A DNA stretch of 64,000 nt, taken from NCBI GenBank assembly GCA_017656185.1, contig JACDOK010000006.1, positions 1 through 64,000 of the forward strand. The letters are read 5' to 3'. Source of the DNA: Peptococcaceae bacterium (GTDB taxonomy: Bacteria; Bacillota; Desulfotomaculia; Desulfotomaculales; JACDOK01). The number at the start of each line of letters is the position of its first letter. The stretch's first letter is position 1. The notes beneath the pieces were generated by a model that was not told the origin of the DNA, searched no databases, and was given only the letters and a program-made list of their open reading frames with translations. This document shows positions 1 to 64,000 of this stretch, one piece after another. Both the position numbers and the translations under genes were made by a program.

Positions 1-196
1 GGGTATGGTTGAACGCTACCATCAAAGCCTGAAGTATGAAGAAATCTGGCTAAATAGGGAATATTCTACCTCAATCTTACTTAAACCCCAGGCTCAATTA
101 AGCCTGGGGTTTGTCTATAATCTGCAGCTATCGATAATCGCCTTACGACCTGTGATGCCGAATATGAGTGTTATAAGCCTGCGCAACACTATATAA
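1..196 (+). pseudogene. C-terminal remnant of an IS3/rve-type integrase-core transposase (truncated by window edge)
   Basis: VERYHQSLKYEEIWLNREYS resembles the C-terminal ERFxxSLKYE(E) region of IS3-type transposases; the rest of the gene is outside the window. Confidence 0.45.
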
Positions 197-493
197 ATAC
201 TCCACCTCGTTTTGATCGAACTGGGTAATAAGAATGTCCAACTCCTCGCGTGCCCTTGACTGCTGCGTATGACGCAGCAGTAACGTAGCCGGACTTACAC
301 TCATGGCATCGGCCAGTTTTTCGATCGTCTTTAAGGAAGGAACCTTGAGGCCGCGCTCCAGCGAGCCGATATACGAAGTGCTTACCCCCGCCCTTTTGGC
401 TAGCTCCTGCTGAGTCAGCCCCAGGCCCACCCTCAGCCGGCTAATGTTCTGCCGTATTACGTCTTGCAGCAAACTACCCATCGGACCTCTCAT
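143..493 (-). CDS. XRE-family helix-turn-helix transcriptional regulator
   Basis: IRQNISRLRVGLGLTQQELAKRAGVSTSYIGSLERGLKVPSLKTIEKLADAMSV is a canonical HTH_3 motif. Confidence 0.9.
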   Translation of the reverse strand: MRGPMGSLLQDVIRQNISRLRVGLGLTQQELAKRAGVSTSYIGSLERGLKVPSLKTIEKLADAMSVSPATLLLRHTQQSRAREELDILITQFDQNEVEYLYSVAQAYNTHIRHHRS

Positions 494-879
494 CCTTTCA
501 ACCTGGTCTCTCTGTCAATTACGCTTTGTTTGTCCAAAAATCTACAAAAAACGCCCTTATGGTATTGCTTTCTACATACCCCAGGTATTACAATAAAAAG
601 AAAATATCTGCGGTGGTCCACGAGTGGCTGTTCTTAACGCGTTTGTGGTTCCGGCAGCCGGTCTAGCCAGTCGGACTGTCAAAAACACATCCTTACCGCA
701 GGACATTATTTCTTTTACTATATACCATTTACTACCAGCTTGCTACCATAAAGTATGCCACGGTAAGAGATCCTTAACACAGGGTCAACCATACTCTTTC
801 ACCGGTGGCCGAGGTATAACCCTGAATGGTCCAGGAGTTTCCCGGTTCAAGTTTTATATCTGAAAGGAATCTTTTCACG

Positions 880-1074
880 ATGAACTGGAAACAAAAAGAT
901 TGGGACCGACTGGAACACTTGAAACACTTGCTTGTCAAAACAGTGGAAAAACATAACTACAACTTTCGGCATGCGGAGGTACTCCACTTAAGCCGGCAGA
1001 TCGATCACCTGGTTAACAAAATGCAGCATAACAGTCTTTACCGCCAAACAGAGAGGAGTGCTAATAAGAGTTAG
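880..1074 (+). CDS. Spo0E-like aspartyl-phosphate phosphatase family small protein
   Basis: 65 aa; C-terminal LSRQIDHLVNKMQ resembles the Spo0E LSxxLDxLI motif; start taken at internal ATG 880. Confidence 0.55.
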   Translation: MNWKQKDWDRLEHLKHLLVKTVEKHNYNFRHAEVLHLSRQIDHLVNKMQHNSLYRQTERSANKS

Positions 1075-1126
1075 CATTTTACGGTTAACCTTGTACCATT
1101 CAGGGATCATTCAGCAATAACGGTGT

Positions 1127-1223
1127 TTTTCCCAGAGGGCAAACCCGGCGAAAGCCGGGGACGCAAAGCCATTGGGTCTAAAGCCGCTCATTGTGGCTAT
1201 GACTGCCAGGCTGCACGGGAATA
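1127..1223 (+). ncRNA. Cyclic di-GMP-I (GEMM-I) riboswitch
   Basis: AGGGCAAACCCGGCGAAAGCCGGGGACGCAAAGCC...GGCTATGACTGCCAGGCTGC matches the GEMM-I core (GNRA tetraloop P2, GGACGCAAAGCC junction); followed by an intrinsic terminator. Confidence 0.88.
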
Positions 1224-1249
1224 AAGAGCCTTCCGGGCTCTTTATTTTT
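1223..1249 (+). terminator. Intrinsic terminator forming the riboswitch expression platform
   Basis: AAAGAGCCttccGGGCTCTTTATTTTT hairpin plus T tract directly after the GEMM-I core. Confidence 0.8.
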
Positions 1250-1318
1250 GCCGTTAACGTTCCTAAATTCACAAACAAAGGGGGGGCACCAACGTCATCT
1301 TTTGATGACACTCAACCA

Positions 1319-1900
1319 ATGTTAGCAGCTACTATAACGGAAGAACCGTTACACGTCCGAATGGCGCTGGAGATTATAAAAGCGTATGACGAGGCACTAT
1401 TTAGACACTCGGTAAGGGTTGCCTACTACACGTGCCGCATCCTGGAGGCTACGGGTGCTGCTCCCGAACAAATTAGGGTGGCGCAGATCAGCAGCCTGCT
1501 GCACGATTTAGGCAAAATAACGGTACCGCGTGGAGTACTTCATAAACCGGCAGCACTTTCAGAGCACGAATTCACCTACATCAAACTGCACCCGGTGACG
1601 GGGGCGCGAATACTGCAAAAGCTGGAAGGCTTTGCAGAAATATGGCCCTATGTAAAACATCACCACGAGCGCTGGGACGGCAAAGGTTACCCTGCGGGAT
1701 TAGCAGGCGAAAACATTCCGTTTGTCGCCCGGGTCATCTGCATTGCCGACGCCTTTGAAGCAATGACGGCCGGACGTCCTTACAAAAAAAGCATGACCCC
1801 TGCACAAGCTTTGGATGAACTGACAGCCAATGCCGGTTCTCAATTTGATCCTGATCTGGTACGGGTATTTCTCCACGCAGTCAGTACCCAGTTGGATTAG
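1319..1900 (+). CDS. HD-GYP-type phosphohydrolase (c-di-GMP phosphodiesterase-like)
   Basis: RHSVRVAYYTCRILE...LLHDLGKITVP...HPVTGARILQ...HHERWDGKGYPAGLAGENIP...IADAFEAMTAGRPYK; ORF track start (1172) lies inside the riboswitch, so start reassigned to ATG 1319. Confidence 0.88.
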   Translation: MLAATITEEPLHVRMALEIIKAYDEALFRHSVRVAYYTCRILEATGAAPEQIRVAQISSLLHDLGKITVPRGVLHKPAALSEHEFTYIKLHPVTGARILQKLEGFAEIWPYVKHHHERWDGKGYPAGLAGENIPFVARVICIADAFEAMTAGRPYKKSMTPAQALDELTANAGSQFDPDLVRVFLHAVSTQLD

Positions 1901-2017
1901 GTTAAATTAACAGAATATTCCCCCGCTTTTGCTGGTATCTGGAAGGTATATGCCGTAACTTGTAGTATTATGCAAGTAAGAAATAACCTGCCAGGTCCGG
2001 CGGAGGGAGTGGGAAAC

Positions 2018-3667
2018 TTGCGTTCAAAAGGCTTGTCTATGAAATTCAAACTCGGTATTGCTTTCGTGCTTGGGATGGTACTGTTATTGGGTGTCATAAT
2101 GTACGGGGTTTATCACCAAATAACCAAAGAAGCCGAGCAGGCCGCAATCGAAAAAGCCAAATCCGACCTTGCCCTCGGCTACGAAATCTTAGACAAGGAA
2201 TACCCGGGGCCGTGGCGCCGTGAAGGAGACAAGCTCTATAAGGGCGATACCCTGATGAACGGCAACTACTATATTGTCGATAAAATCAGTAAACTGACCG
2301 GCGGCGATACCGTTACAATCTTTTGCGGGGATACCCGGGTGGCTACTAACGTGCAAAAAGACGGCCAAAGAGCGGTAGGAACCGTAGTATCCGATATCGT
2401 GGCCGAAACCGTACTGGAGAAAGGTCAGGATTTCTACGGAGAAGCCAATGTCGTGGGGCACTGGTACCAAACAGCTTATACCCCCATCAAGGACCCTTCC
2501 GGGGAAATCATAGGTATTTGGTATGTGGGAGCCTGTAAGAGCTTCATTGACCAGATGATTTCCGACACCTTTAATACCGTCGTTTTAATTACGATCATTG
2601 GTTTATTCCTCATTAGTATTGCTTTGTGGTGGTATTTCAACCAACAGTTGATAACCCCCCTAAACCAGCTCATAACTTCGGTCGGTAAGGTTGCGGACGG
2701 GGATTTAACCCAGCGGGTCCAGATCAGCTCGAAAGGTGAAAAAGGTGAAATAGGCATCTTAGTAAACGCGTTTAATAAAATGATAGATAATTTCAGACAC
2801 ATTGCCGTTGACCTCAAGAACAAGTCCGCCAGCCTGGCGGCATCCGCCCAACAGCTTTCCGCTAATGCCGAGGAAACTTCTGCCGGCGCTAATGAAACAG
2901 CTTCTAATATTGCCGAGGTTTCAGCAACCATTGAAAAGGTAAGCAATAACGCCCAGCAGATCGCCGCCAATGCCGACCAGGCCTCTCAAAACGCGCAGCA
3001 GGGCCGCGACGGCATTAAGAATGTCCAGCGGCAGGTCGCCAAAATCAACCAGAAAGCCGCCGATGCATCGCGTGACATCAAGGAATTGAAGAATACCATT
3101 GACAAAATCGGTGAGATCGTGAATTTGATTACCAATATTGCCGATCAGACCAACCTGCTGGCCTTGAATGCCGCCATTGAAGCGGCCCGTGCCGGTGAGC
3201 AGGGCCGCGGTTTCGCCGTGGTAGCCGAAGAAATACGTAAGCTTGCCGAGCAGTCCGCCAATGCAGCTAATGAAATTTACAACCTCATTAACAATGTACA
3301 GCAGGATGCCGACAAGGCCGTAGCAAGTATGAAATTAGGAATGGAAGAAGCGAAAAAAGGCGTCCTGGTCGGCAAAGAAGCAGGTGAAGCCGTCAACGCA
3401 ATTATCAACAACCTGCAGGCCCTTACGAAGCAGATCAAAGAGATCGCCCGCAGCACCAATGAGATTTCTTCGGCGGTGCAAAGCGTGGCCAGCACAACAG
3501 AGCAATCTACGGCAGCCCTGGAGGAAATCGCTTCTTCCACCGAATCACTGACCCAAATAGCCGGCGAGTTACAGCATATGGCGGCACAGTTTAAGGTTAA
3601 GGAACAGGAGAAACCAAATGAACAGGAAGAACCAAATAAAGAAGGTATGGTAGAAAAGAAAAAGTAG
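2018..3667 (+). CDS. Methyl-accepting chemotaxis protein with extracytoplasmic Cache-like domain
   Basis: TM - Cache-like - TM - HAMP - MCP signal hairpin (IADQTNLLALNAAIEAARAGEQGRGFAVVAEEIRKLAEQS); TTG start at 2018 behind CGGAGGG is likely. Confidence 0.93.
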   Translation: MRSKGLSMKFKLGIAFVLGMVLLLGVIMYGVYHQITKEAEQAAIEKAKSDLALGYEILDKEYPGPWRREGDKLYKGDTLMNGNYYIVDKISKLTGGDTVTIFCGDTRVATNVQKDGQRAVGTVVSDIVAETVLEKGQDFYGEANVVGHWYQTAYTPIKDPSGEIIGIWYVGACKSFIDQMISDTFNTVVLITIIGLFLISIALWWYFNQQLITPLNQLITSVGKVADGDLTQRVQISSKGEKGEIGILVNAFNKMIDNFRHIAVDLKNKSASLAASAQQLSANAEETSAGANETASNIAEVSATIEKVSNNAQQIAANADQASQNAQQGRDGIKNVQRQVAKINQKAADASRDIKELKNTIDKIGEIVNLITNIADQTNLLALNAAIEAARAGEQGRGFAVVAEEIRKLAEQSANAANEIYNLINNVQQDADKAVASMKLGMEEAKKGVLVGKEAGEAVNAIINNLQALTKQIKEIARSTNEISSAVQSVASTTEQSTAALEEIASSTESLTQIAGELQHMAAQFKVKEQEKPNEQEEPNKEGMVEKKK

Positions 3668-3680
3668 GACGCAGAAGAAT

Positions 3681-3709
3681 AGGACCCAGGATAAAACCTG
3701 GGTCCTTAA
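3681..3709 (+). terminator. Intrinsic terminator downstream of the MCP gene
   Basis: AGGACCCAGGataaaaCCTGGGTCCTTAATTT. Confidence 0.75.
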
Positions 3710-3741
3710 TTTGGATGGAGGCGGATCATCTGGATAATCTT

Positions 3742-4203
3742 TCACCTAATAACTTTAGATAAGCGGGAATAACGTGGGCGGTAAACCAGTTTTAGCATTA
3801 GCGCCAACCCCACCAAAACGGCAGCGAAACCTGTAAAGACTGCCATATTGGCGATGTTCGTGGCTATATCCAAGCCGGGAATAACGATGTAATATATTAT
3901 GCACTTTGATAATAACCAGCTGAGAACGTTGCTGCCGGTACCCGCAACCACAAGCCATATACCTACGGTGGTTAAACTGTTGAAATGGTTATTCCTATAA
4001 ATAATTATTAGTGCCAGTACCAGACACAGCCACACCGCAAAGAGCAGCGACGAAGGCAGGTCATAATATAGAACGCTGTGCTTTACCGGAGCAGGAACTG
4101 AAACAGTACCAGATCCGCCGCCGGTAGAGGCTTTCAAATACCAATACCATTTGAACCCCTGGTCAACAATCAAAATTATAAGGGCCAATAAAGCCTTACG
4201 CAT
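3742..4203 (-). CDS. LspA (signal peptidase II)-like integral membrane protein, apparently divergent
   Basis: N-terminal LIILIVDQGFKW and C-terminal NIANMAVFTG resemble LspA architecture; four hydrophobic segments. Confidence 0.5.
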   Translation of the reverse strand: MRKALLALIILIVDQGFKWYWYLKASTGGGSGTVSVPAPVKHSVLYYDLPSSLLFAVWLCLVLALIIIYRNNHFNSLTTVGIWLVVAGTGSNVLSWLLSKCIIYYIVIPGLDIATNIANMAVFTGFAAVLVGLALMLKLVYRPRYSRLSKVIR

Positions 4204-4455
4204 TCAACTCCCTCCTTCCTAACCGGAACTAATCTCAAGACGGCACCCTATGCTAAGTTTTTTTCAGTCTTTTTCGGTGCATAAATCAAAAAAAGACTCC
4301 CGGCCTCCCTATTACTCCGTACGGTTACACTCTCAGCTTTTGTCTTATATTGTCGCATTTTACTAAAAAAACTCGTCCTGTAAAGTAGGCTTCGGTCCCA
4401 AATATATAGGACCCCAGTCCCATGTTTAAAGAAGCGAAACTGCTGTAAAAACCGG

Positions 4456-5592
4456 TTACCGGCGGCGGATACGGTGCACGGCGGCCGCTTTATGCAGCCG
4501 GTCGCATAAGCGTTCCGTAATCTTTTGCAGGTCACCGGCAGCGCGGGCGCGGGGCGAAGCAGCCAACAAAGGCTTTCCGGCCTGTAAACTTTTTTCTTCC
4601 GCCTCGTCTTCATAAATATGTCCGAGGTAGCTTACTTTAACATTCAAGAAGCGGCGCGAGGCTTGTATAAAGCGCTGCGCAGTGTCTCGGGCCGCGGCTT
4701 CGGACTTGGTTCTGTTAATTACAAGACCTACCTCCGGTATCCAGAATTGAACGGTTAGGGATTTTAACAACCCGTAGGCATCCAGGATGGCAGGCGGGGT
4801 ATCGTTGGTGACCAGCACGATAAAGTCGGCCGCCAAAAGAAAGTTGGTCGTAGCAGGGGTAAGACCCGCTCCTGTATCAATTATGATTTTATCAAAACGT
4901 TGTTCCAGTTCCCCCAGGCCGGTTACCAGGCGGCCATACTGCCAGGGCGACAAATTGACATTACGCCCGCCCGCCGCGATCCCGGGAAACAATACGATCC
5001 CACGGTTATACTGCACTCCGATATCAGACAATTCCTTGCCGCCATCCAAAACGCTGCCGAGATCAAAAGAAGGTCGCAGGCCTAAAACCAGAGCCAGGTT
5101 GGCCGTACCCAAGTCGCCGTCCAAAAGCCCTACCTTCAGATTCTGCTGATGCAGGGCCAGGGCCAGGTTACAGGCGAAAAAAGTCTTCCCCGTGCCGCCC
5201 TTACCACTGGTAACGGCAATAATTTTATACGGTCGTTCAGTAAGAGCGTGCGTTAAGGGAATATCTTGCTGTAAAGCTACTACCAGCCTCGGAATCGGCT
5301 TTAGCCGCCGTTCCCGAATTTGCCCTGCAAACCACGCGGAGCCCTCGCGTTTTCCGGAAGCATCATCCTCTAACATTACCCGTACAGCGGTACCAGCCGG
5401 CAGCCAGGCGGAACGTCCTTCTGTCACCGGAACAGTAATAATCAGGGTTTCTTTCTGCAGGCCCAAAATACGACTGCGAAAAGTCCCGCGCTGGGGAACT
5501 TCAACGGTGATCATCTTATTAGCCAGCCAACCGGGATGAGCCACCGCAAACACCTGCCAGTTATCTGCATCTTCACAGGTAAATTTCGACAA
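4456..5592 (-). CDS. MinD/FlhG-like P-loop ATPase with N-terminal YcgR/PilZN-like domain
   Basis: IIAVTSGKGGTGKTFFACNLALAL (deviant Walker A), LLDGDLGTANLALVLG, IIIDTGAGL; N-terminal ~120 aa beta-rich region. Confidence 0.8.
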   Translation of the reverse strand: MSKFTCEDADNWQVFAVAHPGWLANKMITVEVPQRGTFRSRILGLQKETLIITVPVTEGRSAWLPAGTAVRVMLEDDASGKREGSAWFAGQIRERRLKPIPRLVVALQQDIPLTHALTERPYKIIAVTSGKGGTGKTFFACNLALALHQQNLKVGLLDGDLGTANLALVLGLRPSFDLGSVLDGGKELSDIGVQYNRGIVLFPGIAAGGRNVNLSPWQYGRLVTGLGELEQRFDKIIIDTGAGLTPATTNFLLAADFIVLVTNDTPPAILDAYGLLKSLTVQFWIPEVGLVINRTKSEAAARDTAQRFIQASRRFLNVKVSYLGHIYEDEAEEKSLQAGKPLLAASPRARAAGDLQKITERLCDRLHKAAAVHRIRRR

Positions 5593-5822
5593 TAGCCTGC
5601 ATTATCCTGCTTTTTGCGATCCTGGTCTATTACTCGCCACAATATGACCCAATGTGCCGTACAGGCTAAAAACTGATAAAGAATAATTTTCCGCTTGTTG
5701 CGCTTTTATTCTCATTCTAAATGCACTTATCTTCTGACTGACGATCTTCGCGAGACATACAATTAAGTTCTTTGCTAACATAAACCAAGCAGCCTTATTG
5801 TTGATTCTGAGGAGGTAACTCT

Positions 5823-6068
5823 GTGATCGGCACGCGTATCGTACAAAAACCCGGTTTGCAAAGCCGCTCTATTTTGGCCATTAGCCCCCGGCTTAGAAAG
5901 GGGTTCATTTATTATTCCCGAACACGGGAGGTAGATTTTACCCGCAGTTTTACCGACCAAGACCGGTGTTTTTTTTGCGGCGCCAATAATGACACTGTTT
6001 CCTTCAAAGGTAAAATGGTCTGCCTGGACTGTATCTACTCGTTATACCGGGACTCCCTTACCAAGTAG
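5823..6068 (+). CDS. Small putative zinc-ribbon protein (two CxxC motifs; Gin/CsfB-like?)
   Basis: RCFFCGANNDTVSFKGKMVCLDCI; GTG start behind GGAGG. Confidence 0.5.
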   Translation: MIGTRIVQKPGLQSRSILAISPRLRKGFIYYSRTREVDFTRSFTDQDRCFFCGANNDTVSFKGKMVCLDCIYSLYRDSLTK

Positions 6069-6291
6069 GTTTATAAAATTAGGATAATACTTTAAAGGAG
6101 GAAAAACCCATTGCCTACCGAAGAAATATTCTCGGAGGGGTGCAGCGTTTGGGGATCGATGTATACTTAATTATGTGTTAAATAAAGTGTACATTACGGC
6201 AAAAAAGCAGGCAAAATTAATGAGGCATTATGGAGGATATAGGGGCGTAATATAGAAATAGTATAACACAAATTTTGGGGGAGGAGTTTGA

Positions 6292-7398
6292 ATGGGCAAA
6301 AAAGTTACGGTGTCTGTCATTAAGGCCGATGTCGGTGGATTTGTAGGCCATTCCGGCGTGCATCCCGAGTTACTGGAAAAGGCCAAGGGTATTTTGGCGG
6401 GCAGCCCGCTCCTGATAGACTTTCACGTTACCCACGTAGGCGATGATATTAATTTAATCCTTTCTCACGAACTGGGCCGCAACAACGGGGAAATTCACCA
6501 GTTGGCATGGGATACTTTCACCGCGTGTACGGAAGTCGCCAAGAAACTAAAACTATACGGCGCGGGACAGGACCTTTTGGGTGACGCTTTTTCCGGTAAC
6601 ATCAAGGGTTTGGGGCCCGGTGTAGCTGAAATGGAAGTAGAAGAGCGTAAAAGCGAAGCTATCCTGGTCTTCATGGCTGATAAAACCGAACCCGGCGCCT
6701 GGAATTTGCCTCTTTATAAAATGTTTGCCGATCCCTTTAATACCATCGGCCTTGTTATTGATCCCAATATGCACTGTGGTTTTGATTTTGAAGTTCGTGA
6801 TCTTATTGAAAACAAGAAGATTATGTTCTCGGCACCTGAAGATATTTACGATATGCTCGTGTTCATCGGTGCGCCAGGCCGGTATGCCATTAAACGTGTT
6901 TTCCACCGCGGAACGAAACAAATTGCTGCGTCTTCCAGCACGCAGCGCCTGAATCTTATGGCTGGCCGTTACGTAGGTAAAGACGACCCCGTTTGTATCG
7001 TCCGCTGCCAGAGCGGCTATCCCGCCGTTGGCGAAGCACTGGAAGCTTTCGCCCACCCGCACCTGGTTGCCGGTTGGATGCGTGGTTCACATCACGGCCC
7101 CCTGATGCCGGTCGGTGTGGAACAGTCCACCCCGACCCGCTTCGACGGCCCGCCGCGGGTAATCTGTCTCGGATTCCAGTTGGCTGAGGGCAGGCTGGTC
7201 GGGCCCCAGGATATGTTCGCCGATCCGGCCTTCGACAATGCCCGGCAGAAGGCCCTGGACATCGCCGACTATATGCGGTCCCTCGGTCCCTTCGAGCCGC
7301 ACCGGCTGCCCTTGGACGAAATGGAATATACCACCATGCCCCAGGTAATGAAGAAATTAAAGGACCGGTTTATTGATCTGAGGGGAAAGAAGAAATAA
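6292..7398 (+). CDS. fbp: Bifunctional fructose-1,6-bisphosphate aldolase/phosphatase (type V FBPase)
   Basis: VTVSVIKADVGGFVGHSGVHPEL...FHVTHVGDDINLIL...DPNMHCGFDFEV characteristic of the archaeal-type FBPA/P family. Confidence 0.93.
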   Translation: MGKKVTVSVIKADVGGFVGHSGVHPELLEKAKGILAGSPLLIDFHVTHVGDDINLILSHELGRNNGEIHQLAWDTFTACTEVAKKLKLYGAGQDLLGDAFSGNIKGLGPGVAEMEVEERKSEAILVFMADKTEPGAWNLPLYKMFADPFNTIGLVIDPNMHCGFDFEVRDLIENKKIMFSAPEDIYDMLVFIGAPGRYAIKRVFHRGTKQIAASSSTQRLNLMAGRYVGKDDPVCIVRCQSGYPAVGEALEAFAHPHLVAGWMRGSHHGPLMPVGVEQSTPTRFDGPPRVICLGFQLAEGRLVGPQDMFADPAFDNARQKALDIADYMRSLGPFEPHRLPLDEMEYTTMPQVMKKLKDRFIDLRGKKK

Positions 7399-7399
7399 A

Positions 7400-7542
7400 G
7401 CGGCAAAGCCGCTGTAATACGCTCGCACCGGAGTGCTCGCTGAGATACGGCCAGCGGAGCTGGCCTGAGATACGGCGCTGGCGCGCCTGCGATACACTCG
7501 TATTAAACACTCGCTGTGATAGCCCGGCATTTAAGCCGGGCT
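7400..7542 (+). repeat. Tandem array of variable small palindromes separated by constant 8-nt linker TGNRATAC
   Basis: GCGGCAAAGCCGC-TGTAATAC-GCTCGCACCGGAGTGCTCGC-TGAGATAC-GGCCAGCGGAGCTGGCC-TGAGATAC-GGCGCTGGCGCGCC-TGCGATAC-...-TGTGATAG-palindrome. Confidence 0.85.
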
Positions 7543-7656
7543 TAACTATTACATATGGTGTTGTATCCATAGAAGCTAACAGACCACTAAGGTGTATCAT
7601 AGGCTCAGCACCTAGGAAAGCCTTTAAAAGGTTAGCCTTATACTGAGTATGGAGCC

Positions 7657-7733
7657 GTATCACAGTAGAGCCCATAGGCGAAACGTATCACAGCGCTGTA
7701 AAGCGCGTATTACAGTCCAGCTTTGCTGGACGT
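7657..7733 (-). repeat. Inverted-orientation array of the same palindrome/linker family
   Basis: GTATCACA ... GTATCACA-GCGCTGTAAAGCGC-GTATTACA-GTCCAGCTTTGCTGGAC (reverse complement of TGTGATAC/TGTAATAC linkers). Confidence 0.8.
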
Positions 7734-7734
7734 C

Positions 7735-8160
7735 TTACTGCTTACTGTATTTGTCTAATACCCGATTTACCAACGCATCTGCCTCTTTGTTGTATTCACG
7801 TTTAACATGGTGCAGTCTAAGGGTAATTTCGGGGTGGGCCTGCAGCTTTTTTCGTATCTTAAGTGCGATACGGCGCAGGGTTGGTTCTTTAATGCGGTAA
7901 ACGCCATTCCACTGCCGTACCACTAACTGGCTGTCGGCCTGCACGTCGGCTTCAACCGGGCCGTGCTCTCTCGCCAACTCGATCAATATATCCACCGCGT
8001 GGTCCAGGGACGACCACTCGGCAAAGTTATTGGTGGCCGTTCCCAGGTAATGGCTGTCCTTCCGTACCACCTTTCCGGTTTCGTCCCTTATCACTACTCC
8101 CAGGGCGGCCGGGCCGGGGTTACCCCGGCTGCCCCCATCTATGCCTACAAAAAACTTCAT
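7735..8160 (-). CDS. rnhA: Ribonuclease HI family protein
   Basis: MKFFVGIDGGSRGNPGPAALGVVI...NFAEWSSLDHAVDI...ADSQLVVRQWNG...NKEADALVN. Confidence 0.93.
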   Translation of the reverse strand: MKFFVGIDGGSRGNPGPAALGVVIRDETGKVVRKDSHYLGTATNNFAEWSSLDHAVDILIELAREHGPVEADVQADSQLVVRQWNGVYRIKEPTLRRIALKIRKKLQAHPEITLRLHHVKREYNKEADALVNRVLDKYSKQ

Positions 8161-8451
8161 TTACTGCTCCTCGCCTTCTTTCTTTCGAATTGCCTCGTTT
8201 TCCAACCGGTACACCCAGGCAATAACCTGTGCCACGGCTTCATACAATACCGGGGGTATTTCCTGCCGTACTCCCAGAGCCGTCAAGGTACAGGCAAGTT
8301 CCGGATCTTCGTACACCGGTACCCCGGCCTTTCTGGCCTCCTCTTCGATCAATGCGGCCAACCTGCCGTGCCCCGCCGCCACCACCCGGGGAGCATTATC
8401 CTTTACCGCATCGTATTTCAGGGCTGCCGCTACTTTCTTTTTAAAAGCCAT
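8161..8451 (-). CDS. FlhB-like cytosolic (C-terminal domain) protein, YlqH type
   Basis: AAALKYDAVKDNAPRVVAAGHGRLAALIEEEARKAGVPVYEDPELACTL resembles FlhB_C without the NPTH cleavage motif or TM region. Confidence 0.75.
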   Translation of the reverse strand: MAFKKKVAAALKYDAVKDNAPRVVAAGHGRLAALIEEEARKAGVPVYEDPELACTLTALGVRQEIPPVLYEAVAQVIAWVYRLENEAIRKKEGEEQ

Positions 8452-8469
8452 GCCTCTTCACGCACCACC

Positions 8470-9435
8470 TTAAACCTTAACGTCAAGAGAAACATACCGT
8501 ATCTCATCTGTAGTCTTGAGAAGATCAAAAACCGATCTGACCTGCCGTAAGCCTACCCGGAAATCCCCTACCCGGAACCCGGCCTCGGCCAAGGCAGCCT
8601 GCAGTTCCGGCAGCGCATTTTCAAGAACCCTCGCGAAGCGGTCATCAGAAGGTACTATTTCACCGGAAAGCTCCCGGTTCTCATACTGCAGTACAACCCA
8701 TAAGCCCCCTAAAACCCGGTTTTCCAAGTCCAGCACGATCCTTAATGGGCCATCCGTATTTTCGGAGGCATCACCGTTACCCCCGTAACGCTGCAAAAAC
8801 ACGCGTCCTTGCAAGCGCTCACCGCCGCTTAAAAACAGAGCCAGCAGACTTTCCGTCCCCGAGTGGGCCTCTTGAGACCCGTTTAATATCGCCTGCCCCT
8901 CCGGTTCGGCTCGTTCATCTCCTAAAACAAACCTGAGCACCTTTTGCAAGGCACCGGCCTCGGAAGTAACGTTCAGGCTTCTCAACCACACCTGGGCCTG
9001 CCAAAAGGCCTCCCGCTCGTCAGGGGGTAATGCGGCACCCTCACGCAGCATCCGGCGTACCCACTCCGCATCAACCGGCTGCTGTCGCAGTAAGAGCTGC
9101 TGCACGATAAAGGCGCTGTCGCGTCCGGGAGGCAGCCCCAGGAGCTTGACAATGTCCCGAGCGGTCATACCATCCCTGCCGGGTGCGTCTCCTGCTCGCC
9201 GTACTCTAATTTCGCCATGGGATACATCCTCGATGAGAGCCCAAAATGATGTACCGGGCTGTGAAGGCAAGTGTCCCTGAGCCCGCATCAGTTTGCCGGC
9301 CAGGCTGACGATCCCGCCGCCAATGCCGCGTTCTACCAATGTCAATCGTACTACCTGTCCCGGACCCAACCAGCGAGGCGCGGTAAACCCCGCTCCCTTA
9401 CTCCCCGATACCGGTTTTAAGGGCTGCATCAACAA
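8470..9435 (-). CDS. FliK/YlqG-like protein (C-terminal flagellar hook-length control-like domain)
   Basis: Position upstream of the ylqH-like gene; C-terminal LVVLQYENRELSGEIVPSDDRFARVLENALPELQAALAEAGF resembles Flg_hook. Confidence 0.55.
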   Translation of the reverse strand: MLMQPLKPVSGSKGAGFTAPRWLGPGQVVRLTLVERGIGGGIVSLAGKLMRAQGHLPSQPGTSFWALIEDVSHGEIRVRRAGDAPGRDGMTARDIVKLLGLPPGRDSAFIVQQLLLRQQPVDAEWVRRMLREGAALPPDEREAFWQAQVWLRSLNVTSEAGALQKVLRFVLGDERAEPEGQAILNGSQEAHSGTESLLALFLSGGERLQGRVFLQRYGGNGDASENTDGPLRIVLDLENRVLGGLWVVLQYENRELSGEIVPSDDRFARVLENALPELQAALAEAGFRVGDFRVGLRQVRSVFDLLKTTDEIRYVSLDVKV

Positions 9436-9611
9436 ACCTCACCCCCACAACGCCAGGCCGGCAGCAACTACCAATATCTTCTCCCCGGGCCGTAAGTTTC
9501 CTCCCGGGAGAATTCCCATTCTCAACGAACGCAACGATATGTCTTGCAGTATATCCACTAGTCAATTAAACTAAATATGAGCTATAAAGTATGCGGCCGG
9601 GAGGTAATTAT

Positions 9612-10079
9612 ATGCAGAGCATTGCCGCTTTTCTACCCCCTATCCCAGTGGTAATAGTCTACACGCTGCTTTTATTATGGGTTTTGGCTCTTATCGCCGC
9701 CAGTCGTATTATCAAGTACCCTTTGTGGGCCGTGGCGTTATCGCTGATGATCCTGACCCTATTTACCGGAACGGCTTACTGTGAACAGCAGATACTGTAC
9801 AAAGACCGGGGACAAGCGATCCTAAAAGAAATTCCCTTTGAAAAATATAACGTAAAGGACATTAACCTTATTAGCGGCCGAAACTGGGCTAACTTTACCA
9901 TTGTGGCTGAAGATATGACTGCACACGTGGAAAAAGCAGAGTATAAAATTGATAAGGAAACAGAAAAGCCTTACGCTAAAGCCAGAAAACTTGATCGTGA
10001 CCTGCCTGTGGAGGAGGGAGGTTTGAAGGCCGGGTTTTATAAGGTCACATTGTATCTGCCGCCGGATTACAAACAGTAG
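9612..10079 (+). CDS. Hypothetical membrane-anchored/exported protein
   Basis: Two hydrophobic N-terminal segments; RBS GGGAGG upstream of ATG 9612. Confidence 0.6.
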   Translation: MQSIAAFLPPIPVVIVYTLLLLWVLALIAASRIIKYPLWAVALSLMILTLFTGTAYCEQQILYKDRGQAILKEIPFEKYNVKDINLISGRNWANFTIVAEDMTAHVEKAEYKIDKETEKPYAKARKLDRDLPVEEGGLKAGFYKVTLYLPPDYKQ

Positions 10080-10107
10080 AGATCTGGTCGAGATTTATAG
10101 AATATTC
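10076..10107 (+). repeat. 11-mer GTAGAAATCCG-type tandem repeat overlapping the stop codon of 9612..10079
   Basis: cagTAGAGATCTGGTCGAGATTTATAGAATATTCG; matches the repeat at 25285..25325. Confidence 0.55.
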
Positions 10108-10165
10108 GGTTGAATATGCGATGAAATATACAATTGTTTTCTCTTAGGCATTCCTTTAGGGTCAA

Positions 10166-10189
10166 CGGGAGGGTTGCAAACCCTCCCTT
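10166..10189. terminator. Intergenic hairpin/possible terminator
   Basis: GGGAGGGTTgcaaACCCTCCC. Confidence 0.6.
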
Positions 10190-10209
10190 AACATTCTATA
10201 TAAGAGAGA

Positions 10210-10842
10210 TTATCTGGTAGGAAATAAGATGAAGATGCTTACCGTCCACAGGGCGTGGGATATGATCAGGGGAACAATGCTTCTTTCCCTCATAAAGATA
10301 TAACCCCAGAAAAGACCGGCTACCAAAGCCGCCATAACGAGCATGAAGTTACCCGAAATAGCATGCACCCCGCCGTAAATGGCGGCCCCCAAGATCCAGC
10401 CGGGCACCGGTCCCAACTTCTGGTCCAACCAGCGCTGCAAAAAGCCGCGCCAGTAGATCTCCTCCGCGGGGCTTGTTACAAAGAGCAGTATCAAAGCAAT
10501 CAGCCAGACCTGGTTTTGGGAGCGGAGATCGTAAATGGACGATACCTGCGGCGGCGCAAAACTGAAGAGCATTGCCGACAGGGTATCACCCAGCCAGAAA
10601 ATAGCATACAGCACCGCCACCGACAGCACGCCCAACAAAACAGCTCTGGGGTTGACTTCTTCCCTGGTAAAAGGAGCACCATAAAAGATAACCGAAAGCA
10701 CCGCCAGTGTGGCAGCCGCTACAGCCATGGAATACCAAAAATTAAACAATTGTAAACCAAAAATCACATACCAAAAAATAGCCGCCAGTATTACTGTAAA
10801 TAACGCGGGTCTATTGTTAATACGCCGTTCCCTAGTCAGCAA
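10210..10842 (-). CDS. CPBP-family intramembrane glutamic endopeptidase (CAAX protease-like)
   Basis: PAEEIYWRGFLQRWL (EExxxR), GGVHAISGNF, ISHALW motifs. Confidence 0.88.
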   Translation of the reverse strand: MLTRERRINNRPALFTVILAAIFWYVIFGLQLFNFWYSMAVAAATLAVLSVIFYGAPFTREEVNPRAVLLGVLSVAVLYAIFWLGDTLSAMLFSFAPPQVSSIYDLRSQNQVWLIALILLFVTSPAEEIYWRGFLQRWLDQKLGPVPGWILGAAIYGGVHAISGNFMLVMAALVAGLFWGYIFMRERSIVPLIISHALWTVSIFILFPTR

Positions 10843-10853
10843 AAGATTACCTC

Positions 10854-11750
10854 CTAAAGCCAGATGGCTACCAGAATACCAAGAGCGAACAGGGTGCCAA
10901 ACTGAAAGTGAAATTGCGCCGCTTTTTGTTCCAGAGTCTCAATAGAAGCCCAATCCCCAACCAGCCCTTGCCGCGCCTGTTTAAAAATCTTAACAGCCTC
11001 GGGTACGGCCAATAAGATGCTTAAAATCGTCCAAACCGGCAATATTCCGAAGGCTACCAAAACAACCACACAGGCAAACGGCAAGATATTAAGCAGGTAG
11101 TATAATTTAATACCGTTCTGGCGACCCGTGAAAATAGCCCCCGTCTTAACACCCGCCTTTATATCGTGCTCCAGATCCCGCAAATCATTGGAATGTAAAA
11201 TAGCCGATACTAAGAAGCCGATCGGAAGAGACACCAGTACCGCACTCCAGCTGTGAAAACCCGTTTGCACGTAATAGGACGCCCAAACCATAACCGGCCC
11301 CATGAGGAAAAATACCAGTAATGAACCAAGGCCTTTGTATTTATACGCCAAACCGCCGGTATAATGGTAACCGGCCAGAATGCCGAAAAGTCCTACCAGT
11401 AATAAAACAATACCCCGCAAAGTCATCAGGTAAATCCCTATAGCTAAAGCAAGACCAAAACAGACGAAACCCATAAATAATACCTTGTAAGGTTCGATCC
11501 AGTTTTTAATTAAGACAGGAGCAGTATTTACCCAATCTTCGGTATCTACGCCATTTTTGTAATCATAATAGGTGTTAACCAGATTGGTCCCCGCTTGAAT
11601 CAAAACTCCCCCAATCAAGGTCAACAAAAAGAGCCCCACGTTAAAATAGCCCTGGTAAGCGGCCCAAATGCCGCCCAGTGTTACCGGTACAATGGCCGCC
11701 GTAAAAGACCACGGTCTAAAGGCAATAAACCACTTGTACTTTGCGTCCAT
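10854..11750 (-). CDS. menA: 1,4-dihydroxy-2-naphthoate polyprenyltransferase (UbiA family)
   Basis: FRPWSFTAAIVPVTLGG...NLVNTYYDYKNGVD...NDLRDLEHDIKAGVKTGAI. Confidence 0.88.
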   Translation of the reverse strand: MDAKYKWFIAFRPWSFTAAIVPVTLGGIWAAYQGYFNVGLFLLTLIGGVLIQAGTNLVNTYYDYKNGVDTEDWVNTAPVLIKNWIEPYKVLFMGFVCFGLALAIGIYLMTLRGIVLLLVGLFGILAGYHYTGGLAYKYKGLGSLLVFFLMGPVMVWASYYVQTGFHSWSAVLVSLPIGFLVSAILHSNDLRDLEHDIKAGVKTGAIFTGRQNGIKLYYLLNILPFACVVVLVAFGILPVWTILSILLAVPEAVKIFKQARQGLVGDWASIETLEQKAAQFHFQFGTLFALGILVAIWL

Positions 11751-11968
11751 AGACCTAACCCCTTTCCCTAACGCTTCCTTTTTAATTTTACTGGGGCCTG
11801 GTCATTGGAACAATACTAAATACCTAATTGATAAAAACTTGGGAGCTATGGGGGGATTTCATTATGGCCATTAGGGTTAACATAGAAGCCAGGGAAGCAG
11901 AATTACCCTCGGCTACTGCCCCAAAAATAAAAAAACCGCAAATTCTTGCGGTAATTAGCTTGATAAAA

Positions 11969-12044
11969 TGGAGCTGGCGGTCGGACTTGAACCGACGACC
12001 TATGCATTACGAGTGCATTGCTCTACCGACTGAGCTACGCCAGC
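11969..12044 (-). tRNA. tRNA-Thr (anticodon CGT), CCA encoded
   Basis: GCTGGCG TA GCTCAGTCGGTAGAGC A ATGCA CTCGTAA TGCAT AGGTC GTCGG TTCAAGT CCGAC CGCCAGC TCCA folds as a full cloverleaf. Confidence 0.96.
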
Positions 12045-12120
12045 ATTTTAACAGCTAAAGTCGCATATATTATTTTACTAAGAAAGAATATACCTGTCAA
12101 TGGACTCTGTACCGCGTTAC

Positions 12121-12200
12121 CATACCCAGCAAGCAGTAAGCAGGAAGCAGCAAAAGTTCTATGCACTACTCACTGCTCACTGCTTACTCCTCACCGTTCA
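12121..12200. repeat. Degenerate heptamer (CAGTAAG/CTTACTG-type) repeat clusters in inverted arrangement
   Basis: AGCAAGCAGTAAGCAGGAAGCAGC ... CTACTCACTGCTCACTGCTTACTCCTCACCGTTCACC. Confidence 0.7.
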
Positions 12201-12465
12201 CCGCCCAAGTGTTCAATGCGATCCTTCCCTGCGGTGTAAGCCGCCATAGTATACCGTCAAACTTGACTAATCCTCTTGATTCCAAAAACTGCAGTTCGCG
12301 GCGGACGATCCACTGTGCCGGCGGAATTTCTTGGTCCGGCACGTTAATTATCTCCCATGGCTGTACCGTTACGGCATATGCCACGTCCCCCTCGTCGGCC
12401 GCAGTCACTATAGCAAGAAACTGCAATATTTCCATCTGTCTTGTTGACAGTCTATTCTGCGGCAA
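12184..12465 (-). CDS. Winged-helix-like hypothetical protein
   Basis: LSTRQMEILQFLAIV...ELQFLESRGLVKFDGILWRLTPQG. Confidence 0.55.
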   Translation of the reverse strand: MPQNRLSTRQMEILQFLAIVTAADEGDVAYAVTVQPWEIINVPDQEIPPAQWIVRRELQFLESRGLVKFDGILWRLTPQGRIALNTWAVNGEE

Positions 12466-12495
12466 ACCCCGTGCCTCCCGCTCAGGGATCAGGTC

Positions 12496-13116
12496 TTACT
12501 CCATAATTGTTTCGGAGCATGCCTTAGCAGAAACCATTTGTGCGAGATTACCCAGTGACATTGCTATGACAGCCAGTTGTTCCAAAAATTGCTCCTGCTG
12601 CCGGCCGATTTTGATGCCGTGATCCTTAATATACTTACATGCCCCGGCATAAGTATGGGCTAAATTATTAAAGGCTTTAGCACTGCCCTGCATAATCGTA
12701 ACCAGTTCCTCGCGGGCATAGCGATAAGCCTCTTCGTCCCATTCCCGGTCTCCCCACTCGTCTTCAGGCAATAAGGCTAACAGAAATTCCACTTGAGCCG
12801 CAATGTCATCCAGGGCGTCCTGGGCCCGGCGGGTTTCCCAAAACATTGCTCCCATTTGTGAAATTATTTCCTCGGGTAAAGATCCCTCGTACCTGTTTCC
12901 GTTTAAGTAGTGTATCAGCTTGCGCTGCAAACGTGCCACCGACCCGATCAGTTCCCCGCCGGCGATAACGCAGCATTTTGCCAGGTGGATCAAATCTTCG
13001 GCATCAGCTGCAAACATACTCATTGTATAAGACATCTCGTCTTTAATATAAAATTTGTTAATTGATACCACTTTATCAGCCTTGTTTCTTTTTTCAGAAT
13101 CGTCCATTAAGCACAC
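12496..13116 (-). CDS. Conserved hypothetical helical protein
   Basis: Long intact ORF co-directional with neighbours; no recognised domain. Confidence 0.5.
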   Translation of the reverse strand: MCLMDDSEKRNKADKVVSINKFYIKDEMSYTMSMFAADAEDLIHLAKCCVIAGGELIGSVARLQRKLIHYLNGNRYEGSLPEEIISQMGAMFWETRRAQDALDDIAAQVEFLLALLPEDEWGDREWDEEAYRYAREELVTIMQGSAKAFNNLAHTYAGACKYIKDHGIKIGRQQEQFLEQLAVIAMSLGNLAQMVSAKACSETIME

Positions 13117-13295
13117 CGCCTTGTGAATGTTATCTTATACACAAAACCAGTGCTAAAAACAACCTTGCCCTATTTTAAGATGTGCTTCGACACTGACCGA
13201 CCACTTCCCTTCCGGTGTCACAAAAATTGCACCCGCTCCCCAACACTCAATGGACATACAGTAGAGATCCGGTAGATATACGTAGACGACGAAAA

Positions 13296-13326
13296 GGCCT
13301 GCGCTTCAGGCGCAGGCCTTCTTATA
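13296..13326. terminator. Bidirectional intrinsic terminator hairpin
   Basis: AAGGCCTGCGCttcaGGCGCAGGCCTT. Confidence 0.7.
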
Positions 13327-13384
13327 TATACTGTACTAGTTCCTCCAAGCCCCGGGCGGGCGCGGAAACCCGCCTCTACATCCT

Positions 13385-13505
13385 CAGTGAACAGTAAGCA
13401 GGAAACAGTGAACAGTATGGGAGCCTTTGTAAGGCTCCCGCGGCATATTAGCAAGACCCTAAAGCCCTGCTTACTGCTTACTGCTTACTCCTTACTCCTT
13501 ACTTT
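13385..13505. repeat. Heptamer repeat clusters in inverted arrangement, the second overlapping the leuS stop codon
   Basis: GTGAACAGTAAGCAGGAAACAGTGAACAGT ... CTGCTTACTGCTTACTGCTTACTCCTTACTCCTTACTTTA. Confidence 0.8.
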
Positions 13506-15973
13506 ACTACCACATTCACCAGTTTTTTAGGTACGGTAATCACCTTTATGACCTTTTTCCCTTCAACCAGTTGCTTAATTTTCTCCAACCCCAGCGCTTT
13601 TTCCTCCATCTGCTTCCGCCCGATATCGGCAGGTACCACCATGCGATCCCGCACCTTACCGTTAACCTGTACCACGATCGTAATTTCTTCTTCGACCACC
13701 TGAGCAGGATCATATTCCGGCCACGGCTGGCGGTGGATACTCGTCGTATGTCCAGTCATTTCCCATAATTCTTCCGTTATAAAAGGCGCAAAGGGTGCCA
13801 GTAACAACAACAGCTTTTCTACAGCTTCCCGCAGGACGGCGGGGTCCCGGTCCACCTGCGGCAGATCACGGTACTGGTACAGGGCGTTGACCAGCTCCAT
13901 AATGGCACTGATGGCGGTATTGAACTGGAAACGTTTTTCAATATCTTCCGTAACCTTCTGAATGGTCTGGTGAGTGACCCGTCGCATCGCGCGATGAGCG
14001 CCAACAACCTTGTCCGACGGCTCGGGAGCATCTTTGAATTCATCCGCTACGCTGGCTACCAAGCGCCAAACTCTTTGCAAGAAGCGGTACGCTCCTTCGA
14101 CACCCTGATCGGACCACTCCAGGTCACGCTCCGGGGGCGCCGCGAACAGGATAAACAACCGTGTAGTGTCAGCCCCGTATTCCGCCAGAATATCTTCGGG
14201 ACTGACCACGTTACCCTTTGATTTGGACATTTTGGCGCCGTCTTTTAATACCATTCCCTGCGTCAGCAAGTTCTGGAAAGGCTCATCCACATTAATTAAA
14301 TTTATATCATAGAGGAACTTCGTAAAGAAACGGGAATAGAGCAGGTGCAGGATGGCATGTTCCACGCCGCCGATATACTGGTCAACCGGCATCCACTGAC
14401 CGGCCAGCTCGACATCCCAAGGTTTTTCTTCATTCCGGGGGCTGATATAGCGCAAATAGTACCAGGAAGAGTCAATAAAAGTATCCATGGTATCGGTTTC
14501 CCGGCGGGCTTCCCCGCCACAGGAAGGACAGGTGGTTTGGACGAACTCTTTACACTCAACCAGGGGGGACTGTCCGGTAGGTTTGAAGTCCACATCAAAA
14601 GGCAAAGTCACCGGCAGATCCTCTTCCGGCACCGGTACGGTACCACACCGGTCGCAGTAAATAATGGGAATCGGTGCTCCCCAGTAGCGCTGCCGGGAAA
14701 TTAACCAGTCACGCAACCGGAAAGTAACACGATGCCTTCCGATACCCTGTTCTTCCAGGGTGCGTGTCACGGCTCCGATGGCCTCATCGTTAGGCATACC
14801 GTTGAACGGCCCGGAGTTATCCAATACCCCCGGTCCGGTATAAGCTTCTGTCATAGCGGCAGAGTCCAGCTTTTCTCCCTCTGGCTGAATGACCACTTTT
14901 ATCGGCAACCGGTATTTTGTGGCGAATTCAAAGTCACGCTGGTCGTGTGCCGGCACCCCCATCACACAGCCGGTTCCGTATTCCAGCAGGACGTAATTGG
15001 CAATGTAAATAGGAATCTTGTCCCCGTTGAGAGGATTGGTACAGTACGTACCGATAAACAAGCCTTCTTTCTCACCCTCACCGGAAGTACGGTCGATCTC
15101 GCTCATACGGCGCGCCTTCTGTACAAACTGTTCTACCGCCTCCCGCAGATCGGGGGCCGTTAATTTTTTCACCAGTGGATGCTCCGGGGCTAAGACCATA
15201 TAAGTAACCCCGAACAGGGTATCCGGCCGCGTCGTAAAAACGGTAATTTTTTCGTCGCTGTCTACTACCGGAAAGGTAATCTCGGCGCCCTCACTACGCC
15301 CGATCCAGTTCTTCTGCATAATGCGCACTTTCTCCGGCCATCCCGACAGTTTATCAAGATCCTGCAGCAGTTTGTCCGCGTACTTGGTAATCCGCAAATT
15401 CCACTGCTCCAGTTCGCGGCGCTCCACCGTCGTTTTACAACGCTCGCAGGCCCCCTGCACTACCTGCTCGTTAGCCAGGACAGTGGCACAAGAAGGACAC
15501 CAGTTGACCGGAGCTTTGCGTTTATACGCCAGCCCTTGCTTGTAAAACTGCAGGAATAACCACTGGGTCCAGCGGTAGTAGCCGGGATGACAGGTAGCCA
15601 CCTCGCGGTTCCAATCGTAGCTGATCCCCATTTGTTTCAGCTGTGAACGCATCGCGTCAATGTTTTCCTGTGTCCACTTGGCGGGATGAATACCGTGCTT
15701 AATGGCGGCATTTTCAGCGGGTAAACCGAAGGCGTCCCAACCCATAGGGTGCAAGACATCGTAACCCTGCATGGTTTTAAAACGGGCAACCACGTCACCA
15801 ATAGCGTAGTTGCGCACATGCCCCATATGCAGTTTTCCCGAGGGATAGGGGAACATCTCCAGGCAGTAGTATTTCGGGCGGTTGGACTTATCAGGGACAG
15901 CGTACAGATCGGCAACATCCCACGCTTTACGCCACTTCTCTTCAATCCGGTTAAAATGATATCTCTCTTCCAT
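13499..15973 (-). CDS. leuS: Leucyl-tRNA synthetase
   Basis: [38 protein letters not shown]; 824 aa. Confidence 0.98.
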
Positions 15974-16057
15974 CCGGGACCCCCTATGGTACTTAATGTA
16001 CTTAATATAACAAAAGCCTCCACCCGTAGAGGATGAGAGGCTTCTTCACTCAACTTA

Positions 16058-16132
16058 TGGTGGAGCTGGCGGGGATTGAACCCGCGACCTCTACCATGCC
16101 AAGGTAGCGCGCTCCCACTGCGCCACAGCCCC
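16058..16132 (-). tRNA. tRNA-Ala (anticodon GGC), CCA encoded
   Basis: GGGGCTG TG GCGCAGTGGGAGCGC G CTACC TTGGCAT GGTAG AGGTC GCGGG TTCAATC CCCGC CAGCTCC ACCA; includes G3:U70 identity pair. Confidence 0.96.
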
Positions 16133-16181
16133 ATCACATTTACAGATTATAAACCAGGACATTTAGAAAGTCAATACAGAG

Positions 16182-16544
16182 TTACAAATTCGCCGGTACA
16201 TCGACAACCGGCGCATCTCCCCAAAGGCGCTCCAGGTTATAAAACGCACGTTCGCTATCCAGAAACACGTGGACAACCACATCGTCATAGTCCAACAGTA
16301 TCCAGCGGCCTTCATCGTAACCTTCGCGTCGTGAGGCACGTACCCCTTCACGGCCCGCATAGTCCCGAATCCGGTCTGCGATGGCCTTGACGTGCGTTGT
16401 AGAACGCCCGCTAATAATGACAAAATAATCGCTAAATGTAGTGATTTGACTGATATCAAGAACAACGATATCGAAGCCTTTAACATCATCGGCCGCACGG
16501 ACCACCGTTTCAACTAACGCCCGGGGATCAGAAACCAATGCCAC
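16182..16544 (-). CDS. rsfS: Ribosomal silencing factor RsfS
   Basis: KGFDIVVLDISQITTFSDYFVIISGRSTTHVKAIADRI...WILLDYDDVVVHVF. Confidence 0.93.
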   Translation of the reverse strand: MALVSDPRALVETVVRAADDVKGFDIVVLDISQITTFSDYFVIISGRSTTHVKAIADRIRDYAGREGVRASRREGYDEGRWILLDYDDVVVHVFLDSERAFYNLERLWGDAPVVDVPANL

Positions 16545-16595
16545 TCCTCCTTGGTTCCGAATATCTGTATTAAATTGTGAACTTTTAGGAGTCGC

Positions 16596-16856
16596 CTAGC
16601 GATTTTCTCTCTTAGGGCGGGCCTCGTTTACGGTAATCACCCGTCCACCCAGTTCTGTACCGTTCAGGGCACTGATCATAGCATCGGCGTCCTCATCGTT
16701 TACTTCCACAAAACCAAAACCACGGGAGCGCCCGGTTTGGCGGTCAGTAATGATGCGGCTGCCCAGAACCTCCCCGTAGGCACTGAAAACCTCGGAAAGA
16801 TCCTCGGCTTTTGTGGCCCAGGGTAGGTTGCCCACGTACAAGGTACGCACTAACAC
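16596..16856 (-). CDS. RRM-family RNA-binding protein
   Basis: LYVGNLPWATKAEDLSEVFSAYGEVLGSRIITDRQTGRSRGFGFVEV (RNP2/RNP1); start likely GTG ~16856. Confidence 0.92.
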   Translation of the reverse strand: MLVRTLYVGNLPWATKAEDLSEVFSAYGEVLGSRIITDRQTGRSRGFGFVEVNDEDADAMISALNGTELGGRVITVNEARPKRENR

Positions 16857-16924
16857 ATTCACCTCGTTCCTGTTTATGATATTTGCAAATAGGGTTTCCC
16901 TAATTGCCAACTATATTCTTATAC

Positions 16925-17527
16925 CTATTTGTAAAGCCCCCTGCTGCGGATATAATCCTCTACGCTTTCGGGCAAAAGGTATTTTATGGGCCTACCCATC
17001 CGCACACGCCGGCGAATATCAGAAGAAGAAATCGCCAGGGCCGGTACCTCATGGGGGATTACCCTTTCCGCGACCCACGCCGCCGGCCGGCGCAGCATCT
17101 CCTTTAATCCCCTCATATCATAACCCGGACGCGTAACCGCGATAAAACAGCACTCCGCCAGTAAATCGCGTACCCGGTACCATGACAGAATTTGCATAAC
17201 GGCGTCCGCTCCGGTAATGAAGAAAATATCCACCGGCGCCAGCCTCGCTTTAAGCTCCCTGACCGTGTCATAAGTATAGGAAGGCCCGGGACGCTTAATC
17301 TCGAGATCCGATATTTCAAAGTACGGATTGGATGCTATCGCTAAGGAAGTCATAGCCAACCGGTGTTGCGGTGTGGAAATTTGAGCTTCGCGCTTATGCG
17401 GCGGGCAACCCGCCGGGACAAAAATTACTTTTTCCAGTTGAAACTCGAAACGGGCGCTTTCCGCAGCAACCAAATGACCGTAATGGATGGGATCAAACGT
17501 CCCGCCCATTACCCCAATTTTCCTCAA
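16925..17527 (-). CDS. nadD: Nicotinate-nucleotide adenylyltransferase
   Basis: IGVMGGTFDPIHYGHLVAAE...ISSSDIRRRVRMGRPIKYLLPESVEDYI. Confidence 0.96.
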   Translation of the reverse strand: MRKIGVMGGTFDPIHYGHLVAAESARFEFQLEKVIFVPAGCPPHKREAQISTPQHRLAMTSLAIASNPYFEISDLEIKRPGPSYTYDTVRELKARLAPVDIFFITGADAVMQILSWYRVRDLLAECCFIAVTRPGYDMRGLKEMLRRPAAWVAERVIPHEVPALAISSSDIRRRVRMGRPIKYLLPESVEDYIRSRGLYK

Positions 17528-17599
17528 TTCTCTAAACCTTCCTATTGGGAGGTTGCGATCATTATAATCTCTGTTTTATAAAAAATCAAGTTTCGTGCA

Positions 17600-18256
17600 T
17601 TATGAACCTAAAGCCGCAGCCGCCCGGTCCTTTATTGCCTGTAAAGCGCTTCTGAGCCGGTTGACTTCGGCCTGCAGTTCCGCAATGGTCTTATCCTTTT
17701 CATCGTCATCCTTAACAGGCAAATCCAGCGCTTTGGCAATACCCTCTCCTGCGGCGGCAGCGTAATTCTGCAAAAATGTTTCGTCCTTAAGCCACTTCAC
17801 ATCCTCCTGCCGGTCAATAAACAGTGTTTCCAGAAGCACTGCGGACATTCTCGTTTCACGCAGCACGTAAAAGTTGGCCGTTTTCTTCCCCCGGTCGGTT
17901 ATCCCCAACCGGCGTAAATACCCGGCAATCTCATCATGAATGATGCGGCGGTACCGTACCGTCTTCGACCCGGCAGCAGGATATATGTAACTTTCAAAAC
18001 CGGTGCCGCCCCCTGCATTGACGTGTATTGATACAAATAGTTCGCAACCCGCATCATTGGCCAATTTGGTTCTTTGCGGCAGGGTTACCGTCTCATCGGC
18101 CGTACGGGTCACCAGCAAACTGACCTTATACTTACGGTTCAAATAATTGCGCAGGTAACGGGCGATTTTCAACGTCACGTCTTTTTCCTCTAACCCGTTG
18201 CCGGTTGCACCCGGATCACCACCCCCGTGCCCGGGGTCGATACATACCTTAACCAT
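17600..18256 (-). CDS. N-acetylmuramoyl-L-alanine amidase (Amidase_3)
   Basis: VKVCIDPGHGGGDPGATGNGLEEKDVTLKIA...VSIHVNAGGGTGFESY; start ATG 18256 behind GGAGGAG. Confidence 0.92.
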   Translation of the reverse strand: MVKVCIDPGHGGGDPGATGNGLEEKDVTLKIARYLRNYLNRKYKVSLLVTRTADETVTLPQRTKLANDAGCELFVSIHVNAGGGTGFESYIYPAAGSKTVRYRRIIHDEIAGYLRRLGITDRGKKTANFYVLRETRMSAVLLETLFIDRQEDVKWLKDETFLQNYAAAAGEGIAKALDLPVKDDDEKDKTIAELQAEVNRLRSALQAIKDRAAAALGS

Positions 18257-18359
18257 ATGTCTCCTCCGAAGCGGCTTTGCTGATAGCATATGCTCCGGTG
18301 GAGAAAAGGTGATTACGATGAAGTATCAACGTGTCACTACCGTGTCACCACTGCATCAT

Positions 18360-19622
18360 TTATTCCCTTATCTGCCCGTCGCCATAAATAATGAACTTCT
18401 TTGTGGTCAGTTCTTTTAAACCCATCGGCCCCCGCGCGTGGAGTTTCTGCGTGGAAATACCGATCTCGGCCCCAAAACCGTATTGGAAACCGTCGGTAAA
18501 ACGGGTGGAAGCATTGACGTATACCGCCGCCGCGTCCACCTCTTTCAGGAACCGCCGGGCACGTGTGTAATTTTCCGTGATAATGGCTTCGGAATGCTTG
18601 GTACCGTAACGGTAAATGTGATCAATGGCCTCGTCAATGCCATCGACAACCTTTACGGACATCACCAGGTCCAGAAACTCGGCGGCATAATCCTCTTCGG
18701 TGGCTTCCTTGACCCAGGGCACGATCTCCTTCGTCCGGGAGCAACCCCGTATTTCCACCCCGCGTTCACGAAGCGCGCCCAGCAGCCGCGGAAGTGCCGC
18801 AGCCGCTACAGGCTCGTCCACCAGCAAAGACTCCATAGCGTTGCAGACCCCGGGACGCTGGCATTTAGCGTTAATGACCACGGCTTCCGCCATGGACAGG
18901 TCGGCATCCCGATCGATGAACACGTGACAGTTACCTACTCCCGTTTCAATAACCGGCACGGTGGCATTCTGCACGACTGCCTGGATTAAGCCGGCGCCGC
19001 CGCGCGGGATCAGAACGTCGAGATACTCGTTCAGCTTCAGCATTACATTTACGGCGGCACGGTCGGTATTTTCGACAAGTTCGATGGCTCCTTCGGGAAC
19101 TCCCGCCCTGGCAGCCGCTTCACTGATAACTTTAGTAATAGCCCGGTTGGAATTAATCGCCTCCGAACCGCCGCGCAGCAAAATGGCGTTCCCCGCCTTC
19201 AAGCACAACCCGGCGGCATCCACCGTAACGTTGGGACGGGCTTCATAAATGATGCCGATAACCCCCAGCGGCACCCGCACCTGCCCTACCTGCAGCCCGT
19301 TGGGAAGTGTCCACATTGAGGTTACTTCGCCAACCGGATCAGGCAGCTTCACCAATACGTCCAGCCCTTCAGCCATGTCTTTAATGCGATTTTCGGTTAA
19401 AAGCAGCCGGTCGATAAGAGCCTTGGACAGTCCTTTGGCTTTACCGGCCTCGACATCTTTGGCGTTTGCTTCCAAAATTTCCGGCGCACGCGCTACCAGC
19501 TCTTCCGCCATAGACTTTAAGGCGTCGTTCTTGACGTTGGTTGAAAGATAAGCCAGCCGGCGCGCGGCTTCTTTGCACCGTGCCGCTTTTTCAACCACGG
19601 CTTGTCTGATCTCGTCCGTCAT
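18360..19622 (-). CDS. proA: Gamma-glutamyl phosphate reductase
   Basis: VPLGVIGIIYEARPNVTVDAAGLCLKAGNAILLRGGSEA...FGFGAEIGISTQKLHARGPMGL-type C-term. Confidence 0.96.
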   Translation of the reverse strand: MTDEIRQAVVEKAARCKEAARRLAYLSTNVKNDALKSMAEELVARAPEILEANAKDVEAGKAKGLSKALIDRLLLTENRIKDMAEGLDVLVKLPDPVGEVTSMWTLPNGLQVGQVRVPLGVIGIIYEARPNVTVDAAGLCLKAGNAILLRGGSEAINSNRAITKVISEAAARAGVPEGAIELVENTDRAAVNVMLKLNEYLDVLIPRGGAGLIQAVVQNATVPVIETGVGNCHVFIDRDADLSMAEAVVINAKCQRPGVCNAMESLLVDEPVAAAALPRLLGALRERGVEIRGCSRTKEIVPWVKEATEEDYAAEFLDLVMSVKVVDGIDEAIDHIYRYGTKHSEAIITENYTRARRFLKEVDAAAVYVNASTRFTDGFQYGFGAEIGISTQKLHARGPMGLKELTTKKFIIYGDGQIRE

Positions 19623-19645
19623 ATTTATCCGCTCCTTTCAATCGC

Positions 19646-19790
19646 TGTAATACGGCCCTCCGGGCCTGTGATACGCGGCAAAGCCGCTGTGATGCACTCG
19701 TGCGACGCCCTCGTTGTGATACGTTCGCGCTATGCGCTCACTGTGATACGCTTATTTCGTTCGCTGCCATTCGCCCGCTCCGCTCGCTGG
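19646..19790 (+). repeat. Second tandem palindrome / TGTGATAC-linker array
   Basis: TGTAATAC-GGCCCTCCGGGCC-TGTGATAC-GCGGCAAAGCCGC-TGTGATGC-...-TGTGATAC-GTTCGCGCTATGCGCTCAC-TGTGATAC-GCTTATTTCGTTCGC. Confidence 0.85.
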
Positions 19791-19847
19791 ATTTTTAAGG
19801 TATTCCTTGTGGTCGCGGGCGGGCGCGATAACTTCCTTTATTACCTC

Positions 19848-20357
19848 TTAAGCCTCACTCCTCACTTCCTCCATGGCTGCCTTGAGCTTGCGGTAGGTAT
19901 CATCCAAACTCTCGGATATGACTTTGACATCGCCCAACACGGGCATAAAATTGGTGTCACCGTTCCAGCGCGGCACAATATGGATATGGAAATGTCCCGG
20001 TATACCGGCACCCGCCACGCGACCGACGTTGATGCCGACATTGAAACCGTCCGGGTTAAAGGCCCGCCGCAGTACCGTCAGCATCCAACTGGTTACTTCG
20101 AATAGTTCGGTCATCTCGTCCTGCGCCAGCTCGGTCATATCTCCCACGTGACGCTGGGGAGCAACCAGGAGATGGCCGTTATTATAAGGATAAAGGTTCA
20201 TTAATACAAAACAACGCTCCGTACGGGCCAATACCAGGTTTTCAGCATCCTTTTCGTGGTTGTCGTTAAATTTCTGACAAAAGATGCATTCGGGATCCGC
20301 AGTTTTGGCGGCGCTGGTGACGTACTTACTGCGCCAGGGAGCCCATAGCCTGTCCAT
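19848..20357 (-). CDS. HIT-family (Ap4A phosphorylase-like) hydrolase
   Basis: MDRLWAPWRSKYV...CIFCQKF...NNGHLLVAPQRHV...HFHIHIVPRWNGDTNFMPV. Confidence 0.92.
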   Translation of the reverse strand: MDRLWAPWRSKYVTSAAKTADPECIFCQKFNDNHEKDAENLVLARTERCFVLMNLYPYNNGHLLVAPQRHVGDMTELAQDEMTELFEVTSWMLTVLRRAFNPDGFNVGINVGRVAGAGIPGHFHIHIVPRWNGDTNFMPVLGDVKVISESLDDTYRKLKAAMEEVRSEA

Positions 20358-20399
20358 TTCGATCACCCCATTCACGATAGTTGTTTGGTTTAATGACGA

Positions 20400-21530
20400 T
20401 TATCCTGCTTCCAAAACCATGTTGTTCCTGTGCACTACTTCCTCATTACACTGGTAGCCCAATATTTGGACGATTTCGTCGGAACGGCGGCCCATAATCC
20501 TGCTGATTTCGTCACTGCCAAAATTCACAATCCCCCGCGCAATTTCACGACCCGAGGCGTCGCAAATGCTCACCGTGTCACCCGCGCCAAAGCTGCCTTC
20601 CACAGCGGTAACACCGGAGGGCAAAAGGCTCTTACCCTCTTTTAACAGAGCATGGGCGGCACCATCATCAATGACAATTTTGCCGTTAAGAACAGCGCTA
20701 TACGCAATCCAGCGTTTCCGGGTTTCCAGTTTGCGCGTAAGAGGCCAAAATACCGTCCCGAGTTCCTCTCCGGCGAGCACACGGCGAATGACATTTTCTT
20801 CGCTGCCCCGGGCAATCACCATGGTCACTCCGGAATGAGTGGCAATTTTAGCAGCATAGATCTTGGTACTCATACCACCGGTTCCCAATTCGCTGCCGGC
20901 CGTGCCGGCCAATTTCTCAATCTCAGGGGTAATTTCCGGTACTTCCGGAATAAAGGCCGCAGCGGCATCGCGACGCGGGTCGGCAGTGTAGAGCCCGTCA
21001 ATGTCGGACAGCAGCAATAACACATCAGCGTCAATAGACGCGGCTACCAGTGCCGAAAGATGGTCATTGTCGCCCAGCTTAATTTCCTCTACCGCGACAG
21101 TATCGTTCTCATTAATAAGGGGCACAACACCCATGCGCAATAATGCTTCCAGAGTATTACGGGCATTTAGAAAACGGCGGCGATCCGAAAAATCCTCCCG
21201 GCTCAAAAGAACCTGGCCCACTACGACCCCATACTCGGCAAACATCTTTTCATACATATGTAAAAGGATACCCTGCCCCACCGCCGCACAGGCCTGCTTT
21301 TCGGGAATACTCTTGGGACGCCTGTGCAGCCCGAGCTTGCCGACACCGGCCCCAATCGCTCCGGAAGTCACTAAAATTACCTCGCGCCCCTCATTGTACA
21401 GGTCCGCCATCTGGCGCGTGAGGTGCTCCATACAGGTAAGGTTCAGTTTACCGGTGTTATAAGCCAGGGTACTGGTGCCAACTTTGACGACGATACGTTT
21501 GAATTGTGTAAAGCTGCTTCGCTTTCCCAC
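20400..21530 (-). CDS. proB: Glutamate 5-kinase (with PUA domain)
   Basis: RIVVKVGTSTLAYNTGKLN...VTSGAIGAGVGKLG...GTGGMSTKIYAAKIATHSGV. Confidence 0.97.
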   Translation of the reverse strand: MGKRSSFTQFKRIVVKVGTSTLAYNTGKLNLTCMEHLTRQMADLYNEGREVILVTSGAIGAGVGKLGLHRRPKSIPEKQACAAVGQGILLHMYEKMFAEYGVVVGQVLLSREDFSDRRRFLNARNTLEALLRMGVVPLINENDTVAVEEIKLGDNDHLSALVAASIDADVLLLLSDIDGLYTADPRRDAAAAFIPEVPEITPEIEKLAGTAGSELGTGGMSTKIYAAKIATHSGVTMVIARGSEENVIRRVLAGEELGTVFWPLTRKLETRKRWIAYSAVLNGKIVIDDGAAHALLKEGKSLLPSGVTAVEGSFGAGDTVSICDASGREIARGIVNFGSDEISRIMGRRSDEIVQILGYQCNEEVVHRNNMVLEAG

Positions 21531-21797
21531 TTAATTCACCTTTAGTAATAAAGGAATTTTTGACATTTCTAAGTTCTATTATCTTTAAAGTATAAACTTT
21601 GCTCAACATAGATCAAATTTGCGTTGGTCTTAACTTCTACCTGCTCAAGTAATTTTACACTAGATAATTGGTAATGAAGCAGATCTTATATGAGCAAAAG
21701 CTTTCTTAAATTTACCAATTACAAAACAATCTTCTAACATAGCAAGTTAATCTTTTCTTTTGACAGATGCAATGTTTGGTAATCACCAATAAGTAAC

Positions 21798-23084
<1,287 letters not shown>

Positions 23085-23657
23085 TTATTCCTCCCGGCAA
23101 AGTATCTGTACCGAGATTGTGGTGCGGCCGACACTCTTGCTGATGTCAAAACTGGCTGCATATTGTTTGAAATAGCGATCCAATTCCATCAGGGAACAGG
23201 CATTATCTTCTGCTATTTCATCTAAATCAAGAGGTAACTTGATCCTTAAAACAAAGTGGTTTTCGAGACACGTTACGCTAATATCAACTGCTTCATCCGT
23301 TCCTTCCATATATTCTAAAACTTCTTTTATTTCTCGGACCAAATACGCCAAAGCTTTACCCGCTTGTTCGCCATCCAGGGAAACACCGGCCAAGTCGCCT
23401 CTTACCTTAAAAACCAGCGGTACACCGTAACGAAACGCATCCTGCTGTAAAACCAGGAATACCGTTGCGATTTGGGGATTGGCAATCCTGGTAATTTCAT
23501 TTACTTGTTTAATTTGTCCCGTAATCTTGTTGATGTATTCCCTGATACGATCGGTATGATGCAATTGGGCATAACCGGAAATTACCTGGAGGTGATTCAG
23601 GAAATCGTGCCCGTAGGTCCTGATAAAGCGCAAGAGATCTCTCTGCAGAGCAACCAC
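23085..23657 (-). CDS. Spo0B-like sporulation phosphotransferase / histidine-kinase-like protein
   Basis: LLRFIRTYGHDFLNHLQVISGYAQLHHTDRIREYI (H-box of SpoOB_a); adjacent to obg as in Bacillus spo0B-obg. Confidence 0.82.
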   Translation of the reverse strand: MVALQRDLLRFIRTYGHDFLNHLQVISGYAQLHHTDRIREYINKITGQIKQVNEITRIANPQIATVFLVLQQDAFRYGVPLVFKVRGDLAGVSLDGEQAGKALAYLVREIKEVLEYMEGTDEAVDISVTCLENHFVLRIKLPLDLDEIAEDNACSLMELDRYFKQYAASFDISKSVGRTTISVQILCREE

Positions 23658-23876
23658 CTCCTGCTTTTCAATTCGCGGCCCGGCAAAAAGTTCCTGTTTG
23701 TTAGATAGGATATATCATCACCGGTTTCGAGAGTATTTTTACAGCTTTGGATTTGCTTTCATTATCATTCAGTCCCTGGCGGGACCAGAGCTGGTTTACC
23801 GGTCTTGTGGCGGAATTAAAAGGGAATTAAGCATCGCAGCCCTGCCGCTGGTTTATCCCTTCGCCCGGCTTTTGGT

Positions 23877-25076
23877 TTACCTCGTGCCGGACCCGCGGTC
23901 ACTGCGGGGACGGTAGCGCCTGCGCCGCGTAGTACGGATCACCCACCGGAAAATGACCAAAGCCCCCGCCATACCCAATACCCACTTGTACCACGTCGCC
24001 GGAGCGCGGGCTTCCCCGGCAGCTACCAGGGGAACTTCCCCGATGCTGCGGCCTTGATAAAATAATGTCAAACCACCCACTTCCTGCCCTTCCTTTACGG
24101 GTGCTTGCAGCTTAGGGTTAAGGTGCATTTTCCACTGCACACCCTGGCGGTAGCCGGCATCAGGGAAGGTATAGCTCAGCGAGGAACCGGTCACAACGGG
24201 AACTTCTTCTTTCGACCCGGCAACAGGCAGAGTCATCACTTGCTGTCCTTTCCGCACCACTTCAACCGTCTGGAAGGCCTCAAAGCCGTAATTAAGTAAT
24301 TTCATAGCATCCGTCCATACCTGTGGTCCCTGGCTGTTAAGCACTACGGCAATCAACCGGCGCCCTTCTTTCTCGGCTGAGGATACCAAGCAAGTGCCGG
24401 CCTGAGTGGTATAACCGGTTTTTATGCCGGTGGTATACTCGTAGCGCCATAAGAGATCGTTATGATTAATCAACAGCTTCAGGGCATCAGGATCTTCCCG
24501 TTTGATATTATGCGTTTTGGTACCTACCATACGGCAGAAGGTATCGTTTTTCATTGCTGCCCGGGCGATAAGTGCCAAATCGCGGGCCGTAGTATAATGA
24601 CCGGGATTATGCAGGCCATGGGGATTGGCAAAGTGGCTGTTGGTAGCTCCGAGAGCGCGCGCTTTGCGGTTCATCAAGTCCACGAAAGCAGGCACCGACC
24701 CGGCTACTTCTTCGGCAATGGCAACGGCCGCATCATTGGCCGAATTTAAGAGTAAGGCCCAGACCAGGTCTTCCAGGGTGAGTTTTTCACCCTTTTTCAA
24801 CCAGATGGAGGCCTCCCCGGTAGCGGCAGCCTGTTCACTGATGGTTACCACGCGGGACAGGTCTCCCTTTTCCAGGGCCAGCAAACCGGTAAGTATTTTG
24901 GTGGTACTGGCGGGATACATTTTTTGGTCGGGATTTTTTTCATATAACCACTGTCCGGTTCGAGCGTCAAGTAAAACGGCAGCTTGGGCCGTAAGATCGG
25001 GTGGTGTTTCCTGCGCTGCCGCCGGTGCCGGTAATAATGTCAGGCAAAGCAGAAAAACAATGATGTATCGCAGCAA
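23877..25076 (-). CDS. D-alanyl-D-alanine carboxypeptidase (DacF/PBP5 family)
   Basis: YPASTTKILTGLLALE (SxxK), LLNSANDAAVAIAE (SxN), TTGIKTGYTTQAG (KTG); start probably TTG ~25076. Confidence 0.93.
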   Translation of the reverse strand: MLRYIIVFLLCLTLLPAPAAAQETPPDLTAQAAVLLDARTGQWLYEKNPDQKMYPASTTKILTGLLALEKGDLSRVVTISEQAAATGEASIWLKKGEKLTLEDLVWALLLNSANDAAVAIAEEVAGSVPAFVDLMNRKARALGATNSHFANPHGLHNPGHYTTARDLALIARAAMKNDTFCRMVGTKTHNIKREDPDALKLLINHNDLLWRYEYTTGIKTGYTTQAGTCLVSSAEKEGRRLIAVVLNSQGPQVWTDAMKLLNYGFEAFQTVEVVRKGQQVMTLPVAGSKEEVPVVTGSSLSYTFPDAGYRQGVQWKMHLNPKLQAPVKEGQEVGGLTLFYQGRSIGEVPLVAAGEARAPATWYKWVLGMAGALVIFRWVIRTTRRRRYRPRSDRGSGTR

Positions 25077-25239
25077 AATGAACTCTATCCTTTCCACTAC
25101 AGTAGTGCCAGTAATGATCAAAACAGCGTTATCCGGGACTTTCGCAGAACAAAAAATCCACCCGTTATTATACCGCAGCATTTGGAAAATGAAAACGAGA
25201 AGTTGGGCATTGGAAGGATGTGGATGGTATTCCTTGGGA

Positions 25240-25280
25240 GGGAAAAATAAAGCCTGCGCACTATGCGCAGGCTTTCCTTG
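25240..25280 (-). terminator. Intrinsic terminator downstream of htrA-like gene
   Basis: AAAGCCTGCGCactatGCGCAGGCTTT. Confidence 0.75.
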
Positions 25281-25284
25281 TGCC

Positions 25285-25325
25285 TTCTACCGGATCTCTA
25301 CTGGATTTCTACCGGATTTCTATTG
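25285..25325 (-). repeat. 11-mer tandem repeat (GTAGAAATCCG) overlapping the htrA stop codon
   Basis: On minus strand: caaTAGAAATCCG GTAGAAATCCA GTAGAGATCCG GTAGAAGG. Confidence 0.8.
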
Positions 25326-26471
25326 TAGTCGCTCCGGCCTTTCGGCCAGTTTCAATTTCAACGTCATCCTGTCTCCCTGGCGTACCAGGTGTACGGTGAT
25401 CGTATCGCCAACCTTCTTCTTACGGAGGGCATATATGACATCGGCAGTGTTCTTAATCTTCCGCTCATCAATTTTTAGGATAATATCCCCCGTTTTCAGA
25501 CCGGCCCGGTCGGCAGGGCTGCTGGGTACCACAGCATAAACCAAGGCCCCGTCGGTATCTTCAAGACCGCTATATTTGGCCAGCTGGGGACTTACCTCCT
25601 GCAGGTGCACACCCATCCAAGGATGGGCGATCTTGCCGGTTTCAATCAGCTCATCCAACACCGGCTTGATAGTACTGGTAGGAATGGCAAACCCAATACC
25701 CTGCGCCTGGGCATTAACAGCCGTGTTGACGCCAATCACTTCCCCCTGCAGGTTTAACAGCGGCCCGCCACTGTTACCCGGGTTAATGGAAGCGTCGGTC
25801 TGCAGCAGGTTGCCGTAATAACGGTCATCTATGGTAATAGGGCGTCCTTTGGCGCTCACCACCCCGGCAGTTACGGTGTGATCCAGGCCGTAAGGGTTGC
25901 CTATAGCGATAACCCACTCGCCGACTTTGGTACTGCCCGAGTCACCGAGTTTAAGGTAGGGCATCTTTTTCGGCGGATTAATTTTTATTACGGCCAAATC
26001 AAGGTCGTGATCCGCTCCGATCACCTTAGCCGGAAAAGGTTCCTCATAACCAATTAACGTGACAGAAATCTCATCGGCGCCTTGAATAACGTGTTCATTG
26101 GTCAGAATATAGCCGTCATCCGAAATTAAAAAACCAGAACCCATACCGTGCTGAACCCTCGGTTGAGAAGGTACCAGAGGTCGTCCAAAAAATTCGCGGA
26201 AAAAGGGATCATCAAAGAAGGGGTTCCACTGGTTACCCGCCACTTTTACCTGGGTATCAATCTTCACTACTGCGGGACTGGCCTTTTCCACGATATCAGC
26301 AATCGTATCCCTGCCTACCAGAGGTGAGGCAATGGCTTTTTCCTCCGGTTGAACCGGTCTTTCACCGACCATTCCGGCAACGTCATTGAATAACATATTG
26401 CCGGCGGCAAACATAACCCCTCCGACGAAAGCCAGTAAGGAGATAAAGACCATCCATCTCCGCCAGCTCAT
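25320..26471 (-). CDS. HtrA/DegP-like trypsin-type serine protease with PDZ domain
   Basis: TNEHVIQGADE, DHDLDLAVIKI, QTDASINPGNSGGPLLNLQGEVIGVNTA; membrane anchor; start ATG 26471. Confidence 0.95.
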   Translation of the reverse strand: MSWRRWMVFISLLAFVGGVMFAAGNMLFNDVAGMVGERPVQPEEKAIASPLVGRDTIADIVEKASPAVVKIDTQVKVAGNQWNPFFDDPFFREFFGRPLVPSQPRVQHGMGSGFLISDDGYILTNEHVIQGADEISVTLIGYEEPFPAKVIGADHDLDLAVIKINPPKKMPYLKLGDSGSTKVGEWVIAIGNPYGLDHTVTAGVVSAKGRPITIDDRYYGNLLQTDASINPGNSGGPLLNLQGEVIGVNTAVNAQAQGIGFAIPTSTIKPVLDELIETGKIAHPWMGVHLQEVSPQLAKYSGLEDTDGALVYAVVPSSPADRAGLKTGDIILKIDERKIKNTADVIYALRKKKVGDTITVHLVRQGDRMTLKLKLAERPERLQ

Positions 26472-26559
26472 AGCGTCACACCCCTTGTGAAATGGCAATA
26501 TTGATCATCTACTTAATTATAATACATTAACGGTTAGGCAGGTCAAGGAAGGGGCTGGT

Positions 26560-26752
26560 GCAGTAAGCAGTAAGCAGTTAAATAAGAGAAGGAATGGGTA
26601 TTGATGAACAATATAAAACCACACTATAGTATCGCGCCTAATTACAGGCTTACATAGAAAAGTGAACAGTGAACAGGAAGGAAACCAACCATTACCATTT
26701 AGCGTTTGTTATTTACTGGTAATAAATTCCTGCTTACTGCTCACTGCTTACA
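26560..26752. repeat. Heptamer repeat clusters (CAGTAAG / CAGTGAA / CTGCTTA) flanking ~170 bp, one abutting the 26748 gene stop
   Basis: CAGTAAGCAGTAAGCAGTTAA; AGTGAACAGTGAACAGG; CTGCTTACTGCTCACTGCTTACA. Confidence 0.75.
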
Positions 26753-27872
26753 CCCGCTGCTGCCGTGCCAGCATGGTTATCTCCTCTTCTTCCAGAACGC
26801 GTGTAATAGCGATATCATACTTCTCAGCCAGGTTGATTTCATACGGATGTTTGACGGGCCATCCCTGGCGGTCAAACAGAATGCGTACGTGGGGTCGAAG
26901 GGGATAGCCTTTATAGGTTTCCAAAATCACACCAATTTCTCCCGAGCTCAAAGCAACAACGGTACCTACCGGATAGGCTGCCACGGTAGAAAGAAAAGCT
27001 TCCACAACATCGTAATCAAATAAAAAATTACCGGCTCCGCATAACAACTCGTACGCTTGGTGAGCCGGGTAAGCAGAACGGTAAACACGGTCAGCCGTAA
27101 GTGCATCAAAAACATCAGCTACGCTAACTATTTTGGCAAACACGTGTATGTCATCACCGGCCAAGCCCTGCGGGTACCCCTGACCCTGGTGCCTCTCGTG
27201 GTGCTGGTAAGCCGTTATAGCGGAAAGGTTGCTCACATCGCTCATATCGCTCAACATCTTATAACTATCCAGCGGGTGCTGTTTAATGATTTCCATTTCT
27301 TCGCTTGTCAGAGGTTCTTTCTTGTTCAAAATCTCGAGGTTGATTTTGGTCTTCCCGAGATCATGCAGAAGGGCCCCCATACCGAGATGAAAAAGCCGTG
27401 CCCGGTCGTACTTAAGGACAATACCGGTACAAAGTGACAGCACGCATACATTAACGCTGTGCCCGAACGTATATTCATCAAGCGTCCTGATATCCACCAG
27501 GTTAACAACCGTTGATTCACTGTTAAGAAGCTGCTCAATGATCTCTTTTACGGTGGCTTTCATCTCGGCGGACATGCTGGCCATACGCTGCGGTTTATTG
27601 GTAATATCCCCGTACCTCCACTCCTGCATAAGGGTGCGCACCTTTTTAATGGCCTTCACCCGCGTCTCTTCAGCAATAACGTCTTTTACTTCAATATCCG
27701 GCACCAAACCGTCATTAATATAAACAGCCGGGATACCCAGCCTTTGCAATTTCGCCATCACGCGTGAAGTTAAGAACGTGCCGGCCTGCAAAAGCAGCTC
27801 GCCGCGGCTGTTATAAATGGGTCGCCCAACCTTCATTCCAACCCGTAAGCGGTTGACCGGAATACGTCGCAT
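26748..27872 (-). CDS. HD-GYP domain protein
   Basis: HSVNVCVLSLCTGIVL...LLHDLGKTKI...HPLDSYKML...YQHHERHQGQGYPQGLAGDDI...VADVFDALTADRVYR. Confidence 0.93.
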   Translation of the reverse strand: MRRIPVNRLRVGMKVGRPIYNSRGELLLQAGTFLTSRVMAKLQRLGIPAVYINDGLVPDIEVKDVIAEETRVKAIKKVRTLMQEWRYGDITNKPQRMASMSAEMKATVKEIIEQLLNSESTVVNLVDIRTLDEYTFGHSVNVCVLSLCTGIVLKYDRARLFHLGMGALLHDLGKTKINLEILNKKEPLTSEEMEIIKQHPLDSYKMLSDMSDVSNLSAITAYQHHERHQGQGYPQGLAGDDIHVFAKIVSVADVFDALTADRVYRSAYPAHQAYELLCGAGNFLFDYDVVEAFLSTVAAYPVGTVVALSSGEIGVILETYKGYPLRPHVRILFDRQGWPVKHPYEINLAEKYDIAITRVLEEEEITMLARQQRV

Positions 27873-28019
27873 GAGGCAAAACCTCCCATGTAATAACTCT
27901 CTCTTTCGACAACTAACGATAGAATTCCTCCTCTAAACCCTATTTATCCAGCCAATTTTGAGACTTTTAGACTATACTTACCTCCCTATTAACGATTAAT
28001 TATCTCACCTGAGAGAATA

Positions 28020-28048
28020 AAGGGGCCTGCTCAAGGCAGGCCCTTAAC
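28020..28048 (-). terminator. Intrinsic terminator
   Basis: AAGGGGCCTGCTcaaGGCAGGCCCTTAA hairpin. Confidence 0.65.
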
Positions 28049-28076
28049 GTTTCAGTATTTTATTTTATCCGGGCAC

Positions 28077-28901
28077 TTAGTGTCCGGCGCTGACACCCTC
28101 GTCCTTGAAAATCTTTGCAAAGATAATCTTAAAGAGGTTGGCAGCCGTCAAACCGGTAGCCAGGGCAATCACCACCGCCGTAATTCCGTAAGCCACCGGG
28201 TTCTCATGTGCCATATGCCCAAGGGTTGCTACCAGACCAACATCTTGTACCATTAAAGGTTTGGTTATATCAGCCAGTACGGTACCGTCCTGGTCGACGG
28301 CGTAGACGCTGATGCTCAGTTCACCCCGCGGCACGCTGGCCGGGATATCCAGGACCGCCTCGAAGGAACCATTGTTTACTTGAACGGTGCCTTCATTAAT
28401 GGTATAAAGGCCCTTCTCTTTGTAAATGTCAATAAGTCCTTTAAGGTATACCTCCGCCCGGTCTCCGGTCAGCGTTACCGTTTTTTCACCGTCCTTGGTG
28501 GTAACCTCGGCTGTATTCATAATAGCGGAAAATTCCGGGTCCACACCCATTTCTTTTTGAGCAGCAGCCGGGATATCGTTAATACTGCCGGAGGTCCATA
28601 CCTGGTACATCCCGGGCGCACCCTTGACAGTGGCCGTTTCCACCGTCATCCATAGACCGGACACCTTACCGTCACGGGCCAGCCCCTGAGGATGCCCGGG
28701 GGCCGTAGCCTTAATAATAACATTACTGCCCTCGGGCGCCGTACCTGTAACCTTAACCTGGGTACCGGCAAAATCCATACCTACATCTACCGTACCGGGG
28801 GTCATGCTAAAATCAACTCCGGCGGCCAAAGCACTACCGGCGAAGCCGAATACCAACAGCAAGGCGCATATAAGCGCGGCACCTTTCTTAAACAGTTTCA
28901 T
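28077..28901 (-). CDS. Alph_Pro_TM/TIGR02186-like exported, C-terminally membrane-anchored protein
   Basis: Signal peptide; GTVDVGMDFAGTQVKVTGTAPEGSNVIIKATAPGHPQGLARDGKVSGLWMTVETATVKGAPGMYQV; C-terminal TM; adjacent to TauE/SafE. Confidence 0.7.
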   Translation of the reverse strand: MKLFKKGAALICALLLVFGFAGSALAAGVDFSMTPGTVDVGMDFAGTQVKVTGTAPEGSNVIIKATAPGHPQGLARDGKVSGLWMTVETATVKGAPGMYQVWTSGSINDIPAAAQKEMGVDPEFSAIMNTAEVTTKDGEKTVTLTGDRAEVYLKGLIDIYKEKGLYTINEGTVQVNNGSFEAVLDIPASVPRGELSISVYAVDQDGTVLADITKPLMVQDVGLVATLGHMAHENPVAYGITAVVIALATGLTAANLFKIIFAKIFKDEGVSAGH

Positions 28902-29839
28902 TAATGGCCACCCCCCGCTGCTTTGAGATGGATCAAACTATCAGGGGTCATTACCAGGCTCATTACCAGTTTCGCCATCACGATAAGCACGATGATGGCC
29001 AGAATAATCCTGAGCTGCTCGCCCTTAAAGTACTTACTAAGCCGCGCTCCAACCTGAGCACCTAGGGTGGAACCACAGAAGAGCAGGATGGCCAGTACAA
29101 TATCCACGGTATGGTTGGCTATAGCCTGCTGAATCGTAACGTTTATTGTCGTAAACACAATCTGGAAAAGGTCCGTGCCGATAGCTACGATAGTAGGCAT
29201 CCCGAGAAGGTAAACCATCGCCGGCATGGTGATGAACCCACCGCCGACACCAAGCATGGCGGCCAGGCATCCAACCATAAAGCCCAGACCTACAACAAAG
29301 AGTACCGAAGTCCTGATCCCACTTTGCTTGAACTCCGTTTGGAAGGGTAACTTGGCCACAAAAGCCCGAAAACCGGAAGGTTTTTCTTCCGCGGGTGCGG
29401 CTGCTTTCTTTTTAGTACCCTTCAAAGCATTAATACTTTCAATAAGCATATAACCGCCCACCAGGGCCAGCATGATGACATAAATAATCTTCATTGTAAA
29501 GTCATAGTTTCCAAAACCGCGCAGCACCCTAACTAACTGGGCACCAAAAGTACCTCCCAACACGCCTCCGATAAGGAAGGTAATACCCATCTTCATATCA
29601 ACGTTACCCAACCTCTTGTGGGCCAATGCTCCTGAAGCCGATGCCGCTACAATCTGGTTGGTGTCCGAAGCCGCGGCCACTGCCGGGGGAATCCCCGAAA
29701 AAATCAGCAGGGGCGTAAGCAGGAACCCGCCGCCGACACCGAAAAGCCCCGACAAAACACCGACTGCAGCGCCGAGTCCTATAATAAGGAATACGTTCAC
29801 CGGCATACCCGCAATGGGCAAGTAGATCTCCATCTGCAT
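28901..29839 (-). CDS. TauE/SafE family anion permease (copy 1)
   Basis: GLFGVGGGFLLTPLLIFSGIPPAVAAASDTNQI...AAMLGVGGGFITMPAMVYLLGMPTIVAIGTDLFQIV. Confidence 0.92.
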   Translation of the reverse strand: MQMEIYLPIAGMPVNVFLIIGLGAAVGVLSGLFGVGGGFLLTPLLIFSGIPPAVAAASDTNQIVAASASGALAHKRLGNVDMKMGITFLIGGVLGGTFGAQLVRVLRGFGNYDFTMKIIYVIMLALVGGYMLIESINALKGTKKKAAAPAEEKPSGFRAFVAKLPFQTEFKQSGIRTSVLFVVGLGFMVGCLAAMLGVGGGFITMPAMVYLLGMPTIVAIGTDLFQIVFTTINVTIQQAIANHTVDIVLAILLFCGSTLGAQVGARLSKYFKGEQLRIILAIIVLIVMAKLVMSLVMTPDSLIHLKAAGGGH

Positions 29840-30067
29840 CTCTCCTTAAGTTAAGTATAAGTATTCGTATTAAAATTCACATTCGGTAAGGTGCTTAAAT
29901 CATAAGATTGTGAACACAAACACATAAGCCTGCAAACACAAAGTCCCCATCAGAGGTACATCTAAGAGAATTTCCTGGTTTCAATAAGGTGGGATTGGAA
30001 CCTAGACCGGGGTTAACACCCCCTTTGGACAGTTTGGCAATGAAAGGGACCTCGTGGCCCATACTTT

Positions 30068-30127
30068 TTGTCATCACTTAGTTGGCGAACATATTTTTAC
30101 GTATGTGTTGTCACTACTTTGTTGACG
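30068..30127. promoter_or_regulatory. Two direct repeats TTGTCAYYACTTNGTTGRCG with 40-bp spacing
   Basis: TTGTCATCACTTAGTTGGCG (30068) and TTGTCACTACTTTGTTGACG (30108). Confidence 0.55.
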
Positions 30128-30228
30128 CTATTATACTAACTAGTGAGATTAAAGACAATAGGTAATTGCTGAAACCTTGTAGATTTAACAAAAAAAGGAC
30201 ACCGCAAGGACGTCCTGTTGGCACTACT

Positions 30229-31524
30229 CTATTTATGACGCCGCTTAAAAGCGGGGGGGATTTGCATTTTCTTTCTGTACTTGGCAACCGTACGGCGGGA
30301 CACGCTGATACCATATTGTTTTAAAAGCTGTACGATATTTTCATCACTAAAAGGAGAAGCCGGGTTTTCCCGGCTTACGATAGCCTTGATTTTTTCCTGA
30401 ATGGTATCGGCCGATACTTCACCATCGCCGCCGCGAGGAAAAAATACTTTCAAAGCATAGATTCCCCTCGGGGTCTGTACATACTTGTGCGCTGCGGCCC
30501 TGCTTACAGTCGACACGTGCAAGTCCAAGGTATGAGCAACCTGGTTCATTGTTAAAGGTATTAACCCTGCAGGGCCAAAATCCAGAAAATCCCGCTGCAG
30601 CACAATAAGCAGTTCGAGAACCCTTTGCAGGGTCTGCTGTCTTCGCTCAATACTCTTGATAAAAACCCGGGCCGCATCCAACTTGTCCCGGAGAAAACTT
30701 CGCGCCGCATCATCAAGATCGGGCTTTTTGAGTAAGGATATGTATCTTTCGTTAAGACGCAAACGTGGGCCTGCATTGTTAACCACTACCTGATAATCCT
30801 TACCGCTTTTTGTGATTACAGCATCCGGGATGATGAAAGGCACCGCGGTATTGTTGTACCGTCGTCCCGGCTTTGGCTCGAGGGAACGAATAACTTTGAC
30901 GGCAGCCGCAACCTGTTCTTCCGTGACATCCAAACGCCGCGCAATTTTACGTATACGACCTCGGGCCAAATCATCCAGATGATGATTAATTAATTGAACA
31001 ACTAATGCATGCTGGCTATGAGAAGGATCCACCTGCAGCAAAAGGCATTCTTTTAGGTTTCTGGCCCCAATCCCAGGAGGCCCCAATTTTTGTATAATCT
31101 GTAACGCCTTGACGGCATCCCGCGCAGAAACACCGCATTCCCGGGCAATTTCACTAATTTCCACATCAAGATAGCCGTTTTCATCCAAATGGTAGACAAT
31201 ATACGTGCCGACTGCCTGCATGGTTTGCCCAACATCGGCCAAATTCAGCTCAGACAGGAGATGGTCAACAAGACCCGGGCGGGGAGCGGGCACGTTGTCC
31301 CACGTCAAAGCATCCCCAGTATCAGCAGGTGGAAGGTTCTTAATATACCATTCTTCCGGCGTGCTCTCATCCGGCTCCAACAACGGGTTTTGCTGCATCT
31401 CATTCATCACACGGGACCATAACTGCTGGACTGGAAGCTGCAGCACATCCAGTGATTTTACCGTGCTTTGGTTAATACTTGTAGCCAGCCGGGGGATCAT
31501 ACCCAGCGAGATATATTCTTTCAT
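30229..31524 (-). CDS. rpoN: RNA polymerase sigma-54 factor
   Basis: QLPVQQLWSRVMNEMQQNPLLE...LPPADTG...MNQVAHTLDLHVSTVSRAAAHKYVQTPRGIYALKVFF...VSRRTVAKYRKKMQIP (RpoN box). Confidence 0.97.
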   Translation of the reverse strand: MKEYISLGMIPRLATSINQSTVKSLDVLQLPVQQLWSRVMNEMQQNPLLEPDESTPEEWYIKNLPPADTGDALTWDNVPAPRPGLVDHLLSELNLADVGQTMQAVGTYIVYHLDENGYLDVEISEIARECGVSARDAVKALQIIQKLGPPGIGARNLKECLLLQVDPSHSQHALVVQLINHHLDDLARGRIRKIARRLDVTEEQVAAAVKVIRSLEPKPGRRYNNTAVPFIIPDAVITKSGKDYQVVVNNAGPRLRLNERYISLLKKPDLDDAARSFLRDKLDAARVFIKSIERRQQTLQRVLELLIVLQRDFLDFGPAGLIPLTMNQVAHTLDLHVSTVSRAAAHKYVQTPRGIYALKVFFPRGGDGEVSADTIQEKIKAIVSRENPASPFSDENIVQLLKQYGISVSRRTVAKYRKKMQIPPAFKRRHK

Positions 31525-31546
31525 ACCGCTACAACTCTTATTATCC

Positions 31547-31577
31547 GGTGACACTACATTTAAACAATAGTGTCACC
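31547..31577. promoter_or_regulatory. Perfect 10-bp inverted repeat at the rpoN 5' end
   Basis: GGTGACACTA-catttaaacaa-TAGTGTCACC. Confidence 0.6.
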
Positions 31578-31791
31578 CACGTATTATTTTATTGACCTGC
31601 ATAAACTAAATATCATATGCTAATTGCGAGAAAGACCACATTCTTAGCACAACGTTGCCCTCGAAGGCATTATATAAATAACCCGCCAGCAGAACAAGAT
31701 AGGCAATATATTTGTCATTACGAGTATACTACCAAGCAATTTTCCATACCCCGTCGTTAATGATAATTTTTTTAGAAAAGGAGTTGTTGCT

Positions 31792-33123
31792 ATGGTTTGG
31801 TTCCAAGTAGGCCCGTTTTCAAGCAGGAGAAATGTTTTAAAGACTTTTCTCCAGGAAAAGCTTGTCACTCCCCAGGAAGCCGTAGAATGCATCCGATCGG
31901 GCAACAACGTCGTCCTATCTATGGGGGCCGGAGAACCGACCGTGCTGCTTGACGCTATGGTCGAGCGCAAGGATGAACTACGCGACGTGCGCATTCACCA
32001 AATGCTTCCGGTTTATACGCCCAAATATATGAAGAAAGGTATGGAGCGCCACTTTCGCCACGTTTCCTGGGTTAACAGTGCCGTTACCCGACCGGGCGTC
32101 AAAGCCGGGCAGGCCGGCATAATGCCCGGTTATCTTTATGAATACCCCCGTTTTATTACGGAAAGTTTACCGGTCGATGTATTTATGGCTACGGTTTCTC
32201 CCATGGACCGGCACGGCTTTCTCAGTTTCGGGGTCTCGGTAAACTATGCTATGGCAGCAGCCCAGAAAGCCAATACCGTCATCCTGGTAGTGAACCCCAA
32301 TATGCCGCGCGTTCACGGCAGCGGTCATATCCACATTTGCCAGGCCGACCTGGTTATTGAGGATAATTCCCCCCTACCCGAAGTCACCCCCGATCCGCCC
32401 ACCGAAATTGATCTTAAGATCGCCGAAAACATTGCCGCGTATATAGATGACAGGGCCACTCTCGAACTGGGCATCGGTACCATCCCCCAGACCCTTCCCT
32501 TCGCCCTTGCAGGCAAAAAGGGCTTGGGAATTCACACTGAGATCCTCACCGACGCCGTTATAGAATTAGTCGAAAAAGGAATTGTCACTAACCAAAACAA
32601 GACCTTACACCCGGGTAAAATTATCTGCACATCGGCGATTGGAACCAAACAGCTCTATGATTTCATGGACGACAACCCTATGATTGAAATGCGTCCCGTC
32701 TCTTATACTAACGATCCCTATGTTATCGCTAGAAACGAGAACATGGTCTCGGTTAACAGCGCCAGTGAGGTGGATTTACTGGGACAGTGTTCCGCCGAAC
32801 CCGTCGGGCCCAAAAAACTCTGCGGAACCGGAGGACAGGTTGATTTTGCACGCGGGACCGCTCTTGCCCGCAACGGCAAATTCTTTATGGCGCTGCGGTC
32901 GACCAACGAAAAGGGGCAGTCTAACATCGTGCCTCAACTGCACGCCGGAGCCGTCGTGAGCATCAACCGCAATGACGTCGATTATATCGCCACCGAATAC
33001 GGTGTAGTGAAGTTACGGGGAAAAACGGTGCGGGAGCGGGCCGAGGCCTTAATTTCTATCGCCCACCCCGACTATCGTGACGGTCTTAAAGAGGCCGCCA
33101 AAAAACTCGGTTATACCAGATAG
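31792..33123 (+). CDS. Acetyl-CoA hydrolase/transferase (4-hydroxybutyrate CoA-transferase-like)
   Basis: TPQEAVECIRSGNNVVLSMGAGEPTVL...LELGIGTIPQTLPFAL...LGIHTEILTDAVIELVEKG...AGAVVSINRNDVDYIATEYGVVKLRGKTVRERAEALISIAHPDYRDGL. Confidence 0.93.
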   Translation: MVWFQVGPFSSRRNVLKTFLQEKLVTPQEAVECIRSGNNVVLSMGAGEPTVLLDAMVERKDELRDVRIHQMLPVYTPKYMKKGMERHFRHVSWVNSAVTRPGVKAGQAGIMPGYLYEYPRFITESLPVDVFMATVSPMDRHGFLSFGVSVNYAMAAAQKANTVILVVNPNMPRVHGSGHIHICQADLVIEDNSPLPEVTPDPPTEIDLKIAENIAAYIDDRATLELGIGTIPQTLPFALAGKKGLGIHTEILTDAVIELVEKGIVTNQNKTLHPGKIICTSAIGTKQLYDFMDDNPMIEMRPVSYTNDPYVIARNENMVSVNSASEVDLLGQCSAEPVGPKKLCGTGGQVDFARGTALARNGKFFMALRSTNEKGQSNIVPQLHAGAVVSINRNDVDYIATEYGVVKLRGKTVRERAEALISIAHPDYRDGLKEAAKKLGYTR

Positions 33124-33318
33124 TTCTTGAGGTAGAAGCAATATGTTGACATTACACTGATCACTACCCGAGTGACAATTCTTAATATGCTTAAGCGGTT
33201 CATTCCTACGGGGATGTGTATTTTTAAATTTATTGTTAAAAAAGTTTAACAAAAATATTGACCTTATTAACCCACTGTGGTAGTATGCTGGTGACAAAAG
33301 TGATAAGGTTCACAAGTG

Positions 33319-33328
33319 TTGTCACTAC
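33319..33328 (+). promoter_or_regulatory. TTGTCACTAC motif
   Basis: Exact 10-mer; with GTGACAA at 33291..33297 forms an inverted pair. Confidence 0.5.
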
Positions 33329-33404
33329 AGTATTTCCAAGGGTTCTACCCGATTTAAACATTACTTGTTACGGATTTTTAACAGGCAAGCAAGATAGATA
33401 TAGT

Positions 33405-33414
33405 TGTCACTACA
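33405..33414 (+). promoter_or_regulatory. TTGTCACTAC motif
   Basis: Exact 10-mer. Confidence 0.5.
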
Positions 33415-33632
33415 TTGTTCGGTTAACTGATTAATATCATTTGCCGATAGGCTGAGGTAGAAAAAAAGAACCCCTCGCCCGCCGGCATCCGTATCTGACA
33501 CCCGTCGCAGTGTGGGGCACTTCCCGGGTGCTGATACAGTCGATACAGTCTTTACTACCATTATACCGACTTTTTCTGAGGGGTTATTTTATTCTTTTTT
33601 CGCTAATTTCCAGCAACTAAGGCGGTGATCAA

Positions 33633-35111
33633 ATGTTCTTCCGCCGGGTTGTCACCAAGCGTAATGGCAAAGAATACGTTTACCTTAAACTTATCGAAAA
33701 CTACCGCGAAGGCGGTAAGGTCAAACAACGGGTTATTGCCAATTTGGGCAACATTGATAAGCTTGACCCTGAAAAGGTAAATGCCCTCATTTCCGGATTG
33801 ACTAAACTCGCAGAACCCAGCGCCACAATAGAAGAGTCAATATTACATAAACACGATCCACCGCGTTTTCAGATGGATGACCTGCTTCACGTGTGGCACC
33901 GTCTTAATTTGTCTGATTTCCTGTACGGGGCACTTTCCCTGCCGCCTTCGGACAGGGCGCCCCTGCTTTTAAAGGCAATGGTCTTTCACAAACTGCTTTT
34001 CCCCAACGATCATCGTCCTATTGCGGCCAGCTACCCCGCTCTAAACATGCCTGAACTTGAGGGCCTTAAGATCCCGGGTATTGAGTTTTACCAGGCTGCA
34101 ACTTCCCTAGCAGGCATCAAGGAGCAGCTTGCCGTCTATCTATTTGATACCCTGCAGACGCTTTTCGGCAAGCCTCCTTTCCTTTATTTAACTTTGCTGC
34201 CCGCCGAGTACGTTGGAAACGAGTGTGCCATCACCACTGCCGGCACCACCTACCAAATTCGGCCTTACCGGCAGCACCTGAATATACTGCTCACAATCTT
34301 CCCACCCGATATTCCACTGGGCTGTACCATACACCAGACATTTAACACGGCAGATATTACTGCGTCATCGTTAAATCTCAGTAAACGCGCGGGCGTGGAA
34401 GCATGCCTGGTTATTGATAACAAAGACACTCAACAACTCAATTCTACCTTATCGAGCCGCAATATATCTTTTATTAAGTCATTACCGCCGGAGGAATACG
34501 CGGTGATTCCCGTATCCACCAAAGACCTCTGGCGGGATCGCGATGCTTTCACCATCAATAACACCTTGTGGGTTAAGGATATCACCAAACCCGACCGGCG
34601 TTATATCATCTGCCACGATCTTCACCCGGCGGCCGCTTCCGACCAGGCCCTGGAACACACCCTACGGCGGGCGGCCCAGGAACTGGATAAAATCCGGTCC
34701 TTGGTCAGGCAGGGCAAACTGCGCCGTCAAAAGACCATTGACAAAAAGATTACAGCCATCCTGCAAAAGTACGGATGTCAAAACTATTTTGACGTCCGCT
34801 TTGACCCTACTAACCAAAACCTGCATTACTACCGCAATGAGGAGGTGATTAACAGGGCGAAAACATTACAACGCACGCGGGTTCTAGAGACCAACCTCCG
34901 GGCCTTGCCAGCCCTGGACATCGTTACCGCCTTCCAGCGATGCAGCAAGCTTAAAAACTGTATGGCGCTGGTCAGCGACCTTACCAAGATCCCGGTGGTA
35001 CATCCCTACAACGAGTTCCACCACTCTAGGGAGTACATAACCGGTCAGGCCTTGATCCATATGCTGAGCTGTACGCTGGAACGGTTAGTCTCTAGGGACC
35101 TTAACAGCTAA
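33633..35111 (+). CDS. IS1634-like transposase-family protein, apparently lacking catalytic residues
   Basis: N-term MFFRRVVTKRNGKEYVYLKLIENYREGGKVKQRVIANLGNIDKL and C-term ITGQALIHMLSCTLERLV match IS1634/IS4-type N/C regions; central DDE motifs not recognisable. Confidence 0.75.
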   Translation: MFFRRVVTKRNGKEYVYLKLIENYREGGKVKQRVIANLGNIDKLDPEKVNALISGLTKLAEPSATIEESILHKHDPPRFQMDDLLHVWHRLNLSDFLYGALSLPPSDRAPLLLKAMVFHKLLFPNDHRPIAASYPALNMPELEGLKIPGIEFYQAATSLAGIKEQLAVYLFDTLQTLFGKPPFLYLTLLPAEYVGNECAITTAGTTYQIRPYRQHLNILLTIFPPDIPLGCTIHQTFNTADITASSLNLSKRAGVEACLVIDNKDTQQLNSTLSSRNISFIKSLPPEEYAVIPVSTKDLWRDRDAFTINNTLWVKDITKPDRRYIICHDLHPAAASDQALEHTLRRAAQELDKIRSLVRQGKLRRQKTIDKKITAILQKYGCQNYFDVRFDPTNQNLHYYRNEEVINRAKTLQRTRVLETNLRALPALDIVTAFQRCSKLKNCMALVSDLTKIPVVHPYNEFHHSREYITGQALIHMLSCTLERLVSRDLNS

Positions 35112-35252
35112 AACTATTTGTCATTACAATCAGGCACACGGTCAATTGTATTTTAGCATTATTGCTTAATTGTTGCAAGAGAGAATCGTAATTTTTTTCT
35201 GTCACTACATGCGTTTCTTATCTTAGATGTCCCTGGCACAACAGGTTGAGGA

Positions 35253-35441
35253 GTGATCCGTATGTTAACGGAATGGGCATTATCGCTTAGCAATCTTTAC
35301 CAAGACAGCGTTCTGATCTTCGGCTTGCTGGTACTGGTCATTGTGATCGGTTCCAGCGCTGCCCTCGGAGCCGTTAATGAAATCCTGGCCTTGCTCGGTC
35401 GCAGACACAGGGAAACGCGTACACATCGGGTTGAACCTTAG
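35253..35441 (+). CDS. Small single-TM hypothetical protein
   Basis: 62 aa, RBS GAGGAG upstream, hydrophobic segment DSVLIFGLLVLVIVIGSSAALGAV. Confidence 0.6.
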   Translation: MIRMLTEWALSLSNLYQDSVLIFGLLVLVIVIGSSAALGAVNEILALLGRRHRETRTHRVEP

Positions 35442-35521
35442 CTCTAAGAAGACAAAATCCTGGTCCTGAGCCGGGCTTCCAGCAACAGCGCCGGGAGCGC
35501 TGAAGAAAGGATGATGTTCCT

Positions 35522-36436
35522 ATGTATTTGTCTCTCGCCGAAACATTTGTAAACCCATTAGCTCTTTTCACCATCAGCATTGCTGTGGGATTACTAATGA
35601 GGTTTACGGGACCGACCGGGTCCCTGCTGTTGACCCCGGCCCTGAACATTTTCGGGGTACCGATGAGTTTTGCGGTAGGCACCAGCATTACCTGTCTTTT
35701 CGGTAAAGGTATTATGGAAACTTTCCGCAGAGACGCATTCCGCGATCTCGACCTTAAAGCGGCTGTACTCCTCGGTTTGCAGGCCGCAGCCGGTATCAGC
35801 CTGGGGAAAGTGGTACTCCTGACCATGGCCGATCTCAATATCTCCGGCGTAATCGTACGCTGGATATACGCAGCTCTCTTCTTCCCGGCCCTTATTGCCC
35901 TTTGGCAGCACAGGTGGCAACCGGCAAAGGTCGACCGGCTGGCCTACCGTTCGAACATCCTTCTACCCCTGGTCGCCCTGGCTGCAGGACTGTTTACAGC
36001 CATTGTAGGAGCGCACGGGTTGCTTCTTTTAGGCCCGGCACTGGTACTGCTGGGAGTCACGCCCCGCAGCATACCGGCCACCGGAGCACTGGCCTTTCTT
36101 ATCGCCTCCGGTTGGGGAGCATTCTCCTACGCTTTCGGCGGGCGGGTGGAGACTCTGCTGGCGCTCCTGCTTCTCGTAGGCATCACTCTTGGCGACCAAA
36201 TGGGAGGCTATCTCAAACAGGCCCATAGCGAGGTTTTACGCCGGGCCCTCAGTACCGTCCTGGTGCCCGCTGCCGCAGCCGTACTGCTGAAACAGTGCGG
36301 TCTTACCACCCCTGCGGGCTATCTGATCTGGGGTGCCAGTGGACTTATCATCCTTGCCGGCCTGGTTGGGGCTATGTTCGGATCGACCTCAAAACAAGAT
36401 CTGGTCTTTCAGAACCAAAGCCATGTTTGGCGTTAA
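35522..36436 (+). CDS. TauE/SafE family anion permease (copy 2)
   Basis: GPTGSLLLTPALNIFGVPMSFAVGTSITCLFG...AIVGAHGLLLLGPALVLLGVTPRSIPATGALAFL. Confidence 0.8.
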   Translation: MYLSLAETFVNPLALFTISIAVGLLMRFTGPTGSLLLTPALNIFGVPMSFAVGTSITCLFGKGIMETFRRDAFRDLDLKAAVLLGLQAAAGISLGKVVLLTMADLNISGVIVRWIYAALFFPALIALWQHRWQPAKVDRLAYRSNILLPLVALAAGLFTAIVGAHGLLLLGPALVLLGVTPRSIPATGALAFLIASGWGAFSYAFGGRVETLLALLLLVGITLGDQMGGYLKQAHSEVLRRALSTVLVPAAAAVLLKQCGLTTPAGYLIWGASGLIILAGLVGAMFGSTSKQDLVFQNQSHVWR

Positions 36437-36507
36437 ACCGGTCGCAACAGTAAAACCGGTAACAACCGATCCAGAACATCACACTAAATATTACGGAGAC
36501 GAAAGGA

Positions 36508-37959
36508 GTGCATATTAATATGGAACCTTCGGTCAGCCCGGAACCTTCCCCGCGCTACAGTTTCGGGACCTTAATTAAGGACCGTAAATGGTTTTTAGTG
36601 GCGGTCAGCATCGCCGTCATTATCTGCCTGCTGCCGACACCGGAGGGCCTTTCGGTGGAGGGTAAATATGCCCTGGCCTTGATGAGCTTTGTCGTCGTCT
36701 GCTTCTTTACCGAGGCCATCCCCCTGCCAGCCGTGGCCCTGACAATCGGTTCTTATCAGGTTCTTATGGGCATCACCACTTTCCGTGAAGTACCCAAAAC
36801 CTTTATGGCCGATGCCGTAGCCTTCATCATGGGCGCTTTGATGATCGGTGCCGTACTGGTCAGGCATGGTATTCACAACCGCATCGCACTTTTTATCCTG
36901 CGCTTGTCCGGTACTAATGTAACCCGCGTCTCTTTTGGTATCGTTACTTTCTGTGCCCTTTGCGCCGGTTTTGTCTCGGAACACGCCACCGCCACTATTA
37001 TGCTGCCGGTCGGCATGGGTATCGTGGCATTGAGCGGCGGCATCGAAAAAGTACCGCGCCTGGGCAAAATGTTGATGCTCTGCATCGCTTACGGCTGTGT
37101 CATCGGCGGTCTGGCTTCGCCCTCCGGCGGCGCCCGCAACGCCCTGATGATCGGTTTTCTGCAGCAGTACGATATTACCGTCACTTACGGGCAGTGGCTT
37201 TTGATGTGTTTCCCGTTTACCCTGCTTATGATCCCCGTCGTGGTCTTCTGGCTTAACAAGTTCTTTAAACCCGAAGTCAAAGACCTCGGCCCGGCGGTAG
37301 AAAAAATTAAGACTGACATGGCCAAAGAAGGCGGCCTGACCACGCAGGGTAAGATGGCCCTGGGCCTGTTTATAGCGGTGCTCTTCCTCTGGATCACCCA
37401 GAGCCACCACATCGGTCTCGGCAACATCGCCGTTATGGGTGCTATTGTGGCCTTAATCCTCGGCCTGGTGGACTGGAAGTTTATCGAAAAGCAGACCCAA
37501 TGGGGCGTAGTGATCCTGTACGCCGGAGCCATCTCGATGGGCTGCATGCTTGAAAAGACAGGCGCAGCCCTGTGGTTGGCCCAGAAACTTCTAGCTATCG
37601 CCGGATTTTTCGGGATTTCCAAAGACCTGCCGCTTATCGCTGCCACCAGTACCATTACCGCTATTACCACCAACATGATGGCCGACGGCCCGACGGTAGC
37701 GGTACTAGGTCCTATCCTGTTGAAAACCGCCGAGCTTTCCGGCACTTCACCGATAGCCCTCGGTATCGCGACCTCTCTCGCCGCGGCCTTTGCCTACGTG
37801 CTCATCATCGGTACACCGGCCAACGCCATCGTTTATGGTCCAGGATATCTGAAGGCCAGCGATTATCTTAAGGCCGGATTCCCCTTATTCTTACTTTCCC
37901 TGGTCGTGATGCTGCTGTTGATTGTGGGTACCTGGTGGAAAGTGCTGGGTATCTGGTAG
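36508..37959 (+). CDS. DASS/SLC13-family divalent anion:Na+ symporter
   Basis: FFTEAIPLPAVALTIG...FVSEHATATIMLPVGMGI...GGLASPSGGARNALMIGFL...IIGTPANAIVYGPGYLKASDYLKAGFPL. Confidence 0.9.
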   Translation: MHINMEPSVSPEPSPRYSFGTLIKDRKWFLVAVSIAVIICLLPTPEGLSVEGKYALALMSFVVVCFFTEAIPLPAVALTIGSYQVLMGITTFREVPKTFMADAVAFIMGALMIGAVLVRHGIHNRIALFILRLSGTNVTRVSFGIVTFCALCAGFVSEHATATIMLPVGMGIVALSGGIEKVPRLGKMLMLCIAYGCVIGGLASPSGGARNALMIGFLQQYDITVTYGQWLLMCFPFTLLMIPVVVFWLNKFFKPEVKDLGPAVEKIKTDMAKEGGLTTQGKMALGLFIAVLFLWITQSHHIGLGNIAVMGAIVALILGLVDWKFIEKQTQWGVVILYAGAISMGCMLEKTGAALWLAQKLLAIAGFFGISKDLPLIAATSTITAITTNMMADGPTVAVLGPILLKTAELSGTSPIALGIATSLAAAFAYVLIIGTPANAIVYGPGYLKASDYLKAGFPLFLLSLVVMLLLIVGTWWKVLGIW

Positions 37960-37970
37960 TACCACCCCGG

Positions 37971-37995
37971 CGGGAGGGGCTTCCCCTCCCGTCCT
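37971..37995 (+). terminator. Hairpin, possible terminator/attenuator
   Basis: GGGAGGGGcttCCCCTCCC. Confidence 0.6.
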
Positions 37996-38062
37996 CTTCA
38001 TCTAAATCAAAGGTGATACAGATCAAGTCTTAGCAGATCGCGAAAGGGTGAATAGCAGACCT

Positions 38063-38581
38063 ATGCCGCACGATAAGTCCGTTAAGGATTTGATGCTGCC
38101 CCTCGCCGACTGCCCGGCGGTATCCCCCGACGATACGGTACAGCGTGCCGTCACGCTGCTCAAGAAAGGAGCGGTATCGGGGCACCAGTTTGTTTTGGTC
38201 ATGAATGACAGCGGGCAACCGGTCGGTCTCCTCAGCCGGCGGGCGCTGCTCAGGATCCTGGAACCTAAATTTGTAGTCACCGACCGGTGGGCCCTGCCGG
38301 TGTTTTGGAACGGTTTTTTTACCGATAAATGCAAAGAAGAAGCCAAAAAGAAAGTGAAAGACATTATGCGGCCCATCAACGTTCTGACCGTGGAAACGGA
38401 TGACCCCATCACCAAGGCGCTGCATATTATGGTCAGCAACCATATAGGCATTCTTCCGGTCCTCAAGGATGGTAAAGTAGTGGGAGTTTTACGTCTCCAC
38501 GAAATCTTTCAGGAATTTGCCGGTCTCGTTGCCGATCCGGATATTAAAACACAACCTGTAAGCAGGAACAACCGGGGTTAA
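38063..38581 (+). CDS. CBS-domain-pair protein (type with FWNGFFT insert)
   Basis: VKDLMLPLADCPAVSPDDTVQRAVTLL...VKDIMRPINVLTVETDDPITKALHIMVSNHIGILPVLKDGKVVGVL. Confidence 0.88.
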   Translation: MPHDKSVKDLMLPLADCPAVSPDDTVQRAVTLLKKGAVSGHQFVLVMNDSGQPVGLLSRRALLRILEPKFVVTDRWALPVFWNGFFTDKCKEEAKKKVKDIMRPINVLTVETDDPITKALHIMVSNHIGILPVLKDGKVVGVLRLHEIFQEFAGLVADPDIKTQPVSRNNRG

Positions 38582-38696
38582 TGGATAAATGGTATATGGT
38601 ACCCTTTCTCTATGATATCCTTTTAATATAGTACCCTCTGGAGCAGCAACGAGCCGGCTGTCAGTCTCATATTTTTGAGGAGGGGAGTAGAAAGCA

Positions 38697-40136
38697 ATGG
38701 AGCACCACTCGATTTTGGCCATACCGGAACACATGCAGGTAACTTTTGCCGCCGCCATTTTTTTGCTTACGTATGCCGTCATCGTATCGGAGAAAATTCA
38801 CCGTGCGGTGGCCGCTTTCATCGGCGCCGCCGTTCTGGTTATCACCGGAATACTGACGCCGGAACTGGCCGTCCATTACGTGGATTGGAATACCATCGGA
38901 CTGCTGGTTGGTATGATGATAATTGTCGGGGTTACACGCGAGACCGGTGTCTTTGAATTTTTGGCCATCAAGGCCGCTAAGATGGCTCACGGCCGGCCGC
39001 TGGCCATTATGGCTTCACTGGCACTGGTTACCGCCGTCCTGTCGGCCCTGCTTGATAACGTAACGACCGTACTGCTCATTGTACCGGTAACCTTCGCCAT
39101 CGCGCGCAAGCTGGAATTGAGCCCCATCCCGTTCTTAATTGTAGAAATCCTCTCTTCCAACATCGGCGGTACGGCCACACTGATCGGCGACCCCCCCAAC
39201 ATTATGATCGGCAGTGCCACCCACCTCGGCTTCCTGGACTTTGTCATCAATTTGACACCGGTTGTAATCTTAATACACGTAACGACAGTCTTCATTTGCC
39301 AGCTTATTTATAAGCGTAAGATGTTGGTAACACCGGAAATACAGCAGCGCATTTACGAAATCGATGAGACCCAGGAATTAAAAGACATTCCGTTAATGAA
39401 GAAATGCCTATTCGCCCTTGGTGTAACCATAACGGGCTTCTTCCTGCACCAGTTCCTCGGCCTAGAGTCAAGCGTCATCGCATTAAGCGGTGCCAGTTTG
39501 CTGCTTCTGATCACCAGAGCCGACCCCGAACACCCGCTGCATACCGTGGAGTGGCCGGTAATTTTCTTCTTTATCGGCCTGTTTGTGGTTGTCGGCGCCC
39601 TGGAAGAAGTCGGCATCATCGAGGCCTTAGCCCACTATGCCCTTGAAATTACGGGCGGCATAGTCGTACCTACCGGTATGTTGATCCTGTGGATTTCGGC
39701 CCTGGCCTCCGCTTTTGTCGATAACATACCGTTCGTCGCCACGATGATCCCGCTGATTAAAAACATGGCCTTAGAAAATGCCGACATCAATGCTATGCAG
39801 AACTTCCTGTGGTGGTCCCTATCCCTGGGGGCCTGCCTCGGCGGCAACGGCACCATTATCGGGGCCTCGGCCAATGTCGTGGTCATCGGAATGGCTGAAA
39901 AACGCGGCAGCCGTATTACCTTTATCAATTTCTTTAAAATCGCCTTTCCGCTGATGATCATGTCTATCATTATATCTACCGGTTACCTGCTCGTCTGGTA
40001 TTACCTGCACACCACGGTAGCCCTAGTCAGCACGCTGGTAGTAGCATTAGCTGTGGCCGGTATTCTCAGCATCTTCAATAAACGACTGGCCAAACAAAGC
40101 GTGCGGCACGATGCCGATCAAATCAAGAGTGCCTAG
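38697..40136 (+). CDS. ArsB/NhaD-type (ion transporter superfamily) permease
   Basis: SSNIGGTATLIGDPPNIMIGSATHLGFLDFVINLTPVVI...NIPFVATMIPLI...LGACLGGNGTIIGASANVVVIGMAEKRG. Confidence 0.92.
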   Translation: MEHHSILAIPEHMQVTFAAAIFLLTYAVIVSEKIHRAVAAFIGAAVLVITGILTPELAVHYVDWNTIGLLVGMMIIVGVTRETGVFEFLAIKAAKMAHGRPLAIMASLALVTAVLSALLDNVTTVLLIVPVTFAIARKLELSPIPFLIVEILSSNIGGTATLIGDPPNIMIGSATHLGFLDFVINLTPVVILIHVTTVFICQLIYKRKMLVTPEIQQRIYEIDETQELKDIPLMKKCLFALGVTITGFFLHQFLGLESSVIALSGASLLLLITRADPEHPLHTVEWPVIFFFIGLFVVVGALEEVGIIEALAHYALEITGGIVVPTGMLILWISALASAFVDNIPFVATMIPLIKNMALENADINAMQNFLWWSLSLGACLGGNGTIIGASANVVVIGMAEKRGSRITFINFFKIAFPLMIMSIIISTGYLLVWYYLHTTVALVSTLVVALAVAGILSIFNKRLAKQSVRHDADQIKSA

Positions 40137-40160
40137 GCAATACAGCATTAAGCAATGAAC

Positions 40161-40217
40161 AGGCACCCGGCACTCAGGTAAGCCGGAAATGCAAGCAAAC
40201 CTGAGTGCTGGGTGCCT
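40161..40217 (+). terminator. Long-stem hairpin/terminator
   Basis: GGCACCCGGCACTCAGG ... CCTGAGTGCTGGGTGCCTTTCTTT. Confidence 0.75.
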
Positions 40218-40275
40218 TTCTTTAAAAAGAAACACCTTATGTTTGTTATCCCGGGAAAGGTAGATGACGTAAAAC

Positions 40276-41811
40276 ATGCTGCCGATTTTTGTACGCCGCA
40301 GTCTCAGTTTTCAAATTACCGTCATTATCTTAATCATTCTGGGCGTCCCTATCCTGGTAATGCTCTACGACATTTTTTACGCCGCCAAGACGGACCAAAT
40401 GCTCTTGGTAAACAAAGAAGAACGATTGGCTACCATTGTCCGTTTCTTAGACGTGCAGCTAACCAGCAACCTTCCGAAAGAACTACCTAAAGATCCCGAA
40501 GAACAGGGCAGGCTTTTAAAACAATCCTTTGATGCTATCGCACAGCCCCTGGTGCAGCAGTATCCAGGCGTCAGATTGGGCCTATATGTCCCTGCCAACG
40601 ATACCATGAGTGTACAGGGTTTTTTGCATAATTACCGCGTGTTATCACCCGAGGAACAGGCCATCCGCCAACAAAGGATCAGGGAAGAAGCATCTTCGGG
40701 TATCAAGGCGGTCCTTGCCAGCGGCGAGCCTCTGGCAAGGCTGGCGGGTAGCCCGGATGACCAGTTTTTCGAGCACCTGGTTCCGATTATCCTTAATGAA
40801 CAGGTAGCGGCAGTGGTCTGGGCCGAAGAAAGGCTTAATCCCATTTTTACCAAAAGCCGCCATTTCCGTATGGTCACCCGCTGTCTGACCATCCTGGGTT
40901 TTTTCGTCGGAGCGGCCGGAGCCCTGGTAATCATCCTTAATATCACCCGGCGCGTCGAACAGATCAGGCAGGGGCTAATGAAAATTACCCAAAATTTTGA
41001 CTGCCGCATCCCCAACCTGCCGGGAGAATGGGGTCAAATTGTCGAAGAAATAAACAATATGGCGGCATCCCTGCAGAAAAAAGAAAAACTGGAAGAGCAG
41101 GTGCGGCGGTCCGCCAACCTGGCATCTTTGGGGCGGCTGGTGACCGGCATAGCCCATGAGCTGCGGAACCCTATCGGCATTATCAAGGCATCTATTCAGC
41201 TTATGGAAAGAGATCCCCAGCTGGCTGCCGGGGTCAAGGAATACACCACCGTTATCAAGGAGCAGGTTGACAGGCAGAACCGGGTGATTACCGAGCTGCT
41301 GGAATTCGGTCGTCCCAGCAGGCAGATTATCCAGCCGCTGAACCTCAACCAGCTTCTGAAATCGGTTTTAACCTTTACGGAGCCCCTTCTCCGCCAGCAT
41401 CATATTACTTTGCAGCTTAACACCTCCGATGACCTGCCCCAGGTAGAAGGCGACGGAGAGAAGATCAAACAGGTGTTTGTCAACCTTATTTTCAATGCCG
41501 TACAAGCCATGCCGGAAGGAGGCCGCTTGACCATATCGTCTTATCGGGACGGGTCCAACGTAGTAATGACATTTGCGGATACCGGGCCGGGTATTCCCAA
41601 AGAGAATCTGCCGCACATTTTTGATCCCTACTTTACCACAAAAGAAACCGGCAGCGGATTGGGTCTGGCTATTTGTCATCAAATCGTCAAGCTGCACGAC
41701 GGCAGCATCCAAGCCGTAAACGTGCATCCTCACGGGGCGAAACTCATTATTTCATTACCCGTTATGAAAGGTGATGGAAAGAGCTATGAAACCCAAAATT
41801 CTGATCATTGA
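40276..41811 (+). CDS. Sensor histidine kinase (periplasmic sensor - HAMP - HisKA - HATPase)
   Basis: TGIAHELRNPIGIIKASIQLM (H-box), FVNLIFNAVQAMPEGG (N), FADTGPGIPKENLPHIFDPYFTTKETGSGLGLAI. Confidence 0.95.
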   Translation: MLPIFVRRSLSFQITVIILIILGVPILVMLYDIFYAAKTDQMLLVNKEERLATIVRFLDVQLTSNLPKELPKDPEEQGRLLKQSFDAIAQPLVQQYPGVRLGLYVPANDTMSVQGFLHNYRVLSPEEQAIRQQRIREEASSGIKAVLASGEPLARLAGSPDDQFFEHLVPIILNEQVAAVVWAEERLNPIFTKSRHFRMVTRCLTILGFFVGAAGALVIILNITRRVEQIRQGLMKITQNFDCRIPNLPGEWGQIVEEINNMAASLQKKEKLEEQVRRSANLASLGRLVTGIAHELRNPIGIIKASIQLMERDPQLAAGVKEYTTVIKEQVDRQNRVITELLEFGRPSRQIIQPLNLNQLLKSVLTFTEPLLRQHHITLQLNTSDDLPQVEGDGEKIKQVFVNLIFNAVQAMPEGGRLTISSYRDGSNVVMTFADTGPGIPKENLPHIFDPYFTTKETGSGLGLAICHQIVKLHDGSIQAVNVHPHGAKLIISLPVMKGDGKSYETQNSDH

Positions 41812-43132
41812 TGACGAGGAATACATGTGCTGGGCCATTCAACGGGCCATGGAACAGGAAGGATACGAAGCCGTTTCTGCTACCAGCGGAGCAGCAGGAT
41901 TGGATATCCTAAATGAGAATGGCGCATCACTCGTAATTGTCGACCTCAAAATGCCCGACATGGACGGTATCGAAGTCCTAAAACGCATCAAGAAAAACCA
42001 TCCCAAAATCCCGGTAATTCTCATTACCGCTCACGGCACCATAGAAACGGCCATCGAGGCTATGAAGATCGGTGCCTCTGACTATATCACCAAACCCTTT
42101 GACCTGGACGAGCTGGTCATTGTTGTTAAAAAGACCCTGCAGGTCAGTAAGCTGATGAACGAGGTGCGTTTCCTGCGTTCCGAGCTCACCAAGGAACACG
42201 GTACGATGATCGGTGAAAGCCCCGCCTTTGTCGAAGTCAAACAGTTGATTGAAAAAGTTGCCCCTACCGACGCCCCTGTCCTTATTACCGGGGAGAGCGG
42301 AACCGGTAAAGAGGTGGCTGCCGTAGCGCTTCATAACCTCAGCCACCGTAAGGAAGAACCCTTTGTGGCTATCAACTGCGCCGCCTTACCCGAGCACCTG
42401 TTGGAAAGTGAGCTCTTCGGCCACGAAAAGGGCGCCTTTACCGGGGCTACGTCTAAAAAGCTGGGGCGTTTTCAGCTGGCTGACAAGGGCACGATATTCT
42501 TGGACGAAATCGCCGAAATGTCGCCGTCTATGCAGGCCAAGCTGCTCCGTTTCCTGCAAAATCAAACTTTTGAACGGGTGGGGGGTACCAAGACCATCAA
42601 AACCGACACCCGTATTATCGCCGCTACCAATCGCGATTTAAAAGAGGCCGTCCAAAAAGGCTTGTTCCGGGAGGACCTTTATTACCGGCTCAACGTCATC
42701 ACGATCCACCTGCCGCCATTAAGAGAACGAAAGGACGATATTCCCCTCCTCGCCCGGCATTTTATCACCACATTACGCACTCTTTATCACGATACCACCA
42801 TCTCACCCGACGCTCTGGCATTGATGCAGCAGTACCACTGGCCCGGCAACATCCGGGAACTGCGCAATGTTATCGAACGGGCGTTGATCCTTTGTACCGA
42901 TAACCGTATCAGACCGTGTCACCTGCCCAAGGAACTTCAGAATACACAACCGGTCCGGGAAAGCGAAAGCCAGATTGACCTTCCCCCCGAAGGTATCAAC
43001 CTTGATGATGTAGAACGCCAGCTGATCCACAAAGCGCTGGAGAGGGCAAACGGTAATCAGACGCAGGCCGCCCGCCTGCTGGGCATAACCAGGGCTACTT
43101 TGATATACCGCATGCAGAAGTATGGGTTATGA
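41786..43132 (+). CDS. Sigma-54-dependent response regulator (NtrC/AtoC family)
   Basis: Receiver domain; GESGTGKE Walker A; GAFTGA motif; Fis-type HTH ANGNQTQAARLLGITRATLIYRMQKYGL. Confidence 0.97.
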   Translation: MKPKILIIDDEEYMCWAIQRAMEQEGYEAVSATSGAAGLDILNENGASLVIVDLKMPDMDGIEVLKRIKKNHPKIPVILITAHGTIETAIEAMKIGASDYITKPFDLDELVIVVKKTLQVSKLMNEVRFLRSELTKEHGTMIGESPAFVEVKQLIEKVAPTDAPVLITGESGTGKEVAAVALHNLSHRKEEPFVAINCAALPEHLLESELFGHEKGAFTGATSKKLGRFQLADKGTIFLDEIAEMSPSMQAKLLRFLQNQTFERVGGTKTIKTDTRIIAATNRDLKEAVQKGLFREDLYYRLNVITIHLPPLRERKDDIPLLARHFITTLRTLYHDTTISPDALALMQQYHWPGNIRELRNVIERALILCTDNRIRPCHLPKELQNTQPVRESESQIDLPPEGINLDDVERQLIHKALERANGNQTQAARLLGITRATLIYRMQKYGL

Positions 43133-43376
43133 TACGTCCGCTTCGCTCACTTTCATTCGCCCAGCACTCAGGGCTGAACAAGTTGCTTTGGAGCACTGTA
43201 GTAATCGCTGGTAACAGGCCGGGTATTTGAACCTTATATTGTTGACTGAGTGCTGGGCTGATCTTCGCCCTTCGTCGTTCTTTTGAATAGGCTCCAAGTT
43301 CGCGCTCCGGGAATCCCCCGTGGACATCTACATTCATTTTCATTCTTCGTGGTACTGATATACTCAGTATGGGAAA

Positions 43377-43408
43377 CTGTTTACTGTTTACTGTTTACTG
43401 TTTACTGC
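43377..43408. repeat. Heptamer tandem repeat (CTGTTTA)x4 abutting the stop codon of 43395..43913
   Basis: CTGTTTACTGTTTACTGTTTACTGTTTACTGC. Confidence 0.9.
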
Positions 43409-43913
43409 CTAACTCCGCGGCGTCGCGTAAAATCTCCCTAAAGACCTGCGCGGCTTCAACGATACCGACCATCCGATTACCATCCATAACGGCCACGGCT
43501 GGTATCTTCGTTCTGTTAAAGACATAAACCACCCGCATCAGGTTATGGTCGTTCTGTACGCCGATCATTTCTTTGGGCGCAACAAATTCCGAAACCATTT
43601 TCCGTTTTAGGTGCCGGATGCGTTCCTCCCAAAGACCTTCCCAAAACACCGGCACCGACCACAAACTAATGTGAAAAGCCCCGGGTTCCATGGCATCAAA
43701 GACACCGCGGATGCTTATTAAACCAACCGGTACGCCGCCATCTTCCACAACAGCGCAGCCCGAGTTATTCCCTTCCTTACGAGAGGCATAAAGCTGCTGC
43801 ACCACCTTAAACATATTGTCTCGTATGCCGACCCAGGGAAACTGTGTTAAAGGTTTCATAATGTCCCGAACTTTCTTATCCACAGCCTCACCTTCCTTAA
43901 CAAAATATCCCAT
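43395..43913 (-). CDS. CBS-domain-pair protein (paralogue, FWEGLW insert)
   Basis: VRDIMKPLTQFPWVGIRDNMFKVVQQL...PVFWEGLWEERIRHLKRKMVSEFVAPKEMIGVQNDHNLMRVVYVFNRTKIPAVAVMDGNRMVGIV. Confidence 0.82.
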   Translation of the reverse strand: MGYFVKEGEAVDKKVRDIMKPLTQFPWVGIRDNMFKVVQQLYASRKEGNNSGCAVVEDGGVPVGLISIRGVFDAMEPGAFHISLWSVPVFWEGLWEERIRHLKRKMVSEFVAPKEMIGVQNDHNLMRVVYVFNRTKIPAVAVMDGNRMVGIVEAAQVFREILRDAAELGSKQ

Positions 43914-43920
43914 AATTGTT

Positions 43921-44718
43921 CTAAAGGCCAGCAGTGCGCCTTAACAGGTACAACAGATGAGCCATTAGGAAGCTTGCTCCTATGGCGGTTATCACCGCTG
44001 TTACCCCGTACCAGCCCGGCGTTTCTTCCGCCGATTTGCGCAGCAAATCAAGAAAACTCGTTTCTTTTACCTGCATTATCTGCTGCACGCTTTCCACGAC
44101 TTCCGTCCCTTTAACGGCATAAGCAGTAATGGTAATCTTACCCGGAGGTGTGTTACCGGGAAGCCGGAGCGTTCCGGCATAGGTCAAACCGTTTCTTTGA
44201 ATACTGCTCGCAAAATAATATTTCCCGTCCTGTTTTTGCAGCTGTATGGCACGCCGTACATAGGGCAGAGCTTCACTGGGAGGCAAACTTCTAAGGATTT
44301 CACCTGTTCGTATGGTGCACCCACCCCCCCGGGGAGCAGACAAATCAGATTCGTTGAGCCCCAAACTTTGACACAGCCCCCGGTCCGTAAAGTCTACCCT
44401 GCCGTCAGAAAGCACTTGATAAAATCCCGGTAACCCCGTCACCGCAACTGCCTTACCCTTAACCCACATTAGACCCGGCTTGTGGTTAACCAGGTAAATG
44501 TCCTGCTCCTCTGCCATGGCTTTGACCACTACGGCACAATTCTCATCCGGCAGGCTTCCTGCAAAACGTACCTGTTTACCCGTAAAGTTTTCATCAATTT
44601 GAACGGTCTTGACATCGGTAAAGAAAGTGAAGTCGTCCTGTGCCCAGCACCAGGAAGACCCGCCAGGACATAAAAGCAGTCCCGAAAGAAAGCATATTAT
44701 GGCAGTGATATGTCGCAA
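43921..44718 (-). CDS. Alph_Pro_TM/TIGR02186-like exported membrane-anchored protein (copy 2)
   Basis: Paralogue of 28077..28901 (VQIDENFTGKQVRFAGSLPDENCAVVVKAMAE...LMWVKGKAVAVTGLPGFYQVLSDG); TTG start at 44718 behind GGAGGAGG; upstream part of the ORF track is out-of-frame read-through of the TauE gene. Confidence 0.7.
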   Translation of the reverse strand: MRHITAIICFLSGLLLCPGGSSWCWAQDDFTFFTDVKTVQIDENFTGKQVRFAGSLPDENCAVVVKAMAEEQDIYLVNHKPGLMWVKGKAVAVTGLPGFYQVLSDGRVDFTDRGLCQSLGLNESDLSAPRGGGCTIRTGEILRSLPPSEALPYVRRAIQLQKQDGKYYFASSIQRNGLTYAGTLRLPGNTPPGKITITAYAVKGTEVVESVQQIMQVKETSFLDLLRKSAEETPGWYGVTAVITAIGASFLMAHLLYLLRRTAGL

Positions 44719-45599
44719 ATCACCATTCCTCCTCCATACGGATACCCCAACCATATACCCACTACGGTGAAGAGCATCGCCAAAGCCAGAATTACTCGTG
44801 GAGCATAAGGCGGCAGGTATTTGACCACGACGGTGCTGAACTGCATTCCGATAATCCAGCCAGCGAACAATACGAGGGCCAGGCTTATATCCACTGACTG
44901 ATTGATCAAGGCGTGTTCTATGGTTGCCATTACACTGGTGGTAAAGACCAAGATCAAACTTGTACCTACTGCCACCAAGACCGGCAGCCGGAAGAGGTAA
45001 AGCAATACCGGCAGGAAAATAAAGCTCCCGCCCATCCCGTATACACCGGTCAATATCCCACCAATAACGCCCAAACCGGTAACAACAAGTACGTGTACGA
45101 TATTGTGCCCTTCCCTGGAGCTTAAGGGTTGGAAGCAGGGCCAGCATCTTTTATCCGGTTTTGGGGGTGCTGATCCTGTGCCTCCCGATTTTACGGTTCC
45201 AAGCAGCATCAGTATTGCCGTTATGCTTAATACAACGGTGTAACCGTATCGCAGGATCAAGTCGAATATCCCCTCCTGCACCAGGTAATGGACAAGTTCC
45301 GTACCAATGGTGCACCCGGTTAAACCGCCAATTACAAATATACCTGCCGTTTTAAAGTCTATGGTGCCCATCCTGCGGTGGGAAAGCACACCCAACCACG
45401 AACCCGCAACAATATGATTGGCCTCGGATGCTACGGCCGTGACCGGCGGAATACCCAGGATGATCAGCAGCGGCGTCGTTAAAAAACCCCCAAGATAACC
45501 AAATGATCCTACCAGAGCTCCCACCAAACCACCTATTGCTAATAGAAGCGGCACATTTACGGCAATTCCCGCTGCGGTCAAATCCAAATGCACAACCAT
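44697..45599 (-). CDS. TauE/SafE family anion permease (copy 3)
   Basis: GSFGYLGGFLTTPLLIILGIPPVTAVASEANHIVAGSW...GVYGMGGSFIFLPVLLYLFRLPVLVAVGTSLILV; start ATG 45599 or GTG 45593 behind AGGAGGG. Confidence 0.9.
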   Translation of the reverse strand: MVVHLDLTAAGIAVNVPLLLAIGGLVGALVGSFGYLGGFLTTPLLIILGIPPVTAVASEANHIVAGSWLGVLSHRRMGTIDFKTAGIFVIGGLTGCTIGTELVHYLVQEGIFDLILRYGYTVVLSITAILMLLGTVKSGGTGSAPPKPDKRCWPCFQPLSSREGHNIVHVLVVTGLGVIGGILTGVYGMGGSFIFLPVLLYLFRLPVLVAVGTSLILVFTTSVMATIEHALINQSVDISLALVLFAGWIIGMQFSTVVVKYLPPYAPRVILALAMLFTVVGIWLGYPYGGGMVICDISLP

Positions 45600-45728
45600 C
45601 CCTCCTGCTAAAGTTGCTGCTGTCGCAAACAGCAAAGCTCATAACCCGTTGTGAGTGGCAGGAAGGACCCCACCCTTCCCGCCACCCGGGAACCAGGAAA
45701 TACCCGTGTACCTCTATTAAGTTTTAGG

Positions 45729-45746
45729 AAGCAATTTTCGTGCCAA
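45729..45746 (-). promoter_or_regulatory. Sigma-54 (-24/-12) promoter of the TauE/Alph_Pro_TM/CBS operon
   Basis: Minus strand TTGGCAC-GAAAA-TTGCT matches the YTGGCACGNNNNTTGCW consensus. Confidence 0.8.
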
Positions 45747-45799
45747 CTCTTACAACAGGCATCATGCTTAGCTTTCGCTTTCCGCGGCGATTTCTATTG

Positions 45800-45817
45800 C
45801 TGTAGCATATGCTACAG
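45800..45817. promoter_or_regulatory. 18-bp perfect palindrome, candidate enhancer/UAS for an NtrC-family activator
   Basis: CTGTAGCATATGCTACAG ~55 bp upstream of the -24 element. Confidence 0.6.
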
Positions 45818-45865
45818 TTTGGGGCATTTTGGGAAGCAAATCCGACAACGGTCGGGTATGTTTGC

Positions 45866-45926
45866 ATAAAAAAAGAAACCCGGTAACTCGGCGTCGTTAC
45901 TGCAGGTAAGACGCCTTACCGGGTAA
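45866..45926 (-). terminator. Large intrinsic terminator downstream of CBS protein 46014..46490
   Basis: ACCCGGTAA ctc GGCGTC ... GACGCC TTACCGGGT followed on minus strand by TTTCTTTTTTT. Confidence 0.85.
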
Positions 45927-46013
45927 CCTTAAGAGTTAACCATAATTACTTTCGGTTAATTATGCAATGCTGTTTCTATAAAAGGGATGTTGGGAGAGAC
46001 GTAACGGCCCTTT

Positions 46014-46490
46014 TTACTGGGTAACGGCTTCAAACCTGTCATTAACCAGTTCATTGAACAGATTGTCGACCGAAACCGTTCCTACCAGCTGTCCCTGGTC
46101 TACTACCAGTACCGTGCTTACCTTGCGGTCGTTAAAGATATGGGAGACCTTCATCAGGGTATCGTCAGGGTCAACCACCACCGGTGACCGCATAAGGTCC
46201 TTGACCTTGCGTTCCGCGACGGCACGCCACTGGTCGGTGAAAAGCCCCTCCCAGAAGATTTCCATTTTAATGTCACCTTTCGTATAGGGAGGATCCAGGA
46301 TATCCAGCAGGTCATTCCGGTTAAGCATACCTACTACATTATTCCTTTCCTTAATCAGTACCGTAGGATCCTTCCCCTCCCTTATGGCCTGCATAAATGC
46401 CGCTACCAATTCCTTAACGCTAGTCTCCGGGCTTACCTCCACCAGCAATGACGGTCCCATGATATCGCGCACACGCTTTTCACTTATCAT
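46014..46490 (-). CDS. CBS-domain-pair protein (FWEGLFT insert)
   Basis: VRDIMGPSLLVEVSPETSVKELV...EIFWEGLFTDQWRAVAERKVKDLMRSPVVVDPDDTLMKVSHIFNDRKVSTVLVVDQGQLVGTV. Confidence 0.9.
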   Translation of the reverse strand: MISEKRVRDIMGPSLLVEVSPETSVKELVAAFMQAIREGKDPTVLIKERNNVVGMLNRNDLLDILDPPYTKGDIKMEIFWEGLFTDQWRAVAERKVKDLMRSPVVVDPDDTLMKVSHIFNDRKVSTVLVVDQGQLVGTVSVDNLFNELVNDRFEAVTQ

Positions 46491-46504
46491 TGATATCCCT
46501 CCCC

Positions 46505-46906
46505 TTATTTTATGTTGTAGTTATCAGTGACCCGTACCTCGGAGGGCAGCTGCCTTTTTAATTGCTGTAAAAGTTCCCTCAAGGCCGGGTCATTAATCCG
46601 TTCCAACCGCCACCAAAGCCATTTATAACGGAGTTCCCACATTGCCTTGGCCTGTTCCAGCCGGTTGATTTTCTGCTGCAAGCGCTTGTTATGGTCCTTC
46701 AGTTCGAGGAGGAGGTGGTCAGCCTGGCCCTGTTTTTGCGTCATCTGCGCCTGCAATAGATCGAGACCAGCACGAATTAGTTTTTTACGCCACTTGTAGT
46801 ACGTCTGGCGCTTAATACCATACTTTTGGCAGAGCTCATCGGTCGTAAGATCGCTGTTCATCCCCTCAAGGACCATATTCAGCATTTGCTCCAGGCCGAA
46901 CTGCAC
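46505..46906 (-). CDS. Orphan transposase-OrfA-like HTH protein (HTH + coiled coil)
   Basis: LEGMNSDLTTDELCQKYGIKRQTYYKWRKKLIRAGLDLL followed by coiled-coil; no OrfB/DDE gene adjacent. Confidence 0.7.
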   Translation of the reverse strand: MQFGLEQMLNMVLEGMNSDLTTDELCQKYGIKRQTYYKWRKKLIRAGLDLLQAQMTQKQGQADHLLLELKDHNKRLQQKINRLEQAKAMWELRYKWLWWRLERINDPALRELLQQLKRQLPSEVRVTDNYNIK

Positions 46907-46939
46907 GTTAAACTCCTCCTTCCCTGAAGATATAGCCCG

Positions 46940-47647
46940 CTATACCTCTTCCTTGTGAGCCGCCTTGCTCATATTGAGTCCGAGCCCTTCGAAGAGGAAG
47001 TAGATAGCGAACCCCCACCAAACGGTATAGATAATGTAGAACACCAGCATCCCGGTAACCGTACCGGCAAAATCCGAAACCCGTTCCGGTTTGACACCAT
47101 AGAAGTTATAAGCCGGTTCGACGGCCCTTTTCACGATTTCATCTACGAAGGATGCCTGCTTGAAAGCCCCCTGCTTTTTCAAGACACTATCTACTTCGTG
47201 CAGGGCCAGCCACCAGTGATACATCGCATCCTTCTTGTGGTAGCCGTACTTCTCGGTCATTATATCACCCTCGTTGTTGAACATCGCATCGGCATCATTT
47301 ACGACGGCCGCTGCAATATTCCCCAGGTCGCCGTTAATCTTAACTTCGCTGCCGCTCGTTTGAACCTGAGCACCAGACTTCTCAAAGAGAACGGCGGCCT
47401 TGGCAGCGTCATCGGTACTGTCCAGCGTTATGGTCACATCAATCACCTGACCGCGATACCCGTCTACTTGTTCCTTAACTTCCGGGATAAAGTAGGTCGA
47501 CCCCTTGGCGATCGAATTGAACAACTGATCGGCAAACTGCAGACCGTTCATCCCGTTGAAGACCGGCGAGTAGATCGCTGCCAACACCAGAAAGAACGAG
47601 ATAGCCAAAACTAACCCGATGGTAAAGCTGCGCCCGTTCCGTATCAT
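46940..47647 (-). CDS. Conserved hypothetical protein with N- and C-terminal TM segments and a periplasmic domain
   Basis: SFTIGLVLAISFFLVLAAIYSP ... GMLVFYIIYTVWWGFAIYFLF; between TauE copy 4 and the HTH ORF. Confidence 0.6.
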   Translation of the reverse strand: MIRNGRSFTIGLVLAISFFLVLAAIYSPVFNGMNGLQFADQLFNSIAKGSTYFIPEVKEQVDGYRGQVIDVTITLDSTDDAAKAAVLFEKSGAQVQTSGSEVKINGDLGNIAAAVVNDADAMFNNEGDIMTEKYGYHKKDAMYHWWLALHEVDSVLKKQGAFKQASFVDEIVKRAVEPAYNFYGVKPERVSDFAGTVTGMLVFYIIYTVWWGFAIYFLFEGLGLNMSKAAHKEEV

Positions 47648-47650
47648 CCT

Positions 47651-48916
47651 CTATACCTCCTCTCTCAACTTGGGTAGGTTCCTGAAGAAGGTACTTATCA
47701 CCCACACGGCAAAGATGCCGACAATAATGAAGAAGATCCAATTCCCGGCCACCGTCAGAGCGTTCCCTAAACCCGGGCTGACACTGATTACACCAAGCTT
47801 GGAGAGTTTGGACGGCAGCACAAACAGGCGGTTAAGGAACCCGGCTATGATCGCGGTGGCGTAAAAGCCCCGGATGTAGATACCCTTGACAACCTTAGTC
47901 GTAAGGGCCCCCACCTGAATGCCGATCAGCGAGCCAAGGAGCATCCCCATAGCCAGCGTGTAAAAGATGAACCCGTATACGGCGTACTGCGAAATGGAGG
48001 CATAACCGGCAGTAAAAATGATCTGCAGGATGTCAGTGCCAACCGTGGTGAAGGACGATACCCCGAGGCCGTAAACGAACATCGGGAAGGTGAGGAAGCC
48101 GCCACCGACACCCATAATCGCGGCTACGAACCCGACGATACCGCCGCAGCCAGCCACGAAGATGGCCGGGATTTTGCGTCCGCCCGGTACGAGGTCCTGG
48201 TCAAAGGTAATCCTGGGCGGAATGTTGCTCGCCTGCAGGCGACCGGCAATACCCGTCACGGCACCGCCTGCTGCCGCTGTTTCATGTGCTGCGGCGGAAT
48301 CTATTTTAGCCACACCGGATCTCTGTCTTAAGAAATCAAACAGCGCGTAAAATCCCAGGAAACCGAGCAGCAATACGTAGATAACGCTGATGAAAGTGTC
48401 ACTGAGCACGGGGTTACTCATATACAGAGCCCGGTTCAGAATGCCGCCGCCCGACACGCCGATAAAGGAACCGGCCACAAAGGCTACGGCTAAGCCGATC
48501 GACACGTTGCCCAGCTTTTTGTGCACCGTGGTGCCCATAATAGCTTTGGCAAAGATATGGAACAAGTCGGTACCTACGGCCAGGATACCCTTAACCCCGA
48601 CGCTCATCAGGGCAGGGGTAATGATAAAGCCGCCCCCGGCACCGATACACCCGGTGATCAACCCGGCACACAGGCCGATCAGGATCGACACTAGGAAGAT
48701 TTTAGGAGAATAGAAGGCAGGAGCATAGGCCGACTTCCCGCCCAAGATTCCCGGCAGGTCCGCGGCATAACCGATGATTGGAACAAGCAGCGGCGTACAA
48801 AGCACAAGCAGTAGAAACAGCTTGCGGCGATCCCTTAGAATAGTCAGTGAGGTTTCGTATTCCCACCTGGCATGGGCTCGTGCTGCCGCTTGAAACATTT
48901 CATAGAGCTTTCTCAA
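47651..48916 (-). CDS. TauE/SafE family anion permease (copy 4, long form with cytoplasmic N-terminus)
   Basis: GCIGAGGGFIITPALMSVGVKGILAVGTDLFHIFAKAI...AIMGVGGGFLTFPMFVYGLGVSSFTTVGTDILQII. Confidence 0.92.
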   Translation of the reverse strand: MRKLYEMFQAAARAHARWEYETSLTILRDRRKLFLLLVLCTPLLVPIIGYAADLPGILGGKSAYAPAFYSPKIFLVSILIGLCAGLITGCIGAGGGFIITPALMSVGVKGILAVGTDLFHIFAKAIMGTTVHKKLGNVSIGLAVAFVAGSFIGVSGGGILNRALYMSNPVLSDTFISVIYVLLLGFLGFYALFDFLRQRSGVAKIDSAAAHETAAAGGAVTGIAGRLQASNIPPRITFDQDLVPGGRKIPAIFVAGCGGIVGFVAAIMGVGGGFLTFPMFVYGLGVSSFTTVGTDILQIIFTAGYASISQYAVYGFIFYTLAMGMLLGSLIGIQVGALTTKVVKGIYIRGFYATAIIAGFLNRLFVLPSKLSKLGVISVSPGLGNALTVAGNWIFFIIVGIFAVWVISTFFRNLPKLREEV

Positions 48917-49041
48917 CGGTAATACCCCCTTTTAGTTGATTAATCAGTAAGCATTAAGTAATATCGTTTTCGTTTTCAGCGAAACATGCCTTAACATAAC
49001 CATCCCAGCTGGTATCACCCCCCTTAAAACGCGGTATATAA

Positions 49042-49135
49042 AAAGGCCGGCTTACCCCCGCCCGGAACCTTCCCCGCGCTTTGAATATCCGAGAGTAGGG
49101 GGCATGCCGGCCTATCGTTTTTCGATTCGGCCTTT
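49042..49135 (-). ncRNA. Copy 1 of a repeated structured GGCC element
   Basis: Minus: AAAGGCCGAATCGAAAAACGATAGGCCGGCATGCCCCC...GGGGGTAAGCCGGCCTTTTT. Confidence 0.65.
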
Positions 49136-49153
49136 ATTCGTATTGGATTGTCC

Positions 49154-49375
49154 TTAATCCCTATACCTGGCCACGGGCACCGCTTCCGTCAAATCTTTCA
49201 AAATACTGGCATCATTGTTTCTCTGAGCGGCTATTATTTGCCTGAGCCGGTTACCCTTTATCAATACACAGCGCCCACCCGGTACCATAACGCGATACCA
49301 TTCAATTCCCGGTACCGGGATAATGCGGCAACCCAATGCTTCCAGGCGTTCAAACACCATCCGCATGTCAGTCAT
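49154..49375 (-). CDS. Small hypothetical protein
   Basis: MTDMRMVFERLEALGCRIIPVPGIEWYRVMVPGGRCVLIKG; start ATG 49375 behind GGAGGTGAT removes overlap with 49392..49595. Confidence 0.6.
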   Translation of the reverse strand: MTDMRMVFERLEALGCRIIPVPGIEWYRVMVPGGRCVLIKGNRLRQIIAAQRNNDASILKDLTEAVPVARYRD

Positions 49376-49391
49376 GCGGATCACCTCCGGA

Positions 49392-49595
49392 TCAACCCGA
49401 GAGACGGGGTTTGTGGCGGCGGCTGCCGGCAACCCGCTCTGGCACTTCGTCCTCTTCCAGCTTTCGTGTTTTAATAGCCTCATAAATGACCACGGGCTGC
49501 CCGTTTTCCACCCTGATCTTGACCTCGCCCCAGCCTAACTGCCGGAGGAAAGCTATAAGCTGTCTTTCCCGGTTTGTTAAGTCGCTGATCGACAT
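49392..49595 (-). CDS. YezD (DUF2292)-like small protein
   Basis: LTNRERQLIAFLRQLGWGEVKIRVENGQPVVIYEAIKTRKLEE; paralogous to 50316..50576. Confidence 0.6.
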   Translation of the reverse strand: MSISDLTNRERQLIAFLRQLGWGEVKIRVENGQPVVIYEAIKTRKLEEDEVPERVAGSRRHKPRLSG

Positions 49596-49630
49596 CGCGC
49601 CTCACGCTCCTCCAGCACTTCAGTGCTGAA

Positions 49631-49699
49631 AAAGGCCGCTACCCTCCCCCTTGGCACACGGGGGAGAATAACGGCCTATCGTTGTTCGATTCAGCCTTT
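49631..49699 (-). ncRNA. Copy 2 of the structured GGCC element
   Basis: Minus: AAAGGCTGAATCGAACAACGATAGGCCGTTATTCTCCCCC...GGGGGAGGGTAGCGGCCTTTTT. Confidence 0.65.
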
Positions 49700-49726
49700 A
49701 ATATTTAATTGAGTTAATTAATTAAA

Positions 49727-50179
49727 TTATTTAATGAGGATTACCGGGCACGGCGCCATTTGCAAAACTTTATGACTGACACTACCAAGGAATATTTCCT
49801 TTAAATTACTCATGCCGCGCGTACCCATCACAATCAGGTCGACACCGTGCTTGCGGGCATACTCGCTGATTTCCTCGGCGGGATTGCCGGCACCGTAATC
49901 AGACTGGACATTAATGCCCTTTTCTTTGAAGACCGCTTCCGCCTGTTCCAAGATACGCTGGCGCTCCTCGGCAAACACTTCCCGAATGTGTTTACCCTGT
50001 TCACCCCAGTCAGCCGCCACCCAGTAGAGACGGCGCGATATATAACTGCGCGGAATGCGGTCAACAGTAAAAACGGTGACTTTACTGTTGGGGTTGAATT
50101 TGGCCAACTCTGCCGCATATTGGGCAGCACGCATGGCACACTCCGACCCGTCAACAGGTACCAAAATGTTGTTAATCAT
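49727..50179 (-). CDS. Universal stress protein (UspA family)
   Basis: MINNILVPVDGSECAMRAAQYAAELAK...GVDLIVMGTRGMSNLKEIFLGSVSHKVLQMAPCPVILIK. Confidence 0.94.
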   Translation of the reverse strand: MINNILVPVDGSECAMRAAQYAAELAKFNPNSKVTVFTVDRIPRSYISRRLYWVAADWGEQGKHIREVFAEERQRILEQAEAVFKEKGINVQSDYGAGNPAEEISEYARKHGVDLIVMGTRGMSNLKEIFLGSVSHKVLQMAPCPVILIK

Positions 50180-50236
50180 AGGCGTCACCTCCCAATTAAA
50201 ACTTTTTTGGTAAGCTTGGTTCAGCCCTTTAATACC

Positions 50237-50304
50237 AAAGGCCGTTACCCTCCCCATTACATCAGTTTGGGAAGAATAACGGCCTATCGTTGTTCGATTC
50301 GGCC
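50237..50304 (-). ncRNA. Copy 3 of the structured GGCC element
   Basis: Minus: GGGCCGAATCGAACAACGATAGGCCGTTATTCTTCCC...GGGGAGGGTAACGGCCTTT. Confidence 0.65.
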
Positions 50305-50315
50305 CGTTTTCAATT

Positions 50316-50576
50316 TTATCTCAGGCATATCTCTGCCACTTCCTGAAGCGGCTTGATTACTATTCCTTTCCGGTCTTTCCGGTTGCTGCCAGGTTTTTCC
50401 TCCAGGCGCACGGTACGGATAGCTTCGTAAACCACTACCGGTTGACCGTTCTCGACTCTTAGTTTGACCTCGCCCCAACCCATTTGGCGCAGAAAATATA
50501 TTAGCTTTTTTTCCCGGCTTGTTAGATTGAAAGGACCTCGCTCATCCACGGTGCCACCCCTTCCAAGGAGGTTCAT
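50316..50576 (-). CDS. YezD (DUF2292)-like small protein
   Basis: LTSREKKLIYFLRQMGWGEVKLRVENGQPVVVYEAIRTVRLEE. Confidence 0.6.
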   Translation of the reverse strand: MNLLGRGGTVDERGPFNLTSREKKLIYFLRQMGWGEVKLRVENGQPVVVYEAIRTVRLEEKPGSNRKDRKGIVIKPLQEVAEICLR

Positions 50577-50696
50577 CTATCGTGGTTATGGTCATAGTCA
50601 AGGTGCTTATCTATATAATTGATTAGCCCTGGTGACGCTTGTTTTTAGGATTTGACCCTTTACGAAGGGCTTTGCAACTGTGGTGATAGCAATTTG

Positions 50697-50706
50697 TTGT
50701 CACTAC
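50697..50706 (+). promoter_or_regulatory. TTGTCACTAC motif (with GTTCACAAGTGT at 50724..50735)
   Basis: Exact 10-mer, same composite arrangement of motifs as at 33308..33328. Confidence 0.5.
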
Positions 50707-50917
50707 TACGTGATTGTCGTAACGTTCACAAGTGTCCTTATAAATACTTCTTTTTCCGGGACAACCAGCCTCTTTTAACCTTCCATGTCTGCCTCCTGCT
50801 TTTGTTGGGTTCAACGTACCAAAACCCTGTAATGATGTCAATACCTTTTTTAAAAAAATATTCATTATGAAAAATTTTATATTGGTTGTTAAATTTCCGG
50901 CACCTGGTACTTGTACC

Positions 50918-51304
50918 CTACTCGTCCTCTTTATTAACCACCATTCTTTTCACCGTGGCACGCAGCTCAGCTACACTAAAGGGCTTGATTATATATCCCG
51001 TTGCGCCTTTGGAAATTGCTGCGGAGGCTACATCGATGCTGCCATGGCCGGTGATGAGGATCAGCGGTACCTGGGCATCAACCTGCCTGACTCTCCGTAC
51101 CACTTCCAGTCCGTCCATGTCCGGCATTTTTAAATCCACCAACACCGCTGCCGGCTTTTCATTAAAAAACAATTCCAGTCCCTCACGCCCCCCACCGGCG
51201 GTCACCGGTATAAAACCTTCCTGTTCCATGGCCTTGGCGAGGACCCAGCGCATCTCTTCCTCATCATCGATGATTAAAATCTTAGGCTCTGCCATTCTAC
51301 CCAT
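50918..51304 (-). CDS. Single-domain (CheY-like) response regulator
   Basis: KILIIDDEEEMRWVLAKAMEQEGF...VLVDLKMPDMDGLEVV...LILITGHGSIDVASAAISKGATGYIIKPF; no output domain. Confidence 0.94.
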   Translation of the reverse strand: MGRMAEPKILIIDDEEEMRWVLAKAMEQEGFIPVTAGGGREGLELFFNEKPAAVLVDLKMPDMDGLEVVRRVRQVDAQVPLILITGHGSIDVASAAISKGATGYIIKPFSVAELRATVKRMVVNKEDE

Positions 51305-52802
51305 CTCCTTTCGTTACCGGTAGGTATACCGTCATTTTCGTACCCGATCCGGGTTTGCTTTCAGCCTTAATCTGCCCGCCATGAACCCCGATAATCTGCT
51401 GGCTTATGGCCAGGCCCAGCCCGCTGCCGCCTTCTTTGGTAGTGTAATAGGGTTCAAAAATGTGCGGCAGGTCATCGGCAGCAATACCCTTTCCGGTATC
51501 CTCAAAGGTAACGCGTATCCATTCGTCTGCCTGCTGCGAGGTAATAATCAGGGACCCGCCCTCCGGCATAGCCTGCACAGCATTAATGATCAGGTTTAAG
51601 AAGACCTGTTTCAACTTTTCCTGGCTTCCTATCACCTGAGGCAAATCATCGGCCAGCCGGAGCTGCAGGTCAATGTGAAGGCGACGCAGCAGGGCATCGG
51701 AAAAGTTCAATACGCTTTGTACCAGCTCGTTTACATCAAGAGGCTGCAGCTTGCCGTTATCCGGTTTCCCAAAATCGAGCAGTTCGTCAACAATCTTATT
51801 TTGACGTTCAATCTGCTGCTTCATGCGCTTAATATATTCTTTTATGCCTGAACATTCCTTAAGATCATCCTCCATTACTTCTACAGTCGCCCTCAGGATC
51901 CCAAGAGGATTCCGTAATTCGTGGGCAATTCCGGTTACCAGCCTTCCCAAAGCCGCCAAACAATCGGCCCGCCGCAGTTGTTCCTTCAGTTGTTCCTTTT
52001 CCGCCAGCCCGTCCGCCATCTTGTTGATCGCTTTGGCAATCTGTCCCATCTCTCCCGGCATGGGTGCCAGCCGAAAGCCGGTATCGTACTCCAGCGCTTC
52101 TAAACCTTTTTTAATCCTGCTGATATGACGGGTAACGTTAAAAACGACGACCATAAGCCCTAAAATACATACGCAAAAGACAATTAGCATTGTATAGCGT
52201 GTAATCAGGCGAAAATGATAGCTCTTGGCAAAAATTGGGTGCATGCGTTCCTCCGCCCATACTACGGCCACCGGCTCTCCGTTCACCATCACAGGACGCA
52301 GGTATTCCAGGAATTCATCGTCCCAGGTTCGCCCCAGCCTCGAGATCGCATCCCGGGTCGCGAGGGCAGCCTGGATTCCGGCTGATACCTCTCTTAAAAT
52401 GCGCTGCTCGCGCCGTTTCTGTTCCGCCGGGGAAAGCTCCCTGTACTCGTGCAGAAAGCCTTCCACATACATCTCGTCAGTTTTAGGCAGGTACAGTCCC
52501 AAGCGTACCCCGGCATACTCCGATGCCAGGGGCTTGGCCGTCTTTGTAAAGACAGCCGCCAACTTGTTACCGGTATCTTGGGCCCCTTTTTCTTCTATCT
52601 CTTTCGCAGCCGCACTCTCCAGTTTAGATGAAAGTTCAGTGACAATTTCACCAAGGCGTTTCTCCTTCTCTTTCAGCACCACTTCGTCACTCTTGCTGGC
52701 GTAAAGCAGGTCGTAAAGCATTACAAGCACCGGTACCACCAAAACCACCAGTACAATAGCAATGAGCTGAAAGCGCATGCCCCGGTTTCTGATTAACGCC
52801 AC
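51297..52802 (-). CDS. Sensor histidine kinase, paralogue of 40276..41811
   Basis: TGIAHELRNPLGILRATVEVM; FEDTGKGIAADDLPHIFEPYYTTKEGGSGLGLAISQQI; same N-terminal sensor architecture. Confidence 0.95.
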   Translation of the reverse strand: MALIRNRGMRFQLIAIVLVVLVVPVLVMLYDLLYASKSDEVVLKEKEKRLGEIVTELSSKLESAAAKEIEEKGAQDTGNKLAAVFTKTAKPLASEYAGVRLGLYLPKTDEMYVEGFLHEYRELSPAEQKRREQRILREVSAGIQAALATRDAISRLGRTWDDEFLEYLRPVMVNGEPVAVVWAEERMHPIFAKSYHFRLITRYTMLIVFCVCILGLMVVVFNVTRHISRIKKGLEALEYDTGFRLAPMPGEMGQIAKAINKMADGLAEKEQLKEQLRRADCLAALGRLVTGIAHELRNPLGILRATVEVMEDDLKECSGIKEYIKRMKQQIERQNKIVDELLDFGKPDNGKLQPLDVNELVQSVLNFSDALLRRLHIDLQLRLADDLPQVIGSQEKLKQVFLNLIINAVQAMPEGGSLIITSQQADEWIRVTFEDTGKGIAADDLPHIFEPYYTTKEGGSGLGLAISQQIIGVHGGQIKAESKPGSGTKMTVYLPVTKGDG

Positions 52803-52943
52803 GTCGTGACCCTCTCTCCCATCAATCCCACCAATTCTGGCGGCCCGCTTAAATACAACGCCTGATTATTTATACACCGCCCTTCCGGTGGATCAATACG
52901 TAATTCGCCCTTTATCCCCGTATTCCTACACGGGTTTTAAACC

Positions 52944-52981
52944 AAAAAAGGGCGCCTTCACCGTGAAGGCGCCCTTTTTTT
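52944..52981 (-). terminator. Strong terminator at the end of the aprBA-qmoAB-hdrCB operon
   Basis: AAAAAAGGGCGCCTTCAccgTGAAGGCGCCCTTTTTT. Confidence 0.92.
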
Positions 52982-52986
52982 ATGAT

Positions 52987-53868
52987 TTAAAGGCCGAACC
53001 TTTTGAGTATCTTTTGGGGCGAAACGATGTTGTGCTCGAACCCCAGTTCCTTAACCTTAAGATCAAATGCTACCCCCATTAACTGTGTAATAAAGAAAAC
53101 AGGCATATCATAATTGCGTCCCTTTACCTGGTTAATCTTCTTCTGGTAAGCGTCACAGTTCATATGGCACATTGGACAAGGGGTAACAATGACGTCAGCC
53201 CCGGCCTGATGGGCCGCTTCCAGCACATCGCCGGTAAGATCATAAATCATGTTGACGTTCGTAAACTGCTGCGACCCGCCGCAGCAGCGGGCGGCGTGTG
53301 TAAAGGGCACTGCCGTTGCCCCCATAGCCTCGACGATCTGGCCCAGCACCTTCGGGCGTTCCACGTCGTCGAAATCAGGTCTCCGCACACCGCGTACCGT
53401 CTGACAGCCCGAGTAACACGCCACTTTCAAACCTTCCAGCGGCTTAATGGTGCGGGCTTTGATTTCATCAAGGCCGATATCATTCACCAGCACGTCCAAC
53501 AGGTGGCGGACACGCAGGGTACCGTTGTACTGGAGGCCCGCAGCGCTTAAAGCTTCGTTGCATTTTTGAGCAAACTCAGGCTCGGTTTTAAATCTCTCGT
53601 TTACCCAGGCCAAATTCATGAAGCAGGAACTGCACCCTACCAGAATATCACCGGCACCGTTCTTTTCGGCTAGGGCCAAGTTCCGCGCCGTAATAGCCTG
53701 CTGCGGAAAATCGCCGATAACGTTGGCGACTACGGTTGCGCCACAGCAGTTCCAATCGGGGATATCCTTGGCCTCCAGGCCCAGCGCTTTATTGATAGCC
53801 TCAAAAGAAACCCCGTAGGCCTTACCTGTTGCTTCCATGGAACATCCGGGATAGAAACTGTACGCCAT
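52987..53868 (-). CDS. hdrB: Heterodisulfide reductase subunit B-like protein (CCG domains)
   Basis: YSFYPGCSMEATGKAYGVSFEAI...WNCCGATV...CSSCFMNL...CYSGCQTVR...ARCCGGSQQF...TPCPMCHMN. Confidence 0.95.
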   Translation of the reverse strand: MAYSFYPGCSMEATGKAYGVSFEAINKALGLEAKDIPDWNCCGATVVANVIGDFPQQAITARNLALAEKNGAGDILVGCSSCFMNLAWVNERFKTEPEFAQKCNEALSAAGLQYNGTLRVRHLLDVLVNDIGLDEIKARTIKPLEGLKVACYSGCQTVRGVRRPDFDDVERPKVLGQIVEAMGATAVPFTHAARCCGGSQQFTNVNMIYDLTGDVLEAAHQAGADVIVTPCPMCHMNCDAYQKKINQVKGRNYDMPVFFITQLMGVAFDLKVKELGFEHNIVSPQKILKRFGL

Positions 53869-53869
53869 C

Positions 53870-54439
53870 TTAGTGTCCCTCCTTTGCCAGGGCCACGGCC
53901 TTGTCGTAGATCTTCTTCACATCTCCCAACCCCTTGACTTTCTTGGGAGGTGCCAGCGGCAGGCGTTTGGCCTTCATCATGGCCATGCCTACGTCCTGCA
54001 TTTTCATGGCATCCTTTATGGCGCCAAAGCCGGACTTCATATAGTAGGCGTTGGTCATCCCCAATTCAAAGACACGACCACGCTTCATCATACTATCAAA
54101 GAAGACCTTGCTCAAGGTAGCCACTGGCGCTTTCGTACCCTTTTCAAAGTGATAGTGCTTCAACGAGTGCATTACGTCAATGATAGGAATGCCGCGCGGA
54201 CAACGCACCGTGCACAGGCAACAAGAGGTACACAGCCAAGGCGTATTGGCTTTTAAAACCTTGTCCACTTCGCCGGCAAACAGCATCTTAAAAAGCTGCC
54301 GCGGGGTATAATCCATCAGGTGACGTGCCGGACAGGTTACGGCACACAGCCCGCACTGCATACACTGCTGGGCATATTTACCGCTTTCCAGGTTGTACAC
54401 CTCACGGGAAGCAGCAGGGTTGTATTTAAACGCGCACAT
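53870..54439 (-). CDS. hdrC: Heterodisulfide reductase subunit C-like [4Fe-4S] protein
   Basis: CMQCGLCAVTCPARH ... CTSCCLCTVRCPRGIPIIDVM. Confidence 0.94.
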   Translation of the reverse strand: MCAFKYNPAASREVYNLESGKYAQQCMQCGLCAVTCPARHLMDYTPRQLFKMLFAGEVDKVLKANTPWLCTSCCLCTVRCPRGIPIIDVMHSLKHYHFEKGTKAPVATLSKVFFDSMMKRGRVFELGMTNAYYMKSGFGAIKDAMKMQDVGMAMMKAKRLPLAPPKKVKGLGDVKKIYDKAVALAKEGH

Positions 54440-54610
54440 TGTTACTTAACCTCCTTACGTTAGCAAACCTAATCTCCTAAGATCGAAACTTAGGTCTCCC
54501 CCTAATCGCCGCGTAATGCTAAGCATATGCTCCAGGCACCGGCTTGTAGCAATCGGAGGCCCTGGGAGGAGACGGAGTCGGCCAAACCCCGGTCTCCTCC
54601 CTGTCAAGCC

Positions 54611-56833
54611 TTAGAAATCTTTCATGGGGTTAGGACCTAATTCTTCCAGTTTCTCGGCAAATTCATCCAGTATCTTAGGAATTTGGTCGTAATCCATAAT
54701 GCTGACCTGCCGCATCTGCACCCGCTCGGATTCTAAGCGCAACCTGTCCAGGGTCTCCGAAATCTTCGACAATCTAATCTCAGCCAGTTCACTGCCCTTT
54801 ACGAAGTGGCACTGGTAATCATCCCCGTGTTTGCAGCCCAGGAGCATAACGCCGTCAAATCCGTTCGACATCGCGTCGGCGATCCAGATAAGGTTCAGCG
54901 AACCCAGGCATCTTACCGGGATGATTCTGATCCAGGGGTTGTATTCGAGGCGGTTGATACCCGCTATGTCGAGGGCCGGGATGGCGTCATTTTCACAGGC
55001 AAAGACCAGAATTCTCGGCTTTTCTTCAAATTCTTCCGGCACCTCGATGTTCTTGAGCATGCTGCCGATCATACCCACCGAGTAATTCTTGAAGGAGATA
55101 ATCCGTTCCGGACAAGCACCCATACAGGTACCGCATCTTCTGCACCGGGTGGGATGGGGCAGCGGGTAGGTTTTTTCGTCTTCATTAATGGCGCCAAACG
55201 GGCATTCTTCGGTACATCTCTTACACTGCGTACAACGGGACAGGTTGAATTCGGGGAACGAGAAATCAAGCGCCCGCGGGTGTACCGCCGCGCCCTTCGC
55301 GGTAAGCTCGACACATTGAATGGCCTTCAGCGCCGCACCGGCAGCATCGTCAATGGCCGCCCGCACGTCCATCGGCGCCCTTACCGTACCGGCGGGATAA
55401 ATGCCGGTCCGGCGGCTTTCGTACGGGAAGCAGATGAAATGCGAGTCGGGAAAGCCGTATTTCAAGGACGGCAGTTCCGGACCCTGCCGGTACTGCAGGT
55501 TAAGGATATCCGATCTGATGATCGTATCAGCCGCCGCCGCAGCAGCCTCAGCTTCTTCGCCCTCTTTGACTTCCACCGTCAATTCCTCTTCGCCGAAAGC
55601 CGTAGTGGGTACCATACCGGTAGCCAGAACCACGAGATCACTGTCTACCTGTACGGTTTCACCACGAACGACGTCCTCGGCTTCCACGCTTACCTGACCG
55701 CCAGCTTCGTTCACACCGACAACTTCACCCTTAATGAAGACAACACCTTCACTCTGGGCTTTCTTATACAGGAACTCGTACTGGCCGGCCGCCCGCAGGT
55801 CTTTATAAATAATGACCGCGGTGGCATCCGGATTCTGCTCTTTCACGTACAGGGCCTGCCGCAGAGAACCGACACAGCACTCGGCGGAACAATAGGGCAG
55901 GTGCTCGGGGTCACGGGACCCGGCACACTGGATAAAGGTTACGCTCTGTACTTCCTTGCCGTCGGAAGGCCGCGTAATCTTGCCGCTGGACGCCATTTCC
56001 TCAAACTGGTCCTTGGTGACCACGTCCTGGAAACGTCCAAAGCCCAGATGCGCCAACTTGGTGGCGTCGTACGGCTTGGCACCGGTCGCCAGTACGATCG
56101 CACCGACCTTTTCCTTAACGGTGTTTCCGTTCTGGTTGATAGTAACTTCAAAAATACCCGGGCCACCGGAAATACCCTCCGATTTGGCCGATGTATAAAC
56201 GGTAATGTTCGGGTTGTCCTCAACCTGCTTGATAATATCCTGGATATCGTTTTCCCTGAGTTCATCGTACGGCGGGCGCAGCGCCACCTGCTTATACTGC
56301 TTAGCCACCCAACCGCCCAGAGAGGCTTCCTTTTCGATCAAGACTACCTTGTAACCGGCTGCAGCCGCTTCCAATGCCGCGGTCAGACCGACCAGGCCAC
56401 CGCCAACTACCAAAATAGTCTTGACAATGCCTTCTTCTATGTACGGTTCCGGCAATTCAGACTTCTGGACCTTGACAATGCCCATACGCATATTGTCTTC
56501 GGCGATCATATCGGTGTCCTCGTCATTAGCCGGGTGGCACCATACTACGTGCTCTCTCAGGTTGACACGCTCTACCATAACAGAAGGGCCAAAATTAAAT
56601 ACATCGGTATTCACGCGGCCCGAGCATCCGGCGACAATTACGGCGTTAACGCCTTCTTCTCCTTCCAGGTCCTTCTTGATCAGTTCTACGCCTTCCTTGC
56701 CGCACAGGTGAGCGTGGGTCCGCACTACCGGACATTTGTATTCTTTTTCGGCAACCTTGGTTACCTTATCGATGTCCAGGGCGTCACCAATACCACACCC
56801 CGTGCAAACGTACACGCCAATTTTCTTAGCCAT
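54611..56833 (-). CDS. qmoB: QmoB / HdrA-like FAD-FeS protein with C-terminal MvhD domain
   Basis: VYVCTGCGIG; VVGGGLVGLTAALEAAAAGYKVVLIEKEASLGG; two 4Fe-4S motifs; C-terminal MvhD-like region (FACENDAIPALDIAG...VRCLGSLN...MLLGCKHGDDYQCHFVKGSELA). Confidence 0.94.
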   Translation of the reverse strand: MAKKIGVYVCTGCGIGDALDIDKVTKVAEKEYKCPVVRTHAHLCGKEGVELIKKDLEGEEGVNAVIVAGCSGRVNTDVFNFGPSVMVERVNLREHVVWCHPANDEDTDMIAEDNMRMGIVKVQKSELPEPYIEEGIVKTILVVGGGLVGLTAALEAAAAGYKVVLIEKEASLGGWVAKQYKQVALRPPYDELRENDIQDIIKQVEDNPNITVYTSAKSEGISGGPGIFEVTINQNGNTVKEKVGAIVLATGAKPYDATKLAHLGFGRFQDVVTKDQFEEMASSGKITRPSDGKEVQSVTFIQCAGSRDPEHLPYCSAECCVGSLRQALYVKEQNPDATAVIIYKDLRAAGQYEFLYKKAQSEGVVFIKGEVVGVNEAGGQVSVEAEDVVRGETVQVDSDLVVLATGMVPTTAFGEEELTVEVKEGEEAEAAAAAADTIIRSDILNLQYRQGPELPSLKYGFPDSHFICFPYESRRTGIYPAGTVRAPMDVRAAIDDAAGAALKAIQCVELTAKGAAVHPRALDFSFPEFNLSRCTQCKRCTEECPFGAINEDEKTYPLPHPTRCRRCGTCMGACPERIISFKNYSVGMIGSMLKNIEVPEEFEEKPRILVFACENDAIPALDIAGINRLEYNPWIRIIPVRCLGSLNLIWIADAMSNGFDGVMLLGCKHGDDYQCHFVKGSELAEIRLSKISETLDRLRLESERVQMRQVSIMDYDQIPKILDEFAEKLEELGPNPMKDF

Positions 56834-58094
56834 TTCCGTTACCACCCCTCACGGAACCCTGAATAGCTTTAAGCGCAGCAGCGGTAGCATCACGTACGGA
56901 GGCCGCCACATCCATGGGTTTCCGGGCACAACCGGCGCCACAAATACCGGTTTCCTTGGGCTCGGCAATCACAAACCCGTCGTCGTCGGTAGTGCCGTCT
57001 ACCGGAATGGGGTTGGCCAGGGTCGAAGGCACCATACCAGTCGCCAGCACGACGAGATCCGCTTCGTGATGCAAAACCTCACCTTTGATTTGGTCTTCAA
57101 CTTCGAGCACCAGATTCTTGGTGTCAGGGTTCTCAGTAATTTCGCCAACTTTACCCTTGATAAAGACTACGTTCTCGTCTTCCTGAACCTTGGTATAGAA
57201 ATCTTCGTATTTACCCATCGCCCGGATGTCGATGTAGAAGATGGTAATCTTGGCGTCGGGATATTGCTCTCTGATATAGGTGGCCTGTTTCAGGGTCGCC
57301 AGGCAGCAAACCTGGGAACAGTAAGGCTGGTGATTCTCGTCCCTGGAACCGGCACACTGGACAAAGGCAACGTTTGTTACGGGCTTGCCGTCGGAGGGGC
57401 GGACGATTTTCCCCTGGGTCGGTCCGTTCTTCGCAGCCAAGCGTTCCATCATCACGTTTGTAATCACGTTTTCATTCGCTTCAAAGTTGTAATAGCTGAT
57501 CTTGGAGGCATCATACGGCTCCCATCCGGTAGCCCAAACTATGGAATCGACCTTCAGGTTCATACTCTTGGCCTGCGCGTTCAAATCAATAGCTTTATAT
57601 TCACAGGCTTCCAAGCACTTACCACAGCTGCTGCCCGAACAAGCCTCCGGGTCAATGACATATTTCATAGGAAAGGCAAACTCGTGAGGCAGGTAGATGG
57701 CTTTGGTTTTGTCCAGCCCAAAATTAAAGTCATTAGGTCTTTCTGCCGGACAAGCTTCAACACACTTGCCGCAAGCCGTGCAGTCTTCGGTAACAAACCG
57801 GGGATGCAGCTTGACAGTCACGTCATAGTCCCCCTTCTGACCCGAGACAGCTTCGACTTCAGCAGAGGTAAAGATCCTAATGTTGGGATTCGTTTTAATT
57901 CTTCTGAAGTTAATTTCTAATCCGCAGTTGGGGGGGCAGAGCTTCGGGAAATACTTGTGGAGTTGAGCCACTCTACCGCCCAGGTAGGGCTTCTTTTCAA
58001 CGAGATACACCTCGTAACCCGTTTCGGCAGCCTCTACGGCGGCAGTCAGCCCGCTCATTCCACCCCCAACAACTAGGATACTTTTATTTGCCAT
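56826..58094 (-). CDS. qmoA: QmoA / HdrA-like FAD-FeS protein
   Basis: ILVVGGGMSGLTAAVEAAETGYEVYLVEKKPYLGGRVAQLHKYFPKLCPPNCGLEINFRRI; CTACGKCVEACP. Confidence 0.95.
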   Translation of the reverse strand: MANKSILVVGGGMSGLTAAVEAAETGYEVYLVEKKPYLGGRVAQLHKYFPKLCPPNCGLEINFRRIKTNPNIRIFTSAEVEAVSGQKGDYDVTVKLHPRFVTEDCTACGKCVEACPAERPNDFNFGLDKTKAIYLPHEFAFPMKYVIDPEACSGSSCGKCLEACEYKAIDLNAQAKSMNLKVDSIVWATGWEPYDASKISYYNFEANENVITNVMMERLAAKNGPTQGKIVRPSDGKPVTNVAFVQCAGSRDENHQPYCSQVCCLATLKQATYIREQYPDAKITIFYIDIRAMGKYEDFYTKVQEDENVVFIKGKVGEITENPDTKNLVLEVEDQIKGEVLHHEADLVVLATGMVPSTLANPIPVDGTTDDDGFVIAEPKETGICGAGCARKPMDVAASVRDATAAALKAIQGSVRGGNGNG

Positions 58095-58231
58095 TTATCC
58101 ATCACCCAACCATGAAAATTTTTTGCAGGCGCCATGCAGCAACGGTACCTAAACAGCACAAAAAAAAGAGGAGAAGCGGACGGGCGAAATCATAACGATT
58201 TCGCCCGCACCCGCTTGCTTTAACGCTGTTG

Positions 58232-60109
58232 TTAGTCAACCAGCGAGATGATATCCCGCTTGAACATTTCCCACTCGCCAGTAGCGGGATCCCACTTGCA
58301 GTTGACGAAGCACTTCCAGTTTTCCTCGTCCATCTTGGGAGTGTCGGTCCGGAAGTAGTAGCCCGGCCAACGGGTTTCCTCACGGAACAGGATGGTCCGG
58401 ATATGAGCTTCAGCCTGCCAGGTACGCTGGACGTTCTCCCAGCATCTCATAAGCTCGTGCAGGTCGCGAGCAGCAAGCTTCTCGGAGTCTTCTTTCAAGA
58501 GCTGCAGGAGCTCCATAGCTCTCTCGAGCATTGGCTTGCTGGTACGGAACCGAGCGGACACACCGCCAACGTACTCGTCCATCAACTTCTGCAGGCGGAA
58601 CATGTACTGCTTCGGCAGGATGTAGTTCGGGTTGACGTTCGGGTCGGTGGTGAAGCCGCTGTGCTCTTCCCACAGGGCCAGCGGGCGGAGGATTCTCTCT
58701 TTGAGTTCCTCGACCTTGGCCATGTCGACGTTCGGCTGCTCGTTATTTTCCTTCACGAACTTAACGATAGCCTTACCGGCAATTCTACCTTCGGCGTGGG
58801 AACCGGAGGAGAACTTGTGGCTGGAAGCACCGGAGGCGTCACCGGCTGCGAACAGACCCTTAATGGTGGTCATGTTGGTGTAACCCCAGAAGTATTCCGG
58901 CGGAGCGAGGTCCTCGGGACCGCTGACCCAGGCACCGGAAGCACCAGAGTGCGAACCGATGAAGTACGGCTCGGCAGCCGCGATTTCAGACGGTTTCTCT
59001 TCCGGGAAGACGTTGTTGGCGGCCCAGAGCAGAGCCTGCGAAATGGTCATGTCGAGGAAGTCTTCCCAGGCTTCGTTTTCGAGTTCTTTTCTCTTCTTCT
59101 TGTAGGCCTTGGGATCGTCCTTATAAGCTTCGGCCAACTTGGCCATAGCTTCTTCCGTTCTCATGTAGATCGGGCCGAGGCCTTCGTTTTCGTCCAGCAT
59201 ACCGAGATAGTTTCTCAGGTTGGCCGGGATCGGCTTCACAAGGCCGTAGGGAGCCCAGTTTTCGAGTTCGGCTCTACGCTCAACCATATACTCGCCGCCA
59301 AAGGCGTTGGTAGCTCTGGACTTAAAGAGCAGGAACCAAGCACCGACCGGGCCGTAGGCGTCCTTGAAGCGGACCGGGATGAAGCGGACTTCCTGGCAGG
59401 TCATTTCGGCGCCGGCCTTAATGGTGAAGTACGCGCTGGCACCGGAGTTGAAGGGAGGATACCAGGAACGGCCGAGACCTTCACCGCAGGAACGCGGCTT
59501 GAAGACGTGCACCGCGCCGCCCATTGCGGCCAGAACAGCCTTGGCCTTGAAGACGTAGAACTTGTTTTCACGGGTGCTGAAACCAACCGCGCCGGCGATT
59601 CTGTCGCCATCGAGGAGCGGCTCAACGATGAAGACACGCTCGTAAATGTTGTCGGTACCAAGGGCGTTCTTGGCAGCTTCAGCAACGATGATCTTGTAGG
59701 ACTCACCGTTGATCATAATCTGCCAGCGACCTTCGTGGACATAGTTGCCTTCTTCGTCTTTCCAGATGGGGAGACCCCATTTTTCAAACAGGTGCACGGT
59801 GCTGTCGACGTGACGCGCAATATTGGCAACAAGGTCATCACGGGCAATGCCCATGAGGTCCTGTTTCACGTAACGAATATAGTCTTCGACAGTGTTCTTG
59901 CCTTCTTTCAGGCCGATATACTCGTTAATAGCCGAAAGACCCATCGCAACGGCGCCGCTTCTGTCCATAGCCGCCTTGTCTACGAGGGTAACCTTCAAGC
60001 CTTCCTTTTTTGCCCAGTAAGCAGCTTCTACTGCTGCGCCGCAAGCCGCCATACCGCCGCCACAGATAAGAATATCAGTGGTGACTTCTACAGTTTCAAA
60101 GTTTGGCAT
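58232..60109 (-). CDS. aprA: Adenylylsulfate (APS) reductase subunit alpha
   Basis: ADILICGGGMAACGAAVEAAYWAK-type FAD site; VDKAAMDRSGAVAMGLSAIN; FYFRTDTPKMDEENWKCFVN-type C-term; 625 aa. Confidence 0.97.
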   Translation of the reverse strand: MPNFETVEVTTDILICGGGMAACGAAVEAAYWAKKEGLKVTLVDKAAMDRSGAVAMGLSAINEYIGLKEGKNTVEDYIRYVKQDLMGIARDDLVANIARHVDSTVHLFEKWGLPIWKDEEGNYVHEGRWQIMINGESYKIIVAEAAKNALGTDNIYERVFIVEPLLDGDRIAGAVGFSTRENKFYVFKAKAVLAAMGGAVHVFKPRSCGEGLGRSWYPPFNSGASAYFTIKAGAEMTCQEVRFIPVRFKDAYGPVGAWFLLFKSRATNAFGGEYMVERRAELENWAPYGLVKPIPANLRNYLGMLDENEGLGPIYMRTEEAMAKLAEAYKDDPKAYKKKRKELENEAWEDFLDMTISQALLWAANNVFPEEKPSEIAAAEPYFIGSHSGASGAWVSGPEDLAPPEYFWGYTNMTTIKGLFAAGDASGASSHKFSSGSHAEGRIAGKAIVKFVKENNEQPNVDMAKVEELKERILRPLALWEEHSGFTTDPNVNPNYILPKQYMFRLQKLMDEYVGGVSARFRTSKPMLERAMELLQLLKEDSEKLAARDLHELMRCWENVQRTWQAEAHIRTILFREETRWPGYYFRTDTPKMDEENWKCFVNCKWDPATGEWEMFKRDIISLVD

Positions 60110-60128
60110 ACTCAGTTAACCTCCTTCG

Positions 60129-60566
60129 TTACTTTTTCAGGGTCCAGAGTTCGACTCCCAGCGCTTCAGGCTCGGTGGAGAGCAACTGGCTGTTTAGATC
60201 ATCATGGGTTGCGAAACCACCGTTCGGATCAGCTTCGCCTTCCGGGGTGGTACGAATGGGGAACTTGAAGCGCTTCATAGTGCCGTCTCTAAAGGTAACG
60301 GTCCACATAATGTCTTCCGAACCTCTCATCGGGACACAGCTGGCACCCATCGGAACGAAGTCTGCGTATCCACGGACGTCCATAGCCTGCTGCGGGCAAA
60401 TCTTAACACAGCAGAGGCATTCCCAGCACATCTGCGGATCCTGGTTAAAGGCTTTACCCTTTTCCTTGTCCAACTTCATCAGATCGTTGGGGCAGATGTA
60501 CATGCAAGCGGTCTTATCCTGACCCTTGCAGCCGTCACATTTTTCCGCCATTACAAATGTTGGCAT
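60129..60566 (-). CDS. aprB: Adenylylsulfate (APS) reductase subunit beta
   Basis: MPTFVMAEKCDGCKGQDKTACMYICPNDLM...MCWECLCCVKICPQQAMDVRGYADFVPMGASC. Confidence 0.97.
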   Translation of the reverse strand: MPTFVMAEKCDGCKGQDKTACMYICPNDLMKLDKEKGKAFNQDPQMCWECLCCVKICPQQAMDVRGYADFVPMGASCVPMRGSEDIMWTVTFRDGTMKRFKFPIRTTPEGEADPNGGFATHDDLNSQLLSTEPEALGVELWTLKK

Positions 60567-60711
60567 CGACTCAACCTCCCAATTTTAAAGTTGCTAGACT
60601 GGACATGAGAAGTTTTCAGCATTACCTCTCCCCAATATCAACCGGCCTCTGGACACCACCCCTTTCTTCACGAGCTTGATTTCGCTGTGGCCGGTTAACC
60701 GCATGGACCTT

Positions 60712-60740
60712 ACTATAATGAAGCCACCCGCGGTCAACCA
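60712..60740 (-). promoter_or_regulatory. Possible sigma-A-like promoter of the apr operon
   Basis: Minus: TGGTTG-N17-TATAGT, ~150 bp upstream of aprB; -35 is weak. Confidence 0.3.
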
Positions 60741-61518
60741 CCACTTATTCAGGGTAAGCCTTGCAGGTTATTGCACCGGCGGCGCAAACCCTGCAGGATA
60801 AACCAGTCTTAGAATCACTTAGTGAAAAGCGATACTTGCCACCATTCAAAAACTGTTTTAAGAACCGTTTCACAAGCTATCTTCTACATACCCGCCCCTT
60901 ATTCCTGCTTGGAAATCGAAAAACCATAGTTTGTTATTTTGAGTACCTGGCAAACAATACTTACTTACTTGAAGACAGAAGAACACCAATAAATAAATAA
61001 CCTGTAAACACAAGAATGCCACTTTTAGGTAGGACTTGGGAAAACTTGTTTTGTGAAATTAGGCACTTAACCGATCGCTTCTTTAAACATTCAGCCAGCC
61101 GGTTAACCAATTGGAATGTGTTTTCTAAAACTATACCATGTATGTTGTAAAATTGACAAGCCTTCGAATAAAATAATTTTTCAGACACAGAGTGATAAAA
61201 ACATTGTAATCTCTGGCTTTGTACGCCAGCATCACACATCATTGATATGTTTGCGGGAACAGAGTTATACCCAAAAATTGTTTTAAGAAATTTGTCACAT
61301 TTTCGCGTTATTTGGTAAGTGCAGCTGTCACAAATGATTGTGCGTAAATTTACATGCCTTAATTTTAAATGAGATTGCTTGACCTACCCGCGTTAGGTAT
61401 TATACACTGCAAATTAAGCGTCCGGTAACGACTATGAGAGTTGGCTTATGGTAATACCATAAATATGGTACGCGACTTTTAACAGCCTTAGGACCTTTGA
61501 AAAATGGGAGGTGAAAGA

Positions 61519-61848
61519 ATGTCTCAGAAAGTGATGGAGAAGGCGCAAGACCTGGGTAAAGCCATTGCTGAAACCGAGGAGTATAAAGAGGTTAAAGAAA
61601 AACAGGCGCTGATGTTTAGGAACCGTGAATCACAGGAACTCCTCAGGAACTACCAGGCAATGAAAGAGGACATCCAGAAGAAGCAGGCTATGGGTGAACC
61701 CGTGTCTCCCGAAGAACAGAAAGCTATGGAGCAAATGGAGTTGAAAATGTCCGAAAACCCTATTATCAAAGATTTTATGGAAGCTCAGAACAGGTTTCAA
61801 CAGCTGCTCAACAAAGCCATTCAAACGGTCGTTGAGGCGTCGAAATAA
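61519..61848 (+). CDS. YlbF/YmcA (DUF964) family protein
   Basis: MEKAQDLGKAIAETEEYKEVKEKQALMFRNRESQELLRNYQAMKEDIQKKQ...NPIIKDFMEAQNRFQQLL. Confidence 0.88.
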   Translation: MSQKVMEKAQDLGKAIAETEEYKEVKEKQALMFRNRESQELLRNYQAMKEDIQKKQAMGEPVSPEEQKAMEQMELKMSENPIIKDFMEAQNRFQQLLNKAIQTVVEASK

Positions 61849-61852
61849 GGAA

Positions 61853-61882
61853 AAACCCGCGGAAGAGCGGGTTTTTCCTTTG
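61853..61882 (+). terminator. Intrinsic terminator
   Basis: AAAAACCCGCggaagaGCGGGTTTTTCC. Confidence 0.85.
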
Positions 61883-61894
61883 GTAATAAAAAGA

Positions 61895-62650
61895 CTACAT
61901 TCCCCTCGTCCTTTCCCGCGCTACCTTTCGCGCAGTCAGGCCCAGGACCAGGCCGGTGACAACAAATACCACCAAACTGAACGCCTGCCCCAGAGTCAAA
62001 CCTCCTACCCCGGGCGGCGACACACGCCAAAAGTCAATAATAAAACGATAGGCAGCATACAGCATAAAATACAGCCACATCAGGTAGCCGTCAAAAAGCT
62101 TGCGCCTGCGGCTGAACCACAGAACAGCAAATATTATTAAAGCAAAACCGATCGAATAAAGTTGGGTCGGATGCCGCGGAACGCCGTCAAAAGGAAACGC
62201 CACCGCCCAAGCAGCATCAGTGGGACGACCGTAACAACACCCGTTGAGAAAACACCCAATACGCCCGAAAGGATAACCGGCCGCCACACCCAGCGCCAGT
62301 AAATCGCCTAAAGCACCCAACCGGTAGCCCTTACGCTTGACAAATATTATTACAACCAAAAGGCAGGCAATCAGGGTGCCGTAAAATGACAGGCCGCCTT
62401 CCCAAATCTTAAAAATCTTAAGGGGGTTACCGGCAAAATGTTCCCATTCTATGATGACATAGGCCACACGGCTACCGATCACACCGGCTATAACAAGGTA
62501 CAAAGACAGGTCCAGGATGGTATCGGTACGCCATCCCAAACGCTTAGCTTCGTACCTGACTACGATGACACCGACAACCACCCCGATGGCCACCATAACC
62601 CCGTAGCTCATTACCGGGAAAGGTCCAATATGAAAAAGAACCGGCCACAT
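61895..62650 (-). CDS. lgt: Prolipoprotein diacylglyceryl transferase
   Basis: FHIGPFPVMSYGVM...WEGGLSFYGTL...GRIGCFLNGCCYGRPTD...RHPTQLYSIGFAL. Confidence 0.96.
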   Translation of the reverse strand: MWPVLFHIGPFPVMSYGVMVAIGVVVGVIVVRYEAKRLGWRTDTILDLSLYLVIAGVIGSRVAYVIIEWEHFAGNPLKIFKIWEGGLSFYGTLIACLLVVIIFVKRKGYRLGALGDLLALGVAAGYPFGRIGCFLNGCCYGRPTDAAWAVAFPFDGVPRHPTQLYSIGFALIIFAVLWFSRRRKLFDGYLMWLYFMLYAAYRFIIDFWRVSPPGVGGLTLGQAFSLVVFVVTGLVLGLTARKVARERTRGM

Positions 62651-63595
62651 TTATGAGTTATCCTCTTTACCGGCCCGCGCGCACTCTTTCGCACGACCGG
62701 ACAGAATCTCCAGCCCGTGAGGCAGTATGGAAGCCAAGACATCCAGGCATTCCTGCACCGCTTTGGGACTACCCGGCAGGTTGACAATTAAAGTTCGTTT
62801 CCGGATACCGGCAACACCCCGGCTCAGCCAAGCACGCGGGGTGATTTTACTCGTCTCGTAACGCATAACCTCCGCCAAGCCTGGAACAGGGCGCTCCACA
62901 ATGGCGGAAGTGGCCTCAGGTGTGTTATCACGCGGCGAAAATCCTGTCCCGCCGGTAGTAAGAATTAAGTCAACGTCCTCATCGCACAGGGCCACTAGAG
63001 TTTCGACAATGACTTCAATGTCGTCGCTGATCACCTTGGATTGAGTGACTTCCCAGCCCCAGCCGCGCACAATATCCTTGACGGCCTGGCCGGCTTCATC
63101 CACTCGTTTTCCCTGCGCACCGGTATCGCTTACGGTTACAACGGCTACTCTATAAACCTGACCAATAACCTCGATATGATCACCTTTCCTAACCGTTCCC
63201 GATTTTTTTACCTTTATAAAGATACCCTCGCGCGGCATTATACAATCCCCTACTTTTTGAAATACGGCACAACCGGTATGGCACTTTTTACCGATTTGTG
63301 ATACCTCACCGATAACTTCAGGACCGATTTGCAAAAGCGTCCCCACGGGCAAGGTATGCAGTTCCATACCCTCTACCGTCAGGTTTTCGGCAAAATCACC
63401 GGGTTTGACATTCAGACCTTTTTCCCGCATTTTATTAATGCTTTCCACTGCCAGCAGGCTTACCTGGCGGTGCCAGGGCCCGGCATGAGCATCACCGACG
63501 ATACCGTGGTTCTCCTGCAAAAAAGCCTCGCCCACATCGTTTTTCTGTTCACCCTTGTTTCTACTGGTGCAAACCGCTACAACGCGTCCTCCCAC
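62651..63595 (-). CDS. MOSC domain - MogA/MoaB-like fusion protein (molybdenum cofactor metabolism)
   Basis: N-term MOSC ([23 protein letters not shown]...[11 protein letters not shown]); C-term MogA ([21 protein letters not shown]...[20 protein letters not shown]...[16 protein letters not shown]). Confidence 0.93.
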
Positions 63596-64000
63596 TCAGA
63601 TTCCCCCTCCCGTACAAAGGTGCCGCTGCGGCCTCCCGATTTTTGCACCAATCTTACCTGGTCGATCACCATTTCCTTATCAACGGCCTTGCACATGTCA
63701 TATACGGTCAAAGCCGCCATACTAACCGCCGTCAACGCCTCCATTTCGACACCCGTTTGACCGGCGGTTTTTACACGGGCTTCAACTTCAAGATACCCTT
63801 TTTCCTTGTCAGCCCTGAAATCCACTTTCACATTAGTCAACATTAAAGGGTGGCAGAGCGGGATTAAGCGTGCCGTTTCCTTCGCCGCCATAATACCGGC
63901 AGTACGAGCTACCGCCAGTACTTCACCTTTCGCCACGCGGTTTTCCAAAATCATCACCAGCGTCTCGGGCGTCATCCGCACCCGGCCACGAGCCGCCGCC
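63577..64000 (-). CDS. moaC: Cyclic pyranopterin monophosphate synthase (5' end beyond window)
   Basis: [53 protein letters not shown]...[29 protein letters not shown]; frame open to window end (AAARGRVRM). Confidence 0.96.

Follow-up and report, generated by a model that had tools for sequence, protein, structure and literature searches.

Strand-polar intergenic arrays of variable hairpins on a constant 8-nt linker in a Peptococcaceae genome

Introduction

REPs are short intergenic hairpins that carry an unpaired tag at one foot, fold in a strand-specific manner as single strands and vary in their stems by compensatory change; one E. coli REP case with conserved mismatches has been described (PMC3733652, PMC8266576). 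IS608 and ISDra2, which are related to RAYT/TnpA-REP, target the lagging-strand template (PMC6006769). Here we describe arrays in which an 8-nt linker, read as GTATCACA or GAATGACA on what we call the GTAT strand, alternates with short and mostly different hairpins. In common with GTAG REPs, their hairpins are intergenic, bear an unpaired tag on the 5' foot, fold strand-specifically and show compensatory changes in the stem. They differ from GTAG REPs in the tag, which is GTATCACA or GAATGACA and not GTAG (GTRG/GYAG), and in that each unit has its own stem without a family consensus hairpin (52 distinct among 54). The units form uniform head-to-tail strings, whereas GTAG REPs are mostly inverted dimers. 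Moreover, GTAG REPs are accompanied by an IS200/IS605-related RAYT, whereas the source genome has no PF01797 protein.

CGTC/TGTC REPs likewise lack a known dedicated transposase, and their tag TGTC can be compared with the second linker form found here, TGTCATTC. Their stems are 8-9 bp long, start with AT pairs and close with loops of 4-5 nt, whereas the stems here measure 5-7 bp. The unpaired linker here contains ATTC, with TGTC occurring only within the TGTCATTC linker, and G/A richness falls on the opposite strand. CGTC REPs also occur mostly as inverted (head-head) dimers and rarely in clusters, in contrast to the head-to-tail arrays of this genome. CRISPR arrays share the alternation of a constant short repeat with different units in polar order, but their repeats are at least 20 nt long and their spacers unique and non-repetitive, whereas here the repeat has 8 nt, the "spacers" are palindromic and the arrays lie at about 20 dispersed loci. 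The double-hairpin elements of Allomyces mitochondria and similar organellar palindromes, mentioned in PMC7218506, are also mobile-looking intergenic hairpins, but they are organellar. By eye, the unit ends of the arrays that we read show no integron attC R boxes (RYYYAAC/GTTRRRY), and a literature search for the linker and for arrays of variable palindromes found no description.

Results

Opposed arrays between fbp and rnhA

The window is a stretch of 64,000 nucleotides (positions 1 to 64,000 of contig JACDOK010000006.1) from a Peptococcaceae bacterium. Within it, TGNRATAC occurs 27 times against 13.1±3.4 expected, a count reached in 0 of 100 shuffles, and most of the excess lies in two arrays. 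One of them occupies positions 7400-7733 between fbp and rnhA. The fbp product is a type-V fructose-bisphosphatase as evidenced by its match to the FBPase_3 profile, and the rnhA product is RNase H-like, scoring above the cut-off for RVT_3 and just below it for the RNase_H model. Re-reading the sequence upheld the initial annotation of this gap as differing mini-palindromes on TGNRATAC-type linkers in two opposed blocks. Perfect palindromes are indeed present; some of those annotated as palindromes are instead hairpins with an internal tandem mismatch and form a second class. We call plain stems of 5-7 bp class A, and hairpins built of two outer pairs, two mismatched positions per arm and an inner stem class B.

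Block 1 begins one base past the fbp stop codon (TAA, 7396-7398) and contains six hairpins and five TGNRATAC-type linkers; the palindromes between its linkers are 14-20 nt long and all different. Its hairpins are given here on the minus strand and its linkers on the plus strand. The last, gene-side hairpin, GCGGC-TTT-GCCGC on the GTAT strand (7400-7412), abuts the fbp stop codon and is joined by linker TGTAATAC (7413-7420; GTATTACA on the minus strand) to a class B hairpin with tandem GA mismatches, GC-GA-GCAC-TCCG-GTGC-GA-GC (7421-7440). Two copies of linker TGAGATAC (7441-7448 and 7466-7473) enclose the class A hairpin GGCCAGC-TCC-GCTGGCC (7449-7465), and the second copy leads to another class A hairpin with a GNNA loop, GGCGC-GCCA-GCGCC (7474-7487). 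Linker TGCGATAC (7488-7495), the class B hairpin GCGAGTGTTTAATACGAGT (7496-7514) and the degenerate linker TGTGATAG (7515-7522) follow. At the far end stands a larger perfect hairpin, AGCCCGGC-TTAAAT-GCCGGGCT (7521-7542), which overlaps the last linker by 2 nt. Linkers were identified from the sequence and, except for the degenerate one, the motif count; the gene-side hairpin was identified from the sequence as a palindrome. The hairpins at 7421, 7449 and 7474 come from the linker-pair scan and the unit list, the first of them also from the mismatch analysis, and the hairpin at 7496 comes from the unit list.

Block 2 is read on the other strand, with three hairpins and three linkers, and ends 3 nt before the rnhA stop codon (7735-7737, minus strand). 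All its features are given on the plus strand. Linker GTATCACA occurs twice (7657-7664 and 7685-7692), preceding the class B-like hairpin GTAGAGCCCATAGGCGAAAC (7665-7684) and the class A hairpin GCGCT-GTAA-AGCGC with its GNNA loop (7693-7706), respectively. Linker GTATTACA (7707-7714) then precedes the hairpin GTCCAGC-TTT-GCTGGAC (7715-7731), 3 nt from the rnhA stop codon. These linkers were found both in the sequence and by the linker-pair scan, the hairpin at 7665 through the unit list, that at 7693 through scan and list, and that at 7715 in the sequence. A degenerate linker, GTATCATA (7594-7601), was also read from the sequence; between it and the first GTATCACA lies a degenerate copy of the S element described below (GGCTCAGCACC...ACTGAGTATGGAGCC, 7602-7656, no strand assigned), recognized by eye in comparison with the S family and flanked by the two linkers. 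The gap between the opposed blocks is 135 bp. This opposed arrangement was seen only at fbp-rnhA; elsewhere the blocks run head-to-tail.

On the minus strand at 7399-7413, the fbp-stop hairpin followed by TTATTTCTTC is the only terminator-like site of the region and could halt read-through from rnhA. Beside rnhA, a 96-aa protein (8161-8451, minus strand) aligns solely with the final 75 positions of the FlhB model (Bac_export_2) and is predicted to be a free-standing FlhB C-terminal domain.

A second array and the gene-side ends

The second array (19646-19788, minus strand) contains six different hairpins on linkers of the TGCCATTC form at 19646, 19667, 19688, 19715, 19742 and 19765. It is situated between an Aldedh-family and a HIT-family gene and begins immediately 5' of the ribosome-binding site of the former, a 420-aa gene (18360-19622, minus strand) that is probably proA. 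With gene boundaries taken from a simple ORF and codon-usage caller, the first, gene-side hairpin of many arrays abuts a stop codon or a ribosome-binding site on either transcription strand. In both situations the string turns its hairpin end, rather than its linker end, towards the gene.

Dispersal through the genome

A genome-wide scan, as proposed in the initial annotation, revealed that the arrays are not local. The source genome (2.31 Mb, 82 contigs, 99.9% complete) contains at least 54 linker-hairpin-linker units in 22 blocks, a list that depends on the linker patterns and on reading the stretches around pattern matches. The linkers are TGTGATAC, TGAGATAC and TGTAATAC, plus the second form TGTCATTC (GAATGACA on the other strand), and with few exceptions they fit G[TA]AT[CGT][AT]CA across the 54 units, 52 of whose hairpins are distinct. 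The paired pattern GTATYNCA-N9-25-GTATYNCA yielded 35 matches genome-wide and 3 with the reversed control. For paired GAATGACA there were 16 matches against 1 in the control, and all 16 enclose hairpin-like sequence. The constant linker with variable palindromes thus extends genome-wide, and the view that this is not a standard REP/BIME layout holds. A scan of genome contigs for three consecutive TGTGATAC returned 105 stretches, none with palindromes between the linkers; this pattern is too strict, being absent from every array read from the source genome.

Fold and strand asymmetry of the hairpins

What is conserved in the hairpins is the fold, not the letters. Over the 54 units we counted 255 Watson-Crick pairs, compared with 154±5.6 in shuffled units (shuffled maximum 173). 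In the 13-nt ungapped class, 98.7% of cells at the five pair positions are paired, and four of the five pairs vary on both sides, giving a covariation score of 0.632 against 0.170±0.049, with slid controls at or below 0.10.

The structure belongs to one strand, the GTAT strand, an observation that is new here. Loops of the form G..A close 23 distinct hairpins on the GTATCACA strand and 1 on the complement (p = 3e-6); they are mainly C-GAA-G, C-GGA-G, C-GTA-G, C-GCA-G and C-GCCA-G, and most tetraloops are GCCA or another GNNA form instead of GNRA. The class B mismatches on the same strand are purine/purine in 17 of 18 cases, with GA/GA in 11. The tag sits 5' of every hairpin on the GTAT strand. 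Exceptional stability is known for C-GNA-G and C-GNNA-G mini-hairpin loops in DNA and, in DNA as well as RNA, for tandem GA mismatches in a CGAG context. The preferred strand is the same under RNA and under DNA energy parameters, and loop structure by itself is therefore also compatible with RNA.

Array polarity and linker order

GC skew, taken over ±15 kb around each array with the array itself excluded, served as a proxy for the replication strand, albeit a weak one on some contigs, and by this measure the G-rich strand coincides with the GTAT strand for 20 of 23 multi-unit arrays (p = 0.0005). The bias persists without the six sites whose skew is below |0.03| (14 vs 3 of the remaining 17) and by contig majority, where 12 of 13 agree; it is less clear for single-linker sites (8 vs 4). 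By the usual meaning of GC skew, the GTAT strand would be the lagging-strand template. Polarity does not track transcription. Where an array follows a stop codon, as at fbp, rnhA and several other genes, the RNA would contain the less structured TGTGATAC strand with TC/TC mismatches; where it immediately precedes a ribosome-binding site, as at 19646 and elsewhere, the RNA would contain the GTAT strand.

The linker types are also ordered. In all four mixed arrays, GAATGACA linkers stand 5' of GTATCACA linkers on the GTAT strand, and three further GAATGACA blocks end on the same side in an intermediate form, GAATCACA or GAATAACA. The order GTATCACA to GAATGACA was not seen in any stretch read from the source genome.

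Recurrence and intergenic surroundings

Adjacent hairpins resemble each other no more than randomly drawn ones do (normalised edit distance 0.488 vs 0.461), which argues against array growth by simple tandem duplication. A few hairpins recur at distant loci, and GGCACTTCGTGCC and GCCCAGCATAAGCTGGGC are adjacent in two arrays in reversed order. Some recurrence is expected by chance with short GC-rich stems. An 18-nt hairpin would not easily recur in this way, although the recurring one could derive from the S/M elements by deletion.

S and M are two MITE-like families with ends GCCCAGCACTCAG and CTGAGTGCTGGGC and variable inner sequence, S being about 49 bp and M about 101 bp long; the window holds an S at 40165-40213 and an M at 43159-43258. 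Their ends match 75+81 times genome-wide. Among the copies examined in the source genome there was neither a target-site duplication nor an autonomous copy. Often an S/M element is placed precisely between two linkers of an array. Many arrays (L023, L155, L168, L169, L157 and others) are followed at their far side by modules in a fixed order: 11-mer tandem repeats of the GTGATACGGTA type, with the linker core GTGATAC inside them, then GGGTATTCCTTTGGGGTC with a GGGCGGGTC/GACCCGCCC hairpin, then TTACTGCTCACTCCTCACT repeats. The intergenic DNA thus looks like an ordered mosaic.

Searches in other genomes

A covariance model of the 13-nt class recovered 21 units from the source genome at E values of up to 0.05 and had no match in 112 further genomes from the order, all of which belong to other families. 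G004, from another family of the order, contains strings of like build on a TRATTAC/TAATTTC linker (L195, L204, L209, L246). These are few, since a blind hairpin-cluster count over 381 kb of G004 gave 27 against 24 in shuffles, not above chance. Searching the order with GCGAGCGNAGCGAGC returned mostly unrelated cassette-like repeats and coding sequence, with the string layout only in G004, and GTAATYA pairs across the order gave noise without clear excess over controls. Cassette-like repeats that start with TAACGGGGCGCGGGGTTTGCGAAG and contain GCGAGCGAAGCGAGC (L196, L205, L210 and L212-L215 in G085; L201 in G021) look like attC-type sites.

In other genomes of the phylum, inverted dimers of the form TGTCATTC...GAATGACA lead into GAATGACA-N13 strings (L271/L276 in G391, L277 in G309, L266 in G184, L269/L275 in G314), whose 13-mers are near-identical in G309 and different in G391. 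Inverted dimers are a point in common with CGTC/TGTC REPs, and the second linker may be related to that group; in the dimers, the TC-rich arm lies on the strand that reads GAATGACA, contrary to what the arrays here show. Plasmid and phage BLAST searches gave no match, and no Rfam family scored above its cut-off (best 14.9-16.6 bits vs gathering thresholds of 35-40).

Discussion

The explanation we favour, with moderate confidence, is that these are REP-like non-coding palindromic repeat arrays whose hairpins function as folded DNA single strands on the lagging-strand template, their units having been added singly by an enzyme that has since been lost or lies outside the Y1 family. It builds on the observed dispersal, covariation, strand-specific loops and mismatches, polarity, linker order and dissimilar neighbours, and on the failure to detect a Y1 transposase. 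The initial annotation had proposed looking for a RAYT/TnpA-REP transposase. None was found, as Y1_Tnp (PF01797) has 0 matches in the source assembly while the same profile search was positive in five control genomes; a palindromic repeat of REP type is nevertheless still favoured. On the GTAT strand, a unit consists of the 8-nt tag (GTATCACA or GAATGACA) and then a short hairpin, with a 5-7 bp stem and a C-GNA-G or C-GNNA-G loop in class A and, in class B, an additional tandem GA/GA two pairs from the foot. Once the GTAT strand is exposed at the fork, the hairpins would act as folded single-stranded DNA, and an enzyme reading hairpin shape and tag would add units one by one. We infer that the units are mobile. 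Because only shape would be read, we propose that the hairpins drift by compensatory change. Most likely, the arrays themselves are intergenic DNA of a selfish or neutral kind, ending where gene signals start.

A purely mutational origin, in which template switching and slippage make and keep hairpins on the lagging-strand template without a dedicated enzyme or selection, would account for the replication-strand bias and for near-perfect stems that vary freely, and template switching between imperfect inverted repeats is a known cause of arm homogenisation (PMC7202029). Such homogenisation, however, should erase the tandem GA/GA mismatches, yet purine/purine mismatches are kept in almost every class B hairpin. 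Neighbouring hairpins bear no sign of slippage duplication either, and the constancy of the 8-nt linker at unlinked loci is left unexplained, so we regard this origin as doubtful. An RNA role was among the initial suggestions, as an RNA-processing or termination array: transcribed hairpin strings would protect mRNA 3' ends, terminate transcription or be cut at the linkers. The intergenic siting, with several arrays directly past stop codons, and a strong sense-strand RNA fold (z -3.2) are consistent with this, as is the position of known REPs, often downstream of genes and thought to act as RNA (PMC3733652). Nevertheless, the sense transcript carries the strand with the poorer loops, TGTGATAC, after stop codons and the other strand before start codons, the tetraloops are not of the GNRA type, and the region contains 1 terminator-like site against 0.5 expected. 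As array polarity follows GC skew, and with it the replication strand rather than transcription, we consider an RNA element unlikely.

The linker could also be a target-site duplication, left by tiny palindromic elements that repeatedly enter an 8-bp site. That M or S sometimes lies exactly between identical linkers (GTATCACA...GTATCACA; GAATGACA...GAATGACA) and that linker types come in blocks would fit. M/S copies outside arrays, however, have no 8-bp duplication, and linkers differ within a single array (TGTAATAC, TGAGATAC and TGCGATAC in the window). To our knowledge, a 13-bp palindrome is also too short for known terminal-repeat transposases, and this reading appears quite improbable. Least probable of all, the units could serve a nucleoid or topology protein, such as gyrase or an IHF-like one, as binding sites and be retained for their usefulness. 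Some E. coli REPs do bind such proteins, but free hairpin letters with only the shape conserved are ill-suited to a reader of duplex DNA.

Beyond the REP-like reading, we raise more tentatively, and as rather unlikely, that some unknown single-stranded DNA process works on the lagging-strand template, adding shape-recognised hairpins singly beside the 8-nt tag in a polar order of which the switch in linker type is the record. This would amount to CRISPR-like growth by a non-Y1 enzyme, in which the acquired unit would be a DNA hairpin.

REPs are among the oldest bacterial repeats known, and their origin, like the existence of entire families without a transposase, still awaits explanation. In this genome the conserved features can be read directly, namely G..A loop closure, tandem purine mismatches and a single replication strand, against a background of drifting letters. 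The arrays therefore separate structure from sequence, and the single-strand replication-fork model of REP-like repeats becomes testable by strain comparison.

Follow-up and report, generated by a model that had tools for sequence, protein, structure and literature searches.

A 24-nt RNA hairpin overlapping intrinsic terminators in Desulfotomaculales: a switch family with a YezD-like protein as its candidate partner

Introduction

To our knowledge, protein-dependent antiterminators fall into few families, namely BglG/SacY, ANTAR, and some single cases. In ANTAR antitermination (EutV, NasR, AmiR), an antiterminator lies over the terminators at several sites of a regulon, and the system is often combined with a two-component system. 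The ribonucleic antiterminator (RAT) of the BglG/SacY/LicT type is a small imperfect hairpin over the 5' arm of a terminator, which the bound protein holds so that transcription reads through (PMC3369931). The target RNA of ANTAR proteins consists of two hairpins with hexanucleotide loops, which carry A at loop position 1 and G at position 4 (PMC3369931). Here we describe a short RNA element in a window of 64,000 nucleotides (the whole stretch of DNA analysed) from a sulfate-reducing Peptococcaceae bacterium. Like RAT, it is a short hairpin that extends into the 5' arm of an intrinsic terminator, and like the ANTAR targets, it overlaps terminators at several sites. It also shares with the riboswitches and leaders in Rfam the character of a cis-regulatory leader with alternative folds.

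Results

Three copies of the element beside the sulfate reduction genes

The sequence GAATCGAANAACGATAGGCC was found three times in the window, on the minus strand only (50281-50300, 49673-49692, and 49109-49128), while 100 dinucleotide-preserving shuffles gave no match at up to three mismatches. No further copy was found in the rest of the 2.3 Mb assembly. This bore out an earlier sequence-only reading, which had noticed three copies within 1.3 kb of the minus strand. As shown in Table 1, each copy consists of a hairpin, P1, and then a long hairpin that opens with the last GGCC of P1 and closes with CGGCCTTT. The copies start 12-28 nt past the stop codons of the YezD-like gene, the USP gene, and the 79-aa ORF, and precede USP (copy A), YezD-like (copy B), and TauE/SafE (copy C), as had been claimed. 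The compensatory changes reported for the upper stem, GTTA:TAAC and GGC:GCC, are likewise present. The U5 tails proposed for the element were seen in two copies, but the USP copy has merely UUUGG.

TABLE 1. Coordinates of the element copies and neighbouring genes in the window. ORFs were annotated with a simple script; R1 is the covariance model described in the text.
Feature	Position	Strand	Remark
Copy A, antiterminator hairpin P1 (GGCC-GA-ATCG-AACAA-CGAT-A-GGCC)	50281..50304	-	before USP; R1 47.9 bits
Copy A, terminator hairpin, GGCC common with P1	50240..50284	-	weak tail TTTGG at 50239-50235
Copy B, antiterminator hairpin P1	49673..49696	-	before second YezD-like gene; R1 48.1 bits
Copy B, terminator hairpin	49634..49676	-	T5 at 49633-49629
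Copy C, antiterminator hairpin P1, AAAAA loop	49109..49132	-	before TauE/SafE; R1 48.1 bits
Copy C, terminator hairpin	49045..49112	-	T5 at 49044-49040
YezD-like (DUF2292-like) paralogue 1, candidate RNA-binding antiterminator	50316..50576	-	start possibly GTG at 50549
YezD-like paralogue 2, candidate RNA-binding antiterminator	49392..49595	-	itself downstream of copy B
Universal stress protein, USP (PF00582)	49727..50179	-	behind copy A; scanned from 50182, ATG at 50179 read from sequence
79-aa ORF, no assigned function	49154..49393	-	co-directional behind YezD-like paralogue 2, before copy C
TauE/SafE family permease (PF01925)	47651..48916	-	first large gene behind copy C
235-aa putative membrane protein, cluster c7	46940..47647	-	conserved partner of TauE in other islands
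Receiver-only response regulator of the island	50918..51304	-	
Sensor histidine kinase of the island	51297..52802	-	
aprA and aprB (APS reductase)	58232..60566	-	co-directional upstream neighbours of the island
Hdr/Qmo-like genes	52987-58094		co-directional, with aprBA upstream of the island

The island adjoins the core of dissimilatory sulfate reduction in the window, since it is contiguous with aprBA and the Hdr/Qmo-like genes. Its response regulator is a lone receiver without an output domain, next to the histidine kinase. Elsewhere in the window, a c-di-GMP-I riboswitch (RF01051, 73.4 bits) lies at 1128-1218 on the plus strand.

Distribution of the element

In a pattern search over 60 relatives, which preceded the covariance model, many families of the order turned out to hold copies that were exact or nearly so. 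From 34 hairpins we constructed a covariance model, R1, and hits with E<=1e-3 were taken as matches. By this criterion, 33 of the 113 Desulfotomaculales genomes carry the element; each has 1-7 copies, which mostly lie within a few kb of one another. Among the genomes with a named record are Desulfoscipio geothermicus DSM 3669 and Desulforamulus aquiferis Bs105, both of which carry the element, as well as Pelotomaculum, Desulforudis, Ammonifex, and Desulfovirgula. In a sample of 399 genomes of the phylum, one convincing copy was found outside the order. Weak R1 matches in three genomes (G066, G278, and G361) were unsupported on a position-specific rescan.

Several islands deserve separate mention. 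A perfect element lies at the extreme end of a contig (L070, G186:C14:1-33) in a metagenome-assembled genome outside the order; a YezD-like match was not found in this genome, and contamination, genome incompleteness, and transfer are alternative explanations for the element. Within about 10 kb, one island (L087, G028:C5:44470-54504) holds eight element matches, of which some have the loop variant AUUAA; the matches precede USP, YezD, DASS, CBS, and TauE genes. Next to the islands L103, L105, L114, L116, and L101 lies an IS1634-like transposase gene of about 510-580 aa, identified by eye, which may have aided the spread or loss of element islands.

Rfam was scanned as the sequence-only reading had suggested, and the element belongs to no Rfam 15 family at the gathering threshold, nor was any related family found up to E 10. 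A literature search found no paper describing the motif. The RNA switch family is real, and it is uncatalogued as far as Rfam 15 and the literature examined show. A mobile repeat was considered and rejected, as the flanks are unrelated beyond 24 nt and the copies precede a recurrent gene set.

Structure of P1 and the overlapping terminator

The consensus of P1 is rGCY-GA-AUCG-AANAA-CGAU-A-GGCY, and conservation is restricted to this single hairpin of about 24 nt. The information content amounts to 1.3-2.1 bits per P1 position after the first base and to about 0 outside the hairpin. In 96 distinct copies, 96.2% of the P1 pairs are standard, with double-sided changes in 6 of the 8 pairs; some copies, for example, have AUGG:CCAU or AUUG:CAAU in place of AUCG:CGAU. 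None of 500 shuffles matched this covariation, and sliding the partner destroyed the pairing. The test used the model-fitted alignment, and the ungapped seed alignment agrees with it.

A hairpin running from the P1 3' arm to a T-rich tail was found in 92 of 94 copies by a permissive test, which 44-56 shuffled sequences also pass. Under a strict definition (pairing of all four bases and an energy of -14 kcal/mol or better), an overlapping terminator was present in 85 of 92 copies, compared with 2-7 when the downstream sequence was shuffled. Furthermore, the P1 5' arm, the P1 3' arm, and the terminator 3' arm change together: the first position goes from C-G-C to U-A-U in five copies, and the fourth from G-C-G to A-U-A in nine. 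Because these three GGCC-type segments covary as a triple, both of the mutually exclusive folds are under selection. The sequence-only reading had described three such segments in exclusive pairings and had named a lack of covariation among homologues as grounds for rejecting the idea; the 94 copies in 33 genomes back the pairings, with covariation in both folds and overlapping terminators in nearly all copies.

The terminator fold was favoured by about 4-6 kcal/mol in the window copies A-C. When P1 was enforced in these copies, the upper terminator stem persisted, while its base was freed and the stem became detached from the U-tract. Three Desulforudis copies (L088:6488-6510 and 6740-6762 on the plus strand, L109:9163-9185 on the minus strand) have an intact P1 that does not compete with the main terminator. 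In these copies, CCGCUUU behind P1 could pair with the AAAGGCGG of the terminator, and they might represent a switch of opposite polarity.

Genes behind the element

For the neighbourhoods of the copies, genes were called by conservation and the resulting clusters were then named. Of the 94 copies, 22 are followed by a YezD-like gene and 11 by TauE/SafE, and another 9 by small membrane proteins that lead to TauE. The remaining next genes encode a crystallin-like 146-aa protein (9 copies), a kinase (6), a CBS protein (4), USP (3), a DASS symporter (3), a formate channel (3), and others besides; regulator genes are also among the targets. In relatives of Desulfotomaculum, the putative sulfate transporters include DASS and TauE/CysZ-type proteins (PMC5840216). 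The crystallin-like protein (L095:9377-9817, L086:8127-8567), which was named by eye and has no Pfam match, is a frequent target in some islands.

The next gene lies on the same strand as the element in 83 of 94 copies, at a median distance of about 150 nt. The upstream gene is on the same strand in 69 copies and divergent in 25, and a role purely as a 3' terminator is ruled out at these 25 because they stand behind a divergent gene. The suggestion that the copies are merely a duplicated terminator family was therefore not supported, the upstream hairpin being moreover their most conserved part.

In three species of one genus (L085:7637-7659, minus strand; L091:11750-11772, plus strand; L102:7017-7039, minus strand), the element has no annotated ORF behind it, and untranslated sequence continues until a convergent PiT gene. 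The L085 element stands behind a promoter-like TTGACA-17-TAACAT, and a second terminator-like hairpin is located about 150 nt downstream. These three elements may control a small RNA.

The YezD-like protein and its co-occurrence with the element

The YezD-like proteins scored 14.2 bits (E 0.034) against DUF2292 (PF10055), below the Pfam cut-off of 22 bits, and are hence called DUF2292-like only; against OscA (NF033785, labelled 'sulfur starvation response protein') the score was 14.5 bits (E 0.028), below the NCBIfam cut-off of 85 bits. AlphaFold2 predicted a helix and a beta hairpin with low confidence (pLDDT 67.6, pTM 0.38). A search of PDB folds with this model gave no match, and a sequence search of the PDB gave nothing significant. 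The parts of the DUF2292/YezD/OscA literature that were consulted describe no mechanism, and sulfur starvation is the sole link of the DUF2292/OscA family that we know of.

The genomes were searched with a profile from the island proteins, which matched the clade at E 1e-23 or better within the order. A clade member (60-85 aa) was found in 34 of 113 genomes, comprising all 33 element genomes and 1 of the 80 others (Fisher p 9.5e-28, with the relatedness of genomes ignored). The exception, G077, has its three yezD genes on a contig of 7.5 kb, in a genome that is 89% complete and in which no element was found. Eight genera include both element-positive and element-negative species, and there the presence of YezD and of the element agrees throughout, G077 excepted.

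The genomes of family f7 are informative. Those with the element carry a single copy each, before a formate-channel operon. In the one whose yezD was inspected (G032), the gene is an orphan amid unrelated genes on a separate contig from the element, and none of six yezD neighbourhoods in the family contained an element. YezD is thus not merely a target, since its gene in f7 is unlinked to any element. Furthermore, the formate-channel orthologues in eleven complete-enough f7 genomes without yezD gave no R1 match. The element therefore follows YezD rather than the target gene, although their co-occurrence could also reflect a third factor.

Discussion

Comparative analysis of the copies establishes the hairpin, its overlap with the terminator, two selected folds, and a regulon, and the existence of an RNA switch family is well supported on these grounds. 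We consider it fairly probable that the element is an attenuation switch in which the P1 antiterminator is stabilised by the YezD-like protein and the genes are turned on. By default, the nascent RNA would adopt the intrinsic terminator, at whose base the GGCC of the P1 3' arm pairs with the distal GGCC that precedes the U-tract; transcription would then halt ahead of the next gene. If P1 were held, it would capture the 5' side of the terminator base, the rest of the stem would be parted from the U-tract, and the polymerase would read through. We infer that the holder of P1 is the co-occurring YezD-like (DUF2292-like) protein, which would act as an RNA-binding antiterminator; it is this co-occurrence that points to RNA binding, and the hairpin is probably stabilised in this way. 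Binding of the protein would turn the genes on, and where the switch precedes yezD, it would give autoregulation with positive feedback. The physiological input may come from sulfur-anion or formate metabolism, and an input from sulfur starvation would fit the OscA-like labelling.

The alternative that comes next keeps the RNA antiterminator and changes its partner: P1 would be bound by another factor, an ANTAR protein, or a protein linked to the kinase and receiver, and the YezD-like protein would be co-inherited or a target. We regard this as possible but rather unlikely. In its favour, a histidine kinase and a regulator made of a receiver alone, without output domain, are usually encoded in the island. 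A single-sequence probe, which is less sensitive, detected the kinase in 24 of 33 element genomes compared with 28 of 80 others and did not find it in the f7 element genomes, and the kinase was rejected as the linked factor. Proteins of REC-ANTAR size with an ANTAR domain are encoded in the genome, and ANTAR occurs in all 33 element genomes, but it also occurs in 66 of the 80 element-less ones (99 of 113 overall), and the two hairpins with hexaloops that mark ANTAR targets are absent from the element RNA (PMC3369931). The notion of YezD as a mere target is opposed by f7, in which no element was found near yezD.

The remaining readings appear weaker. A small-molecule riboswitch acting without protein, with P1 or the nascent leader as the binding site of a metabolite such as sulfate, sulfite, or APS, would suit the leader position before transport genes and the mutually exclusive folds. 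It is improbable, as one conserved hairpin of about 24 nt, with no second domain or pseudoknot partner, leaves no room for an aptamer, the distribution tracks one protein family, and the f7 formate-channel operon is among the targets. Of the 'novel riboswitch/attenuator' proposed by the sequence-only reading, the attenuator thus stands in kind, with a protein as its likely ligand, while the small-molecule riboswitch sits poorly with the short conserved part and with the element's tracking of a specific small protein. Slightly less probable still are ordinary constitutive intergenic terminators multiplied by duplication. These would account for the strong hairpin with its U-tract and for the 69 copies after a co-stranded gene, but not for the fact that P1, which is dispensable for termination, is the best conserved part, for covariation in both folds, for the copies behind divergent genes, or for the missing element at orthologous loci without yezD. 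We give very little credence to a DNA operator in which a DNA-binding protein would recognise the ATCG-N5-CGAT palindrome and the RNA folds would be incidental. The core is indeed palindromic and remains so through its changes (ATGG/CCAT, ATTG/CAAT); however, the non-palindromic AANAA loop and GA/A internal loop are conserved, the element keeps one orientation towards the gene in 83 of 94 copies, and a terminator arm tens of bases off covaries with the outer arms.

Returning to the switch stabilised by the YezD-like protein, we consider it slightly more likely than not, and somewhat less probable than this switch model, that the YezD/DUF2292-like clade of 60-85 aa is an unrecognised class of sequence-specific RNA-binding antiterminators, each serving 1-7 near-identical switches ahead of genes for anion transport, signalling, and stress in Desulfotomaculales, with feedback onto yezD in places. 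The wider DUF2292/OscA family may act on RNA as well. If true, the known antiterminators would gain a new RNA family, with a minimal recognition hairpin of 24 nt and a candidate partner of about 65 residues, and DUF2292/YezD/OscA-like proteins would gain their first molecular function. It would also imply that anion transport genes of Gram-positive sulfate reducers and formate-channel operons of their syntrophic relatives share a control at the RNA level. The protein, the 24-nt hairpin, and the terminator would make up a small portable pair.

Compared with described systems, the likeness to DUF2292/YezD/OscA proteins is a weak profile resemblance of the co-occurring protein. The present protein exceeds them in length, its core is basic (median pI 9.2) and its tail mildly so, and it forms a separate clade, with E 1e-23 or better within the order and 4.5e-14 or weaker outside. 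A regulator of the BglG/SacY type was rejected as the partner, the PRD/CAT_RBD domain (PF03123) being present in 2 of 113 genomes and in none of the element genomes; unlike RAT, moreover, the element has a single internal loop, GA/A, and its hairpin loop is AANAA. It differs from ANTAR targets in being one hairpin with an AANAA pentaloop and no upstream conservation, and an ANTAR domain is absent from the island's receiver protein. On this comparison, the element would work like the RAT or ANTAR antiterminators while belonging to neither family.
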